Origin: Bolinopsis microptera
Taxonomy: Eukaryota > Ctenophora > Tentaculata > Lobata > Bolinopsidae
Direction of reading: 5' to 3'
Assembly: GCF_026151205.1 (NCBI RefSeq)
Contig: NC_087072.1
Span: 13,492,169-13,556,168 of the forward strand
DNA length: 64,000 nucleotides
The position numbers were made by a program, and so were the translations under genes. Shown in pieces: positions 1 to 64,000 of this stretch (position 1 is its first letter; the number at the start of each line of letters is the position of its first letter). The notes under the pieces were generated by a model. That model made no database searches, was not told the DNA's origin, and saw nothing but the letters and a program-made list of their open reading frames with translations.

Positions 1-1
1 T

Positions 2-2419
2 AGAGACATCCACAAGGGTACATGGCGGTCTCCTAACGGGTTAACTGTGAATCAAATAGATCATATTTGTATTAGTGGACGATTCCAACACTCGCTACTC
101 GATGTTAAGGTATGTCGTGGGGCTGACATTGGTTCAGATCACTATCTTGTTCGTGGACGGCTGCAAATCAAACTGCAGTCGGTAGCTAAGATCACTGCTA
201 AAAGGCACGATGTGCCTGCTATCGAACATTTGCGAAACTCGTCTAAGGTTCAAGAGTACAATGTGGCTCTTCAGAACCGTTTTGATTGTCTGGCTAATGA
301 GGTCAACCTTGAGGTCATGTGGGATAATTTCAAGCAGACAGTCACTGATGTCTCGATGGAAGTGCTTGGAAAGCGTCCCCGGAAGGTTAAAGAACAAAAC
401 CTTTCGCAAACCTCTAAGAACTTGATAGAGCAACGGGGAATGTTCAAACGGAGGGATCCCACTTCAAACGTCAATAGATCAGCCTACTCTAAGCTTAATA
501 AATTAGTTAAGAAAAGTTGTAAAATTGACGACAACAACTGGGCTACTAAAATAGCGACTGATCTAGAGGAGGCTTCTAAGAAAGGCCAGCAAAGGGAAGT
601 TTGGGATAAGATAAAGAAGATTTCTGGGAAAAAGAAGAAGAAAGTGGGTATGTCAGTTAGGGATAAGGATGGTCATTTTATTACAGACCCGGACAGTCAG
701 AAGGAAAGGTGGAAGGAGCACTTTACTGAGCTCTTAAATCCTCCACTATCGGATGCCAATCTTGATGACCTCGATGGTGTGCCCTCACAACCGAGTTTTG
801 ACTACCTTTCTTGTTCTGATGGACCTCCTTCTAGAGATGAGATTAGTTATGCTCTAAAGAAACTGAAGAACTGCAAAAGTGCAGGGGTTGATGAGATAAC
901 TAATGAACAACTTAAGTATGGTGGAAGTGCTCTTGTTGGCCAACTAGAGCTACTGTTTAAAAAGGTATGGGAGGAAGAGGTGATCCCTGAGGATTGGCTT
1001 AAAGGTGTTATAGTGGTTATCGGAAAGAAGGGAGACACCTCATACTGCTGCAATAATAGGGGTATAACTCTTAGGGCAACGTCTTCTAAGGTTCTTCAAA
1101 TGGTTCTTCTTAAGAGGCTGGATGTTGGAATGGAGTGTCTTCTTAGGGAAAATCAGTGTGGGTTCAGACGGAACCGCTCATGTATTGATCAGATTTATTC
1201 CATCCGCACCATTATTCACAACTGCATTGAGTTTAACATTCCACTTTATGTTAATTTCATTGATTTTAAGGCAGCGTTTGATTCCATCAGAAGAGAGTTT
1301 ATTTGGTCAAGCATGAGACACTATGGACTTCCTGAGAAATATGTTAGAATCTTTCAGGCATTCTTCAACGGAACCATGAGTGCTGTCAGGGTTAATGGTG
1401 AAATGTCTGATTGGTTCTCTGTTAATTCGGGCACTGGACAGGGTGATATCCAGGGCCCCCCTGTATTTAATTTTTGTCTGAACTTTGGAATCTTTTTGGC
1501 CGAGGTTCACAAGGCAATCAGTCATGGTGCTGTACTGCAAAAGGAACTAAAGGGTGCAGATGAAAAAGTTATCATGGACAGTGACTACGCTGATGATCTG
1601 GCAGTGATGGACAATACTGAAGAAGGGCTGCAAGAGTCCACTGATCTTATAGCTTATTACACCTCTTATGCTGGGTTGAAGATCAACGCTAAAAAGACAC
1701 AATGCATGGCGATCAGCAAGTGTGCGTCCCAGCGACCTTACACCGAAAGAGACAGTATAAAGCTAACAGTGGAGGGAGAACCTGTTGAACAGGTCAGCAA
1801 CTTTGTTTATCTTGGTGCCAACATCAGTGGGGATGGTACCATTGACCGAGATCTTGACATCAGGATCCAGCGTGCTAATGGTGCGTTCCATCAGCTTTGG
1901 AAGATATGGAACAGTCGAACTATAAGAACGCCCACCAAGATCCGTATCTACAAGGCTGCTGTTATTACTATTCTGTTATATGGAGCCGAAGTGTGGAACA
2001 CAACAAAGAAGCAGATGAAACGGTTTGAGGTCTTCCATCTGACCTCCCTGAGAAGAATCTTGAAGATAAAGTGGTTCTTCCATGTCTCCAATGAAGAAGT
2101 TCTCAGGCGTGCTGGAATTAAGTCTATCGAAACTTTCATCGGTGCGGCTAGACTAAGGTGGTACGGACATGTTGTCAGAATGCCAGAGACGCGGTTTCCC
2201 AATTTCTTACTGGATTGGAAACCAAACTATGGAAAGAGACTGAGAGGACGACCCCGCAAAGGCTGGATGGCCTGTGTACTCGAGGATGCGGCTGAATTTA
2301 CAGGTGTCGATAACATCAGCAGAGATGCAGTAAAACAGTTGGCTCTAAAGCGAGTGGAATGGAGGAACATGTTACGCCGTAGACGAGATGTGTGTGATGC
2401 AGGCCACTCCAACGACTAG
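2..2419 (+). mobile_element. RTE-like LINE ORF2 (endonuclease C-terminus, reverse transcriptase, C-terminal domain), 5' end cut by window
   Basis: The reading frame is open from base 2 to the TAG at 2417-2419, so the ORF starts before the window. The first residues carry the end of an APE-type endonuclease (NQIDHICISGR, then the catalytic SDH in GSDHYLV). The reverse transcriptase follows: GFRRNRSCIDQIYSIR, FIDFKAAFDS (first catalytic Asp), GTGQGDIQGPP, and YADD at about 1587-1598 (catalytic Asp pair). The C-terminal part has LLYGAEVW, RLRWYGHVVRM and GRPRKGW, typical of RTE-clade and related LINE proteins ('craniofacial development protein 2-like'). There is almost no 3' UTR: a short shared tail (GGAGGAGACCT) runs into TATATATA/GAATTAAT simple sequence, as in RTE elements. 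No stop or frameshift is seen, so the element may be young. It acts in retrotransposition by target-primed reverse transcription. Confidence 0.93.
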
Positions 2420-5400
2420 GAGGAGACCTCTTCATGTAGCATGTGTATGTATATATATAATGAATTAATGAATGGAGCGACCCTACAAAGGAGCATATCT
2501 CGTTTGTATTTTCCAGTACGGCCACAGCTTCCTTTCAAGCTTTCAGTATTTCACTGCAGCATAGTTGGGACGCAATGCCGAATAAATGAACATGTGTCAC
2601 TTTCGAGGCTGTAATGAGAGCCTCTACCGTTCACATCATGGTGGTGGCTTTCTTTCAGCTTTAAAATGTTGGCACAGTGTAGGATTACAACTCGCTATTC
2701 TGGACAAGTACCCAGGTGGAATAGCTCGTTTTAACGGACTGAGCTACTGGGACAATCATATCAGTCAGTTTGTTATACAAGCACTGTTAGCAGTTTTAAA
2801 TGTCAACAAATATTCTGAACTTACCTTAACGAGAAGTAGATCATCATAAGAAAGGGAATAATGATCCTGTTTAGCCAATCCGAAGGCTCGTCAATAGCAT
2901 GCTTGGTCTGGGCGTTTCCCTTCGAGAGTGCATGATTCAAGTCGAGATACAAATAAAACATACCTTCTGTTATTAAGGATTAGAATGTTGATGTTATTTA
3001 TCTGATGATATCGTTATCAAGAAATTATCGAAGTTAAGTTGGATAAGATATAAATTGGCTACTTTGATATCAGCGGTCGAAGATTCTGATCTCAAATAAA
3101 AATAGTTTTGTCGTTGTTAGAAAAACGTAAAACAAAACCTCGAGTTAAACGATACTATAAGCCATCGTCTTAGTTTTCGATATTCAACGTTGAAATAATG
3201 AATGCGATGTCACGAACAGGAAATTGCAGTTTTGGAGTTTAGTCCAACTGTCAAAGGCCCGATTTGAGAAAATGGTATGTCTTTCAACTTAGGCAAAGAT
3301 TAGCTGTATAAATACTTAAGTACTTTTTGTAATAACGATTTGAATAATAATATATCACATCCTTTGCTAGACGGAGCTTTGATCTTTGATCTTGATGGTT
3401 TATGAGCGTTAATAGCGTCATTTAAGTTCTGCTTCTTGTGTGTAAAAATCACTTTATCTTGAAAAAGGAATAAAGACAGGCTTGTTCCGCCCCACGGCCG
3501 TATATTATATAACTATAACTCATATAACTATTATAAGTATGATAAACGCATGTGAAAAGGATTGAACTTTATAATGATATTTCAAGACGTTCAAATTAAG
3601 GTTTGAAATGTCGGCCATTCTGTCAATAACTTAATTAACACCACAGTTTTATTCAATACAAGTAGAACAATGTCTACAAATAGAACAATGCCTCAAATTC
3701 GGATTCTATAGAATCCGTGATAGATACCGCGAGGTTTGTTTATTCATACCCTTGTAATTATAATATAGGTAGCATTCTCTACGCTAGGTTAAGGTAGCCT
3801 ATGAATTATAAAGATTAATTAGTTGGTCATGGTTATTAAGTATTCTAGATGCGCTAGCAGCTGATATTAGCCGATTATAGTTATAAAATAGCTGGTCGTG
3901 CAAATGAAACATCCGAACTAAACTAAAGCAATTTATCACAAGCTCCAAAAATAGGAATTTATATTATTGTTTCTTGACTCAACCGAAACATTAAAAAGAG
4001 GATCATACTTTTCACCGATGTAGTCACTACGTTACGCCTACGGTATAACAGCGTGATTCACATAAACAATAACAGTGCAGTGAGTTACTTATAACCTTAT
4101 AACAAGCGTTAGGAAGTTAGGAGTACAGTTGTTGTTAGAGCTTTGTTGTTGTACAAATACTCAAATACCCAATTATAGCTTAATATATCAGTGTAAGCAG
4201 ATCATTATTCGGTTACAGTCAAACCCGATACCTGGAGCGCTAGACGCTAACTTTTATAACAAACAGTAGTAACAGTATTTGCCAAATGTCTGATGTCTGA
4301 TGTCCTGTGTCCATGATGTAGGTCATGATCCTCTATGTTTTAACATATTTGAACATTCTTTAAGATTAAGGTCCAGGCTCAAAATCCTATATTTTCAGAA
4401 AAACACAAATATTATCCCTGCATCAGTTGAACTATAATAGAGGTGAACTATAAAGGCTACAACAGGAATAACACCAAGCTGGCGATATATATTGACCACT
4501 ACAATATCACACATACTATAGACTTTGCAAATGATAAGCTGCGATAGCTTGCGGAGTGTCTTCTTCGATATCAAGCTCCAGGTGAAACGTGGATAAGCTG
4601 CTGTCTGACTTGTGAGATTCAACAAACGATCTACTTACAGTTATACATCGATATCTGGCCTCAATCCGTCTGCAGAGCAGTGATAATTACGTGTTCGTTA
4701 CTGTCTCGACTGTAATCACTAGTTAAAATCTCTGCAATCAGTTAATTAAGCCGTAATTAATCAGCATTTCGTAAACATCCGACTAAAAATAGTCTAAAAC
4801 CAAAACGTTCCTTCGTTCGTAAAACTAAACATGGAATAGGCATCCAGACCTGTGCTGGGGCATCTCATAAAATTGGCTAATGAAGAAATCCAAATCTAAA
4901 TAAAGGTATAGTCCGAGCTCGGAGCTGATAACCCGCGGAGCCAAGAAGAGGTTTATAAGGCAAATGCAAGGTAAATATTCCAATTATGACGCAAATTCAG
5001 TACAAAAAGCAAAATTTAGAACGTATTAGTCTGTATTCAAAAGAAACGAACATGTAAAATATAAATATAATATATCCTATATGTAACGTAAATATATTCT
5101 ACGTGTAACGTATATTCTACGTGTAACGTAGGCAGAAGGTATGCATCCTAGTGAAAGGTATGTGACCTAGTAAAAGGTGTATTTATCCTAGTAAAATGTC
5201 ACCCAAAATAAAGGAAGAAGGGAGCAAGTAATGATCCAGGTTATAAGCTGTGGAGTAGGAGATATTGTGTACAAATCGGGCAGGACGAAGGCACTTGATA
5301 CAATAACAATAAGTGACACTGACAGGTGATAGCCACCCGCCAATCTGCTAATTATGCCCAAATATGGTATGATAGAGCTTGCTGTCCCTGGGTGAACTAC

Positions 5401-5569
5401 AATTGCTCCTCCTGACGAGTAATTATATCAGCCAGCTGCAATCCACCAGTCGACCATGAATAAAGGGGTGCCAATTTGACAAGAGGTCGCTAAGCCTAAA
5501 AAGGACTCTACACCAAGTACGGCAGATAAGATATAGAAGAGGGTGAACCATTTTTATCAGGTTTATGTC
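2420..5569. other. Gene-free AT-rich DNA
   Basis: No convincing coding exon or RNA gene was found. An open frame at 2586-2849 has no recognisable motif or splice context. The rest has dispersed stops in all frames and no clear repeat structure. Confidence 0.5.
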
Positions 5570-5571
5570 TA

Positions 5572-6428
5572 CCTTATCGGACCTTATTTGGACGGACATT
5601 ACATGAACGGACATAATTATGAACGGACATTAATATGAACACTCGAAGGCATTCAAAACCATCAAAAATCCGAATCTTTTTCAATTTTTTTGACGTTTTT
5701 TAAATTTCAGCAAATTATTTATAAATCCATTTTTTATACAGTAAGTAAGAAAAGCAGTCATTAAGCAGTAAAAATGTTAAAATATGTGTACATGATTAGT
5801 GTCTAATATCACATATCATCTTCATCAAATGGGTTTTCGTGCATGAAATAGTCCATGCTTAAAGTATCAGTGATTTCTAGCTTTATCATTATGGACACCT
5901 TTTCAAGCCATTCGGCGTGAAGTGGTTTTATCTTAGACAACTTTAGGTTAACCTTAACATCACGTGGAGCTTTCCTAGCACTGTTTCATTACCGCCCCGA
6001 GTAATATGAACTATAACAACGTCGGACAATGTCCTTGGCAACACGATTTACCGTAATATATAGTCATAGAGGCTGGAACAAGTTTTTCATGTTGGCGGGG
6101 ACTAGTTCATGAACTATTTTGTTGAGTGCCATAATTTTGTTGACTTTTTTCCGCCAAGTGACCCTAGTAATAGTAGTAGTAGTAGAGTTTTCTATGCCTC
6201 CAGGAGACCAAGGAGAACCTTTCCGTCGTTAACTTACGGCACAATAAAGTTCTCAAACTTGTCATATTCTGGACAAAAAGTTTGAAATGGAAAAATGTTT
6301 GAAAAAATTTCAACGGACTTTAACTTGGACGGACATTAATTGAACGGACTTTATTTGAACGGACATTAAGATGAACGCTAGGACCTCCAGCGTTCAAGTA
6401 ATGTCCGTCCAAATAAGGTCCGATAAGG
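5572..6428. mobile_element. Non-autonomous DNA transposon/MITE with 37-bp terminal inverted repeats, TA target duplication
   Basis: The left end at 5572-5608 begins CCTTATCGGACCTTATTTGG. The right end at 6392-6428 is its inverted complement over 37 bp with one mismatch. The element is flanked on both sides by TA (5570-5571 and 6429-6430). GAACGGACATT/GGACGGACATT motifs recur just inside both ends as subterminal repeats. The 857-bp interior has no long ORF. A TA duplication is usual for Tc1/mariner-type and some other superfamilies. The TIR is not one I recognise, so the superfamily is left open. Confidence 0.85.
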
Positions 6429-6821
6429 TAGTTAGTTAATTAGATACGGAGACAAAAGACTGCAGTGTGCAGATTCGTTGATTAGTTTATACTAATGAGA
6501 GCGCTTGATTCGACACTCAAGGCTCGACCGGGACCGCTTTTATGGCCGGGACCGGGACTGGAGAAAAGTGGTCGTGGCTAACACAAATTTTACTTCCAAT
6601 ATTTTTTGATCCTTTAACGTATAATTGCGTTAGGTGTATTCAAACAATAATATCCTATCCTAGTAACTTGGTTGATCAGTATATTAAACTTCTAGGACAT
6701 TATAGATTCTTATTTTAGCGTAAAACATAGTATACTGGTATTTGGTTATCAATATTCCATATTATATCTATTAGAGTCTGAGTACTGAGGAGTCGTTGCA
6801 TGGTTTTTCAGTGCGACTACT

Positions 6822-7881
6822 TTAAGTTTACCTACAAAGCAGCTGTGTTTATTTGTAGAAAGAAATCTCAGAGTTCCTGATCTCAAAGTCCAAGCTATAG
6901 AGGAGGGCTTTCGATAAAGAAGGAGTACAATAATCAGTGCGGATAGTGATATCGGCCAGGTGCAGGTAAGCAGTGATACTGACGATTCAGTCAGAGAGAT
7001 TAACGATGATGCAGTGACTCGGAACCTACTCCTACGCAATACTTCAGACGGGCCCGGATCTCCGAACAATGTGGTAAGGAACGAGGTGACCAAATATTTG
7101 AAAGAAAAGCTGGAGTTTTCCCTACATATATTACGGATGATTGCGAAACAAAGTCATTGAAGTTTAGGCAGGGATAATTTACAACTCTGGAACTATTTTG
7201 GCCTTGATAATTGGCGAGAAAGAAAATCAAATGGACTGTAAGTGTACATGTGTTTTAGGGCGAATTTTACAGTACCTGCCTGAACCCAATTTATGATAAC
7301 GCCTATGATCTAAATTGTTTTGGAATAGCTGACACCCGTATTGCAATCTAAATTATAATATAGCACAGCCACAAGTAGGGGAGATGACTTGGAGAAATTT
7401 GCGTTTGAACTGGTTCAAATCGTCAACAAATGAAATTATTGGTAAATTTTTGTTCCAGTCAAAGGTCTGCTCGCGCTGAATTATCATAACACTGGAAAAT
7501 TAAAAACAGAGTAATGACTTAAATAGTCTCTAAATGGCATAAATTGTGGTCTCTTTTATAAATCAATGAACCATAATTTAAATTTACTTTGCCTACAAAG
7601 CAGCTGTGTTTATTTGTAAAGCTAGAAATCTCGAGCGGCCAAATCTCAAGTTCCTGATCTCATTAAGTCCAAGCTTGAGGAATGCAATAATCAGTGCGGA
7701 TAGTGATATCGAGCATGTGGTAAGCAGTGATACTGACGACTCAGTCAGAGAGATTGACGATAATGCAGCGACTTTGAACTTACTCCTACGTAATAAGGCA
7801 ATACTTCAGACAGGCCCGGATCTCCAAACAATGTGGTAAGGAACGAGGTGACCAAATATTTGAAGGAAAAGCTGAAGCCCC
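6822..7881. repeat. Internal duplication within the hAT element (two ~290-bp copies)
   Basis: The copies lie at about 6822-7115 and 7588-7881, in the same orientation. Both contain ACCTACAAAGCAGCTGTGTT-like sequence, a segment reading SDTDDSVREI, and GTGACCAAATATTTGAA. They differ by scattered substitutions and small indels. About 470 bp of unrelated AT-rich sequence separates them. The duplicated part codes for the acidic region before the dimerisation domain. Confidence 0.75.
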
Positions 7882-8095
7882 AGAGATGTGATCCCTTCTG
7901 GCAAAAAAATCACACTTTGAACCCCAGCTGAGCCAGCTTGTCCGGATCTATCTGTGTCCACCTCCTTCCTCAGTCGCAAGTGAGGGAGCTTTCAAGGTGG
8001 CGAAAATCATTGCAGAGGATAACAGACTGAGCCTCCGGCCGGACATCGTAGAAATAAACGTTTTTCTTAAATGGAACTTAAGAGCAATAAAATAA
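7850..8095 (+). pseudogene. hAT transposase C-terminal dimerisation domain, frameshifted
   Basis: From 7919 the frame reads LSQLVRIYLCPPPSSVASEG, followed by AFKVAKIIAEDNRLSLRP, VEINVFLKWNL and a TAA at 8093-8095. This is the classic hAT dimerisation motif (PxLxxLARxYLxxPxSSVxSERxFS, with R/N/L rich spacing and FLKxNL at the end). The segment just upstream (VTKYLKEKLK, CDPFWQKN, the usual YLxE...DPLxWW stretch) is in another frame. A run of seven A at about 7904-7910 marks the likely one-base frameshift. It is the decayed remnant of the transposase of the surrounding element. Confidence 0.85.
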
Positions 8096-8576
8096 TAAAT
8101 AGATCAGCTCAAGTCCCGCCTGATGGTTACCTGGCCCTGAACAGTCTGAAGATAGACTATACTCATGATGATCTAGAGTCTGATGAAGAGGGCAGTAAGA
8201 ATTTACTGACGAATCAGACGATGAGGACGTTACGTATCGTAGCATTCATTCTCCCGCCCCATCAAAACGGCACTTAACTCAAACACTCCAACCCTGGTGT
8301 CCTCTACGAATTACAAGCACAAGCACAGCTCACTCCAACAAACCAGCAACCACTCCAACTCTGTTTTGTTGATTAATTGGTTAAGAATTTTGCTTTGAAT
8401 TTAAGTTTTTCGAAACATGTTAATGTTTTAGATTTTTATTCATTTGTACGAACAGTTTTTCAATAGTTTAACAAAAATTAGCGAAATATTAGCAAAAATC
8501 TAGAAAAAAATCCAGGTTTGGCATTTTGACCGGGACTGGGATTAAGTCTGGATCCCGGTCGAGCCTTGGAGACACT

Positions 8577-10532
8577 TAAACTTGTGGTAGTCAAATAAAT
8601 GCTATACTATACGTTACGTTGCGGAATGTTAAAATATGTACCTATCCGAAATCTCTTTCTCTCAAGGTTAAACGGAATTTCAACTCAAGAAACATACAGT
8701 TCATCTAAGATTGAAGTCTCGTTCGAACAGTGCTGAGCTTTATATTACGTTTCTTAACCTTAGTTACAATGGGAATATGACAAAGACTGGGTCTAGTGTG
8801 TCTCCGACGCTCTAGATGACATTTAGTCTGACCAATTTACTTTTTTGTTCAGACAAAATGCTTCTGCTTGGTTCAATTATTCATAGCATTCATGAGGCCA
8901 TGCTATTTTGTCCATTAGCAACATTAGTATTACGCAGGTTGCAGATCGAAACATGTTTCATGTGTTCCGGATAAATTCTTGGCGTTCTGGTAAATAATTT
9001 TAAATGGTTACCACAGTACTGGCACTTGCTGACTTGCGGCCATCAAGTTTATATCACAAAAATCACAGCGTTTCGGGTTAAATATATTTTAACTAACTAA
9101 TATCATCAGAAAGTTTACTTTAAATCTAGAATATACTATTTTAAAACAGTTTTAAAATGCAGGGAAAAACAATACCCCTGCTAACATTCTGATGAATTTT
9201 GCACTCGAAAGTTGCCAGCACTTTCATACAAAGATGTCAAGTTTAAGGAATAGGAGCACGAGGAAAGAGGTATTTGGAACTCCGTTCCACAACAGATTTT
9301 CGTGACGTATAAATAGATATATAATAATAGTATACATTTACAGACTCAAAAACACAAATTTAACTGATAAAGTGGTCAGTTGTAGAATGTAGATGGACCC
9401 AGGATAAATAGGACTTAGGAAACACCTAGGAAGATTTTTGAATAGAAGCTTGTATGCCGTTTCCTTGACCGAAATTTGACAGTTTTTACTGAATTTTTAC
9501 CAGTGACCAATCAGTGAGGTCAGTGTGAGTGACTCAAGTCACAATCGAGGTAGTAGAAGCTGAATAACCGGAGAAATTATGAAAATTTCATACAGGTAGG
9601 ACATTTTAGGATTTCAGCTTTCCTCGACCCAAATTTCACTGTTTTAACCCAATCTTTCTTGACTGACCAATTAATGAGTTCACTGTGGATGACACAAGAC
9701 ACGATCGAGATACCCAAAGTTAGATTACCAAAGAAAGCTCTGATAAACAGAAAATATTATTATTCATCCATCTTTTAAATTCGTATACAACCAAATGATA
9801 AATCATCGAAGTGTGGATTATTATACCCATGTTTATTGTTTTGACTTGATTCTCTCAAAGATCGATGAATCTGAACTATAACAGTGATACAGTTTTATCA
9901 AAGTATTAAAAATTAAAGCGAAATATAAGATATCGTTAGGATAAATGTAACATCATGGCAGCTTACTTCAACTTTAATAAATAATTGTCTTATTTCTTAT
10001 CCTGATTCCAGTCATCAATCATGAATTGAATAGCCTATTCGAAATTGAAAAAAGAGTATTTCTTAATTCGTAATGCCTCCCTGAAGTTTCCTTGGTTAAC
10101 CTCAAGATTCCTGGAGACATTTCCTAAAACACTTCTCATTGCTTCAGAGGTGTTGAAATATTTTGTCATTAACTCGTTTAAAAGATTTTCACGCTTAAAG
10201 AATTACTTAGAAAAGGAACGATTTTATACTTTCAAAGTAAAAATTTCATACTTTATTTAGGTTGACGTCGTCCAGCTTCAGCACCGTTTTACTTTTTCGT
10301 GAACCCAGCTCCTTTTGCTTAGAATTGTGAATTGCATTTATTTATTTGTCTCACATGGCATCACTGCGTCAGCCACTATAAACCTTACTCCTAATTACTT
10401 CCTAATTGTTACGAAAATGCCACAATTAGGAGTTAGATTCCTTGAATATTGAAATGGGACTAATTGTAACCATAACGGTACCACCATCCATTATCCAATT
10501 TAACTTGTGATTTTGTGGCTTTTATACTCATA
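8577..10532. other. Gene-free AT-rich DNA
   Basis: No exon with convincing splice context, RNA gene or long repeat was seen in this stretch. Confidence 0.5.
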
Positions 10533-10544
10533 TAAACCACATAC

Positions 10545-11147
10545 AAAGAACTATCAGCTCGAATTCAAAAGGCATCTGGGGCATTCTATCAGCTTAGCAG
10601 TATATGGTACAGTCGCAGCATTAAGACTCCAACTAAAATCAGGATTTACAAAGCGGCTGTGCTCACTATACTGCTTTATGGAAGTGAGGTATGGAATACC
10701 ACACAGACGCAGATGAAAAGATTTGAGGTGTTCCATCATAGATGTCTGAGGAGAATCCTAAAAATCAAATGGTTTTATCATGTATCTAATGCTGATGTAC
10801 TTAAGCGGGCTAACATCGCCCCTGTTGATACTTTCGTACGAGCAGCTAGACTCCGATGGTTTGGCCATGTGGTGAGGATGCCAGAAGAAAGAATACCCAA
10901 CTATCTTCTGCACTGGATCCCAAAGCATGGTAAAAGGTCAAGAGGTAGACCTCGAAAAAACTGGTTGTCATGTGTCCGGGAGGATGCAGCAATCTTCACA
11001 GGTGTCGATAACATCACGATAGAAGATGCAGAACAACAAGCTACAGACAGGGTTCACTGGAGAGGTCTAATACACCGGAGAAAGGAGTTACTATGTGGTG
11101 CAGGCCACTCCAACGACTAGGAGGAGACCTTTTCAAGTACAAGTAAG
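10545..11147 (+). mobile_element. 5'-truncated LINE copy with 12-bp target-site duplication
   Basis: The frame reads from base 10545 (KELSARIQKASG) through LLYGSEVWN, RLRWFGHVVRM and GRPRKNW to the same C-terminus GAGHSND and TAG at 11118-11120 as the LINE at the window start. It matches only the last ~180 codons of that ORF. After the stop come the shared GGAGGAGACCT and an AAGT-type tail. TAAACCACATAC occurs immediately before (10533-10544) and after (11148-11159), which is a target-site duplication. Truncation at the 5' end with a tail and duplication is the normal signature of incomplete target-primed reverse transcription. The remaining frame is open, so insertion is fairly recent. Confidence 0.92.
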
Positions 11148-11188
11148 TAAACCACATACCGCTCCTTAAATTGCAAACTCCTGAAAAA

Positions 11189-11366
11189 ATTAACGCACTG
11201 TAGATCACTATGGCAATGAACTGTAGGTCGCTATGGCAATTAACGCACTGTAGGTCACTATGGCAATGAACTGTAGGTCGCTATGGCAATTAACGCACTG
11301 TAGGTCACTATGGCAATTAACTGTAGGTCGCTATGGCAATTAACGCACTGTAGGTTGCTATGGCAT
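11189..11366. repeat. 50-bp tandem repeat, about 3.5 copies
   Basis: Each unit joins two related halves, ATTAACGCACTGTAGGTCAC + TATGGCA and ATGAACTGTAGGTCGC + TATGGCA. So the 50-bp unit is itself a diverged duplication of a shorter one. Copies differ by single substitutions. Confidence 0.85.
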
Positions 11367-11961
11367 TCAGACGTGCCAATTAATCGCAAAACGCCCCAAG
11401 AACGGGCTAGGTAGCAGCGCTATCTAGAGTGCCAGACTATTTTTCTTTCTACATTTTTCAGATCACTTGAAGGTTATTTCTATTCAGTGCAGATGAAGAC
11501 AAGACTGACTAATCTAGATTAATCCAAGATCTTGCTGACAGATCTGAGTCTGTCCAGCGAGCTCATTTCCCGCTGTCAAGTACGTCTGGTGGTAACCATA
11601 GTAACTCTAGTCTGGACTGCTTCACTGGACAGATTATTAAACTGCCGCCATACCCCCTTCTTATAGTTATATATGACTGCAGGTTTGCTAGAGCTTTTCG
11701 TTTTGTTGCAGCTTCCAGATTTGGCCGTGCTAATAGTTTGTCTTTGAATCTTATTTCACCCTTCATACTTTTGATTTTTGCGGATTGTCCCGTTTCCATG
11801 ATTGCACCTCGACTCGAGTATAAGCTACGTTTTGTATCACTTGTATTGTGGCACTGTACTCTATACTTATATCGTTTGCAGTGTTCGCATCACAGAGCTG
11901 TTTACGGTATATCAATAATATTAAAGGTGTAATTCTAGAGTCTAGACGGTCAGGTAAGTGC

Positions 11962-12018
11962 CTGTACAAGTGTATTTGTACAGGGCCGGTCTGTACAAGT
12001 GTATTTGTACAGGGCCGG
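11962..12018. repeat. 28-bp direct duplication with internal palindrome
   Basis: CTGTACAAGTGTATTTGTAC followed by AGGGCCGG occurs at 11962-11989 and 11991-12018. Each copy contains TGTACAA...TTGTACA, which could form a small hairpin. Confidence 0.8.
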
Positions 12019-12403
12019 GTTGTTGCTTTGTCGCCATTAAGTAAAAGGAGAGGATAATATACGCTCACTAGCTTTATCACTAGTATCTGGCAACCGCTCA
12101 GCGGATATAATTGCAGGTTGTCACGTCGTGTCTGTCTTGACACTGAGTGGCACCTACCTCTTAAGTATACTACTATAATTGTCGTGTGTCCTGTACGTGT
12201 GATGAGTGTGACTTTTACCAATCAAACTGATAGACCTCCTGGGACTGCTAAGAGTTCTATTAAGCCGAATAAAACACGGTTTTATAACACATGTTACATG
12301 CACAGTATAATATAATCATGAATCCTCTATATGTAGGACTATATACCACTGCATAGGAGGTTTTATATGACGTTTTGTCTATGCTCTATGTAGCCGTCCA
12401 TTG

Positions 12404-12417
12404 GTTGCTATGGCAAC
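12404..12417. promoter_or_regulatory. X-box-like (RFX-type) palindrome
   Basis: GTTGCTATGGCAAC matches the bipartite consensus bound by RFX-family factors (GTTGCYATGGNAAC). There is no nearby gene start in this window that it clearly serves, so function is unproven. Confidence 0.4.
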
Positions 12418-13388
12418 GCTGTTTCTGTTCAATTATCAGTGATTGTGATGAAGATCAGGCAGCTGCTTGTATGTAATATTAATATATACAACACAGATAA
12501 TCGTGCTCATCAGGCTTTGGAAGTGTGCCATTAAGTTTACGTCTAGGTAAATCTCCGTTTAGTGTGGTTTATTGCGTATATTGATAAATGTTCTGGTGGT
12601 TTCGTTGTTCTCTTGTTTAGTACCGTTTATGAAAATAACTCTTTAAAGTATCGTGGTTTAAAATGTATCAAGAATGTAGGCTTCATGGCTTTTAAGGACG
12701 TTTTTTGCTTTGCTATTGATTAATTGGGCCTTAGGTGATAGACTAGCTACTAGTTTAAAGTTGATACGAGTAACAGCTGCAACCATTTATATGCTCCAAA
12801 CCGATTTTCTTAACTGATAAACTACATAATACTATAATATGGCACTCGATGCAATTTAAAATAATAATATGAACATTGGCTGAGCATGACGAAGGCATAC
12901 TACTGTCTTATTACAGTATTACTATTGAATTTTATCACGTGACAATCGCATTTCCTTAGTTGTGCAGGGTAATTATGGCAGCATCAACTAATTTTAATCA
13001 AGAAATTGAATTAGTCAGCTTAAATATACATTATACACTTTGCTTACCTATAGAATAGAATACAGAATTATTTTATTTCTGGAACACCGGTTTAAACTGA
13101 AACACAGTGAATATACTATATATAAATATATTATATATTTCGTTGCTGTACTCCTACACATTAAAAGTCGGTGTTGATTAGATCTTCGAAATAAGTCTTT
13201 GCATCATTTTATTAACATCGTTATCTCAAATTATTTGTTATATAGTAGTGTTGAAAGTATTAAAACTATATATATATATATATGATAGTGAATAAACATT
13301 GTTTAATTTTCATTAACTCATCGTTGAAAGATTACAGCTTGCAATTAGTTCTGTCATTACATAGTTTATAGCTATTGCCTGGTTCAGC

Positions 13389-16346
13389 TGCTTGTTGTAA
13401 CCAGCAGTTGTAACATGTCATAACTTGTTGTAAGTTGTAACCTACAGTTGTAACATGTCATGACTTGTTGTAACCTACAGTTGTAACATGTCATAACTTG
13501 TTGTAACCTACAGTTGTAACATGTCATAACTTGTTGTAACCTACAGTTGTAACATGTCATAACTTGTTGTAACCTACAGTTGTAACATGTCATAACTTGT
13601 TGTAACCTACAGTTGTAACATGTCATTACTTGTTGTAACCTACAGTTGTAACATGTCATAACTTGTTGTAACCTACAGTTGTAACATGTCATAACTTGTT
13701 GTAACCTACAGTTGTAACATGTCATAACTTGTTGTAACCTACAGTTGTAACATGTCATAACTTGTTGTAACCTACAGTTGTAACATGTCATAACTTGTTG
13801 TAACCTACAGTTGTAACATGTCATAACTTGTTGTAACCTACAGTTGTAACATACCATAACTTGTTGTAACCTACAGTTGTAACATGCCATAACTTGTTGT
13901 AACCTACAGTTGTAACATGTCATAACTTGTTGTAACCTACAGTTGTAACATGTCATAACTTGTTGTAACCAGCAGTTGTAACATGTCATAACTTGTTGTA
14001 ACCTACAGTTGTAACATGTCATAACTTGTTGTAACCTACAGTTGTAACATGTCATAACTTGTTGTAACCTACAGTTGTTACATGTCATAACTTGTTGTAA
14101 CCTACAGTTGTAACATGTCATAACTTGTTGTAACATACAGTTGTAACATGTCATAACTTGTTGTAACCTACAGTTGTAACATGTCATAACTTGTTGTAAC
14201 CTACAGTTGTAACATGTCATAACTTGTTGTAACCTACAGTTGTAACATGTCATAACTTGTTGTAACCTACAGTTGTAACATGTCATAACTTGTTGTAACC
14301 TACAGTTGTAACATGACCATAACTTGTTGTAACCTACAGTTGTAACATGCCATAACTTGTTGTAACCTACAGTTGTAACATGTCATAACTTGTTGTAACC
14401 TACAGTTGTAACATGTCATAACTTGTTGTAACCTACAGTTGTAACATGTCATAACTTGTTGTAACCTACAGTTGTAACATGTCATAACTTGTTGTAACCT
14501 ACAGTTGTAACATACCATAACTTGTTGTAACCTACAGTTGTAACATGCCATAACTTGTTGTAACCTACAGTTGTAACATGTCATAACTTGTTGTAACCTA
14601 CAGTTGTAACATGTCATAACTTGTTGTAACCTACAGTTGTAACATGTCATAACTTGTTGTAACCTACAGTTGTAACATGTCATAACTTGTTGTAACCTAC
14701 AGTTGTAACATGTCATAACTTGTTGTAACATACAGTTGTAACATGTCATAACTTGTTGTAACCTTCAGTTGTAACATGTCATAACTTGTTGTAACATACA
14801 GTTGTTACATGTTATAACTTGTTGTAACATACAGTTGTTACATGTTATAACTTGTTGTAACATACAGTTGTAACATGTCATAACTTGTTGTAACCTTCAG
14901 TTGTAACATGTCATAACTTGTTGTAACCTACAGTTGTAACATGTCATAACTTGTTGTAACCTACAGTTGTAACATGTCATAACTTGTTGTAACATACAGT
15001 TGTAACATGTCATAACTTGTTGTAACATACAGTTGTAACATGTCATAACTTGTTGTAACCTTCAGTTGTAACATGTCATAACCTGCTGTAACATACAGTT
15101 GTAACATGTCATAACTTGTTGTAACCTACAGTTGTAACATGTCATAACCTGCTGTAACCTACAGTTGTAACATGTCATAACTTGTTGCAACCTACAGTTG
15201 TAACATGTCATAACTTGTTGTAACCTACAGTTGTAACATGTCATAACTTGTTGTAACCTACAGTTGTAACATGTCATAACTTGTTGTAACCTACAGTTGT
15301 AACATGTCATAACTTGTTGTAACCTACAGTTGTAACATGTCATAACTTGTTGTAACCTACAGTTGTAACATGTCATAACTTGTTGTAACCTACAGTTGTA
15401 ACATGTCATAACCTGCTGTAACCTACAGTTGTAACATGTCATAACTTGTTGTAACCTACAGTTGTAACATGTCATAACCTGCTGTAACCTACAGTTGTAA
15501 CATGTCATAACTTGTTGTAACCGTCAGTTGTAACATGTCATAACTTGTTGTAACCTACAGTTGTAACATGTCATAACTTGTTGTAACCTACAGTTGTAAC
15601 ATGTCATAACTTGTTGTAATCTACAGTTGTAAGATGTCATAACCTGCTGTAACCTACAGTTGTAACATGTCATAACTTGTTGTAACCTACAGTTGTAACA
15701 TGTCATAACTTGTTGTAACCTACAGTTGTAACATGTCATAACTTGTTGTAACCTACAGTTGTAACATGTCATAACTTGTTGTAACCTACAGTTGTAACAT
15801 GTCATAACTTGTTGTAACCTACAGTTGTAACATGTCATAACTTGTTGTAACCTACAGTTGTAATATGTCATAACCTGCTGTAACCTACAGTTGTAACATG
15901 TCATAACTTGTTGTAACCTACAGTTGTAACATGTCATAACTTGTTGTAACCTACAGTTGTAACATGTCATAACTTGTTGTAACCTACAGTTGTAACATGT
16001 CATAACTTGTTGCAACCTACAGTTGTAACATGTCATAACTTGTTGTAACCTACAGTTGTAACATGTCATAACTTGTTGTAACCTACAGTTGTAACATGTC
16101 ATAACTTGTTGTAACCTACAGTTGTAACATGTCATAACTTGTTGTAACCTACAGTTGTAACATGTCATAACTTGTTGTAACCTACAGTTGTAACATGTCA
16201 TAACTTGTTGTAACCTACAGTTGTAACATGTCATAACTTGTTGTAACCTACAGTTGTAACATGTCATAACTTGTTGTAACCTACAGTTGTAACATGTCAT
16301 AACCTGCTGTAACCTACAGTTGTAACATGTCATAACTTGTTGCAAC
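13389..16346. repeat. 33-bp minisatellite, about 90 copies
   Basis: The unit is CAGTTGTAACATGTCATAAC + TTGTTGTAACCTA, repeated almost without interruption for about 2.96 kb. Variants include CCTGCTGTAAC units, mostly in the distal half, and CATACCATAAC followed by CATGCCATAAC. That variant pair recurs 660 bp (20 units) apart near 13850 and 14510, showing higher-order duplication. Because 33 is a multiple of three, the minus strand stays open as an 11-residue peptide repeat (MTCYNCRLQQV), but one-base indels break it and no gene structure surrounds it. Confidence 0.95.
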
Positions 16347-19300
16347 TTGTCCGGATATGTTTAACTCATGACTGCCCACGTTGAACACGTGTTAAAAACC
16401 ACATGTTTGAAAACCCCATTTACCTTGCCCCCTGGTTTACCGTCCGTGCCCACGAATATTGACCGTTTATAAACTCATATTTAAAGCAATTGTAGCTATT
16501 TGTACACCTCTTTACAAGTGATTAGTTCAGCAGTAAATTAAAAGAAAGCTTACTTCGTCTAGAGCTTGTACTACAATTGCTAATGTTGTAGTAGCTTATG
16601 ACATTACTGCTTTCATCTCGTCATTCTCTGCAATTATACTGGCTTGTTGACCCTGATTGGTCCTCCTGCCCCCTTTTAAATACGGTTTGGCATAATAGAA
16701 TATATTCTCATAAGTCTGTTCGGCTATATATTGTTTTTATTCACTTGACCTTTAACAACACGTCTAACAACACATTTAACCTTTAACAAGACCAGTTAAG
16801 CAACACCAGTTATTCGCCTCATTCCCATTTAAATGAAACGTGTAAGTTTCATTTAACATCTCTCAACTTCACTCGTAGCTCCACAATATTGGTTTGTTGT
16901 ATGTATAATACATATTTGCTACCCGTCAGTGTTTATCTAATATCTATAGATCATATTAGATAACGATTAGAAATGGTCAGATCTGATTAAATTAGTATTA
17001 TAAATGATGTATAAAATAATTTTATACGCAGAATATGTTTCATTGACGGAACAGCGCAGTGCTTCTTTCTTGCTCCTCGATGATTAATCTTTAGAGTTTG
17101 TCGAACTAAAGTACGTGTACCCAACAACACGGTATATCTATTGTTGTATTCTGGAGAAAATACAGCTCTATATAATCGCTTGTCCGTATTAATAATAGTA
17201 CACGCTTTTCCGAATCAATGGCCTACAATAATGTTCACACAAAGCCACATTATTACAGCATTAGTGAATATTATCTGTCGATAGATAATAAGAACACCTT
17301 TTCTATTCTTCGTTCATTATTGATACAGTTATCTTGTATAGCTGTGTATAATAGAAGACAAGCAAAAAAAGTGTCTTAGTACATTTCACTTTTTATTAAG
17401 CAACTCCGTACCCCAATTCGTCTGGAGAATTCTATTTAGCGACCGCTGGTTTTCATATCTTTAAAACTAACTGGTTTTATATCTAACTGGTACAACCTCA
17501 GCAGGTATAATTATCAGTTGGTTAACGCCCCAGTTTTCTAGTCATTGCAGTACAGCACTGCAGCAGTTTCAGTATACCTTGAGGTAATATGAGTTACTAT
17601 AGTTACCAATATAGTTATCATAGTTACCACTAGAGTTGTTACTATAGTTACCACTAGAGTTACTATAGTTACCACTAGAGTTACTATAGTTACCACTAGT
17701 TACTATAGTTTCAGTATACCTTGTGGTAATATGATTTACAGCGCCATTTTGTAAAACACTTCATACTTCACGGCTACTACTCGAAAATTTGCAAACCCTG
17801 TCAAAAATACTTGCTCGACCTGCCTAAGTTCATTTCAAACAGCTTTTTTATATTTTCAATCCGAATTCCTATATAGCTGCAATCTGCATACCCGCATACC
17901 TTGCGTTATAAGAGTTTGTTTCTAGAAGATTCTTCATCTCAGCACCTGCCGAGTTAGTGTGGTCGACTCTTTGTTAATAATTTAATTATTGTATTTGAGC
18001 TTTCTTCATTATCCCTTTCTCAGCATATATACATATCAAGGAATGTTTCTTCAGCGTTTTGCCTGTGAACGGTATACTTAGCGTAAATCCTTAGTTCATA
18101 ATTGTCTGACTTATAGTTCCATCGATTGGCTAGAAGTCGGGAATATCCGAGAAATGGTTTATTATTAAGAATGATAATTATTCAAAATACCGCTGATCAA
18201 TTTTTGCTGTCTAAAATCTTTGCTGTCTAAAATCTAAAATCCAATTCCATGTCTAGGATAATTTCTAATTTGCCGTAATCATGCTCATTATTAATCTTAC
18301 CCTGTTATAATCCAAATTCAGTTGGGCAGTCGTGTTAACAACACTGTTATAGTTTTCAGTATCGTCAGTTATAGGTGTTATAGTGACCAAGTTTTAATAT
18401 CCTGATTTAACTTACTACTTTGTTTAGCATTTGCACGGAGGGATTGCTTTTATTTTGTGGGGTCATTCCAGAAATTCATTATTAGTTTCTATACGTTAAA
18501 TCTTCGTGGGTAATCTCAAATATGTCTGGATGACATGATTATTCGTGGAGCACGCTTTTACTGCTAATTTAAAGCAGTTTACTGTTAAATTATGGTGGTT
18601 AGCTGACTTTACTAGAATATCTAATTTTAAATTAGAAATATTTAATTCTCATTAAATCTCTTTATATCAGCGGATTATATCACTCATAGAATTACTCGGC
18701 GTAAAAGAGAACGCGAAATCTTTTCCAATTTCAATTATGTCAAATATGGTCCAGGTTTTAAAGTCCCTGAAGATTTTCTTTAACTCGACTGTCGCGAATA
18801 TAATTTACTCAGCTAATAATTTTGACAGCCCGCTGCAAGCCGCATCCTTCGAGCTGACAGTATTCCAAGAATTTGTGATCATTTGGTTTATTGTCACATG
18901 CATATATTACATGAAGACAGGGCATCGCCTTTGATCTGAAATTATTCCTGGCATCACTAATATTAATTAGATCATCAAAAACTAGACTGAAGTAACTCGA
19001 AGTTTTTTTTAAATAGTAAGAAGGGAAAAGTTGAAGAATTAAACGTCAATTTGCGACATATTTTACCTCTTCATCACCTCTTGCAATTTTGATACAACTA
19101 ACTCCAACCCTTAATTTATTTAATTAATCTGAGACCTCAATTTTTAAGTGGCCAAATTAATAATTATAATTATAAGTAAATAAATCAAAAATTTGCGTTA
19201 TAATTGCATAGTGACATTTAACATACACGTAGAACTACATTTTCCACATTGATTGACACAAATATCTCTTATATTTATCCACAAGACCCAATAAATGATG

Positions 19301-21850
19301 AAGTCACCTGATGATTCACCATTAATCAATTTTAGAAGCTGTCTTGATATAGATATTTCGTCATTTGCTGTCAATATATACTATAGGGAATTAATAATGT
19401 CATATCGTTCATTAGTTCGGATCAGCTAATTTTGATTACTCTCCTGTAAGTTTTGAATACACAGTTTGACTTGCTTCGATAAATATAATACTCGGGCACC
19501 TGTCATTTCTGTCGAGTTTAGCGTAGTGAACCAAGCTTCGTTATTTTGTAAATTACTTGCTTTTCACATTAAGGAGATCAAGATATTCACCATCAACCTG
19601 TTTGCAGGACTGCAGTCTAATATTAGTCTGGACACTTCTTTTCGTAGACAGAACGTTCCCTGGACTGAATTTATTTAATTACCTATAAAATATTTAACCT
19701 TCACAATATAGCTCGTAACATCTACCACTACATATATATGCTTATATGTGCCATGAATGGTTTTATCGCCCGATTATTACACAGCTCTACGTGAATTTGA
19801 GAGATTTGTCTGATAATTACAGTCTGAAAGATAAAACATTCCCAGAACAGGATGCTGCTGGAATGACAGGATGATTGAGTACACGGCGTTACCATGACAC
19901 CCCTTCTAACCACTATCTGGGATGCTTTCAGGCAGCTGCTGTGTTGCGCCCAACCTAAGGTTAGTACTGCAAATAATTCTCCTTATAAGGTCATGTTTAA
20001 TGCTTATATATAACTGTACCGGTTACCCAGGTTACCCAATATAACGACTCTTGTCTCCACCTAATGTCCCTTGTTAAGCGGTCGCTTCACCAGTTCACCA
20101 GTTAACTGTAGGCTTCAATATTAACTCATGATGCAGTTACCTTGACCATAATGATAAAACAAAAACAGTTTATAATCTGCCATTCGCTTGCATTAGTGAT
20201 GATACCGGCAACTGCGATAAACGGTTAAAAAATCAATTATGGTCATAATTGATCTAAATTTGATCGATAGACATTTCAACAAAGCGATCTTATTGTATTA
20301 AATTTTTGTCCGCCCTTAAATATAACTACAAGTGCGAAATCAGGGCCAATACTAAAATACTGCTTAAACTTGTCGAGTTGAATTTTAGTTAAACTTTTCA
20401 CCAAATCCATAAGGCATAATCCAAATTAGCCTCCTGGAAGTAAGAAAAAGCTCGTATTGGTCTATTATATAGTGGCTTTGTTAGCAACCAATACTTATTT
20501 CTAGTAGAATGCAGCGACAAAAGACAGCAAAATAGTACATATAACATACTCTACTCATACTTTCTTAATAAATGTGTTACATGCCTACCCCCTCCCCCTT
20601 CTTTTTAAATCATAACTCTGTTTTGGTTTTGGTTTTGGTTTCCTCCTTTGGTACTCATCAATCCACATTATCCAGAGTTTTCCCTCTTATTTAGTGACTA
20701 GTCATATTCGTACTCGCGTACTGTCATCAGAAAGCCGCTTGTAGTGTCGTGGCAGTTCACAATAAAGTTTGCAATTCTCTGCATCTCAAGTCCTGACAGT
20801 TGTAATATCCGCCTGCTGTGGAATTACTACTTGGCTTCTTATCATGACAGGTCTGACAAGGGCGGCTTCTGCCAGTAAATTAGTGTGCCAGCTTGTTGTG
20901 TCTTCTCTTGCTTGTACTGTGTACATTGTGCAATATTGCGGTATCATTAATCAACTGTAGCCGAATAACTTTGAGGGTTGCAGGTACATCGTGCCTTCTA
21001 TAATCAAATAATTTCTTTGTTACAATGAACTATATATGACTTGTGTAACTTAAGTAACCGGCGTACATCATTGCACAATCCAATGTACACCATCGCACAA
21101 TATTATCACGGTACTACATTAGATAATAATATCTGGGATGTGTACCACTGTGTATAATCTTATACCACTGTGTATAATAATACTCACGAGTCACGAAGCT
21201 CTGTAATCACACTGTGGTAGGAGAGTAGTGAGTGATCACCCCGACCGTAGCTACTAATCAGTCGTATTTTAGTACTCATATTATACCCTGCAGTGTATTG
21301 GTCGTGAGTCAGAGTTGCGTGTTGGGTGGTCCACGAGATTTAACGCTCGTTATAAAGTGGTTTTAACCACTGTAGGCTTACTTTCTCAGCTTACACGGCC
21401 TACTTATACTTAATTTAGCCATTAAAAAACCATATTTATTATTTGTTAAGTTATAATTATTTAATTTACAGCTCACTAGGCTCCTTTTTTCCTCGTTATT
21501 CCTTCTATAACTTACTGCTTAAACATTTCTTTTTGCATCTTGCGCTCGTTAGTACTTTAGCAACCTATTGAGAAAGTCTTTGATCTGCCAGAAAGTTTCA
21601 ATACATTTTGTGCATTTATGTTTGTACAACTGCAAGTGCATGTATATTTTATGACTCATTTGGTGCCGAAAAAGATATGAGATTAATTAAATAGCCATTT
21701 ACAGTTGTTGCCATACATTTAGATTATCTTCATACAGCACTGCCACTTTTAAGTTTCAATACAACAAGTCATTTTTATCAACAACATTTCTAGATCAATT
21801 TGCTAGGTGTAAGGCGTAATGTTTTCAGCTATAAAAGTATAAAGCGATCG
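16347..21850. other. Gene-free AT-rich DNA with one small tandem repeat
   Basis: No supported gene was found. A short tandem repeat lies at 17610-17712 (reported separately). Several 60-70-codon open frames (18737, 19466, 20769) have no motifs, codon signal or splice sites that would support them. Confidence 0.5.
17610..17712. repeat. ~20-bp tandem repeat
   Basis: Units of GTTACTATAGTTACCACTAG occur about five times with small variation, preceded by degenerate copies from about 17590. Confidence 0.8.
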
Positions 21851-22514
21851 TTATAAAGTTATAAAGTTATAAAGTTATAAAGTTATAAAGTTATAAAGTT
21901 ATAAAGTTATAAAGTTATAAAGTTATAAAGTTATAAAGTTATAAAGTTATAAAGTTATAAAGTTATAAAGTTATAAAGTTATAAAGTTATAAAGTTATAA
22001 AGTTATAAAGTTATAAAGTTATAAAGTTATAAAGTTATAAAGTTATAAAGTTATAAAGTTATAAAGTTATAAAGTTATAAAGTTATAAAGTTATAAAGTT
22101 ATAAAGTTATAAAGTTATAAAGTTATAAAGTTATAAAGTTATAAAGTTATAAAGTTATAAAGTTATAAAGTTATAAAGTTATAAAGTTATAAAGTTATAA
22201 AGTTATAAAGTTATAAAGTTATAAAGTTATAAAGTTATAAAGTTATAAAGTTATAAAGTTATAAAGTTATAAAGTTATAAAGTTATAAAGTTATAAAGTT
22301 ATAAAGTTATAAAGTTATAAAGTTATAAAGTTATAAAGTTATAAAGTTATAAAGTTATAAAGTTATAAAGTTATAAAGTTATAAAGTTATAAAGTTATAA
22401 AGTTATAAAGTTATAAAGTTATAAAGTTATAAAGTTATAAAGTTATAAAGTTATAAAGTTATAAAGTTATAAAGTTATAAAGTTATAAAGTTATAAAGTT
22501 ATAAAGTTATAAAG
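21851..22514. repeat. Perfect (TTATAAAG)83 satellite
   Basis: An 8-bp unit, TTATAAAG, repeats 83 times over exactly 664 bp with no substitution or indel that I can see. It is followed by a degenerate TTAAAAAG. Perfect homogeneity implies very recent expansion or assembly-level collapse of a longer array. Confidence 0.97.
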
Positions 22515-24159
22515 TTAAAAAGACCGCGACTAATTGCACGATTCATTTGTTGATGAATAACCTTTCGTGGTTGCACTTGTGGTTTTTGTGTGTTATTTTT
22601 ACGCTTGCACGATCATCACGAAGTCGCAATTGATTAGTCCCACAGAATATGATGTTTTTGATTACAAGTCATATATATAGGAAAAACGCGGATGTGTGCG
22701 TTAAAACTATATAATTATTATAATTATATCGGTAAAATGTTTGGATTGGTTTTCATTTCCGTCAGCAATTATATATTTTAACTTATCAACTTAAATAATT
22801 GTCGTTATTATAACACAATAAAGACGCCTAAACTGGATATTTGATGCGGATTTAAAACCAATCAAGCTTCCTAGTTTCGACCATAATTTCGACCACTTAT
22901 TTTCTTACACATTTGACAGAAGCTGTGACTCTATAATATTGTCAAGACATGACGTAAGCTGAGCTTCGCATCATCCCATTCCCGTCTGTGTTATTTTACA
23001 TGAGATATATCTTACAAACAGTTTACATTTTTACTGCCGCTTCGGTTTGACCTTAGTGATATCCAGTAATACGTTGTGTATCTTCCCAACTGATATTTTT
23101 AAACCAACCATTCATTATTCCAATCTGTCACCTGTCAACTGATTATTTGATTCCACGAAGACCGAACTTCTGCAAAATGAAAAACTGGTCATTGCTGAAC
23201 TGAATTCTTAAATATTCGCCTTTAACTGAAGATCATGTATTTATCCCAAGTTCGGCTGATCCGAGATTTGCAGAGGAGCAGAAAACTCTACCAATCAGTC
23301 AGCAGACAATTGCTAACTTCCTAACCATTTACCTGTTTTTTTGTTCCGCGGAAGTGAGATCAAAATGGATTAAAAAATGTCTGGGCTCCCGGGAAATCAA
23401 CTTATGAAATTGGTTATTTGATAGATAATTACAATTATACGATTTCGTCCATAATTTTGTCTCATGGACTAGTTGGGACTTCGTATTATTTAAAAAATCC
23501 GGTATTTGTTCATCAGGCCCTAGTATTAAAATTGATGCTCAAGCGCGTCTCTACTGAAACAATTCCACGAGTAGTGCCGAGCCTCAACCTAGTCTCACCG
23601 TATCTAACCGTTCATGCATCGGTTATATATCGGTGTAAAGGTAATGGTATAGTGTATACTAAACGGTCTACCTTCAAGTATTTGTTTTCGTGTCATCATA
23701 TAATAATGTTCGTGTCAACAGATTGACCTGCTGTTCATGACTGTTGATCATGGCGTCGATACAGTATATAGTTACAGTATCAAGTAAATCTGTCACGTGG
23801 TATTATATATAACGTAACATTAGCCGCTATATACTAATCCTTTGGACAGCAATATTCCGGTACCTGTTTCAGTTAATGGTATCAAATACTAGAGACTTCA
23901 AGGCTTTTACCGGTTAGAGATTACCGTTTTAGTGTGTGTGAATAACGAAGGTGTGAATATAAAAGTGTTTTTCCGTGCACGGTATAATTTATTGCTGTCT
24001 TCTTCTCTATCACATAGGTTATGCCATATAGAATTAATTTCTTGGCTGGAGCTGGCGTTTTATTCGATGTTTAGCCGATGTCTACGATAACATAATGCAT
24101 TTGCCGCTATAGTATTGGTAGTCGAGTTTGGTGTTTGGTTGTATTAGAGAGAAGCTGGT
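22515..24159. other. Intergenic region upstream of the AKAP-like gene
   Basis: No coding exon was recognised. The promoter and 5' UTR of the plus-strand gene starting at 24160 should lie in its last part, but no TATA box or initiator stands out. The open frame at 23418-23726 has no supporting motif. Confidence 0.45.
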
Positions 24160-27100
24160 ATGGGGCAACAAAACTCCAAGTCGTCGAATAAGAAAGGTGT
24201 ACCATCTGTAAAGGAGGAGCCGGGGAACAAAGATATTGAATGTTCAAAGTTGAATGCTCCGTCTGAAAAAAGTTCAGTAGAGGATCATCCGAACGAGGAA
24301 TTTTCAGCAGAAGCTGTCCTGACTCATTCACAGCTGAAAGAAATAAAGCCTGTAGTAGTTCTCGAATTAGACCGTTCAAAGTTGGAAGAAGCTTGCCAGA
24401 CGATTAAGCCCGTAGCCCCTCCCCGTGGATGTGCTGCTGCGAAGCGGGTTGATCCCGTGATGAAAGAAGAAGTTACTGATCCTAAAGATGCAGGTATATC
24501 TGAAGTAGTGCCAGCAAATGACTTGAACCATCTAAAAGAAATTAGTCCTAACGATGGTACACCTGAAATAGTGCCAGCAAATGACTTGAACCATATAGAA
24601 GAAGTTAGTCCTAAAAAAGTAACGTTTGAAATAGAACATGACTTTGACCACCAAGAAGAAGTTTGTCCTAAAGATGTAACACCTAAAATAGTGCCAGTAC
24701 CTGACTTGGACCATTCAAAGGTTAAAAAAGTTTCTCCTAAAAAGGTTACGTTTGAAGTAGTGCATGACACTGACTTTCATCCGAGACTAGAAGAAGTTGC
24801 CGAAGTTAAATATGCCACAGTTGAATTCGGAGAGACGGGGAGTTTCAATCCGGGAGTTTCAAAGTCTACTCAACACTCCCCAAGTTGCTCGGAGAGTATT
24901 TTCACCACGGTTAGTTGAAGTTGTTTTATCTCCTTATATGGGCATCACATATAAGGGTTAAGAATAGTCTCGCCACGAATAGTTCCGCGGAGCGTTTATG
25001 AGTAATTCACAGTAAGATTTTGTCAATTTTAGATTTTCATCAAATATTAACTTTACTGCTGCTTTTTGGTTTTTTGATGAAATATTACCGGACAAGGGCT
25101 ATTATACAGGTCACAAACTCACCACCAGAGATAAACAAACGTCTCGACAAGTATAACATCTCCCTAGTGATAATAGATCTCAGACCGCATTGCTGACCAA
25201 GGAGGCAGGAGGCTCCGTGGTTAGATTAGATACAGTTAACCAACATTGGTCCTACTATTGACTACATGGTCGCCTTTCATGATCCATGTAGTGCACGTGT
25301 AGACGTGATTGATGGGACCACTTGTGGGCAACTCCGACTCGAACAATCGTTGTACAGAAATGTAGAACTAGATCTCTCTGCTCATGTTAATTGCTAAACA
25401 CAAACACACTTCTTAAATCAAGTTTAGTTTATAACGTTACTCCTCCGCACCCGCAACTCATCTTTTGTATCTGTTTAGTGTTTATGTTTGCATAGCCCTC
25501 TTACCAGTAAGTTCATAATTAATTTCTAGTGTTAGTTTAGGATAACATCTCGAGGTACTAGGTGTCTCACATTTCACCTAACCTACCAGTATCTAGTATC
25601 ATGGTGGTGGCGGGGGGCATTATCTAGTGCACCTCCTACTTCTCTAAAACTTGTTAAATGTTAAATGTTCTTGAACTGAAATTGACAACTTGTTCATGTA
25701 CAATTAAAGAATTAACAATCTTGTGTTGAATAGGCTTGGTCCCGAGTGGGGGATGTGTTACTGTGTCCCAGTTACTCCTGACCACATTTGTTTAAGGAGT
25801 AAAACTATAATATCATTATGTATAATGTATATGGTTATGATTTTTATTCCATATAATTTACTAACTCCTCCTCCTGAATTCAGTCCTTCATCAATTAAAC
25901 CCCCTCTAGGACAAGTTAGCAGAAACCCACGACCTCGGAGAAGATAACCAGAAAGGTCTAATCTTCAAGAACCCCACCACAGACTCGCCCACTTACACAC
26001 CCCAGACAAACGGGAGTATCCCCCACCTGGAACACAACAAGTCACGTGACCTCCACACGCCCCCTACTGCTGTGGTTAATCTGGAAACGGTTCAGATAGA
26101 ACTCTGTGAAACTGAGAGTGAGACGAAACAGTGCTCGGATACTGACGACATGCTTACTACGGTTAGTGTTCACCTTAATTGGGTTACTACCTGTTAATAC
26201 CTTAGCGGCCCTTTTTATAAGAGGCTCTACTGCAGTCTACATGTACGTATTCGGTCGACTCCAACTGTAAATTTGTAACCTTTTAAACTTCTATGACAGT
26301 GGAGTTTTACTGTCCTCTATGTTTTTGTTCTTTCTTCTTTTTGATGAAAACTTGTCCAAAAACTCAAAAATTCCATAATATGTAATAATTATCGTTACAA
26401 TTTAATAAATAGTCTTGGGGATCAGATAGTGTGTTTTGAGAAACTAGTGAGGTATGGGATGAATTATATGATTATTCAATTTTGTGGATATCTCGTGGTC
26501 AAGCTGTGATGAGCTTGGGATCCTCTTTTTAAACATCTGCTCAATTCACAAAAACGATATCTTCATTGATTGTGCTAAGTACGACGTGATAAACTTGAAC
26601 GAAACTAGCTCTACCCTCTAAAGTAACGGTATATAAGAGCAAAGGATTTCATCCCTTTGTCCTCCAGGCTCTTAGCAAGAAAGGAGCCAGGAAGACAGGA
26701 CATCTATCTGTATTCCAGGCTCCTAGTGTGACAGGACATCTATCTGTATTCCAGGCTCCTAGTGTGACAGGACATCTATCTGTATTCCAGGCTCCTAGTG
26801 CGAGGAAAACTTCCTGTAGAGGGGGAGGTTTAATCACGTACCTAGATAAACGGGTATGTTATTCTGATGACATTGAAAAGCACAAACTCAAATCAAGAGC
26901 CAAGTACATTTGGTTAATTCCTTATAACTAAGATTTGATCTTGAAGGAAATTCAGTGGTAACAAAATTTCGACGAGATTCTAGACGATATTCTCTCTAAA
27001 TTGAAATTATGGAAGGTAACAGTTTTTTGAGTGATTTCAATAATGACTTGATTAAACACAGATTTGGTGAAAACTTACAAAATGTGACTAACAATTTGGT

Positions 27101-27838
27101 GTCCCCTAAGGAACATTTGTTTCCTGTAAATATACGTGATTTGTCTGATATAAATAATAAGTTAACCTTTTGAGACAATTCCTGTCACTGAGGGCTTTTG
27201 ATCCATCAATCGATCGACTCAGATTCAGCACAAATTTAAATCGCACTTTATGAGAGGAAAGGAAATTAAAGACCTTGACGCCTTCATTCTCAGCCATGCA
27301 CGAGTCGATCTTTTTAATTTACCAAACCGTTATAAACCTTTATGAAGCGCCTGTCAAAAGTCGCCTGAACTCTATAGCCCGTGACGTGTCCAAAACCAGG
27401 ACATCATTATAATCTAGAACACTGCAGCCTCATATGTCCAAAACTGTATCAGTATTCAGTAATCACGTGGCGAGATCGTAAGTCACGTGACCATGCTCTC
27501 AGTCTCTTGACAGGGCGCCACTCATTATTTTAGATAAAGTAATCGAGGTTTTGTCAGACATAGATATCAATATTTAATGACACTGAAAGTTACCGGTTTT
27601 GAAGCTGTCTGGGTTAGCACATGCTATCATCACATTCACATGATAATATAAATTTTGACATCTAACGTTTACCTGACCTATTCTTCAGGCTGCAAGAAAC
27701 ATAGTAGAAGATGCGATACAGCAAGCTATAGCATCGGAAGTTGTATCATTGGTAATTTGCCGGACGCTAGGATTTTTACTGGTCGAGAGAGCAACGACCA
27801 ACGCTCAACGCCTTTATATGTATCCTGAGTCAGTTTAG
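24160..27838 (+). CDS. Candidate N-myristoylated A-kinase anchoring protein (three exons, ~383 aa)
   Basis: Exons 24160-24909, 25910-26161 and 27689-27838 join in phase 0 (250 + 84 + 49 codons, then TAG at 27836-27838). Donors are ACG|GTTAGT twice; acceptors are CCCTCTAG and TTCTTCAG. The start ATG gives MGQQNSKSSNKK, a good N-myristoylation signal (Gly2, Ser6, Lys7), so membrane attachment is likely. Residues ~120-210 hold four diverged ~21-residue repeats (NDLNH..EEVSPKK type), two with KKVTF (residues 152-156 and 194-198), which fit the RVxF docking motif for protein phosphatase 1. Exon 3 begins with ARNIVEDAIQQAIASEVVSL, an amphipathic helix with the hydrophobic spacing of PKA RII-binding helices and close to the synthetic AKAP-IS core (QIVDNAIQQA). 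Known AKAPs combine such features to tether PKA and phosphatases. The function is inferred. Exon 3 may instead splice at 27751|GTAATT and continue. Confidence 0.7.
26694..26801. repeat. 36-bp tandem repeat, three copies
   Basis: ACAGGACATCTATCTGTATT + CCAGGCTCCTAGTGTG is repeated three times inside intron 2 of the AKAP-like gene. The short open frames seen on both strands here are by-products of the repeat. Confidence 0.9.
27009..27345 (+). pseudogene. Possible decayed coding fragment of unknown origin
   Basis: A 56-codon frame starts at ATG 27009 (MEGNSFLSDFNNDLIKHRFG..., stop TGA at 27177-27179). It is followed at once by another open stretch (QIQHKFKSHFMRGKEIKDLD..., ending NLPNRYKPL and TGA near 27345). 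Both read like protein rather than random AT-rich DNA. They lie within intron 2 of the AKAP-like gene. I do not recognise the family. It may be a dead mobile-element ORF. Confidence 0.35.
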
Positions 27839-28481
27839 CTTTCTTCAAACACAAGGAAACTTTGTGTAGATGCAAAATATGGATGATAGGAGAGATCTTA
27901 TATTTGACGAGCAGCGCTACTAATTAGCGTTACTAATTAGCGATCATTTGAAGCGAACATTATGAAAAATGTCAGACAACTGGTGAAAGTACTGATTAAT
28001 CTAAATATTCTTGTCGTTGATATTATATAACAAGCATATGGCCGATTCAAAGTCGGACTGCTGAACAAATTTAATATAGAGTAAAAATTAATTTATTCTC
28101 GATGTGATAAGATCAGAAATTGTTCATGATAACTAACAAGCATTCCATTTAGGTTTTATTGACTTTTGAATAATTCATATATTTCACAAATCGTCCGAAT
28201 TATTCACTTTTAAGCGTGTTTTATTAAAGTCACATTTTCGACCTATTCAAATAATTGTATTTTATTTAGCCAATAATAGCCACTACGTAAGAATACAAAT
28301 TTGAATACAGCTCCTAATATGAAATTCTTTCGCTTTAATAGGATAAGAATTGATTAAATTCAAATACTAAAACATCTAATCTGAACTACTCATTAATAAA
28401 AGTTGAGATATTAACCCGTATCATTGTATATGTTAATGATCACTAATAAAATGTTATGCTTAGGTTTCGTCTGCAGGAGTC

Positions 28482-28682
28482 TTATTGTATAATATGTACT
28501 ATAATATCATCCAACCGCTCTTCGTTATCATCATCTTGTTGAAGTAATTCCTCAATAAACCTACCTTTCAGTTAATTCTTTAATCGCCATGGTCGTTCTG
28601 AAGTGTCTTGTGCCCAGTTTCCGGGTGGAGTTGCAACAGATCTTCTGAAGTTGATGGGATTGGTTTACCAGTGCTGTCTGAG
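28482..28682 (-). CDS. RIF1: Probable last exon of the RIF1-like gene, with a 4-bp frame problem
   Basis: After a strong acceptor (CTTTCTTCAACTCAG) the minus strand reads TALVNQSHQLQKICCNSTRK and onward through FRTTMAIKELTE. A second open stretch, FIEELLQQDDDNEERLDD + IIVHIIQ, ends in TAA at 28484-28482. The two parts are out of frame around GAAAGGTAGGTTT. Either there is a GTAGGT donor and the tail is separate, or a small insertion breaks a single terminal exon. AT-rich sequence with minus-strand AATAAA-like motifs lies near 28258. The gene would then converge with the AKAP-like gene. Confidence 0.4.
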
Positions 28683-31600
28683 TTGAAGAAAGCCAGGAAG
28701 AAAGGTATCGAGAATAACTCAGGCCGAAAATTTTGTAAGTCAACGTTTTCCTGGAGACTACTTTTCTCCAGTGTTCATGTTACTCTGATCATTATGAGCC
28801 GAAAATAGCCTTATAAATAGCGAATTCTTGATCTTTTGGTCGTTCTCGAAATATATCCCTGAGTACAGCCAAATCGTACAGCCTCTGGGAGATGCCGGTC
28901 TTGTGGTCAACTGAACGGCTAAGTTGGGCCATTTTTTCCACGTGTCATTTTAGTGGCACGCCTTCCTGACCCTGTAGCTCTGGCTAGTACAGATCCTTCC
29001 TGCTTCATAATCGGTAATCCGGTATAGATATTAGTCTTAGCTATACCTTGTATTATGAAATTTTTGGCTGCGAAACTTCGCCATGTCGTCACGTTGGCTT
29101 TTCCAAATTTCAATTTTGTCTAAAAATGAATTTGGTAAATAAAATTAACAACAACTTTCGGCCCACAGTTAAAACTACTTTAAGGCATAAACATGTGGAA
29201 AATTTCTTTTGAAAACTTAAAAAGCAATTTACTTTCTATAAACTGACTGAATTCTGTTTCGTCAAGATGCATCCTTCCCCTAACCTTTATATATTAGGCG
29301 ATATTTACCGTAGACTTAATTAAGCATCAAAAATCAATAGTTCCCACAGTCAGACAACGAATGAGTTAAAAAGTTCCAACAAAAGGTCGTTACGAAGGGA
29401 AGGTTAGGTTGGTAAGTAAACTTTGTTTTTTATGTCAGGTCGTTCCGAAGGGAAGGTAGTGTTGAAGTTAACCATGTTTTTTTATTCAGGTCGTTACGAA
29501 GGGAAGGTTGTGTTGAAGTAAAACATTGTTGTTTATTTCAGGTCGTTTACGAAGGGAAAGTAGTTTGATAGTAACTTGTTAAGGTGTTGGTTTTATTTCA
29601 GGTTCGTACGAAGGGAAAGTAGTATTGAATAAACCATTGTTATTTATTTCAGGTCGTTACGAAGGGAAGGTATGTGTTGAAGGTTAAAACATTGTTCAGG
29701 TGTATTATTTCAGTCGTTTACGAAGGGAAGTAGGTTGAAGTATACATTGTTATTTCTTTCAGGGTCGTACGAAGAGGAAAGGTTAGGTGTGAAGTAAACA
29801 TTGTTAAGGTGTATGTGTTATTTTATTTTCAGTCGTTACGAAGGGAAGGTAGTGTTGGAAGTAACATTGTTTAGTGTATTTATTTCTGGTCGTTACGAAG
29901 GAAGGTAGCTGTTGAAGTATACATTGTTAAGGTGTTATTTATTTCAGGTCGTTACGAAGGGAGGTAGTGTTGAATTCCCTATAAAGAATATCAGCAACCT
30001 TGTTAAAACAACCTGGATGCAGAAAATAGAGGCCTCTCTGGGGAGATTACCATGCTGGATGTTTTACTTTGAAGGAACCCTAAGTCATCTCTTATCATCC
30101 CTCTGACGGTAAGTTTAACTAGTGGTTATGTTGGTACTAGTGGTCGTTACTAGTGGTTACTGTGGTTACTCGTGGTTACTAGTGGTTACATCTATATCAA
30201 TCCCTCCTGCCGGTTAGTTAATAGTGTTACTAGTGGTTACTAGTGGTTACTATTGGTTTACTAGAGGTTACTAGTGGTTACTGTGGTTATAGTGGTTAAA
30301 TCTCATTTTCAATCCCACTGTCGTTAGTTACTAATGGTTACTAGTGGTTTATAGTGGTTACTAGTGGTTACTAGTGGTTACTAGTGGTTTACTCGTGGTT
30401 ACTAGTGGTTACTAGTGGTTACATATCTTATCATCCCCCTGACGGTTAGTTACTCGTGGTTATTATAGTGGTTACTAGTGGTTACCATTTGGTTTATTTT
30501 GGTTAATAGTGAACTTTTTGTTACAGCGGTAAACTATGACGTCACTTGCGTTGTGATGACGTAATGTTCAGGTAAACTGATCTCATTTGCAGCCCGATGA
30601 ATGAACCCACTTCACTTACTTTGGAGAACGAACCTTTAAGAACACGGGAGATTGCAGTTTCTGGGCACATTGACTGTTATCGGCTATAATACACGTCGAC
30701 TCTTTTTGTAACATCTACGAGTGTGGTGAGTGGTTACTAGTGGTTACTGGTGGTTACTAGTGGTTAACTAGTGTATCTCGTGGGTACAAGTGGTTATAGT
30801 GGTTACGGGTGGTTAACTAGGGGTTATGGTTACTAGTGGTTACCTTATACTTTCTATAATAAACACTCGGACTACTGCTATCTATTTCGTTTAACACTTT
30901 TAGTAGTTAGTAAATCTTTCAAAGTACGTTATATCTCTTTAAAAAGGGCATTCGGCACATTATGAATCAAAACGCCATAAAAAAAGAAAACTAAACATCA
31001 CCATTTTATAACTTCTTCCACTCCCTCCCTATCTAAAGCTAAAAATCTAGTCTTCCAGAAATCAGTCAAATTCTTAGTCTATTATTCAAGATGTATCAAA
31101 CATTATTGTGAGATAAAAAAAATAACACCGGAATCAACTAAAGTTTCTAAAAAACTATGATAAACCGTTTTTACCTTAATAAACCCAAAATTCAAAATAT
31201 AAATAAATAATTGTAGCAATGGCCGTGCTGCCCCAGTCAAAGTGATGAAAGTATCTGGACTAGAGGAGAAGGAGCAGGAGAAGTGTGGGGCGGTGGGGAA
31301 ATGAAGTAGGTACTTTCTGATGAGAGCATTAATGAGGATCTTATCAAGGTTAAAACTAATGTGTTACTAGTGGTTACTAGTGGTTACTAATGGTTCCTAC
31401 TTCCTAGTGGTTACTAGTGGTAACTCGTGGTTATAATGGTTACTAGTGGTTATAATGGTGTACTAGTGGTTATTACGTTTTTAGATGGTTACTAAAGTCT
31501 ATATAAGGATATTAATAGTTCAAACTGAAACTCCTTTGAATGTTTTTGCACAACAAGTTAGGACATAATAAAAACGACCTTGTCGAACACATCAGTTCAA

Positions 31601-34600
31601 GTTAGAATACATTTCTACTGTGTAAAAAGTGTCGGTTACAGATTCACGTGGCTGCAGTGTGAACAACATTAACATTATGTAGACAGCAGTCCAGCGGACC
31701 AATGCAGAACATATCCCATTTACTTGTTGTAATGCAGAGGGTTAGTGGTATTTAATATAGTATTATACTAGTTAATACTAGTTAATATTCATTGTTAATT
31801 ACTTATGTTTTTTTTTTAATATTTAAATACTTACTTACTTTAGGTTATATAGGGGTATAATAAGATAATAGTATAATGCGTTTCGTGGTTTTTTCAATGG
31901 ACATTCACGTGGTATTTTATATGACGTCAGTGGTATTGCAATGCCGTCACGTGTATTACATTGACGTCACTGGTATGACATGACGTCACGTGTGGTTATT
32001 TCAATGACCGTCATGGTATTACAAGTGACGTCACGTGGTATTCAATGACGTCACGTTGGTATTACAATGACGTCATGTGGTATTCAATGACGTTCACGTG
32101 GTATTTACAATGAGCACGTGGTATTACAATGACGTCACGTGGTATTACATGACGTCACGTGGTATTACAATGACGTCAACGTGGTATTACTTGGACGTTT
32201 TTCAGGTGGATTACAATTGGACGTACGTGTATTACAATGACGTTCCCACGATTGTATTGCAATGCCGTCACGTGGTATTACAAATGGACGTCACGTGGTA
32301 ATTAAAATGACGTCACGTGGTATTACAATGACGTCAACGTGAGTATTTACAAGGACGTATGTGGTATTACAATGTCGTCACGTGGTAATTGCAATGACGT
32401 CAACGTGTATTTGCAATGACGTCAGTGGTATTGCAATTGACGTTCACGTGGTATTACAATGACGTCACGTGGTATGTGCAATGCCGTCCACGTGGTATTG
32501 CAATGACGTTCACGTGGTTATTACAATGACGTCACCGTGGTATTACATGAGTCATTGTGGTTTTACATGACGGCTCGTGGTATTACAATGACGTCCACGT
32601 GGTATTACAATGACGTCACGTGGTATTACAATGACGTCACGTGGTATTACATGAGGTTCACGTGGTATTACAATGACGTACGTGGTATTACAATGACGTC
32701 ACGTGGTATTACAATGACGTCACGTGGTATTTCAATGTCGTCACGTGGTATTATCAATGAAGTCCGTGGTATTACAATGACGTCACGTTTGGTATTACAT
32801 GACGTCACGTGGTATTACATTGAGTCCGTGGTATTACAATGGTTCACGTGTATTACAATGACGTCACTGGTTATTACAATGACTCACGTGGTATTACAAT
32901 GACGTCACGTGGGATTACCAAATGACGTCACGTGGTATTACAATGGACGTCACATGATAAATCCGGTGATAGTAATGGAGAAACACTACAGAAGTGAAAC
33001 AGCTCTCTCAAGTCAAAGATGTTAGCAGCCTTCCGGTCACATTACCTACAACAAGCGTACTCACTGTTGAGAGCAGTATCTACAGGAGCTTATCTCATTT
33101 CCAGATGGTGTGTAGTTTTAAACAGTGTAACCTATTGGTTACGGCAAAGTTCTAATTGATTACCTTTTAATTAAACTAATTACTATTTATTGCAAATGTT
33201 TGGGAATGAAAACTCTTGGGACCATGTTACCATGGTTACCTCTCCTCTATCAGATTCCAGTACCTGAGAAGTTAGGGGACTAGACCCCGAATGGAAAACT
33301 GAAACATTACGATGGGATCTCTTCCATTTTATATTCCTCAATATTTGTACAGGTACTGTGGGTTTAGAATATAATAACGTCATTTAATGTATGACGTCAT
33401 TTAAATGTAATGACGTAACTTAATGACGTAAATGAAATCTAGAGACGTCCAGTCATGACGTAGAACTACTCCCCACAACATACCTCCATTACACCCCCTC
33501 ACACCTCCCCCCCCCCTTGTGACGCTAGCCATCCACCTGGCATCATTGTACCCATGTCAAGCACAATCCTCCTCCGAACCTGCCTGGCACGTGATGGACG
33601 TGTATTAGTGTTGCGCGAGATAAGATCGGTATTGGAGTATAAGAGACAGAGAAACTGCGCAACAGTCCACCATTCCTCAATTGGTAGTGCTAAACCTTGG
33701 AGGTGGGAGAGCCGGTAGTGAAGATACCGCGCACTTCTACCAGTGTAGAGGCCGGTACAAGGTTTAAGTCGCGCGGAAACATTAAACTGCAAAACAAGTT
33801 CTCCTTGAACAAAAAGAAAAAGGATATAACAGATGTTATCTCTGTGTTGGAGTACGCGCTCTATGTACCATTGCGTCTCCAGGTACGAATCTCTCATGTA
33901 GAGCCAACCATTTCCCAAAAATGTTTCCCCACTATTAAAAAATTATTTTCGATTAGTTACTTTTCTTTGCTAGTTTTTGCGGGGAAAACTCGTATGCCCG
34001 GGAACCGTGATACATGAACGTCACGTGGGATTATGATGACGTCACGTGGTATTATGATGACGTCACGTTTGTATTATAATGCCGTCACGTGGTATTTGAA
34101 GTAATTCACGTGGTATTTGATTACGTCATGTGGTGTAATTAACTGTATCATTTAACAGGGTGATCCTGGAGCGAGCGGTAGCTACGGGGTGTTTTAAAGA
34201 GGAACGAGATATTTTAGAACCGTATTGAGATGGAGCTGAAAATGAACACGGTACCTCAATGAAGATGTAATATCATGTGTCTATACCACTCTAACCAAAT
34301 CCACGCTAATCTTTGGTAAGATGCTAATTTCAGTGTTAATACCACACTTAAAAACCCTAAATCCACGCGACTCTTGGTAAGATGCTAATATCAGTTTTAA
34401 TACAACTTAAACAACTCCACGCCTTAATTTGGTTAATACGCTAATATCCAGTGTTAATTCCACCTTTAAAAAATCCCCGCTAATCTGGTAAGATGCTAAT
34501 TCATTGTTATTACCACTCTTAAAACCAAATCCACGTAATCTTGGTAAGATGCTAATAATCCGTGTTTAATACCACACTTAAACAAAATCCACGCTAAATC

Positions 34601-37600
34601 TTGGTTAAGTTGCTATATCAGTGTTTATACCACACTTAAACAAATCACGCTAATCTTGGTTATGATGCTAATATCAGTGTTAATACCACCACTTAAACAA
34701 ATCCACGCTAATCGTGGTAGATGCTTATATCAGTGTTTAATACCACACTTAAAAAAATCCACAGCTAATTCTTGGTAAGATGGAATATCAGTGTTAATAC
34801 ACACACTTAAAACAAATCCACGCTAATCTTGGTAAGATGATAATATCGGTTAATACCACTTAAAACAAAATCACGCTAAAATCTTGGTAGATGCTAATAT
34901 CAGTGGTTAATTACCACACATAAACTAAAATTCCACGCTAATCTTGGTTAAGATGCTAATATCAGTGTTTATGACCACACTTAACAAATCCAGCTCTTTG
35001 TAAGATGGCTAAGATCAGTGTTAATACCACACTAAACAAATCCTACGCTTAATCTTGGTAAGATGCTAAATATTAGTGTTAATACAAACTTAAACAAATC
35101 CACGTAATCTTGTAAGATGCTAATATCCAGTGTTATACACTAACTTAAAAAATCCACGCTAATCTGGTAAGATGCTAATTATCAGTTTAATACCCACTTA
35201 CAATCACGCTAATCTTGGTAAGATGCTAATATCAGTGTTAATACACACTTAAACAAATCACGCTAATCTTGGTAAGATGCTATTATCAGTGTTAATACCA
35301 CACTAAAACATATCCACGCTAATTTGGTAAGATGTAATAATCAGTGTTAATACCACCACTTTAACAAATCCACGCTAATCTTGGTAAGATGCTAATATCC
35401 GTGTTTATACCACACTTAACAAATCCACGCTAATATTGGTTAAGATGCTAATATCGTGTTATACCACACTTAAACAAATCCGCTAATCTTGGTAGGTTGC
35501 TAATATCAGTGTTAATTACCACACGTAAACAAATCCACGCTATTCTTTGGAAAGATGTAATATCAGTTGTTAATACCCACCACTTATATCAAATCCACGC
35601 AAATCTTGTAAGATGCTAATTCAGTGTTTATACCACACTAAACAAATCCACGTTAATCTTTGGTAAGATGCTAATAGCTGTGTTAATACCACACTTAAAA
35701 CAACTCCACGCTAATCTTGTAAGATGCTAAATATCAGTGTTAATACAACACTTAATACAAATTCCACGCTAATCTTGGTAAGATGCTAATATCAGTGTAA
35801 TACCACACTTTAACAAATCCACGCTTCATCTTGGTAAATGTAATATCAGTGTTAACTACCACACTTAAACAATCACGGCTAATTCTTGGTAAGATGCTAA
35901 TCTCAGTGTTAATACCACACTTCTAAAACATATCCCACTGCTAATCTTGGGTAAGATGTAATATCAGTGTTTTTTTAATTTTAAAAAATACCACATTAAA
36001 CAAATCCACGCTTATCTTGGTAAGATGCTAAATTTCAGTGTTAATACCACATTAACATACCAAGCTAATCATTGGTAAGATGCTAATATCAGTGTTAATT
36101 ACCACCATTAAACAATCCCACGCTAATCTTGGTAAGATGCTAATATCAGGGTTAATACCACCTTAAACAAATCCACGCTAATCTTGGTAAGTTTTATTGC
36201 GGGGCTCATACGTTGGCGGTCATTTCGCAGTCACAGAGTATCTTCAATTTGCTAGTATCATTCATTCGTAGAATATTTCAATTAAATAACAATTATGTTC
36301 ATTTTGAACGTTCATTTTTGTGGTTTAAGATATTTTGAATGATCGATGTTTAAAAAAAGAGTATCATGATACTGTGTGATTAGTTTCAACATTAACAGGT
36401 ATGAAGACTATACATGGCCTGAAGATTTGGAGGAAAACTGGGCGGAAACTGGAGGACTGAGTTTTGGAAGTCACCTCCGCAAGCACTCATCAACTAATGA
36501 TTGAGGTAATAACGTAAAAGTTAATAAGTTGGGTAATAACTTAAAGTTAATAAGTTGAGGTAATAACGTTAGGTAATAAGTTGAGGTATAACGTTAAGTT
36601 AATAGTTGAGTAATAACGATAAAGTTAAATAGTTGTGGTAATATCTTAAAGTTAAATAAGTTGAGGTAATAACGTTAAGTTATAAGTTGAGGTAATAACC
36701 GTTAAGTTAATAAGTTGAGGTAATAACGTAAAAGTTAATAAGTTGAGGTAATAAGTTAAGTTTACGAAGTTGAGGTAATAACGGTAAGTTAATAAGTTAG
36801 GTAATAACGGTAAGTTAATAAGTTGAGGTATTAACGTTTAAGTTGATTAGTTGAGGTAATTAACGTAAAGTTAACTAAGTTGAGGTAATAAACGTTAAGT
36901 TAATAAGTTGAGGTAATAACGTTAAGTTATAAGTTGAGGTTATAACGTTAATTTAATAATTTGGTTTAAAAAAATAAAAAAGTGTTAGATTAGTTGAGTG
37001 ATTTTGCCGCGTAGTTTGGGATAAAGAACTGCTGTATGGATGGTTAAATCTTAACTAGTGGTATTAGTAGTGGTACTAAGTGGTATTAGTAGCTTCTTTT
37101 AATAAGTAACAAGATTATGTTGACTCACTATTAATAAGTCGGTTAATTAGTTTAATAATTTGTAATAATGTAGTCTGATTTAATAGCTGATTATCCATAT
37201 TGAATAAGTGGTTATTAGTTTAATAATTAACCACATGTAGTCTGAATTAATAGCTGATTACTCTGCTCTGTTTGTTCCTATTCCCTCACTAATTAAGATC
37301 GTACCGTACATTTTTACATCAACTTTTACATATTTTCCTCTGTACGGACCAAGATTACACTATTATCAAAAAACTAAATGGTTCACAATAAAGAGGTTGA
37401 CAAATTAAACCAATTTTTATTTAAGTTTGGTTTTTAAAGTAGTGACGTTACAAATGTATCCCATAGGTTTATCTTATTTTGATTTAAAACTATCTTTATA
37501 AATTTAAAACATTAAGCCATGTCCCAAAAGTAAACATGCTGATCACTTAGTACTGTGTTATACGTTCTTCTCACGATCCTAAAGGAATTCCTCGTGCATC

Positions 37601-40600
37601 ACTGTTCCATCACTGAATAGATTAGTACATAAACTGGATCCTCTTGAAAACTCTTAATTCGGATCAAACCAAACCAAAAAAAAGAAATTCTCAAAGATTG
37701 TATTGTAAGATAATTAAAATAACTTATTTCAAATGCCTTCTAATTCTTTAACGTAGATGAAGTGTTAAGACATACAGTGTTTAGTAGGGGTAACAGTTCA
37801 ATAGTGTTAAAACACAGTGTTAGTAGATGTTAACAACAGTGTTAGTAGTGTTAACAAACACTAGTAGTGTTAACAAATACTCAATTAAATACGCTCCTGA
37901 GATCATCTGCGGCTGCAATAAACTTGCCCGTCAGTAGACCAATTCTAGTTAAACACCACCTCAATAATGTTACCTGTAAATCAGTTTAAAATAATTCTGA
38001 CGATCACGTGTGTTGCATGACATCACGTGTGTGTGTCATGACATCTCGTGTGTTGTCATGACGATCACGGGTGTTGTCATGACGGTCGTCCACTGTGTGT
38101 TGTCATGAATCAGTGTGTTGTCATGACATCACGTGTGTTGTTATGGACATCACGTGTGTTGTTATTGACGATCACGGGGTTGTGATGACATCACGTGTGT
38201 TGTCCATGACATCCGTGTGTTTGTCATGACGATGACAGTGTGTTTTCATGACATCACGTGTGTTGTTATGGGAATCACGTGGTTGTTGTGATCACGTGTG
38301 TTGTTATGGACATCCGTGATGACTGCTTCTGCTAACAATCTGTTTAAGCAGTGTGAAGTGAGAAGGAGGAAACAGGACTCCACTGACTGCGATACTACTA
38401 GGACTGTTGGTTCAGGGTGTTTGTTCAGGGTATATCTGAGGGAGAAGGGTTGGTTTAAGATCGTACCTACTTGGGGGCCGGGGGGGGGTTTAAATTTTTA
38501 ATTATTTGTCACGGGTGTAATTGAGTGTTAAGAACTTACCACACTTGGAACTGGATGATCCTGCCCTGGACAGGCGGTCCACTTCTCCATTGTGGAGCTG
38601 GACGCGTAGTGTCCGCTGGCATATGGAGCACGTGAGGGCATCTAGCAGGAAGTGACCAGGTTACAGCCTAGAGGGAGGGTTATTAGGGGGTTACCAGGTT
38701 CACAGCCTGGGGGAGGGATTATTAGGGGGTGACCAGGTTCACAGCCTGGAGGGAGGATTATTAGGGGGGGGTTACCAGTTCACAGTCTGGAGGGAGGGGT
38801 ATTAGGGGGGTACCAGTTCACAGTTGGGGGAGGGGTTTATTTAGGGAGGTTTCCAAGGTTCACAGCCTGGAGGGAGGGATTATTAGGGGGATACCAGGTT
38901 CACAGTCCTGGAGGAGGGATTAATAGGGGGGTTTATAAAAAAACCTGGTTCCAGTCTGGAGGGAGGGATTATTAGGGGGTTTACAGGTTCACAGCCTGGA
39001 GGGAGGGATTATTGGGGGGGGGGGTGGTTACCAGGTTCCACAGCCTGGGGGAGGGATTATTAGGGGGGTAACCAGGTTCACAGTCTGGAGGGAGGGCTTA
39101 TTAGGGAGGTTACCAGGTCACAGCCTGGAGGGAGGGATTATTAGGGAGGTTGCCAGGATCACAGCTGGAGGAGGGATTATTAGGAGGTTACAGGTACAAG
39201 CCTGGAGGGAGGGATTATTAGGGGGGGGGGGGTTACCAGGTTCACTCAGCCTGGAGGGAGGGATTATTAGGGGGTGTACCAGGTTCACATGCCTGGGGGG
39301 GAGGGATATGAGGGAGGTAACCAGGTTCACCGTCTGGAGGGAGGGGATTATTAGGGGGGGTTACAGGTTAACAGCATGAGGGAGGGATTATTAGGGGGGG
39401 GGGGGGGTTACAGGTTACACAGCATGGATGGAGGGATTATTAGGAGGTTACCAGGGTTCACAGGCTGGAGGGAGGGATTATTAGGGGGTTTACCAGGTTC
39501 ACAGTCTGGCTGGGTGGGAATTGGGCGGGGGGGGATACCAGGTTACACAGCCTGGAGGGAGGATTATTAGGGGGGTAACCAGGTTCACAGCCTGGGGGAG
39601 GGATTATTAGGGGGTTACAGGTTCACAGTTTGGAGGAGGGATTAGTAGGGGGGGGGGTTACCATGTTTCACAGCCTGGGAGGGAGGGATTATTAGGGGGT
39701 TACCAGGGTTCACGCCCTGGAGGGAGGGATTTTTAGGGGGGTTACCAGGTACACAGCCTGGAGGGGAGGGATTATTAGGGGGGTTACCAGGTTCACAGCC
39801 TGGAGGGAGGGATTTTAGGGAGGGTTACCAGGTTCCCAGTTGGAGGGAGGGAATATTAGGAGGTTACCAGGTTCACATCCAGGAGGGAGGGATTATTGTG
39901 AGAGGGGGGGCTTACCCAGGTTCACAGTTGCGGCACTAGGAGGGGGGAATTATTAGGGGGGTGGCGGGGGTTACCAGGTTCCAGCCTGTAGGGAGGGATT
40001 ATATATTGGGAGGTTACCAGTTCACAGGCCTGGAGGGAGGGATTATTAGGGGGGGGGGTTACCGGTTCACGCTGGGAGGGAGGGATTACTTAGGGGGTTA
40101 CCAGGTTCACAGCCTGGAGGGGAGGGATTATTAGGGGGGTTCCCAGAAACGGTGGTAATCTTTTTTAAAATATGAGAAAGCTGACCTTTGAGCAGTAGAT
40201 GAGAGGGAAGAGTAAGATATGATCGAGATACGTATCCAGGATAAGAGATATGAGCTGTTCAGTGACGCTGACCGAGCAGTACTGAGCAGTGTGCTCTATG
40301 TAGAGGGAAACTAGTCTCTCCCACTTCGTGCACACTGACTGGATACTTGTCTGAAGGGGAGAGGAGGGGTTAGAGGAGAATTACACCTCTCATTTCATAT
40401 AACCTCCCATCTCCCTATAATATTTGGTCCAATTTAAAACCATAATTGCTACACCTACTGATATTATGCTGATGCATATTCCGGGATCCAGAATTTAACA
40501 AAGGAATTCTGTCGTAATATTATGTAATATAACATGCAGTCGCCATCTTACTACGGATCTTATTAAGTATAACGAATCGAATGGTGTTAAAATCAGGTGG

Positions 40601-43600
40601 ATTCATAACACTCATAACTAATTGACAAAACACTTACTAAATTCTTATCAGCTTTTACAATCGACCTTATCAGTAAATTTAGCTTATCAAACGCATTTTA
40701 AGATCAGTTTTTATTTCGATTGTTGCATTTTCATTTGTGAGTCAGTATATATAACCACCCATAAATTTAGTGCAACTTTCTTTCAGAATTTAAGTTTAAG
40801 TTATACTCCGAAATAGACAAATTTCCGAGTCGTTATTTTAAAATTATTATGTTTAGATTAAAGAATTGTATGTAACGGTAAACCAGTGGAGAGTATCCAT
40901 CGCTAAGCTTAAATTATCGACTGGAAAAGTGGAAGCAGAAACGTTGAAAAAAGATCTGGACGAGTGGGAAGTGACAGATAAGATAATCGCTTGTGGTTTT
41001 GATACAACATCTTCCAACACAAGAATACGCAACAGTAGCTGCGTCCTTCTCCAACAACTTCTCTCCCGTCAACAATTTGGCTAGCCGGGGGTGATGCAAC
41101 GTCAATTAATGTCAATTAATGTCAATTAATGTCAATTAATGTCAATTAATGTCAATGTCAGTTTTGCAAAATTTTGGAATACTGACATTAATTGACACGA
41201 TATTTTTCGACCAGAGATTATGTAGTTCTACCATATTTTTAGCACTTTAGAACGTTTATATCATCAATTTATTCACTACTATCACATATGGAAATGTGAA
41301 ATGTGAAAAAATTCAGATCATTAAACAATAAAACTAAAATAATACGGTTTTCCGAAATTTAATTTTCTTAATGGGCGTGGCCATCCAAGGGCGTGGTTCT
41401 CAACATCATCAGAACTTAAAACCCACATTAAACGAAATTCCTTCATGACATTTATATTTGAATAACGAATCTTAAACAGCTAACATTACTCCTTCATACT
41501 AAAAAAGCCGATTCTAGATATTTTACCTGTATAAGAAACCAATAAAATATGGGCGTGGCCAGTGGGGACCGAAGATGGAAGAGTTGGAAGCTGAAATTTT
41601 TTTTGGTGGTCTTTGAACCTAAGGATCAACAGATAAGAACATACTCATAATTATTCAAGGACATTTTGTTTTTTTGAACCGGTCTAACTTACATAGACGT
41701 AAATATCTTGAATATTTATCGAATAATGATAATCTCAAATTTCAAGACGAATTAATGTCAATTAATGTCAATTAATGTCAATTAATGTCAATTAATGTCA
41801 ATTAATGTCAATTAATGTCAATGTCAGTTTGGGGTTTTTATGGAATACTGACATTAATTGACGTTACATCACCCCCGGCTAGCCTGCCGTCACCACATCA
41901 TGGAGCTTGTGATTGGATTCCAGCTATTCACCATTCGGGGACACCAAAGCTTCTGATGTGACCCTCTTCAAGTCGCTCTCTACAACTCTACAAACGAGTT
42001 CTTCGCAAATACCACGACCCGAACAGCAGAAGCCGTCAATCTATTCCAGAGATCCTGAAGACTGAGAAGATATCTAGCAGAACCTGGTTCCAGAAACGAC
42101 CAATCGCGGAATTACAGATCCTGTATACAGATCCTGTATACAGATCCTGTATACAGATCCTGTATACAGATCCTGTATACAGATCCTGTATGCAGCCAAG
42201 TTCGACAAACTGCATGCAGTTAGCTTCTGTTAAAACATCCCATGATCTTGAGCTTTTCGTCTTCATCAAGTGTCGACTGTAGGCACAGCACGTGAAGGAC
42301 TTGCCCAGAGGGGACTTCCAGGAATACCTTGAACTGGCGAAGATAATCATTGGAGGTACCATCAAGAAAAAAAAGGGATACACCTACCACATTCAACGAC
42401 CAGGAGCAGACCACCACGCTCGCTGGATGAGTAAGGCGATCTACATCCTGAAGATGTCCCTCCTTCACCATCAGCTTGGACTTCACTGGAGGACGAAAAA
42501 TAAGATTCACCAAATGGCTTTGTTTGCCTGGTTCGTCCACCTCGAAGCCTGGTTCACCTCTGGATTCCTTTTCTCGGCTGCAATTAACGATATAAAGCTC
42601 TTCAACCTTCCAACCGTATCCAGCAGTTCCGGGTGGTCAACAAGCAGGTATCCAGTTCTTCAGTGACTGTGATAAACAGACATACCTGGTATCTAACGGA
42701 AGACCTAATACCTTTGGCTTTATTCGACGAATCCATCCCATTGAAGACAAGGAACAGCCTCGCTACCAAAATCAGCATGCTGCCATCAGTCGAGGTGGCC
42801 ACTACAGGAGCGGGTGACAGAAAAGAAGATCTGGAACATGCGGGCTAAGTCCAGGGGGACTTGTAGACCTCTTCCTCCCGAAAACGGATCTACCCATCCC
42901 TCCCCTTACCTCTAGACCGAGGATTAAAGTGCAGATCGCCATGCTACCACCTCCCCCTTCTTCTTATAATCCCAACATCAGAGTGACTATCCCACGACAA
43001 CCTCCCACAAAGAAGACCACGTATCAGAAGATTGAAGTTACTATCCCTCGACGAGCACTTCCACCGAAGAAACCATCTCCTCTATTCTCGCACCAGACCC
43101 TCAACACTTGGCTCCTGATGATCTGGAGTTCTCCCCCTCACCCGAGACTTAAAGAATATCAACCTCTCTCCCCTACGGGATGCACCCCTACACATTTGGT
43201 CAACCCCGGCTGGAGTTAAGATCAGAGAATCGATTAAGGAGGCACGAGGAGAATTCCTGACATCCCTTTACACGGCGGTAACAAGTGCTGAAACAACCGT
43301 TGCAGCAACGATCCTGATAGAGAAGATAGACCAGTGGATACTCTCTCTCCGGACCTTTACTCGTCAGAACCGAAGTGTAACCATCAAATATCGGAGAGCA
43401 GCAGATCTTATGATCAAGCATAGATCTACAAATTTAAGTTCAGATTAGCTCTGAAAGTATGGTAAATCTCCCTCCATGGAGACATTGGTAGCTGTTCGCA
43501 CAGCTTTGAAAGAACTGTATGTTCTGAAGAACATTTGCGATGTGTAAAATTAAGTAGGAACTGTTTTGGATTTATGTGTTGATCATTTTAGTTATCCTTT

Positions 43601-46600
43601 AATTTAAAGTTCAATTTAAATGTCTGGGAATATGGGATCGGATCACATTATCATGTATTTACCTAGGCGCTAGCTTTAATTAGGTGCACTCTATGATACG
43701 ACCAACCTTGTAATTATGTAATCACCTAATTACGCTCTACCTGGAGCATGGTGCCTGGGCTATTGAGATATGAGCCGAAACACAAGGAAAGATCACGTAT
43801 TTTTGGATAAGTTGCAGCATGATCTGATCACATCTTTACGCTATTTCAAGTGTACCATTAACTATAGTACACCATCTTAGTATATATATCAAACACACAC
43901 ATTGAATCACATGATCGTATTTTTATTCATAATTGTGATCAAGACTAATGAATTGTACCAGATTTGATTTATTTCACATAAATTTGTGTGTCTACCTTGT
44001 TTAAGTGATATCTATCTAATTTTGAAAAGAATTCTATTAAAAATTCGAGTGGAATGAGAGACTGTTTGATGCGTCACTCCGTAACAGTCACTCCGTAACA
44101 ATCCCCAAAATTTTTGAAGCCTCAAATTTTTTATTCCTTAGGCAATACACACTTTTTCTTGATTAATTATTGAAGGAAAATGTCTGAAAAGTGCCTGGAA
44201 GCCGTCAAAATGCAACTTTCAAGAATATCTGAGATAAAAATTAGGTCAGAATATGGGTGTACTAAAATCTGAAAATTTATCTACTTATCTAGTCACTCCG
44301 TAACGAAATTTCGACTTTTAATTACTCAAAAACGGATTGATTTCTCACTATTTTCTTTGGCAGATATGTAAATCGTAGGTTTGAAAAGCCTTAGAAACAT
44401 AATTTAACCAATAATGAACCTGTTTTCTTGGACATTTTTCGGAAAAAATGGGTAAAATTGTCACACCGTAACATTCTATAGTTTTGAAATATGCCCAATA
44501 TCGGTTCGTCTACACAATTAATACAATTACCTGACGGCTGACAAATTTGACATTTCAGGAGTCGACACTGTCAGAGCCATCGAAGAACACTGCAAGGAAC
44601 TCGGAATCGACATTGCGGGACTAAAGTGCTGCGGCTGTGACGGAACGGGTACAAACACAGGAAGACATTCTGGAGTTATCGTCCTCTTCGAGAAAAATCT
44701 GGGGAGGGAACTGCAGAGAAGCGTTTGTTCCTTACACAGAATCGAACTACCGTTCCGGCACTTCTCTCGATGGTGTCACGTCCGGACCTAATTCCTTCTC
44801 CGGCCCCATCGGGAAGCTTGCCGCTGGACCGGTCCACCAGATGGGGTTTGTCCCACTCAGAGCCGACCACATTGTCCCTCTTCCTGACGGTGTTGTCAAG
44901 AAACTGAGTTGGGACCAGAAGGTGCTCTAACGCCACGTTCTGGCTATTCAAACCGGTAGGTGTCTCTTAAGTGTTTCTAAACTAATTCATTGATAGGAGC
45001 TGCTTGTTCAAGCTCTTTCGAAAACTCTTTCTTGCTAAGCCTGCTCTGGTTCCATTGCTGTTAAATACTGACTCATAGGATTGAAATTTCTAAATCGCTG
45101 TTTCCGAAGGATCCCTACCCCCTAAGCTGGCGAAGACAGAAATTGGTCCACTCTGCCACGCCAGATAGCTGACGACGATTAACACATGTTTATTGAAAGC
45201 TTCTACAAGTTAAACTATCGTATCTCTTATATGTTTCTAACCCAACTCCACTCAGCAGGATACTGAGACTGTTCATGTCTGCTGGAGTTCCGTCAAATGT
45301 TATGCCTAAGCAAAGGAAATTAGCAGGATATGTTGTAAATGTCTACTTTCCGATGCACATGTTTATTAAGTATTATGATTCTATTTAGTACAGTCAAATA
45401 CGTAGGCGTGGGATGAGAATGACCTAGATCCGATAAGCTGGGGATGCAGATGGAAGATGAACAATTGGGCGCATGTACCAGTGACCACTCTTAGTACAGC
45501 TCCGAAAAAGCTTCTTCAAAACATCAGTTGCAACTGTTTAAAGTCAGGTTGTGGCAATGCTTGTTCATGCAGAAAAGCAGAAATACATTGTGGATCAACC
45601 TGCCTCAAATGTCAGGACAATTGCACCAATGTGCCAGCTGAGGACTCATAAGTAAGACTCTTATCTAGTATATATGGTTATATAAAGTACTGCTTCGATT
45701 TCCCGATTAATTTAATGAAAAGTTGTTAATTATTCGTGTTATGTAATTTTAAAATATTTTGATCGAAAATAATTTTTGAATATTTGTTAAATAATTGATT
45801 AACTAATTAATTAATTATCTAATCCAAAGGTTGTCACATAAAAAGTTGTCCTCTTTTATGTTTTGAACACATTGGTTCAATCTAGAACCTTCTACGACAT
45901 TCAGAAGTCGTTTTATTAGCGGAGATTCAATGTGGTAAAAAGTGGTAAATAGTGGTTATTATTTACAAATTTCGTTAAGTCCAAAATATTGAAAGTGAAA
46001 ATTTTCAAAAGTTTTATAAAAATTAGTTCATTGTAATGTAATTGTGAACATTTTGTATCAAAATATTTTTTTGAAATATTTGAACATTTACTAATTAATT
46101 AATGAAATAATTTATTTTTGAAAAAGTTGTTGAAGAAAAAGTTGTTCTTCTTTGTTTTCTAAACACACTGCTTTAAATTAGAATCTTCTAGGATATTCAG
46201 AACGTGACTTATTTGCGGAAAACCAAAGTGGTAAAAAGGTGGTAAAAAAGTGGTAATTGTGGATTTTCCTAAAGTCAGAAATTTTGGGAACTCTCTGGAA
46301 TAATTCCTGTGACCTGTCCCGACCATTTCCCGTTAAAATCGCTTTGTTGCGAATTTTTCCCGACAAAGGCTTAAATTATGACGTATTTGAGTGTACTAAT
46401 TGTGTATGGTTCCGCTAATTTATTTAAGGAGATAAGTTTTATTAAGGAGGTTATTAAGAGTGAGCCTGAAAGGGATATTATTTTAATTGTGTTCAAGTCA
46501 ACAGTTATTTTGCGCATCCACATAATATTTTAATAGCAATGTTAGGGGATTAGATATAAGAATAACGTATTAAGTAGAAAGGCTGTAGATTTGATTTTAG

Positions 46601-47564
46601 TTGATGAAGTGTGCATACGGAGTTAGATTATTAGAAAATTAAGACAACAATATAAATAAAACAATAATTGTAAATTAATGCGTGTGAAAATTATATTGAC
46701 GCTTGTAGATGGACTCTAATAAATGGGTTTGATATATTATTTAGAATCCTTAACTAGCGAAAGCGTGAAGTTTTACCCTAAGTAGTTTGATAACGAAATT
46801 TATTATTTAAATTCGTAAAGCTCAGTAAATATATTAATCGCCAATGGCTACAGCTACTTTCTTCCTCAGAATGTCAATAACTAAATATTAGATAATTGGC
46901 ATCTTTGTCGGGGGTCGATATTCGAAGCAATGACCCTGGATAAATCTAACCAAATTTATAACCATGACAACTGCTAATGGCTTAAACTGTAAGATAGGGA
47001 TTTTATAACAATCTTTAAAGTTTTAGTATCCATCTCAAGCTGTGGAAATGTTTCTAATGAATTGATTTAAACAGACAGTCAAACCAGAGTTAAAACTACA
47101 AAGGGGGGGGGGGGGGGGGGGGCCAATGGCATAAAATGGCATAAAATGGCATAAAATGGCATAAAATGGAGACTTTTTCTATGGAGAAAATGGAAAAACC
47201 CATGAGTAATTCTCCATTTTCTCCATGAATTTTGTCTTCGAAATTTCATCTTTAACACCATTTAACACCTAAATTGGACATCTTAACATGTTTATTTATG
47301 CTTACTAGGGGCGTAACAAGCTTATGAAAGCTCATAGTAGGCTACTAGATGCTTATACTAGGTTAGCACACTTCAGGCAAACTCATAATTACTCAAGCCT
47401 AGTGTAACGTTATTTCTACAGGCTACAGCAGGAGTCAGTAATAGGGGAGAGTAATAGGCACTGAGAAGTGAGACCTACATCCTCGAAAGTCGAAACAAGC
47501 TCGCACTGCAAAGGGGAGGCCTGCCTTCCGAGATCGCATTACCAGGGGGAAGCCTCGAGTCCAA

Positions 47565-47598
<34 letters not shown>

Positions 47599-50500
47599 AA
47601 CCATATTAAAGTATATTAAAATGTAGGATTTTTCCCGATTTTGACCCGGGGATATACTTTAATATACTTTAATATACTTTAATATACTTTAATATATCCC
47701 TATCTCCTTGGAGGCCTACATCAAAAATTGTTGCCCAAAATAAGCTTGAAATGCAATTCTTAATCGATTCCAAAAAGTTCTTGAAAAAATATTGAAAACT
47801 GATGGAGTTATTTCAATTTTAATGAAGTCATTTTGGCTAGTATTCCGAACCGAGATATTATGTGCAATTTTCCCAATTTTGTTCATGGAGGTCTTTTTAC
47901 TTAGTATCCACTATATTCAACAAACACTGAGTTATATCTTTCACATAGAGTTAGTCTCATTAAAAAATATTGAAATTTTATCGAATTTGGGCAAAAGCGA
48001 ATTTGGGCAAAAGCGTATGCCCAAATATGGGCATATTTTTTAAAGCTCATAGTTCAGCCAATTTTTGACCAATCTGGATTGAAATTCATGTACTAGTCCT
48101 AAAACAGGCTTATCTTGCGAAGGGGAGGCCTGCGATCTCGGAAGGCAGGCCTCCCCTTTGCAACACGAGCTCGGAATCGGGAGCTCTCGATACGGGAGGT
48201 ACGTATCGAAAATGACTCGGACCGAACATTTTCTAAGTCAACATTTTTCAAAGTTTGTCTGAAAACCACTTTTCTCCATGTTTCATGATACCCTGTTCAT
48301 TATTGGCCAAAAAATATCTTTTTAAAAAATAATTTTTCTCGAAATTCTAAATTTTTCAGGTTTTCAATGGCATAAAATGGCATAAAATGGAGACTATTTC
48401 TATGGAGAAAATGGAAAAACCTATGAGTAATTCTCCATTTTCTCCATTTATGCCATTGGCCCCCCCCCCCACTACAAACCGCGATTTCACGTTTCTTTAC
48501 TAAGACTAATATACATTTATCTAAATAATAAGATAGAAAGAAGTCTAACCTGGGATATCTGATGCGACTTGTGGAGCAGTTTAAACAGGATGATAACAGT
48601 TGTGTGGGTTGTGGTGAACTCCGGTTTAATCCTAGTTCCCTCATTCAGCTGTCCTCCTGTTTGTTCGGTGTACTCTGCGAGTGCTGCACTCACATTCTCC
48701 CACACTACTAACTTGCTCTGCACTCGTAACTCTTTTTTGTCTCTGGAGTTAAGAGTTTTATATAACAACAACTCAAATAGATCGTTAGTGAGTCTCGCCA
48801 TATTAGTGCCTAAAAAGATTTGATGATGATTTTAATTTGAAAATCAGTTTGACGGTACGGTTGAGGTTTTTCCTTGTTTCCTTCTTATAGCATTATACTT
48901 ACTACTTACCCTGTATCAGATATCAAGTCCAGTACGTCACTCAGGAATTTCAAGTATTGGTTGTCTTCAAAGGGAACAGATTTCAGTAACTTAGCGAGAT
49001 GGACAGATAGTAGCTTATCATCCTTGCTAGCACATTGTAGCACCTGCTGTGCTAGTTGTGCTTTGTGCTGGGTCGATACTATCTGACTGTGACACAGAGA
49101 CTCTATCATACTCTGTTGGGTAAAGTTAGTAACGTTAGTAAAGTTAGTTAGTAACGTTAGTTAGTAACCTTAGTTAGTAACCTTAGTAACGTCAGTTGGT
49201 AAAGTTAGTGAAACTTTAGCAACAAACTTCGTTATTTTCAGTAAATAAGAAAATCAGACATAAATGCGAAATAGAAAAGTTCAGTTATTCAGTTGACACT
49301 TTCCACTGATGCGGAAAATGTGTTGTGAGTAGCGAAATGTGAGAGCATCACTTTTATCAGCGGGATTGGAACGTACCAGAACATTGATCGAATTGAGGGA
49401 GTTAGCAGCAGTTTGGAGAATAGAGATCATACTTCTAGCTTCAGGGGTACCTTTAGTGCAGTCACACAGCCTACTCCATATTGGCATAACCAGCCCTTTA
49501 CAGTTCGGTTTATACCTTATAAATGTTACACATGTTATTAACTTAATTAATACCAGAGTCATAAGTTACTAGTTAAAATAGCTTAATGTGACCATGTTAT
49601 ATCATAGCAGTGTGATTTAACGTGTACATTACTTGATTTTGCAGATTTCGACAACAATCAGCAACAGTTAGGAAAACTATTAGGTATTAAATAATTCATA
49701 CATAATAAAACAAGCCAACTGAGTTAATTAGTAAGTAGTGTAACCTGATTAACATCTCGTAGTATTTGAGGAATGTGGTACAATGAATGGAATCTGATAA
49801 GTTGAGAGAGGAAGGAGCGATGGTAGCCAGATCACACTCGGGAGGAGTGCAGTCTAGGAGGAGATATAGGATATCTGCACCGCGCTGCACCAGGGCTCCT
49901 GCTTCTTGGTGCTTGAAACAGGTCTTTATGCACGGCTCTAAAACCTGGGAAGGGGGAAATGGGTTGATTCAAACTCAGAGGAAAATATCGGAATAATAAG
50001 AAGTAAGAGATATGTCTCATATTATCTTATATTATTCAGGAGTAAAGAGAGTTTGCTCTTAAAATGTATGAACTCAGAACTTACCGCAGAGAAATTGTTC
50101 ATGTAATTGAGTCTGTGACAAGCAACTACCAAGTACCACCAGGACTTTACTAAAGCCAGGGAGACCTCTAGAGAGGGCTCCTTGATAGTGAAGAAGGGGG
50201 TCATGAAGAACTTCATGTGCTTGGAATTAGCAAAGAATTCTGGAATATTCGACCTGGAGAGACAATGATTGTATAAATAACATTTTTCGCTCAACTTTTG
50301 CCTGCCTAGACTTTCTCCTTTGATCTTTATCTTGATCAATTAGCCTAGATCATAAGACCAATGCAGTAAATGTATCTATTTGATAGAGAAAGTAACACAA
50401 AAAGCAATTAGTTGACAATGAGTACCTGTAGATATCAATAACTTGTATCCAGCTGTGAAATAGAGCTATTCTGCTGTTGTTGTCGGTTAGGTGCTTTGTA

Positions 50501-50655
50501 AAGAGGTCGGGGACTGAAAACATCTCGTTCAGATACGCTGATTTCTTCAGAATCGACTGGTGGGGTTACATAGATTATCAGAAAATTATGTTTTATCCTA
50601 ATCTATCCAATAGATCAATTACTATTTCAATGTAATTTCAAGAGCCCTTAGAATG

Positions 50656-50689
<34 letters not shown>

Positions 50690-53600
50690 CGTGTTACCCT
50701 TGTAGGATGAATAGCACAATTGTATGATAATATATTGTCTGAGATTACATCTTTAAATGTTGCGGTAGATCATTGATGTTTTTATAGCAGGTGTTGGTGA
50801 TTTGACTGAAATTTTGACTGCATCTGGGACTAATAAATTTAACTTTAATAAGAAATTATTTTTTAGATTTTATTTCTCCACGATCATCAAGGCCAGAATA
50901 GTTACTGCGTTGTAAATTATCTCAGCCTAAGTACCTTAAATATATTTCCATGACTACCAATTAGTTTGACAATCATCTGTTATAAGTAGAGGAGGGAGGC
51001 ATTGTTCTCAATTTTCAACTGGTTTGAATTAATTCAACCTCTCACATTATGGCATAATACAGTACAGTATTCCCCCTGAATCCCCCTATAACGCGCCTCT
51101 GTATTATTGTACAACTAGAACACGGTTTATTTGGACAAAAGTTTCCACCCTGTTTTATTTGGAGCGACAATTTTTAATTTCTTAACGTTGGCAGTTGGAA
51201 TGAAATGAATCCCGTTCACTTCGTTCATATGACAAAGCCCATAAAGCTATAATATAGTTGGCACGAAATAAAACAACAAACCTTGCTGGTCATATGAACG
51301 AGACAGACCCACACCCTCATAACATAGACACTGTGTCCAGTGTTAGCTAACTGCTGAAGTTCTTGTAGCAACGGACTTGTCTGTTAGGATGTTTTCATTA
51401 CATATTTTAATAAAACGGTTGAAATAACTTAGGTAACATGCGGACCACCTTACGGACTTAATATGCTATATTGAAAATATTAACAGTTAAAAAGAAAGTT
51501 GCTTAATGAAACAGACTCTTGCCTTGTAAAGTTGTAACAACAAATTTATCGAATAAAGTTAAGCTAATATAATGCGTTATATTAGCTTAACTTTATTGGA
51601 TCAATCTGTATATAATGGAAAATAAGTTAAAAATGGAATGAGAGGCTTGATTGCGCACATGTAATAGGCAGATTGTATAGATGATGTAAAATATCAGATA
51701 AGATAAGATAAGAGATACGATAAGAGAGTTGAACTAGAGTTACAAACCGGTTTGGCGGTGTTGGGTAGAGTGGAAAGATTGAACAGCTTCTGAGCGATGA
51801 TTCTGTTAACTTCATTATCAGTCTCACAAGTTAACAGAACTGCCATGTGTTTCTCTAACAACCCCCCTGCCTTGTCTCGGATCTGTTGGGGATATTGCAG
51901 ATAGTGGAGGGTAGAAGGGCCAGTTAATTGTGATTTTAGCATGTTTTGTAAGCCTCTTTTTTGGGAACTTTTAAACACTGAACCTACTAGAGAGCTACAA
52001 CCTGACCTCAACCCACCAATGTTAGCATCAAAACATCTTAATTTCGCAAATCACCAAAGAAGTTGGTTGCTATGGGCGATAATGCAAAACAACTCGACGA
52101 AATTGTACATAGTTTAGCGTCAATCCATTGAATAACCAACGGTGTATTTACTGCTCCAGCGATAATGTTGACATTGTGGTGTGTTATTTCAAATTCAATA
52201 ATAACTACAACATGGTAATCCAGAGGATTATAGCAGCAAACTAACCACTTGAAGTTTGCTGACAGTCAGGTTCACCACACAAACCAGCCACCGAGCGAGG
52301 AAACCTAACTGACAGGCTGTTTTAGGGGCGGTCAGTAACATCTTGTCCAGTAATCTCAGTATCTCCTTGTGTACTGCTACATCGTCCTTTAGAGCCTGAA
52401 ATGTGCAGTTTTAGAGGGACGGTTATTATATTCATTGTATTGAGATTACAATGAAATGGTTTCAAGTAACTTTAAGGTATCTTCTTAGTCGAAGTCGAGT
52501 GACATCTAAACTTTGTCTATTCCAAGAGGCTTGAGTCTTCTCCAAGAAGATCAATGAGTACAATATATTCGAATTGAAATTGCCATGACCCAATGCTCTT
52601 GCAACTGCTAGACTACCTCTTGTTGTATAGTTGTATAATAAGCATCTTCGGACTGTAGCAGTGGTATATTAGTCTTTCAGAGTACCCAGACACAGACCCC
52701 ATTAGAGGATTTATTCTATACAATCTAATAAATCCTTATCTAGGCCTTGAAAACGTCACGTACATCTTGTAATAACTAGACTAGAAGTGCACCCAACCAA
52801 TCCTTACATTTACCATGTCCAATTAAATACTAGATGGTCCGTTCAAATTGGGCAGTTTTGTTGATTTACTACCTAAAAGAAAGACACCTGCAACGCTAAA
52901 CAGGTTGTATGTGTCAGCAATATATGCAATAGTTTCGTGGAATGACAGCCGACTAGTTACTTCATCAGCAAGGGAAGACGTCAGCTCATTTCAAGAGTTA
53001 TTCAAATATAACGGTTTTGTAATGTGTTGTTCTTGAAGAGTTTGGGCATCATGATTCGGTTTTTGGTATTGTTGCAGTTTGTTGGCTATCAAGTGGAGAG
53101 CTTAACCTTTTCTGCAGGTAAGAAAGCTCAGGATAAAATAATGGAGATATTTTATTACTATCTAATCAAAAGTTAGCATGGAACATCTAGGTACTTTGAA
53201 TGTGTTTGGAGCTTAAATTGTATGCTCGCCTATCTCCGAATTAGTTTAAAGATCAAGACATCATGTAGATATGACACTTTCTGTTTTAGTGAGAAGAGTA
53301 GTTGCAGCCGAACAGAGCACCACATTTGTAGAGAACGGTTACACCCACAAAGCTGAATACTGCTGCAATAAAAGGATATCTCATCCTTACTGGTCAGAAA
53401 CACTCAGTAAGTACCGTTAGTGGGGGGGGGGGGGGCAACTAAATCGATATGTGTGTTTGTAATTGAGGGCTAGAAATTAAATGGGCTTTACTTAGCCACG
53501 CAATTTGTCCACGGGACTGCCACCCCGAAATAAAGATTTAGAAAAATATTAGACCGAGCCACCCCTTAATCAAAGCTATTTGTGTTAAATATAACTTTTT

Positions 53601-56600
53601 AAATCACTTTCAGGAGCTACAGAAACAGTGCCTCAATTCCTGGTAATGGACTACGGTAGAACTTATAAGTTCACACAAATAAATATAATCCTGCTAAGTC
53701 TGGACTCATATCAATATATGGAGACGTACATGGTGAGCTATATGGACGGAGTTGAGATATCACTCCTGGATAAAGATGGTAACACGGTTCACTACTGTGA
53801 TAATCTACAAACAGATAGTAGTAGGTTTGGGAAAATGGAAAATCAGATCTATGCGATTGATTGTCACTCCGCAGAGGGGAGGAAAGTGATGTTCGAGACG
53901 AATAAAGATTCACCGTTAAAGAGAGCAATACTTGTCGTCGATACTTGGGCACAAGTAGAGATAATATTTCCAGGTACTGTAGAATAGGAAGGGGGTGACG
54001 TTGGGGGGCGGGGGGATCATACACTTAGTACCGTACGTGACGTTGGGGGGGGGGGGGGGGATTTGCAACTCAACAAAAAATACCTAGAATACTAAATGTA
54101 ATATGTTCAGTGATGCTTTAACTTAACAAAAACCTTGCATACCGCAATGTGAATACTGAATAGTAATTTAAGGTAACAGATTATTTTACTAGATTCTAAT
54201 CTAGTAAAATATCAGATCATGGAGTAAGCCCGTGGGGAGCAGAGCTTACTTCTACAGCTGAGACAGACGAAGGAATCAAATACATCTCTAAATACTGTTT
54301 CGATGGAAAACTAAATTCGCCTTATTGGGCGCAAACAAATGGTTAGTATGGTAGTTGATAATTAATAATGATTCAACTTTTTTATTGATATGAAAAATAA
54401 GTCGTTACGACCGTGATTGTGGTGCTTTGAAAGCATTTTGTCTTGATTGAAGATTTGAGAAGTTTAAATTTGTATTTTCAGCGGTGGGAACAGAGTATGG
54501 AAAGCATTTTCAGTACCTGATTGTTGACTACGGAGACAAATTCATCTTCAACTATATCGTTTTCATCCTGGCTAACACCGACACTATGTACAAAAGCACA
54601 GCCTTCAACGAAGAAACCATCAAGGAATCAATAAGATCGATGGCATACACCACCATTTACATACTCGACGATCAATACGACCAAGTCCATCAGTGTGATA
54701 TACCAGAGGTTCAAACACAGAGTTTAGCAATAGAAGACCAAACGTACACAGTAAGTTGCGGAGGAGAGGTCGGGAGATTGATAAAGTTTGTGACAGTTAC
54801 AAATGGACAAAGTATACTGATTGTGGAGACTTGGGCTCAGATTGCAACGCCTCCTACGCCTCTGCCAATAGGTTACTTTATTAAATTAATTAAAAAAGCA
54901 AATTAATATAACGTTTTAAGTAATTTTTAATGTAAAGTAATTTTACATTGATAACGAAGAAAAACATTTTCCATCATTCATGTTGACCATATTATAGCAA
55001 ATGCAGTGCCAAATATTGTTCACTGCATCCACAATCAAGGTATAAAACCTTCGTCATTATACAGTTTCGTCATTATATAACCTAAAGGTGTGGCAATAGT
55101 CAAGAAGTGAGATCAGGAATTAATGAGTGTGATACTCCGCATGCAATCCAATATCTGATATCAGATACAACATCACTGTTCTTACCTCAGATATCAGAAC
55201 ATATTTGTCATCTTCAGATCTCTGTGATTAGAACTTGCCTTTATTGATATCTCATTGATTATGGACCCACACTCTTTATTTTTAAAGATTTATTATCTTG
55301 AACTTTGAACTTAATTTGGACATTAAAGCATTAAGAGTTGATGGAAAAATGAAGGAAGTTGAAAACTGAAATTAATAAAATTAAAAAACATCCAGGGTCT
55401 GGGGAAGAGAGATAAGGTATTAATCCTACAGAAAGTTTTTCAATATCTTCTTATAAAGACATAATTTGGACATTAAGAATCTGATTCTATATAAAAAAGT
55501 TACTATAATTTAAACCTTTATAGCATTAAAATAGTACTAGACTTAAAATGATACTGGTACCAGAATTTACTCTGCTGCAGGGATGTGACGAGAACCAGTG
55601 CAGATTCTACGGTAATTGATCTGGTCCCCAACTAATAGAATTCTTACCAGGTACTCCTCGATTATCACGTGTTTTGTATTAGCGAATGATCTGACAACTA
55701 GTCAGAAGTTATTCTCCGAACCAGCGAATGGACCGGTGAACGCAGTGGTTGCCCCAAGAAACAGTCTGTTCTTATAATTATATGATATATAATAGTTACA
55801 AACCTTGTCGTTACAGGGTAGGTCTCTAGTATGGTAATTTCTAAACTTTTAGCAATCAGAATTATAACAAGACAATTAGACTGAGACCCACTGCGCAGGA
55901 TGATTTTTGCACCTGACAATTCTATTATAAGCCACCTGTTTTAATCTGGAGAATAACATCTTTGTTTTACAACTTTACTGAGCCGCTTAGGGTGGAACGA
56001 GTTTCAATTGCTCCCTCAGCTGATTTGAAAACATTTTAAATTCGTTTACTAGGTTTGGACTTTTTGAGATGAAACTGTTTTGCTTTCATAGCGTCTTGTT
56101 GATTGTTTACTGTGCGGAGTCACTTGGTTCAGGTATTTTCTATCTTTTGAGAAAATTAAAAGTTACCACCACTTCTATTCACGTTCTTTAACAAGACTTT
56201 TTACTTTGATATTTTTGCCTTAAATTAATTTTAGAGTTGTCAATTTATAAACATTAAATATTAGCTGTTGTTTAAACTTCACATATCACTTTCTGAACTA
56301 AATTCTCGCCGCAGTCACTTACGAGATCACTCAACTGACAAAAGATACACAAGTTAATGGTGACGGAGGTCGAAACGACTACTTCTTCACGATTCAAGGA
56401 ACTTTAGGGCGCACACGAGAGTTTCCTTGTACAGCCAACCGTGGTCGTGGTGCTAACAGCACTTGCTCTAATATAATAGAGGACGATGCTGACATTGGTG
56501 TTTATACTGGCTTGAAGATAAGAAACGGCGGGAGTAACTCTTGGGCGTGCAAGAAGATCTACATGAAAATAAACGGGGTAGTCCAGAGGACAGCTAAATG

Positions 56601-59600
56601 TGCTACAGTCGATGATTACCAATATCTGATGGTTGAAGTCTCTGGTCGGGATAAGGTATGCTAAAACTTTGTTCACTTCAAACGGATCTGGAAGATTGTA
56701 AACAAATTCGGCTTCATTTTAATTACTGACTGGTAGGTCCAAAAGTAGATCCACTATCAAAACTTCCCCTTATCAGAATTGCACGAGACTTCCGTTAAGA
56801 TGGGGAAGTATGTCCGGCTCAACTTCTCTACCAGTAAAGTACGGTGAAGTAGTTGGGAACTTAACCTGCTTGGATCCAACTCATACTAACAAGGGAGCAC
56901 AGTCAGTAACCTGTGTTGGAGATAACATGGTCATAATGCCAGCAGATATTGATAAACCTAGCTGCCCTAAAGGTTTGCAGAGAGTTTAGATTGTGTTATT
57001 TTCGGAGTATGTTTTGATTTTTACCTCTTTGATTTCAGAAAATTTAACTTCAATGTTTAAAATCTCAGGAATATTATTTATTATCCAGGCATAAAACGTT
57101 CAGTATCTGCCACCCAAAGCAGTACATACCAGAGAGAAGAGAATAAAGATATAGTTCACAAAGCAGAATTTTGTTGTGATGGCAACTTCAAATTCCCTTC
57201 GTGGTCAGAGACAACTCGTAAGTAGCCAAGGCAGAGCCTGTAACTGTCCCAAGCCAGCAGTAATTCGAGAATTCGGACTATAAATTATTTTAAAAAGCGC
57301 CAATATTATAATCATTTATTTTCAGATATTAGAAGTAACAGTCGCAGCCCAGAATTCCTGAATATGGACTACGGTGCGACCTTACACTTCAAAAGCATCG
57401 CATTTGTGTTGATGAACAAGGAATCCTTCCAATGGGCCGCAGATTATATGATTAGTTTCATGGATGGAACAAAGATAACCCTGCTGGATTATGAAAATAA
57501 CGAGATATTTGTAGCGAGTGAAAGGTTAACTGTTAAGACAAAGATAGACACAATAGCAGATCAGACTTACAGGATAGGGTTAGGAGGACAGATAGGAAGA
57601 AAAGTCAAATTTCAAACAGACGAGACCAACCCTGCTGGAAGATGCATATTGGTGGTAGAATCTTGGGCAGAGGTCGAAGAGGAAACAGATTATGGTTGGT
57701 AAATTGTTTATAAATTTTATAACTTCGAGGCATAATTATACAGGCATAATTATACAGGGTCACAAAAGGAATACACAGGATATTAGGTCATGCTTCACAA
57801 GCTGGAACAACAACAAGGTAAAATGTAAAGGTATTATATCTGAGAAGTGAGAACAAAATAAGAAATTGTATTTAAAATGAAAAACTTAACGAAGATATCG
57901 AGTAAAATCAAATTATTTAAAAAAAAAAAAGTTTTTACTGACGAGGAAATTATTTGGTATACCTTGTGTTTGACTAAATCGCAAATTAGGGCCATCACAT
58001 CCTCGGCCAAATCCTTCAAAGCTTCCGCCTCCTTGACATTAGCCACCGCCCACACACACTTAATAGCTATCTGCTTATTGTACGAGGATAATCTTGTAGA
58101 TTTAACCATCAACTCCACCGTGGTCTTAACGTTCATATGCCTGAGTGATTGTTTGTTGTAATATAATGGTACTGTAAAGAACATAATGTACATTGTATAA
58201 ACAGCTCTCAGGCGTCTCATCTTCATATTATTTTTAAAGAAATATCAAAAGATGCAGATATTTTATTTAACAAAATAGAGCTATAGAGATATTTTAAGTT
58301 AGTGTTAAATAGGCTGCTGACCTGGCAAGTTGTGGTCTAGCGACACAGTAACCGACAGCAAGGACAACAGCACATCTTAACTCCATGTCAGGAGACATGA
58401 CGTCACTTTTAAAGTGCTTGTCAAAGTCCACGCTCTTAAGTACTGTTTCCAGATAGTCACGCAACGGACTCTCGTTGTTTGCAATGCTGAAGAAAAAGTT
58501 AAAGTTTTAAAACTTAAATTAATAATGTTATACTGTGTGCTCATAATGCATTTAGTGAACACTGTTCTTTTACCTTTTAATATTATAATCTACATTAGCG
58601 ATTATATAATGCTAGGGATTTTAAAATATGCCATTTTCAGGGAATTTCATCTTTAACCTAAAGTTACAGAGATTTGGTAATCGTACTGTAGTGCGACACG
58701 TACTCTAGTGCGACACGTACTCTAGTGCGAAGTCCGACAAAAACACCCTCTGTCGCACTAGGGTACGTGTCGCACTCTACTGCGACAAAATATCCTGACT
58801 TATTTCCAAGTTCAGGTCACATCTGACATCCTATCCTTCTTATGGACCATTAAGTGATTCGTCGGGTCGGTTCACGTCACTTATTTCGAAGTGATCTTGC
58901 GAATACGATTCGTCGGTTCACATTACGTGTTTCGAAGTGATCCACTGATCACAATTCCTTTCCTTCGGGTCAGTTCAAGCCACGTATGCAGTTTGTGATC
59001 CACCGAGTAACTCGTAAGCAGCATATGATCCTCATTCCTATCACACGCATCGTATGAAGGTATATCTCCGATTTGGATAACAAGTTCATATGCTTGGGCC
59101 ATATATAAGGTCACGATGATTCTACCAAAGCATCGAACAACATCAACATGTCTTCTTCAATCACCTTCATTCCTGGACGCACTACTGGTTCAAGAAACGT
59201 TATCCACGACGGATACCGCTACTGCCTGGATAAGAAGCGCGACGACAGGACCTACTGGCGATGCACTGAGAAGATCTGCTCCGGACGTCTCAGTCTGATG
59301 AACGACACTACTGTGACCAGTACGAAGACCCATTCCCACCCTCCTACTCCTGCGCAGCTCTTCACCAAGAGAGGATGCTTCTTCCACCACAAGCAAGCAC
59401 TTTGGAGGAAGATGCAGCAACATGACCTAGTCCCGGAATACAACGCAGAGAACTCAGCAGTACGGAAGTACTTTCAGATGATCGGTGCCATTGCCTTCGT
59501 GGACCTTGGAGACGTACTGGATACCTGGACGCAGCTGAAAGCAACCCTTCCCCCGGAGATGGATTCCTTTGCTGACTAAATTTTTATTGAATAGGTAAAG

Positions 59601-60178
59601 TGTTTTGTCGCACTTTAGTTCGTGTCGCACTACAGTCCAGGTAGCGCACTGTAGTGCGACAGTGTCGGCCTTGAAAATTCTCTGTCGCACTAGGGTACGT
59701 GTCGCACTACGATCCAGGTAGCGTACTCTACTGCGACAGTGTCGATCTTGGAGGTTTCGCACTAGGGTACATGTCGCACTAGAGTACGTGTCGCACTACA
59801 GTACGTGAACCCAGAGATTTGACGGTGCTTTTGTTATCGAAGTGGATGAGCAGCCTGCTAGTCTCAACAGCCGAAAAAATATGCGAGGATTCAAGTTGCG
59901 GTACTACGAGGAGGTAATCACAACATACGACGACTCACACGCGGCACCATGACGACGACTCACACGCGGCACCATGACGACGTACCACGTGCGGCACCAT
60001 GACGACGTACCACGTGACTTGTCAGCTCTTATAAGTACGGACTTGTTTTTACTCAGTGAGTTTTATGAAATAATTTTAAATCGTACTTAGCGACATGTTT
60101 CCAGAACTCCTTGTGTTTCGCAGTAGGTGCCTGATGCAGATCAGCCACCAGCTGTTGGAAGACGGTCTCTGATATCAT
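28482..60178 (-). CDS. RIF1: RIF1-like protein (telomere-associated/replication-timing factor), large minus-strand gene
   Basis: Minus-strand exons, with phases that agree: 60178-60087 (ATG), 58486-58322, 58140-57963, 52395-52246, 51882-51748, 50556-50426, 50253-50085, 49944-49745, 49470-49377, 49112-48910, 48793-48550, 40350-40186, 38641-38540 (676 codons in frame), then ~38386-38316. The product reads as N-terminal HEAT repeats. Diagnostic stretches are FKSDVMSPDMELRCAVVLAV, NKQIAIKCVWAVANVKE, KHMKFFMTPFFTIKEPS followed by VSLALVKSWWYLVVACHRL, and SKLVVWENVSAALAEYTEQ. These track the order and pattern of vertebrate RIF1 (KRLKLLMQP...LEVWWYLLMRLG). RIF1 recruits PP1 to control replication timing and guides break-repair choice at chromatin. 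Acceptors of exons 5, 9 and 11 were chosen by phase and are less certain. Exons below 38 kb are listed separately. The introns host two whole genes and several transposons. Confidence 0.88.
28890..29113 (-). other. Open minus-strand stretch of unclear status
   Basis: A 64-codon minus frame ending at 28919 reads LPIMKQEGSVLARATGSGRR + ATKMTRGKNGPT. It is basic and polar, like an unstructured C-terminal segment, and could be another RIF1-like exon. No firm donor or phase match could be assigned. Confidence 0.25.
29384..29972. repeat. ~58-bp tandem repeat carrying splice-acceptor-like sequence, ~10 copies
   Basis: Each unit reads roughly TTATTTCAGGTCGTTACGAA + GGGAAGGTAGTGTTGAAGTA + AACATTGTTAAGGTG. 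Copies differ by many one-base insertions and deletions. The TATTTCAG|G on the plus strand resembles an acceptor, but the gene here is on the minus strand. Confidence 0.9.
30013..30066 (-). CDS. RIF1: Probable small RIF1-like exon
   Basis: The 54-bp exon lies between CTTCAAAG| and GCATCCAG|GTTGTT and reads KTSSMVISPERPLFSAS. Its start phase fits the preceding candidate exon at 30714-30620. It contains a possible SP phosphosite. The plus strand over the same place is also open for 64 codons (29912-30106) but stops right before a donor-like site. Confidence 0.45.
30119..31480. repeat. ACTAGTGGTT decamer arrays in three blocks
   Basis: Degenerate ACTAGTGGTT repeats fill 30119-30510, 30722-30845 and 31362-31480. 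The first block contains three spaced copies of a CTTATCATCCCTCTGACGGTTAG-like segment, so larger units were duplicated too. Unique sequence between the blocks holds candidate exons. Confidence 0.85.
30620..30714 (-). CDS. RIF1: Probable RIF1-like exon (middle/C-terminal region)
   Basis: Acceptor CTCGTAG and donor CCAAA|GTAAGT bound a 95-bp open frame on the minus strand (MLQKESTCIIADNSQCAQKL + QSPVFLKVRSP). It ends in phase 2, which matches the start phase of the next candidate exon at 30066-30013. Low-complexity Ser/Pro/Lys sequence is expected in the poorly conserved middle of RIF1. There is no recognisable domain. Confidence 0.5.
31880..32952. repeat. ~21-bp array of TGACGTCACGTGGTATTACA units (~50 copies)
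   Basis: Each intact unit joins a CRE palindrome (TGACGTCA) to an overlapping E-box (CACGTG). Copies show dense single-base indels. A smaller block of the same unit lies at 34013-34140. Long plus-strand open frames here (32077, 32537) are repeat by-products. Confidence 0.95.
33696..33803 (-). CDS. RIF1: Probable RIF1-like exon with strong acceptor
   Basis: A long pyrimidine tract ending TTGTTCAAG precedes a 36-codon phase-0 exon (ENLFCSLMFPRDLNLVPAST + LVEVRGIFTTGSPTSK), ending at AAG|GTTTAG. It lies between other minus-strand candidate exons. Two other frames are also open across parts of this GC-richer patch, including a 139-codon minus frame at 33499-33918. The reading is therefore the best guess rather than certain. 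Confidence 0.45.
34013..34140. repeat. Second block of the TGACGTCACGTGGTATTA repeat
   Basis: About six degenerate copies of the unit of the 31.9-32.95 kb array occur here, with ATGATGACGTCACGTGGTATT as the typical form. Confidence 0.85.
34160..34235 (-). CDS. RIF1: Possible RIF1-like exon with disrupted frame
   Basis: A good acceptor (TTCATTTTCAG) is followed in phase 0 by LHLNTVLKYLVPL and then a stop. A shift of frame continues as KHPVATARSRIT. This pattern fits a coding exon damaged by a base-level indel in an unpolished region, or a real pseudo-exon. The opposite strand reads VILERAVATGCFKEERDILE, which looks kinase-like but also stops. I prefer minus because neighbouring exons lie there. 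Confidence 0.3.
34262..36193. repeat. ~56-bp tandem array, ~35 copies
   Basis: The unit is approximately AAACAAATCCACGCTAATCT + TGGTAAGATGCTAATATCAG + TGTTAATACCACACTT. Nearly every copy has its own private single-base gain or loss, which is unusual for biological divergence alone. Confidence 0.95.
36397..36485 (-). CDS. RIF1: Probable RIF1-like exon (~exon 15)
   Basis: The minus-strand frame reads LAEVTSKTQSSSFRPVFLQI + FRPCIVFIP between GATGAG| and CCT|GTTAAT. It resembles the human RIF1 stretch containing SSVLGH...IRKIFATLTRPLALFY. The opposite strand is also open (YEDYTWPEDLEENW), so strand choice rests on the RIF1 match and on flanking minus-strand exons. It sits next to error-rich arrays, and the upstream exon junction could not be phased firmly. 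Confidence 0.5.
36505..36962. repeat. ~27-bp tandem array, ~17 copies
   Basis: The unit is GTTGAGGTAATAACGTTAAG + TTAATAA, with many one-base indels. It begins directly after the candidate exon at 36397-36485, so the GAGGTAATAAC start of the unit may derive from that exon's border. Confidence 0.9.
37010..37995. other. Mixed AT-rich stretch with short repeats
   Basis: It contains degenerate TAGTGGTATTAGTAG repeats near 37055-37095 and ACAGTGTTAGTAGTGTTAAC repeats at about 37775-37880. No supported exon was found. Confidence 0.6.
37995..38320. repeat. ~20-bp array TGACATCACGTGTGTTGTCA, ~16 copies
   Basis: Units again contain CACGTG next to a TGAC half-site, so they resemble the TGACGTCACGTG array at 32 kb but with a different spacer. 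The array abuts the candidate RIF1-like exon at 38316-38386. Confidence 0.88.
38655..40145. repeat. G-rich ~42-bp tandem array, ~35 copies
   Basis: The unit is approximately TTACCAGGTTCACAGCCTGG + AGGGAGGGATTATTAGGGGGG. Each unit has a short inverted repeat (CCAGG...CCTGG) and three or more G-runs, so it could form hairpins or G-quadruplexes. Copy lengths vary mainly in the G homopolymers. It lies in an intron of the RIF1-like gene between the exons at 38540-38641 and 40186-40350. Confidence 0.95.
41085..41878. mobile_element. MITE with 30-bp TIRs and CTAG target duplication
   Basis: The ends begin CCGGGGGTGATGCAACGTCA (41085) and are mirrored at 41878 with one mismatch over 30 bp. CTAG lies at both borders (41081-41084 and 41879-41882). 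Both ends also carry a direct repeat block of GTCAATTAAT units followed by GTCAATGTCAGTTT and GGAATACTGACATTAATTGA. The insertion splits the codons of the WLACRHH motif of the surrounding transposase relic, which proves it came later. Confidence 0.88.
42114..42191. repeat. 13-bp tandem repeat, six exact copies
   Basis: ACAGATCCTGTAT is repeated six times (78 bp). The unit is partly palindromic (ACAG...CTGT). It lies within the decayed transposase gene. Confidence 0.92.
42845..43449 (+). pseudogene. Frameshifted coding remnant, proline-rich then helical, unknown family
   Basis: The first frame reads SPGGLVDLFLPKTDLPIPP, then two VTIPR repeats in a Pro/Lys-rich stretch (to about 43080). Two frame changes later the sequence reads DLKNINLSPLRDAPLHIW and IRESIKEARGEFLTSLYTAV, ending RRAADLMIKHRSTNLSSD and TAG at 43447-43449. 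The protein-like composition over about 600 bp is clear. It follows the transposase relic directly and may be its second half or a second ORF of the same element. I do not recognise a domain. Confidence 0.5.
43450..44558. other. Non-coding intronic DNA with GTCACTCCGTAAC direct repeats
   Basis: No exon was seen. The motif GTCACTCCGTAACA occurs twice side by side at about 44073-44100, again as GTCACTCCGTAACG near 44292, and as GTCACACCGTAACA near 44460. The inverted form was not found at a matching distance. Confidence 0.5.
44559..45651 (+). pseudogene. Second broken transposase-like gene with Cys-rich C-terminal tail
   Basis: An acceptor TTTCAG at 44558 opens a frame with VRAIEEHCKELGIDIAGLKC, CDGTGTNTGRHSGVI and SVCSLHRIELPFRHF. 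After a one-step frameshift near 44757 it continues SLDGVTSGPNSFSGPIGKL to a stop at 44930. Another acceptor (CACTCAGCAG at 45260) starts ILRLFMSAGVPSN and MPKQRKLAGYVVNVYFPM. The final piece, at 45457-45651, is CNCLKSGCGNACSCRKAEIH + CGSTCLKCQDNCTN, a Cys-rich tail seen on many invertebrate orphan transposon proteins. The order (DGTxxNTG, LHxxELPxRHL, FSGPIGK, Cys-rich tail) matches that family as I know it. It is not intact. Confidence 0.65.
45652..47094. other. Gene-free AT-rich intronic DNA
   Basis: No exon or element boundary was recognised. Two related stretches near 45840-45960 and 46130-46250 share AAAGTTGTC/GTTCTTCTTT, GTGGTAAAAAGTGGTAA-like and ATTCAGAA motifs, suggesting an old local duplication. 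Confidence 0.45.
47508..48161. repeat. Nested 30-bp inverted repeat
   Basis: GCAAAGGGGAGGCCTGCCTT + CCGAGATCGC at 47508-47537 is exactly inverted at 48132-48161. It lies inside the poly-G-ended element and may mark a second, nested element. No target duplication was found at its borders. The right arm is preceded by a partial direct copy (GCGAAGGGGAGGCCTGCGATC), so the end structure is complex. Confidence 0.7.
47653..47694. repeat. TACTTTAATA decamer repeat, ~4 copies
   Basis: ATACTTTAATATACTTTAAT continues for four units next to the 30-base G-run at about 47570-47597. A looser inverted version (TTAAAGTATATTAAAATG) occurs just upstream. Confidence 0.8.
50661..50689. repeat. Poly-G run of about 29 bases
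   Basis: A long uninterrupted G homopolymer in the intron between the RIF1-like exons at 50426-50556 and 51748-51882. Similar runs occur at 47101-47121, 47570-47597, 53420-53434 and 54044-54060. Confidence 0.9.
51552..51597. repeat. Perfect 21-bp palindrome with 4-base loop
   Basis: AATAAAGTTAAGCTAATATA+A (51552-51572), TGCG, and the exact inverted complement (51577-51597) form a perfect hairpin in a RIF1-like intron. No transposon ends or target duplications are evident. Confidence 0.9.
53051..54906 (+). CDS. Secreted protein with two copies of an uncharacterised two-exon module (gene A, ~364 aa)
   Basis: Exons 53051-53117, 53290-53406, 53614-53973, 54216-54341 and 54482-54906 all join in phase 1 and end at TAA. 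Exon 1 is a signal peptide (MIRFLVLLQFVGYQVESLTF, cleavage near SA). The module spans two exons. The first part has KAEYCCNKRISHPYWSET (copy 1) or KYCFDGKLNSPYWAQTN (copy 2). The second part has FLVMDYG, MDGVEISLLD, QIYAIDC and ILVVDTWAQVE (copy 1) or LIVDYGD, YTVSCGGEVGRLIKFVT and ILIVETWAQI (copy 2). The beta-rich pattern suggests a jelly-roll or galactose-binding-like fold, which is inference. If the donor at 53974 is not used, copy 1 ends at TAG 53985-53987 and would form its own short protein. The gene lies wholly within intron 3 of the RIF1-like gene, on the opposite strand. Confidence 0.75.
54907..56068. other. Spacer between genes A and B
   Basis: AT-rich and without a supported gene. 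A 35-bp exon-like piece (CTGCAG|GGATGTGACGAGAACC...CTACG|GTAATT, near 55580-55612) has splice-like borders but nothing to join it to. Confidence 0.4.
56069..57702 (+). CDS. Secreted PLAT-like + CCP/sushi + uncharacterised module protein (gene B, ~368 aa)
   Basis: Exons 56069-56132, 56315-56655, 56777-56972, 57089-57217 and 57326-57702 give one open frame ending TAA. Exon 1 encodes a signal peptide (MKLFCFHSVLLIVYCAESLG). Exon 2 (VTYEITQLTKDTQVNGDGGR, DYFFTIQGTLG, GVYTGLKIRNGGSNSWACKK) resembles a PLAT/LH2-type beta-sandwich. Exon 3 (NCTRLPLRWGSMSGS, VKYGEVVGNLTCLD, SVTCVGD, KPSC) has the four Cys and spacing of a CCP/sushi domain. Exons 4-5 hold one copy of the module found twice in gene A (KAEFCCDGNFKFPSWSETT; FLNMDYGATLHF, MDGTKITLLD, QTYRIGLGGQIGRKVKFQT, ILVVESWAEVE). 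It is probably extracellular, perhaps a lectin-like or innate-immunity protein. That role is a guess from domain company. It lies downstream of gene A in the same RIF1-like intron. Confidence 0.75.
58676..59811. mobile_element. MULE-type transposon, internally deleted, with 9-bp target duplication
   Basis: CAGAGATTT is duplicated at 58667-58675 and 59812-59820. The ends read GGTAATCGTACTG (left) and, inverted, GGTTCACGTACTG (right), so the element starts GG and ends CC as Mutator-like elements do. Inside both ends are many TAGTGCGACACGTACTCTAG-like repeats in opposite orientation, making a TIR of about 50 bp or more. The 1136-bp element carries one small gene on the plus strand. It sits in intron 1 of the RIF1-like gene. 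Confidence 0.85.
59148..59579 (+). CDS. FLYWCH zinc finger fused to a transposase C-terminal remnant (143 aa)
   Basis: Residues 1-65 match a FLYWCH zinc finger: FIPGRTTGSRNVIHDGYRYC, then YWRCTEKICSGRL and THSHPP, giving the F, L/Y, WxC, C and HxH positions. Residues ~80-135 (KQALWRKMQQHDLVPEYN, FQMIGAIAFVDLGDVLDTW, LKATLP) resemble the part of MULE transposases just after the first catalytic residues (RKVQELGL...RMLLALAFVP..V). The catalytic DDE domain that should lie between and after is missing, so the protein is not an active transposase. The ORF is complete with ATG and TAA and could still bind DNA. It lies between the TIRs of the surrounding element. A second start at 59116 in another frame is not used. 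Confidence 0.8.
   Translation: MSSSITFIPGRTTGSRNVIHDGYRYCLDKKRDDRTYWRCTEKICSGRLSLMNDTTVTSTKTHSHPPTPAQLFTKRGCFFHHKQALWRKMQQHDLVPEYNAENSAVRKYFQMIGAIAFVDLGDVLDTWTQLKATLPPEMDSFAD
59925..60025. repeat. ~27-bp tandem repeat, ~4 copies
   Basis: Units alternate between CATGACGACGACTCACACGC + GGCAC and CATGACGACGTACCACGTGC + GGCAC, in RIF1-like intron 1 close to exon 1. CACGTG occurs in the last units. Confidence 0.85.
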
Positions 60179-60837
60179 TGGGACGAGATTCTTGTTATCA
60201 TGATATCAAGAAATGCATCTAGTGATGCAGTACAGAATCACATCTAAGCTGAGCAATAAGTTGAGAGTTAGATAATTATACAGATTGTTATTACCGCAAT
60301 TATTGAACATTTTATAATTTTAGGAACTAAAAGATTCGTAACCTATAATATAACATAGTTGAAGTAGATTTAACGACACAATGATTATATTAATAATGAG
60401 ATGTGTTTGAAGATGTTTTACGTTTTGATTAATATGAAAAAGGCTAGTAAATTTATGTTTATTGAGCATTATATAATATTAACAAAAATTGATATACAGC
60501 AAGTTTCACAATTACAAATACATGTATCAATTTGATAAAACACCCAAACTTGGAAATTTTTAGGTAGTTGGAAAACATTCATATTTTCTGTCAAAAATTT
60601 AAGGAACGTGCACCATGGGGCTAGTCCCTGGCGTTTTCTAATTGTTGCACTGATTATATCTTCAACAGAAGATGTCCTACTCATTACACAATTTGCTATC
60701 ACTAAACAAAGAGAAAAAAATTAAATATTACTAAGAAATAAATTTGATAACAGTTCATAAAATTATAGAACTAAGCACAATAACAAGTTATTTCAGACAG
60801 TTTGTAGTTTGCAGTTTGTCGTATTATGGTATTGTAG
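60179..60837. other. RAD54B-RIF1 intergenic spacer
   Basis: Both genes are on the minus strand. The spacer should contain the RAD54B-like 3' UTR (a minus-strand AATAAA is at 60463-60458) and the RIF1-like promoter and 5' UTR. The minus-strand open frame 60469-60702 has no recognised motif and lies in the 3' UTR position. Confidence 0.5.
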
Positions 60838-63800
60838 TCATGAAGTTTTCTTAACAAAAGAAAATGTGACATTAGGATCAGATTGATGGGAATGTTGCCA
60901 ACTCATAAGTTCCATTATTCCATGATTGAAAGAAACTTCTTCTTCATCTTCCAGTGCCATGTTCTCCTTTTCCTGATCCCCTGATTTTTCGGCTTTTGCC
61001 TCAGATGGTCTGCAAGAATATAACATTAAAAATATGTTTCATGTTAAAAATATCAATTAAATACCTTGTTAGAACTTGGATCAAAGGAAATAGTTGCTAT
61101 TTTGAAACGGGTAACTTCTGGTTTATAACGGAAAATAGGCACAACTCAAAACACCCTATTTAGTAATTTAGATAATTATATTGTATTGTTTACTAACCTG
61201 TAGTTACCATGGCAATCACACTTGAGAAGCCGGTGTGTAGTAGACACAGTCTCAAAGTCATAAGAGAAGATATCTTTCAGATCAGCTTGAGTAAAACTAC
61301 ACTGTTCCTCACCCTTATCAACAACACAAGTGCTCAGACCTTGCTTCCTTATCTGATAAATTATAAAACTGAGAACATGGTATTTCAAACTAGTGCAAGT
61401 TGTAACCATGTTATTAAATAAGGCCTCAAGTTATTCTGATTAAAAACCAAAGAATCAAAGAGAAGAACGTCTATTTTAAATTACCTGTCGTTGGAATATT
61501 TTCTCCTCGATTGTTCCGGTAGTCAAAAGTCTATAAATAGTAACATTCTTCCTTTGTCCATCTCTCCAAACCCTGGCCATAGCTTGCTGGTCATTTGCAG
61601 GGTTCCAGTCGATATCATAGAGTATAACAACATTCCCACCAATCAGGTTCAGACCAACTCCTCCAGCTTTACTGCTCAGCAGAAACACCATCCTCCTACA
61701 AAGTGCAAGTGACATTGTTACATTATTAGATTACTAGTCGATCTGTATTATCTACCGTTAAAATAATGATCTGCAGTTCAAGAGACAGTGAAAATTTAGA
61801 GATTGGGAAAATGAGGCATGTGTCATGATATTACGCTTTGAGAAGAATTTAAGTGTTAAATAAACTAACTTGTCGTGCTTGGAGTTGAAAAGATCGACCA
61901 TGTTTTGTCGTTTAGATTGAGGCGTTTTACCGTCCAGTCTGTGATATTCCAGTCCCAGACTATCACAAAGGTATCCAAGCACGTCTAGCGTCTGAAATGA
62001 ACAAATTCAATACCATCATTAAATCAAAAAGGAAATGTAATTAACGATGACGTAAGCTATGGTCAACTACATGAAACGCTACATCATGTAGCGGCTAGAT
62101 GACACAGAAAGAGCTCTACAGCTGGACACCTCTTACCTGGGTATAGTTTGAGACCAAAACAACCTTGTTCCCCAGTTTGGTCTGCTTGATGATAAGAGTT
62201 GATGTAACAATTAGTTTACTGCTGTCAGATACCTTCACATCTTTAACTCCTTCTACTTCTTCTTCAACCAAACAAGGGTGGTTACATAACTTCTTTAACG
62301 TGCAAATCAGCTGAATAGTCGGGGTTATAGTCGGGGTTATTAAGATTATTTATTGAGAAGAAATAGAGACTGAATATTTTTTTAATTTAAACTAAGTACA
62401 TACAAAAAACTAAGTACTAAATAGACTCGTGCTATAGCTTTTATTGACTTAATGTTATTTTCATAGTATTCAAACAAGGGAATGTTTTTACAGTACCTTC
62501 AGAATATCCGAGCTGGCGATTCCGTGTAAGTAGGTTTTGTTAAGTGTATCCATGTATTTCTCCTGCAAGGAGGCACTAGCTCTGCAGAATAGGATACATT
62601 CTTCTTTTGGAGGAAGGTACTTTTCATTTATTTTACTCGATCTGAAATTAGTTGGATATTATTGTATGGAAAATTTTAGTCAGTACAACGTTTTAGAGAT
62701 GTCATGACAAAGTTTTAGAGAAGTATATAAATTTGAGTTTCTAGCTGTTTTATAATTTTAAATTCTTGTCGGGATTTAGAGATTCTAACATTGAATAAAA
62801 CATACCGCCTGAGAATGAATTTGGATGTTATCTTAGAGAGTTCTTGAGAGCGACTTTTGCCAAGTGAAACCTCACTATTGCTAGCTGTCGGTAAAAGGGA
62901 TGTTTGAATGGGGTCTGCGTAAACATTGTTGAATGCTCTGGGACTACCGAGGATTCCAGGATTTACAAATGAGGCCAAGGTGTAGAACTCCTGGAAATTG
63001 AGATGTTGAAATTAATAAGTTGTTTCTAAATAATGTTGGTAAGTTGACACGATAATTATTATTGGTCGTACTAACAACTCGTAAACACATTTTAACAAAA
63101 ATCCACAACTCAAATGCCTGTAATTGACTGTTATACCGCACATGACATAACAGTTTTACCTTCAAGTTATTCTGAACTGGAGTGCCTGTCAAAACCACCC
63201 GACGTTTACAAGGTAACTGACAGAGAGCTTCTCCAATTTTAGCAGCCACGTTCTTCAGTCTGTGCCCTTCATCACAAACTATAAGACCCCAGTCTATCTT
63301 TAATATCTCAGCTATACTCTTCCTAAACATTTCGTAACTGATGACCAACACAGAGTACAGTGGGGAAGCAGCAAAATCCTGAACATTGCTCTCACCAGCC
63401 GTTAAACCCCACACTTTCACTCTCTCCTCTCCAAGCCATTTCTTAAACTCGTTCTTCCAATTTGTTACCAGAGAGCTTGGTGTGATTACAAGGCATTTCT
63501 TGCAGATTGGTATTCCCAAAGGGCCTTGTTTCAGCAACGTCCAGACAAGTCCAATGCATTGCAGTGTCTTCCCTAAACCCATGTCGTCAGCAAGAATAGC
63601 TCCAGAACCAGCTGTATCCTGCCCCATGACACATTGAAATAAAAATCGTACACCCTCAATTTGATGAGGTCTCATCTTTTCAGCCAAATATGGATCTAAA
63701 ACAATAGCCACTGCTTTTTCTGTTTCTCCTGATAACACAATGGCAGTAGGACAGTTTGGATCATAGCGAGATGTAGGTTTTTGTTTTGTTGATTCTTGAA

Positions 63801-64000
63801 TTGAGGAGTTGCTCAATTTTTGAGGGCACATAAATCCTTTCGAACTACTTGATTGCTTGATCTTTGTTAATGGTACTGAAGAAAGAGTAGAAAAACATGT
63901 TCCAGCATTGAAGGTATCAGCAGAAATTTCCTCATCAACCATTACTTCTTTGCCCCCAATAATTAGAGTTGATCCATTAGTGATGGCCTCTAAATCAACC
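60838..64000 (-). CDS. RAD54B: RAD54B-like SNF2-family DNA translocase, 5' end outside window
   Basis: Minus-strand exons 64000(+)-63160, 62990-62806, 62641-62497, 62310-62137, 61991-61870, 61695-61485, 61352-61198 and 61009-60838 join in consistent phases (about 668 codons) and end at TGA 60840-60838. Motifs in order: [17 protein letters not shown] (Walker A), [24 protein letters not shown] (motif II), [87 protein letters not shown] and [20 protein letters not shown]. The tail ([40 protein letters not shown]) points to RAD54B rather than RAD54L. It remodels chromatin and DNA with RAD51 in homologous recombination. Upstream coding continues past 64000 ([10 protein letters not shown]). Donors include GTTAGT and GTACTG. 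The Walker A lead-in is DDM where DEM is usual. Confidence 0.96.

What the first reader, a model, noticed from the sequence alone, without database searches (positions are those of the whole stretch)
24160..27838. Candidate new AKAP: myristoylated protein with an AKAP-IS-like RII-anchoring helix
Three exons join in phase to place a consensus N-myristoylation signal at one end and an amphipathic helix, NIVEDAIQQAIASEVVSL, at the other. The helix is close to the high-affinity RII-binding AKAP-IS core and has the right hydrophobic spacing. No overall similarity to a named AKAP is evident, so this may be an undescribed membrane anchor for PKA.
Basis: partly seen in the sequence, partly recalled or inferred. 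Interest (0 to 1): 0.75.

Follow-up and report, generated by a model that had tools for sequence, protein, structure and literature searches.

The report
Candidate comb-jelly membrane-anchored scaffold gene
This looks like a comb-jelly gene for a fat-anchored, floppy scaffold protein that ends in a helix of the kind that docks protein kinase A, but the kinase subunit such helices usually prefer could not be found in this genome, so its true partner is still open.

Summary
A + strand gene starts with a good N-myristoylation signal (MGQQNSK) and ends with AARNIVEDAIQQA, which fits the six core anchors of the published RII-anchoring consensus. Only the E2-E4 join that skips E3 gives all seven anchors (LTTAARNIVEDAIQQA). 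A copy 121 kb away, about 98% identical, keeps all exon frames open; the three exon indels are 6, 36 and 36 bases. The helix outscores every other 13-mer in the window's ORFs by 10 bits; about 0.2 such hits are expected per proteome.

Assembly statistics fit the ctenophore Bolinopsis microptera. The only PKA regulatory subunit found is type I. No RII gene appeared in four genome searches, while ROPN1L, SPA17 and a repeat-rich protein with an RII-like docking domain are present. So 'membrane anchor for RII' is not supported as stated. Better: a myristoylated, probably disordered scaffold whose helix grips a docking domain, of type I PKA or of the ciliary ROPN1L/SPA17 group. Two KKVTF motifs also suggest PP1 docking. 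Splicing, binding and orthologues are untested.

The parts
24160..24909 (+). E1, first coding exon, 250 aa: MGQQNSKSSNKKG (N-myristoylation signal with nearby lysines), then a Ser/Glu/Lys/Pro-rich stretch with internal repeats of about 21 codons
   Evidence: First ATG after an in-frame stop; donor ACG|GTTAGT ranks 11 of 397; repeats; paralogue differs by in-frame indels of 6 and 36
24613..24627 (+). KKVTF, residues 152-156, candidate PP1-docking (RVxF) motif
   Evidence: fits [R/K]-X(0-1)-[V/I]-{P}-[F/W] quoted in PMC12691818; kept in the paralogue with a synonymous change
24739..24753 (+). KKVTF, residues 194-198, second candidate PP1-docking motif
   Evidence: arises from the internal repeat, so not independent of the first
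25910..26161 (+). E2, 84 aa, ends ...DDMLTT|; 1 difference in 252 bases from the paralogue
   Evidence: acceptor 18 of 373, donor 11 of 397
26668..26853 (+).
   Evidence: acceptor 1 of 373, donor 2 of 397; tandem repeat; paralogue has one repeat fewer and AG>AA at the main acceptor
27689..27835 (+). E4, AARNIVEDAIQQAIASEVVSL (to 27751) then VICRTLGFLLVERATTNAQRLYMYPESV; stop TAG 27836-27838; docking-domain-binding helix AxxIVxxAIxxA
   Evidence: acceptor 4 of 373, donor at 27752 weak, 33 of 397; motif; helix 2-44 in AlphaFold2 from one sequence, mean pLDDT 92.6
21721..29271 (+). Block duplicated at G000:C1 about 121 kb downstream (loci L001, L002)

Best explanation
A ctenophore gene codes for a membrane-tethered scaffold. 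Inferred mechanism: N-myristoylation of Gly2 plus the lysines after it holds the N-terminus on a membrane; a long, probably disordered linker carries two KKVTF motifs that can dock PP1; the C-terminal helix lies in the groove of a docking/dimerisation (D/D) domain dimer. The most likely single partner is the type I PKA regulatory subunit, the only PKA-R found here, so kinase and phosphatase would be held at one membrane site. Skipping or keeping E3 would switch the helix between the full consensus (LTTAARNIVEDAIQQA) and a form with Asp at the first anchor. Shown: the exons, motifs, intact second copy, and which D/D proteins were found in the genome. Inferred: transcription, splicing, lipidation, every binding step. 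Odds: a D/D-docking scaffold of some kind 0.55 (type I PKA 0.28, ciliary D/D proteins 0.18, an RII that was missed 0.09).
For: Core anchors 6 of 6, and 7 of 7 with the E2-E4 join, of LxxxAxxIVxxAIxxA (consensus in PMC3682517; fit). Score 10 bits above any other 13-mer of the window's ORFs; 0.19 expected per proteome-sized set. Its score (25.8) exceeds the leave-one-out scores of 8 of 9 recalled AKAP helices (9.3-22.4; AKAP-IS 30.0). E4 is predicted helical. Only myristoyl-type start of the window. Second copy open in all four exons, no stops in 447 codons; the three exon indels are all multiples of 3, against 10 of 21 noncoding ones; pN/pS 0.53. KKVTF twice, kept in both copies. Type I PKA present with D/D and cAMP-binding exons.
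Against: No transcript, orthologue or binding data. AKAP-IS-like helices prefer RII (recalled), and no RII was found. With E3 included, which its splice sites favour, the first anchor is Asp. No Pfam match reaches its cut-off; the 24-residue helix query finds nothing in the PDB at E 10. pN/pS 0.53 is weak constraint, E1 alone has pN 0.024 against pS 0.036, and E4 has one synonymous difference in 63 bases, so selection on the helix is not shown. The second copy has lost the main E3 acceptor. AlphaFold2 makes helices of many short single sequences.
Confidence: 0.55

Rival explanations
1. Ciliary docking protein, not a kinase anchor. The helix binds RII-type D/D proteins without kinase links (ROPN1L/SPA17 heterodimer or the CABYR-like protein) and tethers them to a membrane, perhaps in cilia. 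(This is a sub-case of the D/D scaffold above.)
For: ROPN1L orthologue at C7:7632471 (84.1 bits to ropporin-1-like, 29.8 to RII-alpha), SPA17 orthologue at C10:8174605 (44.0 against 24), and a protein with an RII-like D/D and long Ser/Lys and Ala/Glu/Pro repeats, without nearby cAMP domains, at C1:22796891. The SPA17-ROPN1L heterodimer binds the AKAP18 helix at 82 nM, RII-alpha at 31 nM (PMC8339350, passages). D/D-interacting proteins that bind no kinase are mostly ciliary (PMC12203939, passages).
Against: Nothing in the protein itself points to cilia; the same motif would fit PKA.
Confidence: 0.18
2. One reading: an RII anchor; an RII gene exists but the searches missed it (gap, withheld stretch, or strong divergence).
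For: RII was found in every phylum but Nematoda in PMC12608923 (passages), so its absence would be unusual; the helix type is RII-like.
Against: The same searches found type I PKA and three RII-type D/D domains; a human RII-alpha query hits the RI gene best, 42-46% identity, then PKG-like exons; the RI-derived query finds only RI plus one weak hit. That paper did not cover ctenophores (no occurrence of the word).
Confidence: 0.09
3. A real myristoylated, fast-evolving disordered protein whose C-terminal helix does something else (self-association, membrane contact); the AKAP likeness is a coincidence picked from many motifs.
For: The finding was picked post hoc; core matches AxxIVxxAIxxA are expected about 6 times in six frames of the whole genome and about once per proteome. 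The helix continues into hydrophobic VICRTLGFLL if E4 is the last exon.
Against: Graded score is far rarer than the bare pattern (0.06 per genome in six frames at window composition, 0.19 per proteome).
Confidence: 0.36
4. The exons do not form one gene; E4 is an intronic ORF joined by eye.
For: E4 coding stretch is short (49 codons) and its conservation in the second copy does not exceed that of introns.
Against: E4 acceptor 4 of 373; four exons in one phase; all frames intact in the second copy.
Confidence: 0.09

Closest known systems
AKAP2 / AKAP-KL and the designed peptide AKAP-IS (RII-anchoring helices)
   Same: AIQQA core and spacing; 8 of 12 residues as in AKAP-IS, 9 of 16 as in AKAP2 (both helices recalled)
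   Different: No similarity outside the helix in Pfam; AKAP2_C search of the genome was silent, but so were its controls; N-terminal lipid signal and no RII found
Myristoylated AKAPs: vertebrate AKAP12 (gravin), AKAP7-alpha, Drosophila Akap200 (recalled)
   Same: N-myristoyl signal, disordered charged body, amphipathic anchoring helix (general layout, recalled)
   Different: No sequence similarity seen; no gravin-type Pfam domain in the protein
AKAPs that also bind PP1, such as AKAP1, AKAP9 and AKAP220/AKAP11 (recalled)
   Same: Kinase-docking helix plus an RVxF-type motif on one chain
   Different: Two motifs generated by an internal repeat; binding untested
D/D-interacting proteins (DDIPs) of cilia, PMC12203939
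   Same: AKAP-like helix possibly serving non-kinase D/D proteins (ROPN1L, SPA17), which this genome has
   Different: Myristoylation signal; no axonemal domain or evidence

Membership tests
A-kinase anchoring protein (AKAP) | Amphipathic helix fitting LxxxAxxIVxxAIxxA | tested here: met
   6 of 6 core anchors; 7 of 7 with E2-E4 join, 6 of 7 with E3-E4 or E1-E4; hydrophobic moment
A-kinase anchoring protein (AKAP) | Binds a PKA regulatory-subunit D/D domain | not testable with these tools
   No complex modelling of foreign or joined chains, no binding assay
A-kinase anchoring protein (AKAP) | Separate targeting device | tested here: met
   MGQQNSKSSNKK, sequence level only; sole such start in the window
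RII-anchoring protein | An RII subunit to anchor in the same genome | tested here: not met
   one PKA-R gene, type I; caveats: assembly gaps, withheld stretches, no positive control for RII in an animal genome
Type I PKA anchor | RI subunit with D/D domain present | tested here: met
   C6:8366-8382 kb; D/D exon nearest RI-alpha, cAMP exon nearest RI
Type I PKA anchor | RI preference of the helix | not testable with these tools
   AKAP-IS-type helices are RII-preferring (recalled)
Named AKAP families (AKAP2 and others in Pfam) | Family domain by profile | tested here: inconclusive
   No family over its cut-off in the joined protein; PF15304 silent in genome and in all 14 controls
PP1-interacting protein (RVxF) | [R/K]-X(0-1)-[V/I]-{P}-[F/W] motif | tested here: met
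   KKVTF at 152 and 194; the loose pattern is expected 0.87 and a strict recalled form 0.10 times per 445 aa of window ORF
PP1-interacting protein (RVxF) | Binds PP1 | not testable with these tools
   -
Ciliary D/D-interacting protein | ROPN1L/SPA17-type partner present | tested here: met
Ciliary D/D-interacting protein | Ciliary location | not testable with these tools

The most novel reading that the evidence does not exclude
An RII-consensus anchoring helix evolved in an animal lineage that has lost RII (or whose RII is gone beyond recognition). It serves type I PKA or the RII-like D/D domains of ROPN1L, SPA17 and the CABYR-like protein, on a myristoylated scaffold that also docks PP1, with E3 splicing as a switch on the first anchor position. 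It would separate the 'RII-type' helix from RII itself and show anchoring re-invented in ctenophores.
Probability: 0.2. Interest if true: 0.75.

Novelty: new member of a known kind. Interest (0 to 1): 0.48.

Why it matters
Anchoring of PKA is best known from vertebrates and flies. [quoted passage not shown] Both are directly testable by peptide binding and by searching ctenophore transcriptomes. Of the 7 papers that hold both 'ctenophor-' and 'AKAP' (listing only), none has a title or abstract opening about a ctenophore AKAP; searches listed none either.

Tried and rejected
Pfam on the joined protein and on nine other window pieces: nothing over cut-off for the gene; RHH_6 (E 0.095) and CreA (E 0.23) are below cut-off. 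AKAP2_C in the genome: silent, controls silent too, so no answer. PDB search with the helix: no hit at E 10. More paralogues: E1 has only the local second copy; the next matches (E 0.07 and worse, 29% or less) are repeat-rich frames and were not followed. Orthologues in other animals could not be searched: the collections hold prokaryotes, viruses, plasmids and this one genome. COX1 for phylum: no match; the species comes from assembly statistics instead. RII candidates rejected: C7:18604417 is nearest PKG; C1:22796891 has an RII-like D/D but no cAMP domain in the 20 kb searched (RI exons as positive control); the three long-frame cNMP hits read as two CNG-type channels and one SLC9C-type exchanger by eye. 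The RII-alpha search lists the PKG-like loci C1:24277846 and C1:21266571 after RI. Docking-domain fragments L005, L006 and L008 were not identified.

Full report
What is there. The window is G000:C1:13492169-13556168 of a 264.65 Mb assembly. On the + strand four exons, all phase 0, can be joined: E1 24160-24909 (250 aa), E2 25910-26161 (84 aa), E3 26668-26853 (62 aa) and E4 27689-27835 (49 aa, stop TAG 27836-27838), 445 aa in all. E3 has the best acceptor (1 of 373 AG) and second-best donor (2 of 397 GT) of 23000-29271 by a generic matrix from memory; E4's acceptor ranks 4 of 373; the donor that would end E4 at 27751 ranks 33 of 397, so I read E4 as the last exon.

Is it a gene? A block of about 7.5 kb (window 21721-29271) recurs about 121 kb downstream. 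Outside gaps the copies are 97-99.6% identical in the four exons, 96-98% in the introns. All four exons stay open in the copy (447 codons, no stop). The three exon indels are 6, 36 and 36 bases; of 21 noncoding ones 10 are multiples of three. pN/pS over the exons is 0.53. E2 has one change in 252 bases. E1 changes almost as fast in amino acids as elsewhere (pN 0.024, pS 0.036), and E4 has one synonymous difference, so selection on the helix itself is not shown. In the copy the main E3 acceptor is lost (AG>AA); in the window, in-frame alternative acceptors lie inside the E3 repeat.

N-terminus and body. MGQQNSKSSNKK is the only start of the type MG[not EDRKHPFYW]xx[ST][KR] on either strand of the window, and the ORF has a stop just before it. 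The body is rich in charged and small residues and repetitive, which suggests disorder; I did not run a disorder predictor. KKVTF occurs at residues 152 and 194 in the window and 166 and 208 in the copy. It fits the PP1-docking consensus quoted in PMC12691818 (passages). The two come from one repeat, so they count as about one event.

The helix. The published anchoring consensus is LxxxAxxIVxxAIxxA (PMC3682517, passages). E4 supplies A-RN-IV-ED-AI-QQ-A, 6 of 6 core anchors. The residue four before the first Ala comes from the exon upstream: Leu with E2-E4 (7 of 7), Phe with E1-E4, Asp with E3-E4. It is the only core match in 72,916 ORF residues, whereas a loose AKAP pattern matches 107 times. 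On a matrix of seven recalled helices without its two closest relatives it scores 23.9 bits, the next of 49,780 13-mers 13.6. The tail probability gives 0.19 expected hits per 8.55 million residues of proteome-like composition. The bare core pattern alone would be expected about once per proteome, so likeness is good but not proof. AlphaFold2 from the single 49-residue sequence gives one helix, residues 2-44, mean pLDDT 92.6; this is weak evidence.

Which animal? Table 1 of PMC11797021 (passages) gives Bolinopsis microptera 265 Mb, largest chromosome 26.2 Mb, N50 20.8 Mb. G000 has 264.65 Mb, C1 of 26,206,493 and C11 of 20,825,282 bases. The paper lists 346 scaffolds, G000 has 232 contigs. I take the species as very likely, not proven by a marker; COX1 was not found and 18S was not analysed.

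The partner problem. RIIa domain search: 6 matches at E 1. cNMP domain search: 14 matches at E 0.001, all 14 looked at. Human RII-alpha from memory: best hits are exons of one gene at C6:8366-8371 kb (42-46%), then PKG-like exons. A query from that gene finds itself and one weak hit. Against the PDB its cAMP-binding exon is nearest RI (114.5 bits, RII 86.6) and the D/D exon on the same strand about 11 kb upstream is nearest RI-alpha. So one PKA regulatory gene, type I, was found and no RII. This is absence in one assembly with exon-wise searches and no RII positive control. PMC12608923 (passages) found RII in every phylum it examined but Nematoda; the passages do not mention ctenophores.

Other D/D proteins. 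C7:7632471 is a ROPN1L orthologue (84.1 bits). C10:8174605 is a SPA17 orthologue (44.0 bits). C1:22796891 has a D/D nearest RII (35.6 bits), followed by Ser/Lys repeats and, in a nearby frame, Ala/Glu/Pro repeats; no cAMP domain was found in 20 kb. I call it CABYR-like by layout, from memory. The SPA17-ROPN1L heterodimer binds the AKAP18 helix at 82 nM (PMC8339350, passages), and PMC12203939 (passages) describes non-kinase, mostly ciliary D/D ligands.

Reading. I favour a myristoylated scaffold whose last helix binds a D/D dimer (0.55): type I PKA (0.28), ciliary D/D proteins (0.18) or a missed RII (0.09). A chance likeness in a real gene is 0.36 and a wrong gene model 0.09. AKAPs are defined by binding, which is untested; so it works like an AKAP on paper, and is not yet one.

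Noticed in passing
G000 C6:8366-8382 kb, C7:7632471, C10:8174605, C1:22796891 (L004, L016, L017, L020, L003, L007): Only a type I PKA regulatory gene was found in this ctenophore assembly, beside ROPN1L, SPA17 and a repeat-rich protein with an RII-like docking domain but no cAMP domain nearby.
   Followed up: partly
29384-29974: Minisatellite whose units look like a tiny exon with its splice sites...tttatttcag|GTCGTTACGAAGGGAAG|gtagtg..., repeated with many small indels.
   Followed up: no
26694-26800: Exact 36-base tandem repeat inside E3 that carries an in-frame splice acceptor in each unit, so repeat number and alternative acceptors could vary the protein.
   Followed up: partly
13391-16346 and 21850-22522: A 33-base satellite of about 89 copies, and a GTTATAAA array of about 84 copies that lies at the edge of the duplicated block.
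   Followed up: no
53595-57702: Three related reading frames (about 130-152 aa) with faint F5/8 type C likeness and one with faint PLAT likeness, all below Pfam cut-offs.
   Followed up: no
59109-59576: FLYWCH zinc-finger reading frame, over the Pfam cut-off.
   Followed up: no
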